Source: a virus. From it: DNA of 24,581 nt. The DNA lies in the IMG/VR virus record IMGVR_UViG_3300000234_000027, positions 1-24,581 of that record; one strand, 5' to 3'. Position numbers and translations under genes: made by a program. The notes below the pieces were generated by a model that did no database searches, was not told where the DNA came from, and was given only the letters and a program-made list of their open reading frames with translations. This document shows positions 1 to 24,581 of the stretch, piece by piece (positions within the stretch are counted from its first letter, which is position 1; each line of letters opens with the position of its first letter).

Positions 1-501
1 GATGATACAGATTCTTCCTGCGCTTGGGACTAGATTCACATCTAGGATTCTTGAAGCTGAAGCAATATTTGCTTTCCCTAGTGACGCAACTCCTGCGGTC
101 GTAGCGTCAGGGCTAATAGCGTCCATAATTGACTCATCGATTGCTCTTGCAATTTCATGAACGATTATGTCTCTAATTTCGCCTTGGTACTTTGGGTTAG
201 CTTGGTACTTTGCCCAATCAGTAATATCGACGGGATAAACTGCACTTCTATTAACGATTAAATCCGTACTTGTGATCAATGGCACTTGTGGATCGTATGC
301 CTCATTATCACTTGTTAATATTTGCGCACGGCCTGGAGTTTTAAACTGTTGAACCTTAACAGTATCACCCCAACTCTTGATCTCACCTTCGTAAACATTT
401 TGAACCAACGCCGCTATGCCGAGTTGTGGACGCAATTCCTTATAAAAATCGTTTGCCCACACCTCTTTTACTATCGGCGAGTATTCCGCTTTAGTTAACA
501 T
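1..501 (-). CDS. Major capsid protein, N-terminal part (truncated by window edge)
   Basis: The reading frame is open from an ATG at 501 to the left edge, giving 167 codons with no stop. The start follows an AGGAG ribosome-binding site about 7 bases upstream. The visible protein begins MLTKAEYSPIVKEVWANDFY and continues with GDTVKVQQF and an acidic helix near IDESIMDAI, the style of P22/HK97-fold coat proteins. It would build the procapsid shell. Its place directly after the scaffold-like gene and at the end of terS-terL-portal order supports the call. The family subtype is inferred, because the C-terminal two thirds or so lie outside the window. Confidence 0.8.
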   Translation of the reverse strand, partial: MLTKAEYSPIVKEVWANDFYKELRPQLGIAALVQNVYEGEIKSWGDTVKVQQFKTPGRAQILTSDNEAYDPQVPLITSTDLIVNRSAVYPVDITDWAKYQANPKYQGEIRDIIVHEIARAIDESIMDAISPDATTAGVASLGKANIASASRILDVNLVPSAGRICII

Positions 502-531
502 TTTCTTTTCTCCTTTTTAAAAGGAAAAAAA

Positions 532-1191
532 CTAATGAATTAGGCCTTCTCTTTGCATCTTTCTGACCGTTTCTTCGTATCTTTCTGGATGCTTTTCTCT
601 GATCATCATTAAATAACCCATCGGATCGCTATGAAAGCTGGTAACATTTTCGACCACGGGAGTATGGTTATCAGTCTTAACTGCCTTAGTTCCTTTAAAA
701 TAAATCCGATTTAGTCTTTCGTCCATTTCGCATCTATCAAAAAATTCAGTTACACCCCTGACCGTCCCAGATTCTCTGTCATATTTTACTGCTCCATGCC
801 CTGTTGCTCCGTACATCAAATCCCAATCGGGACAATTACGCTTTGAAGCCTCAGTCTCTAGTGCAATAGCAATATTGTCCAACTCTTCACGTTCCCTGTA
901 AGAGGTAATTTCACCCCTTAGGTTTTCAATGACTTGATCCTTGTTGCCTTCTGCAAGTAGTCTTTCTTCCTCAAGTTTTTGTTTTTGTCTTTTGTGACTC
1001 TTAGATTCTTCTAATAGTCTTGCATTTGTTGCCTGTAACTTTTGAAAATCTTCAAACGATACAGTTTTTGGTACCACTATTTCTGGTAACCCTTCATCTG
1101 TTAACGCATCAACGTTCGTTGTCACGTCATCTAATTGTGCCACTTCTGGCCTTTTAATCGGTGCCACTTCTGGCGTGTTTTTTGTAGTCAA
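532..1191 (-). CDS. Probable capsid scaffolding protein
   Basis: This 219-residue, highly charged protein has a long predicted coiled coil at about residues 45-105 (repeated K/E/Q/R heptads) and a basic C-terminus ending in KMQREGLIH. Both features are usual for phage scaffold proteins, which line the inside of the procapsid and bind coat through a basic C-terminal helix. It sits 30 bases upstream of the major capsid gene, the usual scaffold position. No ATG is available near the front. The frame starts with TTG at 1191, six bases after AAGGGGG, so a TTG start is likely. No catalytic motif is seen and the call rests on composition and position. Confidence 0.65.
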   Translation of the reverse strand: MTTKNTPEVAPIKRPEVAQLDDVTTNVDALTDEGLPEIVVPKTVSFEDFQKLQATNARLLEESKSHKRQKQKLEEERLLAEGNKDQVIENLRGEITSYREREELDNIAIALETEASKRNCPDWDLMYGATGHGAVKYDRESGTVRGVTEFFDRCEMDERLNRIYFKGTKAVKTDNHTPVVENVTSFHSDPMGYLMMIREKHPERYEETVRKMQREGLIH

Positions 1192-1207
1192 AATTTGCCC
1201 CCTTTTG

Positions 1208-1759
1208 CTACGATTTATCCAACTCTCGTTTTACTGCCCTTTTAAAAGTATCAACAAAACGCTTAGAGTTTATTATTTTATCAATATCGCCCTTCGACAA
1301 GTGGAAAAACGGTCTTTTAATAATATCTTTTGTGACCGTGTGCCCGTTTCTCAACACTGGACGCCCTTTTGAATCCCTTTGGATTCGACGGATGCCCTCT
1401 TCTGCTCCCCTGAGTTTACCATAATCATCAGACGAAACGCTTATAGTAATTGTATCACCGTTCGTCGATGCTACAAACATATTTTCTAACATATCGCCCG
1501 ATAAAGTTAAATCAACATTTGTCTGACCCTTTTCCGTTGCGTAATTTTTTGCGTAAGGCTTAGAGTCTAAATTATACTCCTTACCCTGAGCAGTAACCCC
1601 TTTACCTGATCTTGTCCTGTTCCTTATTTGCTCCAAGATCACCGTCCCTAAAAGGTTTTTGTCCTCTTCCGAAAGTATCTTTAGGTTCTTCTTTAGCTCC
1701 TGATTCGCTGTTATTAACCTGCTCAGGCTCAGTGTTTTCGTTTGACTGACGATTGGCAT
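1208..1759 (-). CDS. Putative head-completion / neck protein
   Basis: A 183-residue protein carries RTRSGKGV followed by a Y-rich stretch (PYAKNYATEKG) and VDLTLSGDMLENM. This arrangement is common in phage virion-morphogenesis and HK97-gp10-like head-tail connector proteins. It would act at the portal vertex during head completion or tail joining. The ATG at 1759 has a strong GAGGTG site five bases upstream, so the start is firm. The first 158 bases overlap the portal gene in a different frame. The stop is 16 bases before the scaffold-like gene. The family assignment is from motif style, not a database match. Confidence 0.6.
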   Translation of the reverse strand: MPIVSQTKTLSLSRLITANQELKKNLKILSEEDKNLLGTVILEQIRNRTRSGKGVTAQGKEYNLDSKPYAKNYATEKGQTNVDLTLSGDMLENMFVASTNGDTITISVSSDDYGKLRGAEEGIRRIQRDSKGRPVLRNGHTVTKDIIKRPFFHLSKGDIDKIINSKRFVDTFKRAVKRELDKS

Positions 1760-3290
1760 TTTTCACCTCTTCCAGTTGTCTGATCATTTTCTCATCGTTA
1801 TACGCTTGAATCTCATCTTCTCTTTGTCTAGCGTCTTGCTCTGATAAGTTTTCGTTGAACCTCATGTGTTTTTCATGAGGAAGTATGAACCCGTTTTCAC
1901 CAAGATACACAATAGTTGAGGCTTTCTCTTTTTCAGTTGTCATCGGCTTTATTGTGTTAAATGTTAGCCTCAACTTATATTTTTTATCGTTGAGCAATTC
2001 CTTATTAACTGTCGGATACTCTTCTGGCCAGGTATTACTCTTTTTCATGTATTGAAGATATTTCATTATCACTTTAAAATTTGCTTTTTCTGAATTAACG
2101 TACCTTTTTTGTTGATCTTCAATATTATCAATAGTCTCTGAATCTGCTATTAGCCGATCAATCGCACTTGCGAAATTAGTCGCTGCTAATTCTCCACTTA
2201 CTTTGTCAGTGGTTAAGTCATTAGTTGTTAATAGAATCCTAGTTATCGCTAGAGCAATGTCTAAATGCCCTTTCAGATCGGGATTCGGATTAGCAAACTC
2301 AAACTTGCTTTTTCCGTCACGGTTCGGGATCGCCACGACATGAGTAGGCCCTGTCTTGTTTATCGCTGGTGGAGTATCTCCATCATAGTAAACGACCGCT
2401 TGACCATACCCTTGAAGTGCTGCAATAGAAACAATGTCGGTAAAGATCAAATTGAGGTCTTTTGAAACCTCGGCTATCTCATTTCCGTAAGGGTAAAATT
2501 GGCCTTCCGTAGCCAGCTTCACCCCGACGAAAGGCATTGTCCCTATTGGGTTAACGCCGCTTACATTCTCTTCATTTTTAAAAACTGCATGAGCGAAAAC
2601 AACGCCCTCTTTTTGCAATTTTTGGTCAACCATCGTCTGTTTGAGCTTTGCAAAAGTGAAATTTTGGTCTTTGCTCCACACTGTATAAATCCCCAGAACC
2701 TCGGAATTTTTAAAATTTGGGTCTGTTATGTCCCAATCAATGAACCTTTCAACATTGTAGTATAGTGACACGTCTTGCTTGAATACTATTATCTCGGCTT
2801 TTGTTTTTGTTTTGTTTGGAATTGCAGTAAAAAGGTTCTGAGGCAAAGGTTTAACCCTAATTAGCCCATCGTCACCAATATAAGTGAAAAGTTCGACGTA
2901 ATTATGGTTAGAATATAGGTTATTTGCTTTTGCCATTACAGCATTAATATTTTCGTTTGTTTCCGAGATATCATCAAAAATAATCCCAAAAAGCTCGGTT
3001 AGCTCTTTATTTACTACCCCTTCAATGTCAACAATTTCCCTTGTCGCTCCTGCGGAATAGCACCGAGACAATTTTCTAATGATTTTACGGCCTATGGCCA
3101 AATCAATAACCGTCATCTCATTATAAGATTCGGGATATTTCTGGATTAAATCTTCTGATATAATCCTCTTTTGATTCCCGTTAACGATATTGTGCGCCCT
3201 TGTGTGTTTGTTGATTCTATCCGTATTTTCAGAAGATTCGACCATACCGACCAAGTAAGCTAGCATTTTAGGGTCTTTTAAGTTGTCCAT
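1602..3290 (-). CDS. Portal protein
   Basis: A 562-residue protein lies directly downstream of the large terminase, the standard place for a portal. The N-terminal half has an early conserved-looking block (DLAIGRKIIRKLSRCYSAGA, about residues 62-81), and a central segment with NPIGTMPFVGVK and SKDLNLIFTDIVSIAALQGYG resembles SPP1-gp6-type portals. The C-terminus is hydrophilic and rich in Q, N, E and K, as portals often are. Twelve subunits would form the DNA-entry ring at one capsid vertex. The ATG at 3290 abuts the terL stop and is preceded by GAGG within the terL end, suggesting translational coupling. Its last 158 bases are also coding in another frame for the neck-like protein. Confidence 0.82.
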   Translation of the reverse strand: MDNLKDPKMLAYLVGMVESSENTDRINKHTRAHNIVNGNQKRIISEDLIQKYPESYNEMTVIDLAIGRKIIRKLSRCYSAGATREIVDIEGVVNKELTELFGIIFDDISETNENINAVMAKANNLYSNHNYVELFTYIGDDGLIRVKPLPQNLFTAIPNKTKTKAEIIVFKQDVSLYYNVERFIDWDITDPNFKNSEVLGIYTVWSKDQNFTFAKLKQTMVDQKLQKEGVVFAHAVFKNEENVSGVNPIGTMPFVGVKLATEGQFYPYGNEIAEVSKDLNLIFTDIVSIAALQGYGQAVVYYDGDTPPAINKTGPTHVVAIPNRDGKSKFEFANPNPDLKGHLDIALAITRILLTTNDLTTDKVSGELAATNFASAIDRLIADSETIDNIEDQQKRYVNSEKANFKVIMKYLQYMKKSNTWPEEYPTVNKELLNDKKYKLRLTFNTIKPMTTEKEKASTIVYLGENGFILPHEKHMRFNENLSEQDARQREDEIQAYNDEKMIRQLEEVKNANRQSNENTEPEQVNNSESGAKEEPKDTFGRGQKPFRDGDLGANKEQDKIR

Positions 3291-4712
3291 TTATCTGATC
3301 CTCATAGTTTGAATTATCTGACTTTGTTTAAACTCGTCCATTCCATGCTCATAAACGCAATAATATTCCAGTGCAGATTGCGAGTGCGAACACCAATCAT
3401 GAAGCGGCTTATCATTCTCTCCGTGTTCTTTCTCAGGAAATTTGTAGTTATCCATAGTGTCCACGAAAAAAGTTAAACTCTTAGATATTATAATCCGATC
3501 GCCCTCGCCAAGCAAGCGAACTGATTGTAAACGGTTCTTTATCACGTTTGGAAGTTTAAATCTTAGTCTAATTTTGTATCTGTCCCAAACCCAAGAAGCA
3601 ATAGAATCGCCGCTGATTCGCTCCCTATTTCTCCCGTCGGGATCTCCATACCAACCCGAAACGTCACCTATTGTCAATTTCCACTTACTTAATTGTTCTG
3701 CTATTTTGTTCATAATTTTCGGAAAAATCGTATCTTGCGTTTCGAAATGACCTATAATGTAGACAATATTCCCATAGTCCTGCAGAAAAATGACGCTAGT
3801 TGGATCACCTATACCAAAATCCATCGTAACAAAAAGAGGATGATTTCTATTGTACTCAATTTCCTTATTAGCGTGTTTCTCGACGTCAAACCATTGATGT
3901 ACCCTCCCCTTGGTAGATTTAGAGTACGAAATATCTATTTCTTGAGCAATTTGCTCTGCTGTTAAAAGCCCCTTCATCTTATTGTACCATTCTTGATTTT
4001 TGTTTGGATGTTTTTGCCAGTGGAGAGTTATTCTATCGATCTCGGTCTGCCATCTCAACCGTGCAAACTCGTTACCTTTTCCGTTAGGCGTAGAACCATA
4101 AATCAGAACATCAGACGTTTGAGATACAGCTTCTTGGACTATACTCGATCTTGGGACATGGGCAAACTCGTCTATAAAATAAATAGATTTACGACCACCT
4201 CTTCCTATATTGTCCCCACCTTCACCGCTTACGCTTGTGTTCAACTCAGGCAAATTAATCTGAAGGCTTTTACTGTGAATATTGCGGTTAAACGAATAAA
4301 GCCAATTTGGTAACTTGGCCAAGAGAAACCGCACCTTCTCAACCAAACTGTCCATGTCGCCGATCGTATCAACAAGACCTGCTTTCCTCGAACCTATCCC
4401 AGCACTAAAATTTCTTTCAGTGATCATCTTCCAAGTAATCCAACCCAGAAAACACCATGAAAACCCCATATCTCGACTTTTCTCAACTAACAAAGGACGT
4501 TTTAAATTATACGCTCTATCTATTGCGGCGATTAACTCCAACTGAAATTCCCACGGGCGAAAAGGCATAATTTTAACAGTTGCCCTTGGATCATAAGTAA
4601 AAAGGAAATACTCGAAAAAATATTTCCAATCATTATTGATCAGCAATTTCAACTTTCTTTGCAAAACTTCATCATTTTGCGCCATACTTAAAAGTTGCAA
4701 TCGCTTTTTCAT
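3291..4712 (-). CDS. terL: Terminase large subunit
   Basis: A 473-residue packaging motor with the expected two-domain layout. The ATPase half has a variant Walker A (EKSRDMGFSW, about residues 77-86), Walker B with the catalytic pair (YFIDEFAH, D181/E182) and the coupling motif (YGSTPNGKG, 205-213). The nuclease half shows MDFGIGDP (D298), YGDPDG (about 355-360) and HDW near residue 439, fitting the three-acid RNase H-like site. It cuts concatemers and drives DNA into the prohead through the portal. The ATG at 4712 lacks a clear ribosome-binding site; the Met at residue 10 is an alternative. A gap of 132 bases separates it from the upstream small subunit. Confidence 0.95.
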   Translation of the reverse strand: MKKRLQLLSMAQNDEVLQRKLKLLINNDWKYFFEYFLFTYDPRATVKIMPFRPWEFQLELIAAIDRAYNLKRPLLVEKSRDMGFSWCFLGWITWKMITERNFSAGIGSRKAGLVDTIGDMDSLVEKVRFLLAKLPNWLYSFNRNIHSKSLQINLPELNTSVSGEGGDNIGRGGRKSIYFIDEFAHVPRSSIVQEAVSQTSDVLIYGSTPNGKGNEFARLRWQTEIDRITLHWQKHPNKNQEWYNKMKGLLTAEQIAQEIDISYSKSTKGRVHQWFDVEKHANKEIEYNRNHPLFVTMDFGIGDPTSVIFLQDYGNIVYIIGHFETQDTIFPKIMNKIAEQLSKWKLTIGDVSGWYGDPDGRNRERISGDSIASWVWDRYKIRLRFKLPNVIKNRLQSVRLLGEGDRIIISKSLTFFVDTMDNYKFPEKEHGENDKPLHDWCSHSQSALEYYCVYEHGMDEFKQSQIIQTMRIR

Positions 4713-4844
4713 ACTGTTAAAATCTGCTTATGAAAAAACAACAAATTGATCTGATTAAAAAGTATTTTGCTAGTGTAGAGGAAGGGATAGAAATTTTTTG
4801 CATCAAACTTCAACGGTGCCCCTCTTTTTTTCTTCAAGAAAAAA

Positions 4845-5330
4845 TTAATTTAAAAGATTCCGTAGCTCCTCCGCAACTTGGTCAACCGAAAGATTCTCAA
4901 TCTCCGAAGAAGTCAAAACAATCTTAGTCTCTGTTTTTGTTTCGGTCTTTTCGCTCCACCCGTGATTATTCTGCATCATGAATTTTGCAAAAGAAGCTGG
5001 TGCCAGCCCCGTCATCGTATTTGCTACAATAAAATCGTGTTGCAAGTTTTTCGCAATGCCCCAAGATAAAAGAAATTCGGGATGTTCTTTCTTCCATGTT
5101 TGAAGCGTCACGTCAGTGGTGAAGATACTCGCCGCAAAACCTGCGAAAGTAGGCGGTGGATTCGGGTATATTTTAACAGTTTTTCCAAGATTCCCGTTTT
5201 TCGTCATATATGGTTCCTCGACTTCCCTTGTTTTCGGTATAGAGAAATATTCAATCAGCTTTTCGCAATAACTGGGCCTATATTTACTTTTTCTTCCCAC
5301 TTTTTGCTTTATTTCAACTCTTTTTGTCAT
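4845..5330 (-). CDS. terS: Terminase small subunit
   Basis: A 161-residue protein opens with a basic arm (GRKSKYRPSYCEKLIEYFS). It continues with a helical DNA-binding region containing FAASIFTTDVTLQTWKKEHPEF, typical of small terminases that recognise pac or cos DNA and hand it to TerL. The central NGLAP-like segment (MTGLAPASFAKFMMQNNHGW) and acidic C-terminus also fit. The ATG at 5330 has AAGGGG six bases upstream. It is the first gene after the hairpin terminator at 5440-5468 and a candidate promoter at about 5350, so it probably heads the late transcription unit. Confidence 0.85.
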   Translation of the reverse strand: MTKRVEIKQKVGRKSKYRPSYCEKLIEYFSIPKTREVEEPYMTKNGNLGKTVKIYPNPPPTFAGFAASIFTTDVTLQTWKKEHPEFLLSWGIAKNLQHDFIVANTMTGLAPASFAKFMMQNNHGWSEKTETKTETKIVLTSSEIENLSVDQVAEELRNLLN

Positions 5331-5344
5331 TTTTTACCCCTTAA

Positions 5345-5380
5345 AATCAATAATACCATAAAAAAACATTAGATTTACAG
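5345..5380 (-). promoter_or_regulatory. Candidate promoter for the terS/late operon
   Basis: Reading leftwards, an extended -10 (TGG then TATTAT, with TATTAT at 5350-5355) lies just upstream of terS. A weak -35-like CTGTAA/TGTAAA lies 18-19 bases further up. The implied transcript would begin near 5343, giving a very short leader that just holds the AAGGGG site. It is placed downstream of the terminator that closes the early region. The -35 is poor, so an activator or a phage-specified factor may be needed. This is inference from sequence only. Confidence 0.4.
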
Positions 5381-5427
5381 TATTTCTTTTGTTAGTGTTT
5401 CCTTATCTTTTTTTTAACACTCCATTT

Positions 5428-5468
5428 AAAAAAAATTGTAAGAGGATAGTTTTTTTGATTATCCTCTT
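5428..5468 (-). terminator. Hairpin terminator closing the accessory operon (possibly bidirectional)
   Basis: A perfect 9-bp stem (5440-5448 with 5460-5468) has an 11-base loop. On the minus strand it is followed by ACAATTTTTTTT (5428-5439), a good Rho-independent signal. The stop codon of the last accessory gene lies inside the structure. On the plus strand the arm runs into TTTTCTTT, so it may also act in that direction. It separates the replication/accessory genes from terS. Confidence 0.75.
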
Positions 5469-5635
5469 TTCTTTACCTTCCCCATTTGCAGTTTTTCCTT
5501 CAGAATAGCATCTAAACACTCTGCCTTTCCCGTAAAAATCATTTTGTCCTCAACCTTTAGCCAATCTAAAGACTCACTGTGTTGATAGCGCTTTGAAAAC
5601 CACCGACTAAACCTTTTGCCTAATTTGTCCTTCAT
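5459..5635 (-). CDS. Small hypothetical protein (58 aa)
   Basis: The ATG at 5635 gives a 58-residue basic protein starting MKDKLGKRFSRWFSKRY and ending in a K/R-rich tail. A longer reading from 5683 would overlap the upstream gene by 44 bases. The 5635 start is preferred because AGGAG lies eight bases upstream and the previous stop (5640-5642) is just before it. It is the last gene of the accessory operon, with its stop inside the terminator hairpin. Function is not recognised. The basic, aromatic N-terminal helix could bind nucleic acid or membrane, but this is only a description. Confidence 0.65.
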   Translation of the reverse strand: MKDKLGKRFSRWFSKRYQHSESLDWLKVEDKMIFTGKAECLDAILKEKLQMGKVKKRG

Positions 5636-5639
5636 ATCC

Positions 5640-5879
5640 CTAACTCCTGTTTTTATAAATGGTACACCCGTTAGTTTCTTCAATATCGTAATATTTGCTT
5701 TTTAAAAACAATGAGCAAGGAACCCAGTAAGTGAGATACCTTTGCGATTCCTCGTCAAAAAGATTTAAAACCTCTACATCGGAAGATTTTACCTCATAAC
5801 ACGCTACATAACCTTGAGGAAACTCATTGTCTGCGTTTGCCACAATAAAATTCCTAACTGATAACTTTATATCGCCCAT
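5640..5879 (-). CDS. Hypothetical protein (79 aa)
   Basis: A 79-residue protein starts at an ATG (5879) preceded by GGAGGAG. It has alternating hydrophobic strands (LSVRNFIVA, YVACYEVK) and an aromatic-rich C-terminal half with RYLTYWVP and SKYYDIEE, suggesting a small mostly beta fold. There are no membrane segments and no recognisable motif. It sits two bases downstream of the acidic paralog at 5882-6244, so the two are probably translated from one message. Function unknown. Confidence 0.7.
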   Translation of the reverse strand: MGDIKLSVRNFIVANADNEFPQGYVACYEVKSSDVEVLNLFDEESQRYLTYWVPCSLFLKSKYYDIEETNGCTIYKNRS

Positions 5880-5881
5880 TT

Positions 5882-6244
5882 TTACTCCTCCGTTTTATCG
5901 ATCTCTTTTTTTGTTAATACACCACCAACAACCTCGAAAACGTCGTTTTTATCCTCTTCAAAAAAAAAGTATCTCGTTTGAATATAGTTACTTAGTGTTT
6001 TATTGATTCCTATTAAGATTTCTTCATCGAGCAAATCCGCTTCTAAAATAAAGTCATTGATATGACAATGAACTATATCAATAAGATCAAGTTTAGGAAC
6101 TGGAACTGATTTACACCTATAAAATATTTCACCCTCTTCCACATCCTCCATCTCTTCTAAATCTTCTTCTGAGTAGTAATTATAATCGCTAACCCTGTAA
6201 TAATAATCACACACGCCTACCTCTTTACAAACATCATTTAACAT
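5882..6244 (-). CDS. Acidic hypothetical protein, copy B of a tandem paralog pair
   Basis: This 120-residue acidic protein is clearly related along its whole length to the product at 6500-6847. Shared features are CDY..RV near the start, EEGEIF..C followed by VPVPKLDLIDIVHCHI (about residues 37-62), and a later IQ.RYF...E...VFEV block (about 88-106). The shared Cys and His positions could be structural or metal ligands. The ATG at 6244 has AGGGGG upstream. A membrane-anchored basic protein is encoded between the two copies. I do not recognise the family. The acidity and duplication in a phage accessory operon recall host-takeover or anti-defence proteins, but nothing in the sequence proves a role. 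Confidence 0.75.
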   Translation of the reverse strand: MLNDVCKEVGVCDYYYRVSDYNYYSEEDLEEMEDVEEGEIFYRCKSVPVPKLDLIDIVHCHINDFILEADLLDEEILIGINKTLSNYIQTRYFFFEEDKNDVFEVVGGVLTKKEIDKTEE

Positions 6245-6281
6245 TGTTTCCCCCTTAGCCTATTTAGGCCGATTAATTTAC

Positions 6282-6506
6282 TCAATTTTTCCTCTTTCGA
6301 ATCTTCTCTAATTTACTTCGCTTTCCCAACATTTCTGCCCGTTCCCTTTTTTGCCTCAGAAATTTTTTTCTCCGTTCCTTCTTGCGTCTAAAAAACTCTT
6401 CTTTTTCCTGTTTCCTTTTCTCTTCCAATCTTCTTTTCACCCTTTCGCTTGATCCAACTTGGACAAAGAGGAAAATTATAATTGCAGAGCTTATTATTAT
6501 CAACAT
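6282..6506 (-). CDS. Small membrane-anchored basic coiled-coil protein (74 aa)
   Basis: The N-terminus is one strongly hydrophobic segment (LIIISSAIIIFLFVQV, residues 2-17). It is followed by about 50 residues that are almost all K, R and E (ERVKRRLEEKRKQEKEEFF and on), a probable cytoplasmic helix or coiled coil. The design is an inner-membrane anchor with a very basic tail, able in principle to hold acidic partners or nucleic acid at the membrane. It overlaps the end of the 6500-6847 gene by seven bases and lies between two acidic paralogs. An i-spanin-like role is conceivable from the topology, but the location far from the lysis genes argues against it. The start has only a weak GGGA site. 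Confidence 0.65.
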   Translation of the reverse strand: MLIIISSAIIIFLFVQVGSSERVKRRLEEKRKQEKEEFFRRKKERRKKFLRQKRERAEMLGKRSKLEKIRKRKN

Positions 6507-6847
6507 TTCCCAGACCCGTTATTCTTGGATCTCCATTCTAAAAACTCTCTCGAAACCTTAAAAACTTTACTTCTATTTTCCTTCATACAAAAATATTTTG
6601 ATTGAATGAAGTCATTTATTTTGGCCTCCATATCAGTTAAAAACTCTTTGTCGGACTCATGCAACTCTTTGAGTTCAATACATTCTGAAATGTGAGTAAA
6701 AACAAAATCCACCAAGTCAATCTTAGGAATCGGCACCTGATCGCAATGCCAAAATATTTCACCCTCTTCCAAATCTTGTATTTTTTCCCAACCTTCCTTT
6801 CTGAGGATTTCACAAGTTTTTACCCTACAAAAATAATCACAATTCAT
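6500..6847 (-). CDS. Hypothetical protein, copy A of a tandem paralog pair
   Basis: A 115-residue protein starts at an ATG (6847) with GGAGGG upstream. It aligns to the 5882-6244 product: CDYFCRV, LEEGEIFWHC, VPIPKIDLVDFVFTHI, then INDFIQSKYF and VFKV. The copies have diverged strongly but keep an identical order of motifs, so the duplication is old or has been under diversifying selection. It ends in a basic C-terminus (SKNNGSGKC). No catalytic motif or membrane segment is visible and no family is recognised. Confidence 0.75.
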   Translation of the reverse strand: MNCDYFCRVKTCEILRKEGWEKIQDLEEGEIFWHCDQVPIPKIDLVDFVFTHISECIELKELHESDKEFLTDMEAKINDFIQSKYFCMKENRSKVFKVSREFLEWRSKNNGSGKC

Positions 6848-6863
6848 ACGCTAACCCTCCTCT

Positions 6864-7328
6864 CTACATCATACTCATAAATCTATAAACTTTAGCGTGT
6901 TTTCCTGCCTTAACCCCAACTGGATAAAACCAACCATTATTACAAAGCGCTATTCCAAACTCAGCATCATTCGATATCGTATCATGTCTAATTCTGTTGT
7001 CGGTAGAAGCCGTTTTAATATCTATTAAAAAATAAGCTCCATTTCTAATAGCAACAATATCAACCGAATTGTCGCTTTCGTGTTTCTCATTTACTGTAAA
7101 TCCTTTCTGTTTTAACATTTCTCTAAAATCACTTTCAGTTTCCATTTTCAACCCCTTATTTGACTTAGGATTATTCCTAATGTTCCCTTCTGTTCCCCCA
7201 CCAAAATAACCAAGACACTCCTTACAGCAGTTTTCCCTTACCCACATTCTCTCCGCCAACAAAGAGGCAATCATTGCATCTTTGTTAATTAACTCCATTT
7301 CTAATTGATCTCGGTCTTTGTCAACCAT
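6864..7328 (-). CDS. PD-(D/E)XK-like nuclease (putative)
   Basis: The C-terminal two thirds of this 154-residue protein look like a small PD-(D/E)XK nuclease. A helix (ETESDFREMLKQKGF, about 63-77) is followed by a strand with D90 (SVDIVA), then the second strand FLIDIKTA with D103 and K105. Holliday-junction resolvases and some restriction enzymes share this layout. The N-terminal 50 residues are a short helix and a Cys cluster (C34, C35, C38) before a Gly-rich linker. It would cut DNA using divalent metal. Start ATG 7328 has GAGGTG upstream. Target and role (resolution, host DNA degradation, defence) cannot be told. The family match is by eye. Confidence 0.6.
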   Translation of the reverse strand: MVDKDRDQLEMELINKDAMIASLLAERMWVRENCCKECLGYFGGGTEGNIRNNPKSNKGLKMETESDFREMLKQKGFTVNEKHESDNSVDIVAIRNGAYFLIDIKTASTDNRIRHDTISNDAEFGIALCNNGWFYPVGVKAGKHAKVYRFMSMM

Positions 7329-7341
7329 TTTTCACCTCAAT

Positions 7342-7497
7342 TTAGTCTACGATTATTCCTAGAATTTTTCTTATTTCAAAATTAAACCCGTCATATTTTT
7401 CTTTCTCTATTTTTCTCAATAATTCATCTCTTCGCCAAATCTCGTATTCTAACTCTCTTATATATGCCCTCAGCGTTTTGATTTCGTCCTCACTCAT
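7342..7497 (-). CDS. Small coiled-coil protein (51 aa)
   Basis: A 51-residue frame runs from ATG at 7497 to TAA at 7342. It has a strong AGGAGAGG site about six bases upstream, overlaps the end of the preceding gene by eight bases, and fills an otherwise empty gap before the nuclease-like gene. The product starts MSEDEIKTLRAYIRELEYEI and forms one charged amphipathic helix, then a short C-terminal LGIIVD. The ribosome-binding site and tight packing argue for a real gene. Function unknown; it could dimerise or partner a neighbour. Confidence 0.65.
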   Translation of the reverse strand: MSEDEIKTLRAYIRELEYEIWRRDELLRKIEKEKYDGFNFEIRKILGIIVD

Positions 7498-7999
7498 TGC
7501 AAACCTCTCCTGCGTACTTTAAAATTCTCTGTCTAAAATCTAATGGGTTATCGGCTATTTGAAAGGCGGCGTGAGCAGCTACATGAGAGGCGATATCTTT
7601 ATGAGCAACAACCTTTAGAATAGCATGAGCAGCAATGTTTGCGGCAACGTGAGAAATACAAGCGTTGTGTTCTGTTTCAACAACCGCTTGACACGATTCA
7701 CGGATGATAACGTCTGTAACCTCTGATTTTTCTACCGCTTCAATAGCTCGTCTTGGCCTAAGATCCTTCGGGTAAATTGCCTCAAATTTTGGCAAAACTT
7801 CCTTTGCGCAAAATATTGCTATTTTCATATTCTGTTCTTTTGAGAGTGCCCTAAAAAGCCAAATTGCCCAAGGTAAAAAATGTTCACCAACTTGCACAAT
7901 AATTTCCTCAAAGTTTTCACTTTTAACATTTTCCTCATACCAGACCAATCCTTCCTTACACGGGTCTAATTTTTTCAAATCATCAATAGTAAATTTCAT
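7490..7999 (-). CDS. Imm5-like helical protein, paralog 2
   Basis: A 169-residue helical protein. Residues 1-95 are nearly the same as those of the gene immediately upstream (7996-8517). It contains IFCAKEVLPKFE and LRPRRAIEAVEK, the 'CA..vLp.fE...P.D.RPR.AIEA' signature that I recall from phage proteins annotated as Imm5-like putative immunity proteins. The C-terminal half is Ala/His-rich (HVAANIAAHAILKVVAHKD), again like the His/Ala repeats of that family, and differs wholly from its neighbour. The ATG overlaps the previous stop by four bases (ATGA) and has GAGGTG upstream. Biochemical function is not established. Role in toxin neutralisation or anti-defence is inference. Confidence 0.75.
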   Translation of the reverse strand: MKFTIDDLKKLDPCKEGLVWYEENVKSENFEEIIVQVGEHFLPWAIWLFRALSKEQNMKIAIFCAKEVLPKFEAIYPKDLRPRRAIEAVEKSEVTDVIIRESCQAVVETEHNACISHVAANIAAHAILKVVAHKDIASHVAAHAAFQIADNPLDFRQRILKYAGEVCNE

Positions 8000-8517
8000 T
8001 CTTGCACCTCACAAATTTCTTTCACATAAGTTAAAACTCTTTTTTTAAAGTCCTGCGATTTACCCCTACTAATATTAATAGAGGCAGTAGCAGCCTCAAC
8101 AGTGCAGCGTGTGGCAAAATAAGTATAATTATCATCACAAGCGGCGGCGGCGGCATAAGCGGAAGCAGATGCGTAAGAGGCTTCATTAAATGCTTTTGTG
8201 TAAAAAGAAGCAAAAGAAGAAACATATTGGTCAACATTCTTAAAGTTTTCTGCTGCTTCTATCGCTTGCCTTGGCCCAAAATCGTTAGGGTGCTTCGCTT
8301 CAAAAATTGGCAAAACTTCTTTTGCGCAAAATAAAGCTATTTTCTTATTCTGCTCTTCCGTTAATGCCCTAAAAAGCCAGATCGACCACAACCAACAATG
8401 ATCACCAACCTGCACAATAACATCCTCGAATTTTTCACTTTCAATATTTTCCTCATACCACCATAAGCCTTCTTTGCATGGCCCTAATTTCTTCAGATCT
8501 TCAATTGTGAATTTCAT
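7996..8517 (-). CDS. Imm5-like helical protein, paralog 1
   Basis: A 173-residue protein starts at ATG 8517, four bases after GAGGTG. A longer TTG reading from 8529 is unlikely because the GAGGTG lies inside it. The N-terminal half (MKFTIEDLKKLGPCKEGLWW, then FCAKEVLP.FE and FGPRQAIEAAE at about 80-90) matches the downstream paralog at roughly 70 percent by eye. The C-terminal half is Ala/Ser-rich (YASASAYAAAAACDD) and unrelated to it except for the last 25 residues. The conserved front and variable tail suggest a common scaffold with changed binding surface. The first 17 bases overlap the lipoprotein gene. Confidence 0.75.
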   Translation of the reverse strand: MKFTIEDLKKLGPCKEGLWWYEENIESEKFEDVIVQVGDHCWLWSIWLFRALTEEQNKKIALFCAKEVLPIFEAKHPNDFGPRQAIEAAENFKNVDQYVSSFASFYTKAFNEASYASASAYAAAAACDDNYTYFATRCTVEAATASINISRGKSQDFKKRVLTYVKEICEVQE

Positions 8518-8827
8518 TACACACCTCAATTTTATCTATTTTAGTCTCACTCCAGAAAGGGCCATTAACTTGGCTAAAATAAACATATAGCGGCCCTGTT
8601 AGTTCTAGCTTATCGACTATAGGGTTAACTACGTCCAGCTCCATCGTTCTTTGTTCTACGGGAAAACAGATATCATCCTCGCAAGTAAGTTCTTTTCCGT
8701 AGTGAATAAACAGTCTCTCCATAGGCCCTTGAATATTCACTTTAAAAGGCTGCCTGTAACAATCGGTCAATATTTTTTCACCTTTTCCACAACCAATAAA
8801 CAAAAAAACTAAAAGTAAATATTTCAT
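8501..8827 (-). CDS. Phage-encoded lipoprotein
   Basis: The 108-residue product starts with a short signal peptide (MKYLLLVFLFIGC) with a lipobox-like LFIGC at residues 9-13, so it is probably lipidated at Cys13 and held at a membrane. The mature part has paired cysteines (TDCYRQ, LTCEDDICF, VCNE) that could form disulfides, consistent with export. It overlaps the previous gene by four bases (ATGA). In other phages, small lipoproteins expressed outside the lysis cassette can block superinfecting phages at the receptor. That is the leading guess here and is not shown by sequence. Confidence 0.7.
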   Translation of the reverse strand: MKYLLLVFLFIGCGKGEKILTDCYRQPFKVNIQGPMERLFIHYGKELTCEDDICFPVEQRTMELDVVNPIVDKLELTGPLYVYFSQVNGPFWSETKIDKIEVCNEIHN

Positions 8828-9075
8828 AACAACAAACCCCTTAGCGTTTTAATCGCTTCAATCTGGACAATACATTTTTCCGCATATTCCCACTGACCTA
8901 ATAGTTCAAAATATTCCTGTATCTTCTTAGCGTTATCTTCATATTGTGTTGGAAAATCAATTTTAAGATCATACGAACCATCCTTCCTCCACCTCTCAAT
9001 TCGCCTTGACAAATCTTGTTGACTGCTTAACTTACCCAACTCTTCTTTGATTAATTTTTGCAATAACTCAATCAT
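8824..9075 (-). CDS. Hypothetical helical protein (83 aa)
   Basis: An 83-residue, mainly helical, mixed-charge protein (MIELLQKLIKEELGKLSSQQ, then a central RRIERWRKDGSYD and a helical C-terminus ending LRGLLL). The ATG at 9075 has AGGAG upstream. No membrane segment, metal site or known motif is seen. It is translationally coupled to the lipoprotein gene by a four-base overlap. Function unknown. Confidence 0.7.
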   Translation of the reverse strand: MIELLQKLIKEELGKLSSQQDLSRRIERWRKDGSYDLKIDFPTQYEDNAKKIQEYFELLGQWEYAEKCIVQIEAIKTLRGLLL

Positions 9076-9117
9076 TTTCTACACTCCTAAAAACAATTTC
9101 GTTTAAATTTCTTTTTT

Positions 9118-9381
9118 TCACGGCCACACCTCCAATAAATGTCCAGCTAAATATACGGCGAGAAGTACCATTGCCATAGGTGCTGCGTTCCTTTTCCAGC
9201 CTACCTGTCCCCTTCTCCACCGCCAAAATAAAGCGGAAATTGTTTCACCATAATACAACCACCAAACAACTTCCATAGTCAAAAACAACATGCTAAAAAT
9301 TAGCATGGCCATAAAAAAATTCTCACTCGCAAAAATTAAACAAATTACTAGAAAAATTAAAATACTAATTGCCACCGTCAT
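9118..9381 (-). CDS. Small multi-pass membrane protein (87 aa)
   Basis: Hydrophobic segments are visible at about residues 3-19 (VAISILIFLVICLIFA), 22-42 (FFMAMLIFSMLFLTMEVVWW) and 69-84 (AMVLLAVYLAGHLLEV), with a basic loop (WRWRRGQVGWKRN, 53-65) between the second and third. The size and three-helix topology resemble class I holins, but the gene sits in the early replication region rather than by the endolysin. An inner-membrane exclusion or host-takeover role is equally possible. The ATG at 9381 has GGAGAGGTG upstream and overlaps the winged-helix gene by 17 bases. Confidence 0.65.
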   Translation of the reverse strand: MTVAISILIFLVICLIFASENFFMAMLIFSMLFLTMEVVWWLYYGETISALFWRWRRGQVGWKRNAAPMAMVLLAVYLAGHLLEVWP

Positions 9382-9757
9382 TCTTCACCTCTCCTGTAAA
9401 CCCTTTAATTATTTTTTTTAAATTCCTCACTTCTTCTTCCAACTCTCTTATTATCTCTTTTTTACTTTTTGATCTTTCATAGCTACTTGGCATTTTAGAA
9501 GTAACATCAAACAACAACACTCTTCTTCCTGTAACTGGACAAGAAACCTCCTTGACTTCATACACCGCACCCATTTTCACAAGCTCAGTAATGCGATTCC
9601 TAACTGACTCAGAAACACCGTTACCAAGAGCTTTCTGTACTTGCCCACCCGTTAATGGCCCAAAATTAAAAAGATACTCGTAAACTGCTAGTCTTTTAGA
9701 CGATAGCACTCCGCTTCTCAGTATCTCTCTATACACGTCCATACTTGTTAATCTCAT
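9365..9757 (-). CDS. Winged-helix DNA-binding protein
   Basis: Residues about 18-85 read as a winged helix. A helix pair (SSKRLAVYEYLFNFGPLTGG) leads to the recognition helix SESVRNRITELVKMGAVYEV, followed by a beta wing containing CPVTGRRVLLFDVTS. The C-terminal 40 residues are a charged coiled coil (SKKEIIRELEEEVRNLKKII) fit for dimerisation. Similar proteins occur in phage early regions as transcriptional regulators or replication accessory factors. The ATG at 9757 has GGAGG upstream and overlaps the Cro-like gene stop (ATGA), so the two DNA-binding proteins are co-translated. Confidence 0.65.
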   Translation of the reverse strand: MRLTSMDVYREILRSGVLSSKRLAVYEYLFNFGPLTGGQVQKALGNGVSESVRNRITELVKMGAVYEVKEVSCPVTGRRVLLFDVTSKMPSSYERSKSKKEIIRELEEEVRNLKKIIKGFTGEVKNDGGN

Positions 9758-9975
9758 TTATTCGCCTCCAAAAAGGTTTCAATCATCATTGCGTAAGTGC
9801 ATCGTCCTTTGGATTCTTTAACTATCTCCCTCATTTTTTTAATGCTCGGAAGATTTTTCAATCTCGCCCATTGGTGCGAAGAAGTTCGATCACACCCAAA
9901 CCGTCTCCCAAATTCTGACGGCCCTCCGTTTTCTTCAATCAATTCTGGTAAAGTAACTTGTTTTTTTATTCTCAT
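9754..9975 (-). CDS. Cro/YdaS-like helix-turn-helix regulator
   Basis: A 73-residue protein with a single helix-turn-helix at about residues 9-42: TLPELIEENGGPSEFGRRFG, then CDRTSSHQWARLKNLPS. The 'GG..EFGRRFG...S.HQWAR...LPS' pattern matches small Cro/YdaS-type phage repressors. It would bind operator DNA as a dimer. The likely target is the divergent control region at 11563-11727, where short palindromes are present. No matching CI-type repressor is seen in the window, so a lysogeny switch cannot be claimed. The start has AAGGA upstream. Confidence 0.7.
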   Translation of the reverse strand: MRIKKQVTLPELIEENGGPSEFGRRFGCDRTSSHQWARLKNLPSIKKMREIVKESKGRCTYAMMIETFLEANK

Positions 9976-9989
9976 CTTTTTATTCCTTT

Positions 9990-10301
9990 TTAAATGTAAT
10001 TTTCTAAATTCTCTTTTGTAAACGAAAAAATCGGAAAATTAATATTTAGTACGCTATTTTCAAAAATCTTTGCGAAAAAGTCAAATATAAAATCATTTGC
10101 TTCTTCTAAATGTTGAAAAGATTTTATCAATTTATGATCTTCCGTGATGTCCCACACTTCAAAAAAAAATAAAGTTCTTTTAACAACTAAAATATCTTCA
10201 ATCCATTCGTCGCAAAAACTCATAACGAGTTCTTTATAGCTAACCTCTTCTATTTGGTTAGTTTTTCTATTTAACATAAAAACCCTTTGTTCCTTTTCCA
10301 T
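9990..10301 (-). CDS. Hypothetical protein (103 aa)
   Basis: A 103-residue protein with a strong AGGAGGA site before ATG 10301. The composition is aromatic and acidic: SFCDEWIEDILVV, LFFFEVWDITEDH and a Phe-rich C-terminal half (FIFDFFAKIFENS). Predicted as a small alpha/beta domain, with no membrane helix. It lies between the helicase-loader-like gene and the Cro-like gene. No family recognised. Confidence 0.65.
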   Translation of the reverse strand: MEKEQRVFMLNRKTNQIEEVSYKELVMSFCDEWIEDILVVKRTLFFFEVWDITEDHKLIKSFQHLEEANDFIFDFFAKIFENSVLNINFPIFSFTKENLENYI

Positions 10302-10312
10302 TAAAATTCCTC

Positions 10313-10831
10313 CTATTGTTTAAATTCGATTTCAATATCACTACAATTCTTCAGTATCCTGTTTTCCTGCGCTTCTCTTTTTGAACGATTTAACTGGCCC
10401 TTGGCCAATTCTCTCAACTGCGCCCTCACCGTATTTACCTCATTATAAGTGATTGCGCATAAATCAGCCCACCTTCCAAACTTTTCCACGACCACAAAGT
10501 TTGGCCCTAATTCTTTTTTTACCTCCTCGATTCTTCCAGGCCCAAACTTTGAAATACAGCTAATAATATCCGAAGCTATCACATTTGCTAGGTCGATTGT
10601 CGAATCGCTAAAACCCTCCAAATTCTCGATTATTTCCGCCAACCTAGGGAAGTATATCAATCGACGGTGAAAACCTCTCAGAATCGAAATTATCGAACCT
10701 AGGGGGTATGTTTCAAGGTGATTCACATACCCGACAAGCCGTTCTTTCTTTTGCTCAGTGCCCAAAATAACATCAAGTGCGACAAGTTCATCGTAAATTC
10801 TAGCCTTTTTTTCATCTTGCGTTAAATTCAT
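10313..10831 (-). CDS. Putative helicase loader / replication accessory protein
   Basis: A 172-residue helical protein directly downstream of the replication initiator, overlapping it by four bases (ATGA). It contains YPLGSIISILRGFHRRLIYF then FPRLAEIIENL, similar in layout to phage helicase-loader proteins in which a short helical repeat precedes a 'P.lAEI' element. The C-terminal half (SKFGPGRIEEVKKELGPNFV and FGRWADLCAITYNEVNTVRA) resembles the tail of several phage replication accessory proteins. It would deliver the host DnaB helicase to the origin opened by the initiator. No P-loop is present, so it is not a DnaC-type ATPase. Assignment is by context and pattern only. Confidence 0.5.
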   Translation of the reverse strand: MNLTQDEKKARIYDELVALDVILGTEQKKERLVGYVNHLETYPLGSIISILRGFHRRLIYFPRLAEIIENLEGFSDSTIDLANVIASDIISCISKFGPGRIEEVKKELGPNFVVVEKFGRWADLCAITYNEVNTVRAQLRELAKGQLNRSKREAQENRILKNCSDIEIEFKQ

Positions 10832-11562
10832 TTTTCCACCCCCCGAAACGGATTTTCTGCAAACATTTGCGCAACCGATTTTTTCCCTTTTGCAAAATTT
10901 TTATTTTGGCCAATTTCCAAATAATCTTCCCAAACCGACACAAAACTAGAAAATTGTTTTATGAATTTTGTCTCGGTTCCAGCAACCGAAGAAGCGTAAT
11001 TTTTTACTGCCAACAAAACTTTTTCGTAGATTTCTTGGTTTTTAATAATTTTCCGTAAACGAGCAATTCCAATTTTTTTACCTTCCTTCCTCGGATACTC
11101 TAAATAAATAAAATCTAGGTCAAAGGTATCTTTTTCTTTTTCTTTGTATTTATCCTTGTATTTGTCCTTGTCCTTGTATTTGTATATATCCTTACACCCA
11201 TTTAAGGGGCTATTAAGCCCCTTAATTTCCATGACGCAACTGCTAAATTTATCAATTTTGCTCATCACACTTTTATGAACCCTGTTATTTTGATTAAGTT
11301 CCCCGTACTGAAAATCAATAAAACTTTGTATAAGGTAGCGTTCATCTCCGATGATTTTTAGCTTCTCGGCAAATACTCTTTCAATATCAACCTTAGTAAT
11401 ATCCTCCCCTATATGGAATGACATTGCTTCAAAATCGGCTAACCATATCCCTGCATGGTCACACTTATCTATCAGGTAAATCCATGCACATTTATATTTA
11501 GGCTCAAGTTTTCTAAACCAAGCGTGCCCCCATTTTTCTGTATCCGTAAATCTTTTTGTCAT
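10828..11562 (-). CDS. Replication initiator (lambda O / DnaD-like organisation)
   Basis: A 244-residue, three-part protein. Residues 1-100 form a winged-helix-like DNA-binding domain (TEKWGHAWFRKLEPKYKCAW, then DKCDHAGIW and SFHIGEDI). Residues 123-146 are a low-complexity K/D/Y linker. Residues 150-215 (YPRKEGKKIG, AVKNYASS, FVSVWEDYL) match the C-terminal domain common in phage replisome organisers. ATG 11562 is chosen over GTG 11571 because AAGGAG lies eight bases before it and overlaps the GTG. Imperfect tandem repeats and a 10-bp inverted repeat inside the gene are a candidate origin, as in lambda O. It heads the leftward early operon. Confidence 0.7.
   Translation of the reverse strand: MTKRFTDTEKWGHAWFRKLEPKYKCAWIYLIDKCDHAGIWLADFEAMSFHIGEDITKVDIERVFAEKLKIIGDERYLIQSFIDFQYGELNQNNRVHKSVMSKIDKFSSCVMEIKGLNSPLNGCKDIYKYKDKDKYKDKYKEKEKDTFDLDFIYLEYPRKEGKKIGIARLRKIIKNQEIYEKVLLAVKNYASSVAGTETKFIKQFSSFVSVWEDYLEIGQNKNFAKGKKSVAQMFAENPFRGVEK
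11136..11191. repeat. Iteron-like tandem repeats inside the replication initiator gene
   Basis: On the plus strand the unit ccttgtatttgt occurs at 11154-11165 and 11172-11183, with a half unit (ccttgt, 11166-11171) between them. A variant (ctttgtatttat) lies at 11142-11153, and T-rich decayed units precede it. The array encodes the K/D/Y linker of the initiator. Its spacing and AT-richness are like initiator-binding iterons, but a purely protein-level linker repeat is also possible. Confidence 0.6.
11202..11225. repeat. Perfect 10-bp inverted repeat (candidate origin hairpin)
   Basis: The arms 11202-11211 (ttaaggggct) and 11216-11225 (agccccttaa) pair perfectly around a four-base loop. There is no T-run on either side, so a terminator is unlikely. 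It lies inside the initiator gene, 11-20 bases from the iteron-like array, and may be part of a replication origin or a processing site. Confidence 0.6.
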
Positions 11563-11583
11563 TATATACACTCCTTTTTCTAG

Positions 11584-11621
11584 TTGCTTAAAAAACTACA
11601 AACAAAAAAAGATCATGTCAA
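11584..11621 (-). promoter_or_regulatory. Candidate leftward early promoter
   Basis: On the minus strand a perfect TTGACA -35 (11616-11621) is followed, 17 bases later, by TAGTTT as a weak -10 preceded by TG. It would drive the replication initiator gene and the rest of the leftward early operon. The -10 matches the consensus at only three of six positions, so control by an activator, or a different -10, is possible. Confidence 0.5.
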
Positions 11622-11627
11622 CAAAAT

Positions 11628-11650
11628 ATAAATTTATTTTTGTAAATTTA
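11628..11650. promoter_or_regulatory. Paired TAAATTTA palindromes, candidate operator
   Basis: Two exact copies of the 8-bp palindrome taaattta lie at 11629-11636 and 11643-11650, 14 bp centre to centre, between the two divergent promoters. The first extends to the 10-bp palindrome ataaatttat (11628-11637). The placement fits operator sites for the Cro-like regulator, but the DNA is so AT-rich that chance is not excluded. Confidence 0.35.
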
Positions 11651-11664
11651 ATTTAACAAAAAGA

Positions 11665-11692
11665 TTGACCAACCAGTTTTCATTATATAAAG
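11665..11692 (+). promoter_or_regulatory. Candidate rightward early promoter
   Basis: TTGACC (11665-11670) is followed by TATAAA at 11686-11691 with 15-bp spacing, or TAAAGT at 17 bp. The transcript would begin near 11698, about 30 bases before the recE-like start codon. The -35 matches five of six consensus positions. This probably drives the recombination operon 11728-14661. Confidence 0.55.
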
Positions 11693-11727
11693 TGAACCAT
11701 CAATTAAAAAACAAAGGAGTTTTAAAA

Positions 11728-12684
11728 ATGGAAATGGGAATCGAAAACTTTGTACTTGCTGATGGTTCAGAAGTAGTTTTACCTTCACTTATTGAAGGCA
11801 ACTACTCGAACCACTTTAAAGACAATTTTACCAATGAAGAACACCACTCAAGCTACGAAGCGATTAGTTCATCGTCGCTTAAAACAATTATCGACTCGCC
11901 TTTTAGCTATCTGTCTGCTTTAAAGGATAGACAAAATGGGATACAGAAGAAGCCGACCGCTTCAATGAAATTTGGAACAATCGCACACATGATGATTTTG
12001 GAACCTGAGAAATTCAGAAAGCGATTTTTAATTGCTCCGAATTTCGGCGATCTTAGGAGTAAAGAAAACCGATTAAAAAAAGAATTATGGACAATGGAAA
12101 CCCCAAAAGATTCAGTAATATTTAATACAATAGACGAGTTCGACGACTTTACGGGCGTGGTTAATGCTATTGCAAAACACCCAAAAGCAAGAAACATTTT
12201 CAAAGAAGGAGTAGCTGAGACTTCTGGATTCTATAAAGATGAAAAAACTGGATTGCTTTGCAGAATAAGACCAGATTTTATTTCTACCAGAAAAGATTTA
12301 AATCTTTTCCTCGACTTTAAAACTGCTAAATCATCCGCATATCGAGAGTTCCAAAATCAAATATGGGCGTATAGATATGATATTCAATTAGTAATGTATA
12401 GAGAAGGAATCAGGGCGATAACTGGAAGCTATCCAGACGCAAGTGCGTGGGTGGTAGTAGAGAATAAAAAACCTTACGAAGTTGCCGTTTACGAAGCCGA
12501 TTACAAGTTAATAGAAGTAGCAACCGAATGGTATCATTTCGCCCTAGCACTTTTGAAAAAATGTATTGTGGAAAAAAACTTTCCACAAAGGCAGAGAGAG
12601 ATTCAGAAAATGGGCCTTCCGATTTATGCAGAAATGGAAGTTATCCCGACAGATTTTTTAAACAATAACGAAGAGGAGAATTAA
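11728..12684 (+). CDS. RecE-like PD-(D/E)XK exonuclease
   Basis: The ATG at 11728 follows AAAGGAG by eight bases; an in-frame TTG at 11665 lies in the promoter and is rejected. The 318-residue protein has the phage RecE/DUF3799 layout. Helical SSSLKTII and PFSYL (about 47-62) come first, then FGTIAHMMILEPEKF with H87, then RPDFIS (D183), then LFLDFKTAKS with the D196/K198 catalytic pair, and a YDIQLVMYREGI helix (217-228). It would resect double-stranded DNA ends 5' to 3' to give ssDNA for annealing. It is the first gene of the plus-strand operon, followed three bases later by the annealing-protein candidate. Confidence 0.85.
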   Translation: MEMGIENFVLADGSEVVLPSLIEGNYSNHFKDNFTNEEHHSSYEAISSSSLKTIIDSPFSYLSALKDRQNGIQKKPTASMKFGTIAHMMILEPEKFRKRFLIAPNFGDLRSKENRLKKELWTMETPKDSVIFNTIDEFDDFTGVVNAIAKHPKARNIFKEGVAETSGFYKDEKTGLLCRIRPDFISTRKDLNLFLDFKTAKSSAYREFQNQIWAYRYDIQLVMYREGIRAITGSYPDASAWVVVENKKPYEVAVYEADYKLIEVATEWYHFALALLKKCIVEKNFPQRQREIQKMGLPIYAEMEVIPTDFLNNNEEEN

Positions 12685-12687
12685 AAA

Positions 12688-13479
12688 ATGGAAAATCAGT
12701 TAGTAGAAACAAATCAAAATTCTGGCCAGGTGATCGAGTCAAGCCGAGCGATTCAAGAAGTAAAAGCCGAGTTGCAAATGGCCAAAATGTTCCCTAGAAA
12801 CGAGCTGGAAGTTGCACAAAAAATCAGTGTTGCTTGCCAGCGTTTCAGTCTTGCAAGCGTGTCAATGTACTCTTTCCCAAAGGGTGGATCAACCGTATCA
12901 GGGCCATCGATCCGCTTGGCCGAAACACTCGCCCGATGTTATGGAAATATTTCCTACGGCTTTAAAGAGCTTGAGGCCACTCACGGCAAGTCAATTATCC
13001 AAGTGACAGCGTGGGACAAAGAATCAAACGTGCGAGCTGTTAGAGAGTTTGTTATTGAACATAAAATCAGAACATCAAAAGGCGAAAAGATTTTAGTTGA
13101 CCCAAGAGACGTTTACGAACACGTGGCTTCTCAAGCTCAGAGAAAAGTTAGAGCTGTTATTCTTGAAATTATTCCAGCCGAATTTGTCGAAGATGCCGTT
13201 GAAATGTGTAAAATCACTCTGAAAAAAGGAATGTCTGAAGGCCCATTGATCGATAGAATAAAAAAAATGATTACTGCGTTTGCTGCACTTGGAGTAAACG
13301 AGGAAATGCTTTCAAAAAGAATCAATCATGGCCTTGAAATTTGCACCATCGACGAAGTTGTTGAGCTTCAAAAGATTTACGTCTCGCTGAAAGACAATGC
13401 GACTAAAAGACAAGATTGGTTTGAGGTGAAAGGGATACCAAATACCGATAAAACAAGCGAACTAAATAAGAAAATTTAA
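12688..13479 (+). CDS. Probable ssDNA-annealing (RecT/Redbeta-like) protein
   Basis: A 263-residue protein contains a block widespread in phages. It runs MFPRNELEVAQKISVACQRF, then SFPKGGSTVSGPSIRLAETL, then YGNISYGF and VTAWDKESN, then a DPRDVYEHVASQAQRKVRAV segment. The family usually sits beside a RecE-type nuclease, as here, and is best read as a single-strand annealing or ssDNA-binding partner. It would coat the 3' tails made by the exonuclease and pair them with complementary strands. The start has GAGGAG upstream. The annealing role rests on gene neighbourhood; I cannot confirm it by fold. Confidence 0.6.
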   Translation: MENQLVETNQNSGQVIESSRAIQEVKAELQMAKMFPRNELEVAQKISVACQRFSLASVSMYSFPKGGSTVSGPSIRLAETLARCYGNISYGFKELEATHGKSIIQVTAWDKESNVRAVREFVIEHKIRTSKGEKILVDPRDVYEHVASQAQRKVRAVILEIIPAEFVEDAVEMCKITLKKGMSEGPLIDRIKKMITAFAALGVNEEMLSKRINHGLEICTIDEVVELQKIYVSLKDNATKRQDWFEVKGIPNTDKTSELNKKI

Positions 13480-13502
13480 TAATAATTTAAGGAGAATTTA
13501 AA

Positions 13503-14378
13503 ATGGAAACAGAGTTAATAGATGAAAGAAGAAAGGAAATTGAGGCTTACTCCCCAATGTTACAAGTGTTGGATAGTCTAAAGGAGAGGCATTTAAACGT
13601 CATAATCGACGTTTCTAGCGCTAGTGGAATGGCATTGGCGAAAGAAGGTAGGAGAGAGTTAAAAGATCTCCGTTTGTCACTTGAGAAGGCAAGAAAGGCA
13701 GAGAAAGAAGATTCTTTGGCCTGGGGAAGATATGTAGACTCTGAAGCTAAGAGAATTTATGACGTTATCTTTCCAATGGAAGAGCGTTACGATTTTGAAA
13801 TCAAAAAAGAAGAAAAGCGTATTGCAGATGAAAAAGCCGAAAGAATTAGAATCTTAGAGTTAGAGATACAAAAAAAGAAAGAAGAAGAAGCTGAAAAAAT
13901 TCGTGCTGAAATGGAAGAAAAGTTAAAAGCTGAACGACTCGCCAAAGAGGAAGCTGAAAAAAAACTTGCAGAAGAACGTGAAAAGATGCGCCTAGAACGA
14001 GAAGCGTTCGAAAAAGAAAAGAAGATAATCGAAGAGCAGCGACTAAAAATTGAGAGAGAAGAAAAAGAGAGAATGTTGAAAATTGAGAGAGAAGAAAAGG
14101 CCGCACGACTATTGAAGGAAGAATCTGAACGAGCTGACCGATTAAAAAAAGAAGCTGAGTTAAGAGTTATCAGAGAAGAAAAAGAAAAAATTGAAGCTGA
14201 AGAACGCCGTATCGTTAGAGAGAAGGAAGAAAAAGAAGCTGAAATCAAACGCCAAATAAATCTGAAAAAAACTAATGAGCTAGATGGGATTAGCCTTCTT
14301 ACCGCCTTCTTGATAAGATACGAAGAGGACGAATTTTTTTCGCCTGTAATTGTTGCTATAAAAGAGTTCCTTGGTTAA
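13503..14378 (+). CDS. Long coiled-coil protein of the recombination operon
   Basis: A 291-residue protein. Residues 1-100 contain an ordered domain (EAYSPMLQVLDSLKER, then EGRRELKDLRLSLEKARKAE and a YVDSEAKRIYDVIFPMEERY segment). This resembles the DUF1351-type proteins that accompany phage annealing proteins. Residues 100-260 are almost unbroken E/K/R/A heptads (KEEEAEKIRAEMEEKLKAER and on), a single long coiled coil. A small globular tail (LDGISLLTAFLIRYEEDEFF) closes it. ATG 13503 has AAGGAGA upstream. Role unknown; it may bridge or organise the exonuclease and annealing proteins on DNA. Confidence 0.7.
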   Translation: METELIDERRKEIEAYSPMLQVLDSLKERHLNVIIDVSSASGMALAKEGRRELKDLRLSLEKARKAEKEDSLAWGRYVDSEAKRIYDVIFPMEERYDFEIKKEEKRIADEKAERIRILELEIQKKKEEEAEKIRAEMEEKLKAERLAKEEAEKKLAEEREKMRLEREAFEKEKKIIEEQRLKIEREEKERMLKIEREEKAARLLKEESERADRLKKEAELRVIREEKEKIEAEERRIVREKEEKEAEIKRQINLKKTNELDGISLLTAFLIRYEEDEFFSPVIVAIKEFLG

Positions 14379-14388
14379 TAGGAAAAAA

Positions 14389-14661
14389 ATGGGCTTTGAA
14401 TCAAACGAAAGTTGTATAGTTTGTAATTTTTTTGATGGTGGGAGCGTATGTTTCCACCACTTAAAAACTCAGAAAAGCTACCCTGAACATAGAAAAAAAC
14501 GGTGGAATTTAATACCTGTATGTTTGCGCTGCCATAATAATTTTCACTCAAAGGGAACCGTTTACATGGCCAACAGTTATCCATCTGTTCAAAAATGGCT
14601 ATTAAGTAATAATTGGGAGTTTTGCACTTTGACCGAAAAATGGCGTCACAAAGATGATTAA
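14389..14661 (+). CDS. HNH-like zinc protein (putative nuclease)
   Basis: A 90-residue protein starts at ATG 14389 behind AGGA; an in-frame TTG at 14371 would overlap the previous gene and is not preferred. It has the zinc/HNH arrangement: C9-x2-C12, a His pair H23/H24 (CFHHLKT), N40 (RWNLIPVC), then C45-x2-C48-H49 and H53 (CLRCHNNFH). Two CxxC pairs would hold zinc. The HH...N...H set fits a beta-beta-alpha-metal nuclease. In this operon a recombination nuclease (Rap/NinG-like or DUF968-like) is more likely than a homing enzyme. Its last four codons overlap a convergent minus-strand micro-gene. Confidence 0.65.
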   Translation: MGFESNESCIVCNFFDGGSVCFHHLKTQKSYPEHRKKRWNLIPVCLRCHNNFHSKGTVYMANSYPSVQKWLLSNNWEFCTLTEKWRHKDD

Positions 14662-14747
14662 AAGACCGATAAAGGTTTCAAAATAATAGCTATAAATAAA
14701 AAAATTAACAAAGCGACCAGTATAATTTCATCATCATCATCGTTCAT
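14658..14747 (-). CDS. 29-residue single-pass membrane peptide
   Basis: A short frame runs from ATG 14747, two bases after the stop of the lipoprotein gene, to TAA at 14658. The peptide is MNDDDDEII followed by about 18 unbroken hydrophobic residues (LVALLIFLFIAIIL) and KPLSVF. An acidic N-terminus, one membrane helix and a short basic tail make a coherent small membrane protein. It is the last reading frame of the lysis cassette, so a holin, pinholin or antiholin-like role is possible. No strong ribosome-binding site is seen; translation would depend on coupling to the upstream stop. It overlaps the end of the convergent HNH-like gene by four bases. Confidence 0.5.
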   Translation of the reverse strand: MNDDDDEIILVALLIFLFIAIILKPLSVF

Positions 14748-14749
14748 AC

Positions 14750-15043
14750 TTAATCTTGTGGTGCCCGACAAGCTTCTATATTTTCTTTTACTTTTCCTCT
14801 TAAATATGTCGCAAAATCTTCAATATCTGGCCCGATAACTCCATCACAATAACTAAGCTCTCTAGGAGCCGCAACAAAATCATCACCGCAATTTTTATCT
14901 TCAATTTTTGTCATTTTGTTGAAATCATAACAATAGGTAAAACAAGCGTTCTGCTTAAATGAAATAGTTTTTACAATCGTTGGCCGAAAACTAACACAAG
15001 ATATCACCAATAATGGTATTGTAATCATCCACATCCTTTGCAT
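14750..15043 (-). CDS. Lysis-cassette lipoprotein (possible o-spanin-like)
   Basis: A 97-residue protein begins MQRMWMITIPLLVISC, a signal peptide with a good lipobox (VISC), predicting lipidation at Cys16. The mature part has four or five more cysteines (NACFTYCYDF, KNCGDDF, SYCDGV, EACRAP), so disulfides in the periplasm are likely. It is encoded after the amidase and two small helical proteins. In a Gram-negative host an outer-membrane lipoprotein here suggests an Rz1-type spanin role, though it is larger and more Cys-rich than usual and not embedded in another gene. ATG 15043 has GAGG upstream. It overlaps the preceding gene by 53 bases. Confidence 0.65.
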   Translation of the reverse strand: MQRMWMITIPLLVISCVSFRPTIVKTISFKQNACFTYCYDFNKMTKIEDKNCGDDFVAAPRELSYCDGVIGPDIEDFATYLRGKVKENIEACRAPQD

Positions 15044-15320
15044 TTTTCAACCTCTTTATTTGGATCTCACCTTTTTTATTGTCGTAAATCAATTCACCTT
15101 TTCTTATAATTGCTTCAATCATCGGCTTTGCTACTTCATCAAATAAATTTTCAATAATATACTTAATTAACCAACCTTTAAACCCAACCGCTAATTTAGT
15201 ACCGAGAATTTTTTTTATTGCTTGTGTGACAACTTGGCTTTTTAACCAAGGTACAATTTTAGGTTTTAAGACCGCCCAAAATAGGGCGATCTTTTTTTTT
15301 AAAGCTAGTTTATTTTCCAT
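14991..15320 (-). CDS. Small amphipathic protein of the lysis cassette (holin-like candidate)
   Basis: A 109-residue basic protein. The first 70 residues alternate hydrophobic stretches with Lys (ALKKKIALFWAVLKPKIVPW, then GFKGWLIKYIIENLFDEV), a pattern able to lie in or on a membrane but with no clean 20-residue span. The remainder is soluble (KGEIQIKRLKNAKDVDDYNT). It is two genes downstream of the amidase, where a holin or holin partner is expected. ATG 15320 overlaps the previous gene by 11 bases and has no clear ribosome-binding site. Codons for KKKIALFWAVLK also form a plus-strand terminator. Confidence 0.55.
   Translation of the reverse strand: MENKLALKKKIALFWAVLKPKIVPWLKSQVVTQAIKKILGTKLAVGFKGWLIKYIIENLFDEVAKPMIEAIIRKGELIYDNKKGEIQIKRLKNAKDVDDYNTIIGDILC
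15268..15300 (+). terminator. Rho-independent terminator on the plus strand, inside a minus-strand gene
   Basis: Arms 15268-15277 (aagaccgccc) and 15284-15293 (gggcgatctt) pair at 9 of 10 positions around a six-base loop. They are followed by nine Ts (15292-15300). It faces transcripts coming from the recombination operon, whose last gene ends at 14661. No better plus-strand terminator is seen between 14661 and here. Confidence 0.75.
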
Positions 15321-15540
15321 CAATTTTTTTTAGTTCTTCATCGATCATGCCTTTGATCATTGCATAAAAATCATCAACCTTGTTCTCAGTTCTTTTTGAA
15401 ATCCTTAGAACCATGTCTGAAACTTCCAGTACCACAATTTCCAACACTTCTCTTGATACCTGTTTACCTTCTTCTTTCAATTTAGCAAAAGATGCCTTTA
15501 GTTCTTCTTCCAAAATTGATTTAAAATTCTGTTCCATCAT
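15310..15540 (-). CDS. Small helical protein of the lysis cassette (76 aa)
   Basis: The start is probably the first of two adjacent ATGs at 15540/15537, five to eight bases after AAGGA; an ATG at 15564 lies further inside the amidase gene. The 76-residue product is nearly all helix and charged (MMEQNFKSILEEELKASFAK, ending EELKKIDGK), with a central less polar stretch (EVLEIVVLEVSDMVL, about residues 30-44) too polar to be a firm membrane helix. It overlaps the end of the amidase gene. Role unknown; it could regulate or partner the adjacent membrane-active protein. Confidence 0.6.
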   Translation of the reverse strand: MMEQNFKSILEEELKASFAKLKEEGKQVSREVLEIVVLEVSDMVLRISKRTENKVDDFYAMIKGMIDEELKKIDGK

Positions 15541-15982
15541 TTCTATCCTTGTTAGAGTTATCATCTATTGTATTTTGTTTTTGCCAGATAGAGAAACTTT
15601 TTTTAAAAGTTTCAATGGTAAAATTTGGACAAGTTTTATTACTGTTAAATTGATAGTGACAAAAAATGTTTTTCTCTGTTAGATTATAAACATCCAAAGT
15701 AACGTCAACTAAGTTGAAAAGAGCTTGTTCCTGAGCTAGACTAAATTTATTAATACCATGTAAGCAGATTCCTATACTCGTAGCGTTGTGCCCTTGACAA
15801 TGCGCACCAATCGCTGAAATCTTTCTTCCTTCTTGGATTGTCCCGTTTTTATTGATAAAAAAATGATAGCCTACATCCGAAAAGCCTCTTTCTAGGTGCC
15901 ATTTTCTTATTACGTCGATTGAGTCATGTTTAGGATTGTCAGAAGCAGAGCAATGAAGAATTATCTTGTCAATCTTTCTCAC
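15521..15982 (-). CDS. Endolysin, N-acetylmuramoyl-L-alanine amidase (T7 lysozyme type)
   Basis: A 153-residue Amidase_2 domain protein cutting the bond between N-acetylmuramic acid and L-Ala in peptidoglycan. The zinc ligands are visible: H10 (IILHCSAS), H109 (FCHYQFN) and C118 (KTCPNF). The family's Lys (K116) sits beside the last ligand, and the substrate-side VGYHFFINKNG (37-47) and GAHCQGHN (59-66) are typical. It ends in a polar tail, with no signal peptide or cell-wall-binding domain, so it needs a holin to reach the wall. It starts with GTG at 15982, sharing one base with the previous stop; GAGG lies seven bases upstream. Confidence 0.9.
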   Translation of the reverse strand: MRKIDKIILHCSASDNPKHDSIDVIRKWHLERGFSDVGYHFFINKNGTIQEGRKISAIGAHCQGHNATSIGICLHGINKFSLAQEQALFNLVDVTLDVYNLTEKNIFCHYQFNSNKTCPNFTIETFKKSFSIWQKQNTIDDNSNKDRNDGTEF

Positions 15983-16968
15983 TAACTTGCCTCACCGTAG
16001 ATAGAAATATGAAATCTAGTCTGTTGATTCTGCAAAGATTTAAGCTCTACAACCAGAAAATCATTCTGAAGTAAAGTATTATCAGAAAAACTACCCTCGC
16101 TTGAAGTAGCATTTGCTCCACTTGTGGAAGGAAGTGAAATATTAGTTGTTAGCATACTTGAAACTGAAGCTAAACTTGACCCTTTTAGTAAGTCTATTTC
16201 CAAATTCCCCGAATCCCCAGCAACCTTTAAACTTGAAATCGTGGCACTAACGATATTACAATTAGAAGGTACTCTAACAACAGCTAGCTGACTGAAATCC
16301 TCGTGTTCTTTTATCGCATTATTAACGATAAAACTATCTGGTCTGTTTTCTGCTCCACCTTGATTGCTTGATATTGTGCCCGAATCGGTGGTTCTATCCC
16401 ATTTAATGTTAAATGTGGTGCTGTCACTAAATAACGTTGTACCAATAACCCTTACGCTCGTTCCTGTCGTATCGTGGGCCATAAAATCCCCTACTTTGAC
16501 ACCTGTTTTCGTGTAAGTCGAATCACTGTTACCAGTTTGCAAAATATGATTATGATCCCCGTCGTGGTTATGAGAGCTAAAAAGATTAGCTTCAAGTTGA
16601 CCGATGGTTTTACCTGAGCTTGCCAAGTTCCTTAAAAATCTATTTCTTGCGTCTGGAAGCGTTGCCCCGTAAATAGATGCGAGCGTTTTCCCTGATACTG
16701 ATTGACCTGTGATTAACTCCCAATAATCCGCTTCAAGTCTTGCGCTGATCTGTGCTGAAGTCATTAGATAGCTTCTAATTTCTCCTGCCCGTGGAATCAT
16801 TGCCATATCAATCACTTGGTCTATTAAAATCATCTTGTTTACTGCGCCTTCGCCAACAGAAATCCTTGTTTCATGTGATATAAAGTTATCTCTGATTATT
16901 TCCCATAGCGATTTAATCACTGGCTTTCCAACCTCGATCTTACTAGCGTCAATTTCTGTATATGCCAT
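15982..16968 (-). CDS. Tail fibre / collar-domain protein
   Basis: A 328-residue fibre protein. The N-terminal 80 residues are an attachment domain. Residues about 97-180 form a phage tail-collar domain: ATLPDARNRFLRNL, then the metal-binding-style HNHDGDHNH (132-140), and finally ENRPDSFIVNNAIKEHEDF near 207-225. The C-terminal 100 residues are Ser/Thr-rich beta structure (NLEIDLLKGSSLASVSSMLT), probably the distal receptor-facing tip. It overlaps the amidase by one base. A short fibre that may bind host surface sugar is the likely role. Confidence 0.75.
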   Translation of the reverse strand: MAYTEIDASKIEVGKPVIKSLWEIIRDNFISHETRISVGEGAVNKMILIDQVIDMAMIPRAGEIRSYLMTSAQISARLEADYWELITGQSVSGKTLASIYGATLPDARNRFLRNLASSGKTIGQLEANLFSSHNHDGDHNHILQTGNSDSTYTKTGVKVGDFMAHDTTGTSVRVIGTTLFSDSTTFNIKWDRTTDSGTISSNQGGAENRPDSFIVNNAIKEHEDFSQLAVVRVPSNCNIVSATISSLKVAGDSGNLEIDLLKGSSLASVSSMLTTNISLPSTSGANATSSEGSFSDNTLLQNDFLVVELKSLQNQQTRFHISIYGEAS

Positions 16969-16976
16969 ATTTACCC

Positions 16977-19493
16977 CTAACTTATTATATAATTTCCCCA
17001 GTTGTCCTCATCATTATCTGGTAACTCTGTTTCGTCGTCAACAATGTACCCGTAATAAAGTTTTTCTTCCTCGTTTGCCGTTGAAAAATCTGGTGCTGTA
17101 TCGGGTGCAATTCGTGCAGAACGAGAGAGACTATTCCCTAAATCAGTAAATTCTACAGTTGTATCCTCTCCGTTTTTTGTAATGGACGATAAAACGCCGA
17201 TTCTTTTTGTGAAAATCGCCCCAAATCTAGTATAAATTCGGCGTAAATCAAGAACAATTTTTTCATTTATATCGAAAATAGAAAAGTTTAATTTGCCCCT
17301 AATTTTTATTATTGAATTGGTTAATGAACTAAAAAGCAAAAGTCTCTCTGTTATCTCTTCCGCTTCCGTCCTGTTGGCCAAATGCAAATTATATTCTTTC
17401 GTTGCCGTTCCCTCGACAATATTGGTTACAAACTCACTCGTAATTTGCGTGGCACTAGACCCCGAATTGTGCGAAAGATAATCGGCATCAAAAAAACCAA
17501 ACCTAGCAATGATTGTTTTTAATATTTCCGTATCACTTGAAATCGTATAGCTTAAATAATCATCCTGTGTGATCTTCGCAATATCATCAGGAATTGAACT
17601 ATTTAACGTGTTATATACCAACTCAAAGTCTTGATTAACGGCCAAATTTGCCAAAACACTTTGGTTTACTAAACTTATAATGTCTCTATATTTTGACATT
17701 GAACCTGTTTTCGTTAAAGGAAGTTTTAAGTCAATTACATAGGGACAATCTACGTTTGCACTAGAAAAAGAAACACTATTTATATCAGGTATCCCTGCCA
17801 TTTCTAATAAATCTTTCACAACGTCTGCGCCTGTCTTTACCCAAGCTAAATTTTTTTCCTTCCCATAGCAGTCTACCGTAACGATATCGCTATCATCAAG
17901 ATACTCGACATTTTTTATTTTTGCTGTTCCTGCTATAGTCGAACCTGTGTAATTCGTTCTTAAATGCAAAGTGCTTTCATTAATAACTTGTAAAACTTCA
18001 TACCAAGATTGGTGATTAATATCCCCACTTTGAATCCAGTCCCGTGACCTAATTTTCTCGAAATTCCCACTTGTTACGGTTACGATTCGAGAAAGGTTTG
18101 TAAATGTTACCGATCCCCCTAATACTAACGTAGGCGTGTGACTAATTTCAGCATCCTCGGAAACCGTTAACTTGCAGTAGGTATTTTGATTGTCGATAGA
18201 GTAAAGAGTAACTGGAATTTTCTTTCTATGAAAATATAGTGCCTCCACTGGATTCCTAGTAACCGTTGTTCCTATCGCTGGAGAACTATTTAAGTTTTGC
18301 CATAGTGTAACCGTGTTGGTTGAAATCAGTCTTATCCGTGCCGTTTCTGTGCCAATAAGCAAATAATCATCTTCAAACATATCTGAAGCACTGGTTAGAA
18401 CAATTCTATTTAGCTGTTCCACACTTGAAACAGTTGTCGTTGGCTCCCTCAATTTGTGATTAGCTATATAATAAATTCGATTGTATTCCCTGTAAGGTTT
18501 TTCTGGTTTTACAATATAATCCGCACTACTAAAAGTTAATCCTAGAGCTTCACTGACTGTCAAACTTGTGTCGCTTTCTACTGAAGATACACAAAATTCC
18601 CATGAGATCCCATTTACATTCGCTTTTATAGTATCACTAGGCGATAAATCTGCTAAAAACTGTGTGCCAACTCCTGTGACTGTTGTCCCTTCTTTTGCAC
18701 CCGATATAGTTCCAGATTCCTGCTTTCCTTCTAAAATTTGATCCACGCTTTGAATGTGTAAACCTTTTGTTTTGCCGTAAACAATCCGTTTATTCTGGCC
18801 AATTATATCTTCAGATATTCGTCCATCGGCATCAGAATATAATTCTGATACTGCGCTATCTCTTAGCTGATAAAGAAAATCCTTTAGGCCAAACGCCACG
18901 CTTGTACTTGTGTACGATTTATCTTTAATTACGCCTTTGAAAATTATTCTGTGCCCGTTTGGAGAGTAGGAAAAAACTTTTACGTCTTTATTTTCCCAAG
19001 TATATAAATCGAAAATGCTATCAAAAAAACCATCAGCATTATGGAATGATACTCGCCCACTGTTTTCAATAGCAACGCCGACAAGATCGGTATTGTCTAC
19101 TGATTGCTTCGCTTGCGGTGCGCTCATTAATCTGTTTTCGTAGTGTACAATTTCCCCTGAAGCTAAATCATAGGGTAAATCTATGGAAGTATTGCTAAAA
19201 AATAATCTAAAATCGCCCCGTATCGCCTTTGTTGAGGGATCTGCTCCATCTGTGCACCTTATGTATAAATAACCTTCAGTAGCGTGATAATACCACTCCC
19301 CAGCGTTTAAAATAGGGCCAGTCCCCTCAGTTAAATCAGTTGTGCATTGACAAACGCCAATAGTAAACCTTTCTACTCTTCTATAAACCGCCCCAGCGTA
19401 CAATTCCCATGTAATTAATCTTTTACTAGCATGTGCCCACACTAGAGTTATTTTTTCAGAAACGGGATTTTGTGCGTGCGCCTCAAACGTCAT
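16977..19493 (-). CDS. Large tail-tip / baseplate structural protein
   Basis: An 838-residue protein. ATG 19493 is chosen because it overlaps the previous stop as ATGA; a TTG at 19547 would lie inside the neighbour and lacks a ribosome-binding site. The N-terminal region (ITLVWAHASKRLITWELYAG, then GDFRLFFSNTSIDLPYD) is followed by GRVSFHNADGFFDSIFDLYTW, the 'N.DG.FD' style of tail-tip proteins that frame a hub domain. A long beta-rich middle contains repeated 'TVTGVGTQFLADLSPSDTI' and 'VTSGNFEKIRSRDWI' units, which may be stacked small domains. The C-terminal third (VKDLLEMAGIPD, then a DLRRIYTRFGAIF stretch) resembles baseplate hub domains. It probably forms the tail tip. No enzyme motif is seen. 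Confidence 0.6.
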   Translation of the reverse strand: MTFEAHAQNPVSEKITLVWAHASKRLITWELYAGAVYRRVERFTIGVCQCTTDLTEGTGPILNAGEWYYHATEGYLYIRCTDGADPSTKAIRGDFRLFFSNTSIDLPYDLASGEIVHYENRLMSAPQAKQSVDNTDLVGVAIENSGRVSFHNADGFFDSIFDLYTWENKDVKVFSYSPNGHRIIFKGVIKDKSYTSTSVAFGLKDFLYQLRDSAVSELYSDADGRISEDIIGQNKRIVYGKTKGLHIQSVDQILEGKQESGTISGAKEGTTVTGVGTQFLADLSPSDTIKANVNGISWEFCVSSVESDTSLTVSEALGLTFSSADYIVKPEKPYREYNRIYYIANHKLREPTTTVSSVEQLNRIVLTSASDMFEDDYLLIGTETARIRLISTNTVTLWQNLNSSPAIGTTVTRNPVEALYFHRKKIPVTLYSIDNQNTYCKLTVSEDAEISHTPTLVLGGSVTFTNLSRIVTVTSGNFEKIRSRDWIQSGDINHQSWYEVLQVINESTLHLRTNYTGSTIAGTAKIKNVEYLDDSDIVTVDCYGKEKNLAWVKTGADVVKDLLEMAGIPDINSVSFSSANVDCPYVIDLKLPLTKTGSMSKYRDIISLVNQSVLANLAVNQDFELVYNTLNSSIPDDIAKITQDDYLSYTISSDTEILKTIIARFGFFDADYLSHNSGSSATQITSEFVTNIVEGTATKEYNLHLANRTEAEEITERLLLFSSLTNSIIKIRGKLNFSIFDINEKIVLDLRRIYTRFGAIFTKRIGVLSSITKNGEDTTVEFTDLGNSLSRSARIAPDTAPDFSTANEEEKLYYGYIVDDETELPDNDEDNWGNYIIS

Positions 19494-19687
19494 ACAAGGT
19501 TCATAAGCTGTGCAATTCCTGACCCGACCGCTCCACTTCCTATGCAAATGGCCGTTAACTTCGCTAAACTTACTTTCACCTGATTGATTTTTTCATTACA
19601 TTCAATTTCATGTTTGCATTGCATCTCAAGAATCTTTTTTATTTCCATTCTGTTTTCTCTAATTTCTTCGATGATTAACTCTTCCAT
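19490..19687 (-). CDS. XhlA-like small membrane protein (holin candidate)
   Basis: A 65-residue protein has a charged coiled coil (MEELIIEEIRENRMEIKKIL to about residue 40) followed by one C-terminal hydrophobic, Gly-rich helix (LAKLTAICIGSGAVGSGIAQ, 41-60). This is the layout of XhlA-type holin partners. Its codons share one base with the previous stop (TAATG) and it overlaps the tail-tip gene by four bases, so it is co-translated with tail genes rather than with the amidase 3.5 kb away. A structural role at the tail tip is the alternative. Confidence 0.6.
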   Translation of the reverse strand: MEELIIEEIRENRMEIKKILEMQCKHEIECNEKINQVKVSLAKLTAICIGSGAVGSGIAQLMNLV

Positions 19688-20394
19688 TACTTGACCCCAT
19701 TCAAATTAAAATGATTTATTAACAATCTCTTTAAATCTTCTACACCTTTATCATCAATAGCAACTATCAATTTATATGCAGTTGCTGGCATCCCATCGTT
19801 AAGAAGTCCGTTAATCTCTGCAAAAGTAATCCTCATGGCTTTTATTTCTTCGACTGTTTTACTTTCGATGTAATTGTAACCCCTAACGATGTCCAGTGCC
19901 TCGCTACAAATCTGCTTTATCTTTCCACCTGTGTTTTTTAATACAACTAGCTCATTTTGCTTCGTCATTTTTTCCAAGATCACAATATGCGCCGTTTCAA
20001 TCTCTACAAGTAAACTTTCTACTTCTGAATAGTTTTCATTATCAAACAAAAGTTTGATCCAAATTGCTACGTTAGGGTAGTCAACATGAACCGCCCTAAA
20101 TGCTTCATCAAAATAAATCATAGCTTCAATTCTTTTTTTGATATCTTCGACTCTTTCTTTCTCATCTTTAATCATCTGCGCTTTATAAGTAGCAAAAACT
20201 TCATTCATACTGGCAAGCGTTGGCATTGTTAAACTCGAATGTATAACAACATTGTCGTACATCGACGAACTAGGATTATTTAACAAAATCCACTTTTCTT
20301 CTGTATTTGGGATCGTCGAAAAATCAACCATTAATTCCAAGATAGTAAAAAAAATGTTATCAATAGTTAATTTTTCCATTTGATTTAATGTCAT
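19687..20394 (-). CDS. Hypothetical tail-module protein (235 aa)
   Basis: A 235-residue, mostly helical, acidic protein. The ATG at 20394 has GGAG five to seven bases upstream; the Met at residue 6 is a second option. Sequence features are a hydrophobic N-terminal stretch (DNIFFTILELMVDFSTI), a central KDEKERVEDIKKRIEAMIYF helix and a C-terminal KRLLINHFNLNG. There is no signal peptide and no catalytic motif. It sits between the large fibre and the XhlA-like gene. It may be a fibre chaperone or a structural accessory; the position downstream of a fibre gene is common for assembly chaperones, but this is inference. Confidence 0.65.
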   Translation of the reverse strand: MTLNQMEKLTIDNIFFTILELMVDFSTIPNTEEKWILLNNPSSSMYDNVVIHSSLTMPTLASMNEVFATYKAQMIKDEKERVEDIKKRIEAMIYFDEAFRAVHVDYPNVAIWIKLLFDNENYSEVESLLVEIETAHIVILEKMTKQNELVVLKNTGGKIKQICSEALDIVRGYNYIESKTVEEIKAMRITFAEINGLLNDGMPATAYKLIVAIDDKGVEDLKRLLINHFNLNGVK

Positions 20395-20396
20395 GT

Positions 20397-22808
20397 TTAC
20401 TCCAATTTAGTTATTTTGATTGTGCCCATGTATTCGTCCCCACCACTACTCGCCCCCTTAGTCCTAAACTCCATAGTTGTTACACCTGTTAAGGTTAAAG
20501 TGAAATGGGCATCTCTAAACGGTATGCTATCTCCTGTCATGTTATATATTAAGTTAAGCAGCTCAACAATTTGAGAACTGGTTCCAGTATTATACAACTG
20601 CAAACTCAACCACCCAGTAGTGCTATATGCGCCTACTGGCACACCTAAGGCATACTTCCCTGCTGGCAGGGTTAACCTATTAGAAGCTACACTAGCACCT
20701 ATCGAGTCCCCAGTAACAGAGCTTAAGGTTTGCGTCTTATAGGAAGTTGTACTTGATATATAGGTATTTTCATAAGTAGCATGAACTCTTACATAAGCAA
20801 TTCTTTGCGCTGGCATTGCCACAACTAAACCACTCTCTAAAGTTTTGCCCCAAGTTGGCTTTGAGTCTAGCTCTACGTCCCCAGAAACCATTGCAAGATT
20901 GCTTGCACCAGAGGCGTATAAATAAATAGCAGACCCCGAGACCGAGGAATCTATTGTGCTATAATAACCAACCCCTTCATTTGCCATTACGGCCGAAACC
21001 GCTTGTCCGTTGGTATATCCAACCTTAAATGCTACACCAGAAACAGTTAGGGTTATTGAGCTGACAGCAGTGCTGATCCCACCTCTAATATTAAATCTAA
21101 GCCTATGTGTTCCATTAACAGTAGTATAATAAGTACCTACGGCCCTAGTAGTTGTCCAGTTAGTCCCTGTTACAGTTAAATCAACTTGCTCTTCTAACGC
21201 CTGTTTTGAAGCCGAGATAACGTGCGCCGTAGTAGCTGTTTCGACGATGTTTAGGTAATGATACGCTGGGGAATTAGATAGCGTGGACGATACGTTAGTT
21301 CTAACGCTTAATATATCGCCAACAGTAAATTCACCTTTCTTTGAAATATAAGTACCAAAGCAGAAATTTTCAGTTGTGCTAGACCCTACGGTTAGGGACT
21401 TATACTCTGAACCATTTTTAAATAAAGCTATTGCTCGTCCTGTTGCAGTAGTAAAATAAGTTCCCGTGCTAACAGTTATAACTGAATCACTTTTTTGTAC
21501 TGTGTAGTAATGAGTATCCCCTGTACTTGTCCAGCCTGTGCCACTACCTGAGAAATGAATATCCTCTGTGTCAGCAGTTATTGTTCTACCGTCATTCCCC
21601 TCTAGCTTAATTGAATTAATATATTGAAGATCGATCGTTTTCCAAGGTGCATCAGTAAACTCGATATCATCAAAAACTAATGTCGCCGCTTCTCCTGTAA
21701 CAATTTGAAATCGAATTTGTACTTGAGTACATGAGGATAAAACATATCCAACTACTTTACCAAAAGAAGCGGTAGGCGTTAATAATAACTCGCCCATCGA
21801 AACCGAGTTGGTAACATCGTAGAAAATTGCTTTTATATAGTTAGCAGTTCCCGAATACTTGTATTGAAATTCTATTCCGTTTTCTTTGTTCCAAGCTCTT
21901 TGCGGTACTGTTATTGTCGGCGAGATCACATATTCATTAGCTGCACTTGCTTGGTTAGTTAATTTAAAACTTTTTAGTCCATTTAAGTTTGCGCTTGCCT
22001 CTTCTGTGAATGTTGCATTTGTTATATTTGTCGTGTCCCAAGTGCTAATTAAATCATCATCAGCATTTAATGCGCCATAGATGGCACTTCCACCGCTGCC
22101 GCCGCCTCCTCCGATGGATATTAAAGCTCCATCTTTTACCCCATAATATTTTTTTGAATCACTTGCGTAAAGTAATTCACCGTTTGTTGCTGTTGCTGCG
22201 TAAGTAACCAGATTAGCGTCTGTGTCGGTTTTACTTATAATCTTAGAAGCTGATATGCTTTTATTGGATACGACTTGAACGCTAGAAATATCTATAATCT
22301 CTTTCTCGCTCCCTTCAGGCCCTATTTTAAACTTACTGGCCAAAGCATCTTCGTAGACGAAAGACCCATTTACTCCACTTCGTTCGACCGTGATCCCTGC
22401 GCCCTCTGCTGTTACATCATTACCGCCATTGTTAATAGTTATATTACTATCCGTCACTTCAAGCGTAGTGCTGTTAACTGTCGTTGTAGTCCCTGCAACG
22501 TTTAAATCCCCACCAATATTAGCGTTACCAGACAAGTGCAAATCTTTAAATTTTGTTCCCGTTGCCCCTATGTCTCTCGTTCCCGTAGCTTCGGGCATGA
22601 TGTTTTGGGCAAAAGTTTTGCCGCTAAGTTGCTCAGTCCCATCAAGTGTAGCTATAACATTTTTTGTTACACCCCCGTCATGCGACAATTCGAGTTTATG
22701 TGTCGTCTCATTACTATTTAACTGTGATCCACCGATGTTTATTTTTTTATCATCGACTGACCCCGTTTTTGCGATCGTTACACTGTCATTTTCAATTAGT
22801 TTACTCAT
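20397..22808 (-). CDS. Large tail fibre / receptor-binding protein
   Basis: An 803-residue protein starts at ATG 22808 seven bases after GGAGG. It begins with an attachment segment, then about residues 70-140 show RDIGATGTKFKDLHLSGNAN and GGDLNVAGTTTTVN, a repeat type common in trimeric fibres. A GGGGGSGG hinge near 235 precedes a jelly-roll-like domain (YVISPTITVPQRAW, IEFQYKYSGTANYI) that could bind carbohydrate. The last 400 residues hold consecutive C1q/TNF-like beta sandwiches (LPAGKYALGVPVGAY, SIPFRDAHFTLTLTGVTTME), usual for C-terminal trimerisation and receptor contact. It is the best receptor-binding candidate. It overlaps the previous gene by ATGA. Confidence 0.75.
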   Translation of the reverse strand: MSKLIENDSVTIAKTGSVDDKKINIGGSQLNSNETTHKLELSHDGGVTKNVIATLDGTEQLSGKTFAQNIMPEATGTRDIGATGTKFKDLHLSGNANIGGDLNVAGTTTTVNSTTLEVTDSNITINNGGNDVTAEGAGITVERSGVNGSFVYEDALASKFKIGPEGSEKEIIDISSVQVVSNKSISASKIISKTDTDANLVTYAATATNGELLYASDSKKYYGVKDGALISIGGGGGSGGSAIYGALNADDDLISTWDTTNITNATFTEEASANLNGLKSFKLTNQASAANEYVISPTITVPQRAWNKENGIEFQYKYSGTANYIKAIFYDVTNSVSMGELLLTPTASFGKVVGYVLSSCTQVQIRFQIVTGEAATLVFDDIEFTDAPWKTIDLQYINSIKLEGNDGRTITADTEDIHFSGSGTGWTSTGDTHYYTVQKSDSVITVSTGTYFTTATGRAIALFKNGSEYKSLTVGSSTTENFCFGTYISKKGEFTVGDILSVRTNVSSTLSNSPAYHYLNIVETATTAHVISASKQALEEQVDLTVTGTNWTTTRAVGTYYTTVNGTHRLRFNIRGGISTAVSSITLTVSGVAFKVGYTNGQAVSAVMANEGVGYYSTIDSSVSGSAIYLYASGASNLAMVSGDVELDSKPTWGKTLESGLVVAMPAQRIAYVRVHATYENTYISSTTSYKTQTLSSVTGDSIGASVASNRLTLPAGKYALGVPVGAYSTTGWLSLQLYNTGTSSQIVELLNLIYNMTGDSIPFRDAHFTLTLTGVTTMEFRTKGASSGGDEYMGTIKITKLE

Positions 22809-23443
22809 GTTTGGGCCTCCACTGTTTCGGCAAGCGTCCAAACTCCTCCGATTCTTTTTTCATGTTTAAAAACTCCACCATCAAGGTGCATACGCCACGA
22901 TCCATCTGTAGATTCATCACCAAAATAAAGATATCCTGCAACCACAACGCTTAAAGTTGTTGAAGTTGGCACTGTACTACTTGACTGCCCGTCAAAAAAA
23001 TCAATTACTCTCACTGTCCCCCCCTCTTTTGGGCCATACAATTTAAACCCGTGACCACGATTTACCCCATTTAAAACATTTTCATGCGGTTCTATCCAGC
23101 CCAGATAACTCGATTCTAAAAAACTGTATCCGCTACTCGATAGAACCAATTTGTAGTTAGTCAGATCAAACAAATTAACGTAACGATCAAAAGAAAACAA
23201 TAGATACCCATAATGGTATTCGTTGGCCGTAAACCCTGCCCCTGTAACAATTTCAGCCCACGTTAAACTTTTTGAGATGATAACCTCATCACTAGAGTTC
23301 TTTAAACTAAGCGTAAACGTGCCCGATGGATCATTATGTAAATAAACTTTTATAGCGATAGCTTTTAAACTGCGCTTCTCTGAAACAGTAAAAAGCTGTT
23401 CTAGGCTAGTTTCCTTAAATTCGTGAACGATATGACTACTCAT
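22805..23443 (-). CDS. Tail-associated beta-rich protein (212 aa)
   Basis: ATG 23443 overlaps the previous stop (ATGA) and is preferred to a GTG at 23449. The N-terminal 130 residues read as a beta-sandwich similar to discoidin or carbohydrate-binding modules (SLKAIAIKVYLHNDPSGTFT, then YKLVLSSSGYSFLESSYLGW). The remainder (TVRVIDFFDGQSS then WRMHLDGGVFKHEKRIGGVW) looks like a short linking tail domain. It lies between the distal-tail-like protein and the large fibre, so it may be a baseplate or fibre-base subunit. No enzyme motif. Confidence 0.65.
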   Translation of the reverse strand: MSSHIVHEFKETSLEQLFTVSEKRSLKAIAIKVYLHNDPSGTFTLSLKNSSDEVIISKSLTWAEIVTGAGFTANEYHYGYLLFSFDRYVNLFDLTNYKLVLSSSGYSFLESSYLGWIEPHENVLNGVNRGHGFKLYGPKEGGTVRVIDFFDGQSSSTVPTSTTLSVVVAGYLYFGDESTDGSWRMHLDGGVFKHEKRIGGVWTLAETVEAQT

Positions 23444-24210
23444 AAACACTCGATTAGACTAATAGAAAAGTCATACAATTTAAAACGTGTATTTTTTTTC
23501 GGTGGAATAGATTCAAGATAACAATACATTGCGTTTCTTTCTAGTTCCGTTACCACCTCTTCCGTATTATCTAAGACCACCCAAAGGGGAGAAACTTTAC
23601 TGTGTTCATCTCCGAGAGCTTGCATGATTGTCAAATTTTCCAGACTAACATATTGATAGCTACCTTCTAACCTTTTTTGTTTCTTCGTAATAACATCAAT
23701 AAATCTTTGACCACTTTCATTAGTCTGAATTTTTGAAAAATCCTTTTCTGTATACGTCCAACCTAGAACCATATCATCATTTATAAAAGTGACTCGCTTT
23801 CCAAGAAATATTTTCCCTGCCTCGCAATAAGTTGTTCCCACTGAGTTAGTAAACGTGAACCGCCAAAATCTTAATTTCTGCTCTGTAATATCCTGATACA
23901 TAAAATTATAATTAATATTATCTTCATCAGGTATAAAAGTTTGACTGAAAACTGGTGCCGCAAAATTACTCGTTATATTCGCTTGAACTAACACCGTTTC
24001 CCAATCGATCGAATTAAATAAAATAGAATTTACTTCCACCGCACTAACACAATCAACGTCAATAACGAAAACCCTGTTAGTCCCTCTTGCTTTTTTTGTT
24101 GCAAGCGGATTCTTTAAATTAGCTAATGGATACTGTGCATTTTCTGTGGTCGAACTAATGACAGTAGTATCTCGATTAATTAAGTTATAGGAAAAATATC
24201 TTACGCTAAT
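23440..24210 (-). CDS. Distal-tail-like protein with probable ATT start (256 aa)
   Basis: The frame is open from within the tape-measure gene to TGA at 23440. The first standard start is GTG at 24039, but there is no good ribosome-binding site there, and using it would leave 160 non-coding bases. A perfect AGGAGG lies six bases before ATT at 24210-24208. Translation from there gives ISVRYFSYNLINRD, then VISSTTENAQYPLANLKNP and NRVFVIDVD, a beta-sandwich N-terminus typical of phage tail and discoidin-like proteins. The C-terminal part (MYQDITEQKLRFWRFTFTN, SYQYVSLENLTIMQALGDEH) fits a distal tail protein following the tape measure. ATT is a rare but known bacterial start; a sequence error that changed ATG to ATT is the alternative. 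Confidence 0.65.
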   Translation of the reverse strand: MSVRYFSYNLINRDTTVISSTTENAQYPLANLKNPLATKKARGTNRVFVIDVDCVSAVEVNSILFNSIDWETVLVQANITSNFAAPVFSQTFIPDEDNINYNFMYQDITEQKLRFWRFTFTNSVGTTYCEAGKIFLGKRVTFINDDMVLGWTYTEKDFSKIQTNESGQRFIDVITKKQKRLEGSYQYVSLENLTIMQALGDEHSKVSPLWVVLDNTEEVVTELERNAMYCYLESIPPKKNTRFKLYDFSISLIECL

Positions 24211-24581
24211 TGGAAGCCTCCTGCTAGTTCCTTCCGAACCGTTCGGGCGATCTCCCTTCCATCGATCTCAATTATGTTTTTCTGATTCATAATTGCCGCC
24301 GCAAGGTTATTTAACGCCTCAGCTGTTTCATTTCTACCACTATTACCATTTCCCTGTGCCATACTATAAAGTTCTCTCTGTTGACTTTTTGTGTAAACCG
24401 CCTCGCCACCATTTACGTTTATAGTCTTTTTATCGCCTACGCTTGGCCCTTCAACTATCCCACCTTTGAAATATGATTTAGCACTGACAATTTTCGACAC
24501 TTGAGCTAAACCAAGTGCTATCGTAGACGCAACCGCCACGGGTTTCATCCAAGTTGGAACAAGAGGATCGGCCAAGGCTTG
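24201..24581 (-). CDS. Tape-measure protein, C-terminal end (truncated by window edge)
   Basis: The frame is open to the right edge and stops at 24201. It has a hydrophobic helix (VASTIALGLAQVSKIV, about residues 17-32 of the visible part), then YFKGGIVEGPSVGDKKTINV and NGGEAVYTKSQQRELY, the characteristic C-terminus of siphovirus tape-measure proteins. IEIDGREIARTVRKELAGGF closes it. A TTG at 24575 is not a real start, since upstream codons remain open. The protein sets tail length and forms part of the DNA channel. The AGGAGG ribosome-binding site of the next gene lies inside its last codons. Confidence 0.75.
   Translation of the reverse strand, partial: QALADPLVPTWMKPVAVASTIALGLAQVSKIVSAKSYFKGGIVEGPSVGDKKTINVNGGEAVYTKSQQRELYSMAQGNGNSGRNETAEALNNLAAAIMNQKNIIEIDGREIARTVRKELAGGFQLA

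What the first reader, a model, noticed from the sequence alone, without database searches (positions are those of the whole stretch)
14658..15300. Plus-strand terminator embedded in a lysis gene implies antisense RNA over the lysis cassette
The recombination operon ends at 14661, but the first convincing plus-strand terminator is at 15268-15300, inside a minus-strand gene. Read-through transcripts would be antisense to the membrane peptide, the lipoprotein and most of the 109-residue protein. Early expression of this operon could thus delay lysis-gene expression, and the terminator itself is written in codons for KKKIALFWAVLK.
Basis: partly seen in the sequence, partly recalled or inferred. 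Interest (0 to 1): 0.6.

Follow-up and report, generated by a model that had tools for sequence, protein, structure and literature searches.

The report
One-way terminator inside opposing lysis gene
In an uncultured phage found in a Bdellovibrio metagenome bin, the only stop signal for the early recombination operon lies about 630 bases too far, inside a gene on the opposite strand, so its RNA probably overlaps the last lysis-region genes; such overlaps are known in bacteria, and nothing here shows that this one times lysis.

Summary
The sequence observation holds. At 15269-15292 (+) a GC-rich hairpin followed by U8 is the best intrinsic-terminator-like site in the whole 24.6-kb record (d=22.2; next 1.6). 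It lies about 630 nt downstream of the only plus-strand operon, inside codons 7-18 of a minus-strand 109-aa gene. Synonymous recoding rarely recreates it (9 of 2000 locally; 2 of 100 recoded windows have any site that strong), and all five stem wobble positions use minority codons. It works one way: the minus-strand RNA forms an even better stem (G.U instead of C.A) but has no U-tract after it.

The most likely role is a plain insulating terminator that leaves a 640-nt 3' overlap with the end of the late operon. The step from antisense RNA to delayed lysis is not supported: the amidase, the 75-aa gene and the 109-aa gene's own start lie outside the overlap, and no tested relative has such a site within its lysis genes (two have strong terminators just past the opposing operon's end; the nearest has none). 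The only identical copy is the same phage. Convergent transcripts overlapping through a misplaced terminator are a known arrangement (PMC7154746): a new member of a known kind.

The parts
11665..11693 (+). promoter-like site TTGACC-17-TAAAGT upstream of the plus-strand recombination operon (consensus match only)
   Evidence: the first gene most likely starts at ATG 11728 behind aaaggag, not at TTG 11665
11728..14661 (+). plus-strand operon: exonuclease VIII/DUF3799, a gene of phrog_3657, a coiled-coil protein (phrog_16469), HNH endonuclease
   Evidence: PHROGs/Pfam matches; ORFs
15269..15300 (+). intrinsic terminator: stem AGA-C-CGCCC / GGGCG-A-TCT, loop AAAATA, then T8
   Evidence: recoding nulls
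14662..15300 (+). predicted 3' extension of the plus-strand transcript, antisense to the end of the late operon (inferred)
   Evidence: no plus-strand terminator above d=-25 between 14661 and 15268; no unusual overall structure
14991..15320 (-). 109-aa gene that contains the terminator in codons 7-18; no recognisable family
14750..15043 (-). 97-aa Cys-rich protein with lipobox-like signal (VISC), spanin-like position at the end of the lysis region
   Evidence: lipoproteins in the same position in L173, L177 and L178
14658..14747 (-). 29-aa hydrophobic ORF, weakly supported, overlaps the 3' end of the HNH gene
   Evidence: codon score negative, no clear ribosome-binding site; maximum hydropathy 3.0
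15310..15537 (-). 75-aa gene, no family; its 3' end overlaps the start of the 109-aa gene
15521..15982 (-). N-acetylmuramoyl-L-alanine amidase (endolysin), outside the predicted antisense overlap
   Evidence: Amidase_2 E=1.2e-15; phrog_822

Best explanation
The hairpin is a one-way intrinsic terminator for the plus-strand (presumably early) recombination operon. The operon converges tail-to-tail with the late operon, and no usable terminator lies in the junction. RNA polymerase therefore runs on for about 630 nt, antisense to the 29-aa ORF, the lipoprotein and most of the 109-aa gene, and stops at the U8 tract inside the 5' coding part of the 109-aa gene. The main job is insulation: keeping early transcription from running further into the endolysin and tail genes. 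Because the minus-strand RNA has no U-tract after the stem, late transcription passes through. Shown: the sequence, its rank, its rarity under synonymous recoding, its asymmetry. Inferred: that it terminates in vivo, that the operon is early, and that the overlap has little regulatory effect.
For: Best site of the record on either strand, d=22.2 against 1.6; the same scoring gives 36 for the trp attenuator, and 57 of 170 sites in 163 comparison loci reach 22.2. Rare under recoding that keeps the proteins. All five stem wobble positions carry minority codons: AAG 0.28, ATC 0.20, GCC 0.15, GCG 0.18, GTC 0.10 (frequencies). Correct strand, and first site downstream of the only plus-strand operon. 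U-tract score 5.16 on plus against 0.05 on minus. Relatives L173 and L177 also have a strong terminator for the operon facing the lysis genes, so one is expected here.
Against: The plus-strand stem has a C-A mismatch, while the minus-strand stem is perfect and more stable (-17.9 against -15.1 kcal/mol in the same 51 nt), so the pairing could be kept for the sense RNA. Only one independent sequence is known, so conservation is untestable; the identical copy is the same phage. Window-wide chance is about 2%, not negligible for a site picked by eye. Rho-dependent termination before 15268 cannot be excluded.
Confidence: 0.68

Rival explanations
1. The hairpin's function is in the sense (late, minus-strand) mRNA: a stable 10-bp stem at codons 10-18 directly after an A9 run, acting on mRNA processing or stability, ribosome pausing, or frameshifting/slippage at A AAA AAG.
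For: The sense stem is perfect and much better than recoded sequences (0 of 3000 reach -17.9 kcal/mol). The A AAA AAG heptamer is in the correct frame directly upstream.
Against: Both alternative frames stop at once: -1 gives DRPILGGLKT*, +1 gives SPYFGRS*, so frameshifting would only yield a peptide of about 20 residues. The spacer between heptamer and stem is about 0-2 nt, shorter than in known -1 frameshift signals (general knowledge). The sense strand lacks any further signal, and the U8 tract on the other strand would be unexplained.
Confidence: 0.14
2. Chance: a run of lysine codons gives a U-tract on the opposite strand, and the codons that follow happen to pair.
For: Lys runs may make antisense U-tracts common: 47 of 170 terminator-like sites in comparison loci are antisense inside ORFs, 9 are sense. 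2 of 100 recoded windows hold an equal site.
Against: Local recoding reaches it in 9 of 2000; it falls on the right strand and directly downstream of the only plus-strand operon, which has no other terminator.
Confidence: 0.12
3. Regulatory antisense (excludon-like): early read-through RNA, defined by this terminator, base-pairs with late mRNA or interferes with late transcription and delays the lipoprotein and 109-aa protein, hence lysis.
For: Overlap of about 640 nt is predicted and covers the lipoprotein's ribosome-binding site. Long overlapping 3' UTRs between convergent bacterial genes are documented, and noncontiguous operons occur in phages (PMC7154746).
Against: The amidase, the 75-aa gene and the 109-aa start are not covered. 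No tested relative has such a site within its lysis genes. If the operon is shut off late, its antisense RNA would not coexist with late mRNA. Reciprocal invasion by the late transcript is just as likely, since no minus-strand terminator above d=-20 lies in the plus operon.
Confidence: 0.06

Closest known systems
Long 3' UTR overlap between convergent genes that lack a terminator between them (overlapping transcription / excludon review, PMC7154746, Figure 3b)
   Same: Convergent transcription units; [quoted passage not shown] predicted antisense 3' overlap.
   Different: Here it is predicted from sequence only, in a phage; no transcript or regulatory effect is shown.
Canonical intrinsic (Rho-independent) terminator
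   Same: GC-rich hairpin, then U8; d'Aubenton-Carafa-type score 22 (trp attenuator 36 on the same scale).
   Different: Internal C-A mismatch; encoded within another protein's codons; acts in one direction only.
Terminator-like sites antisense in ORFs of other viral contigs (for example L138 at 9320, d=28.6, 650 nt past the upstream gene end; L123 at 7427, d=20.7, 773 nt)
   Same: Strong plus-strand site inside an opposing ORF, several hundred nt after the nearest same-strand gene.
   Different: Different phages; ORFs called mechanically, no function examined.

Membership tests
Intrinsic (Rho-independent) terminator | GC-rich stem of at least 5 bp directly followed by a U-rich tract | tested here: met
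   5 GC pairs + mismatch + 3-4 pairs, then U8
Intrinsic (Rho-independent) terminator | RNA 3' ends map to the U-tract | not testable with these tools
   no transcript data for this uncultured phage
Bidirectional terminator | U-tract follows the stem on both strands | tested here: not met
   minus-strand tail score 0.05 against 5.16 on plus
Convergent overlapping transcription units | no terminator between the converging genes; first terminator inside the opposing gene | tested here: met
   (prediction on the plus side); no minus-strand terminator above d=-20 in the plus operon either
Excludon / antisense-regulated pair | the overlapping RNA changes expression of the opposing genes | not testable with these tools
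   needs strand-specific RNA and protein measurements
Excludon / antisense-regulated pair | arrangement kept among relatives | tested here: inconclusive
   Of four relatives with a lysis region, none has a site within the lysis genes, but they are distant and no homologue of the annealing-type gene was found in them
Programmed -1 frameshift signal | in-frame slippery heptamer, 5-9 nt spacer, stem, and a usable -1 frame | tested here: not met
   heptamer present, spacer about 0-2 nt, -1 frame closes after 10 codons

The most novel reading that the evidence does not exclude
The codons of a lysis-region gene have been selected to encode a one-way terminator for the opposing early operon, and the resulting 640-nt antisense RNA is used as a timer that holds down the lipoprotein (spanin-like) step of lysis until early transcription stops.
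Probability: 0.05. Interest if true: 0.6.

Novelty: new member of a known kind. Interest (0 to 1): 0.25.

Why it matters
It is a clear example of a coding sequence that appears to carry a one-directional terminator for the opposite strand, written in synonymous positions. If transcription data showed that the overlap matters, it would be a simple cis mechanism linking early-gene shut-off to the last lysis genes. As it stands it mainly warns that phage operon ends need not lie between genes.

Tried and rejected
Orthologues of the 109-aa protein and of the lipoprotein: none in viral contigs; none of the 109-aa protein among phage records or in 128 further genomes of the family of the Bdellovibrio bin; the single genome-contig hit is the same phage. 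Related phages by terminase (L082, L090, L091) gave no usable lysis region: L082 ends just before it, the others lacked the tail-collar homologue. Only the tail-protein profile gave relatives with the junction. Programmed frameshifting at A AAA AAG rejected because both frames close at once. Bidirectional terminator rejected. Known structured RNA: no Rfam match, no tRNA. A globally structured antisense RNA: z=+1.1, ordinary. A non-coding start for the 109-aa gene downstream of the hairpin: codons 1-66 score +17 bits in frame, so the hairpin most likely lies in coding sequence. Paper searches found the general phenomenon but nothing on this phage or on antisense control of a lysis cassette by such a terminator.

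Full report
What is in the sequence. The window is a virus record of 24,581 bases. All convincing genes run on the minus strand except one operon, 11728-14661, with an exonuclease VIII-type gene, a phrog_3657 gene, a coiled-coil gene and an HNH gene. On its right the operon meets, tail to tail, the end of the minus-strand tail/lysis operon: tail genes, amidase (15521-15982), a 75-aa gene, the 109-aa gene (14991-15320), a Cys-rich lipoprotein (14750-15043) and a doubtful 29-aa hydrophobic ORF (14658-14747).

The hairpin. AGA-C-CGCCC-AAAATA-GGGCG-A-TCT followed by eight T lies at 15269-15300 on the plus strand. Scored by stem energy per length plus U-tract, it is the best site on either strand of the record (22.2; second 1.6; nothing above -2.9 on the minus strand). 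The trp attenuator scores 36 on the same scale. Between 14661 and 15268 the plus strand has nothing better than -25.7.

More than chance? A plain motif count shows no excess (5 found, 4.4 expected). With proteins kept and codons redrawn from the record's own usage, 9 of 2000 recodings of the local minus-strand genes reach the score, all at the same place (probably because the protein's KKK supplies the U-tract); 9 of 3000 do for codons 2-25; and 2 of 100 fully recoded windows hold any such site. The five wobble positions in the stem (AAG, ATC, GCC, GCG, GTC) are all minority codons here. So the site is unlikely to be accidental, but one window-wide chance in about fifty remains, before its position downstream of the only plus operon is considered.

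Which strand is it for? The minus-strand RNA folds better because C-A on plus becomes G-U on minus (-17.9 against -15.1 kcal/mol), and none of 3000 recodings reach the sense fold. But only the plus strand has a U-tract after the stem (5.16 against 0.05). This fits a terminator that stops the plus operon and lets late transcription pass. Repairing the mismatch by a first-position change would turn Val into Ile, so the protein may hold it in place (inference). A sense-strand role cannot be excluded; frameshifting at the in-frame A AAA AAG is unlikely because both other frames close within 11 codons.

What would be antisense? RNA from 14662 to 15300 would cover the 29-aa ORF, the lipoprotein with its ribosome-binding site, and 310 of 330 nt of the 109-aa gene, but not that gene's start, the 75-aa gene or the amidase. 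The late operon also lacks a minus-strand terminator near its end, so late RNA may invade the recombination operon in turn.

Relatives. The same phage lies in a Bdellovibrio metagenome bin (DYOQ01000055.1; 99.88% over 17.9 kb, identical at the hairpin); the bin suggests, but does not prove, the host. A tail-protein profile found five distant relatives besides the already known L082. Lipoprotein genes close the lysis region of L173, L177 and L178; L175 carries one too, followed by two more plus-strand genes. L173 has a strong terminator (29.8) for the opposing operon in the gap; L177 has one (29.0) just past the opposing operon's last gene, 1.7 kb from its lipoprotein; L178, the closest, whose operons abut within 13 bp, has none above -15, and L175 has none. 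The embedded position is therefore not conserved, and where a terminator exists it spares the lysis genes. These relatives carry no detected homologue of the annealing-type gene, so the junction here may have been rebuilt; the HNH gene next to it has neutral codon usage (0.2 bits) and may be a late arrival.

How common is this? In 163 comparison loci (1.6 Mb), 114 of 170 sites above zero were outside ORFs, 47 antisense inside ORFs and 9 sense inside ORFs; at d of at least 15, 64, 9 and 6. Sites antisense in ORFs are thus a minority but not rare, perhaps partly because lysine runs make U-tracts.

Conclusion. Most likely an ordinary one-way intrinsic terminator that sits inside the opposing gene, giving a convergent 3' overlap of a type already described (PMC7154746). 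Control of lysis timing is possible but unsupported.

Noticed in passing
window 11665-11728: The ORF listed from TTG 11665 most likely starts at ATG 11728 (aaaggag); the TTGACC at 11665 looks like a -35 element of the operon's promoter.
   Followed up: partly
window 14371-14661: HNH gene with codon usage unlike the rest of the record (0.2 bits against about 20-35 for the genes next to it), possibly a recent insertion at the convergent junction.
   Followed up: no
window 20070-20148 and 22581-22680: Against the near-identical phage in the Bdellovibrio bin (L087), 20 of 22 differences fall in two clusters of 80-100 bp in tail-region genes; mixed substitution types, so recombination tracts or strain mixture rather than a retroelement-type pattern.
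   Followed up: no
window 7490-8529: Two adjacent paralogous genes of phrog_38757 (unknown function).
   Followed up: no
window 5442-5466: Perfect 10-bp palindromic hairpin with a U-rich tail on the plus strand, in or next to the gap upstream of the small terminase gene; weak terminator score 1.6, with no plus-strand gene to serve.
   Followed up: no
L178:10182-11021; L173:6300-7269; L177:9703-10635: Distant relatives keep a lysis region of one or two small helical or membrane proteins followed by a Cys-rich lipoprotein, with no significant similarity to the window's proteins (best E about 0.06-0.1): a possible fast-evolving holin/spanin-like module.
   Followed up: partly
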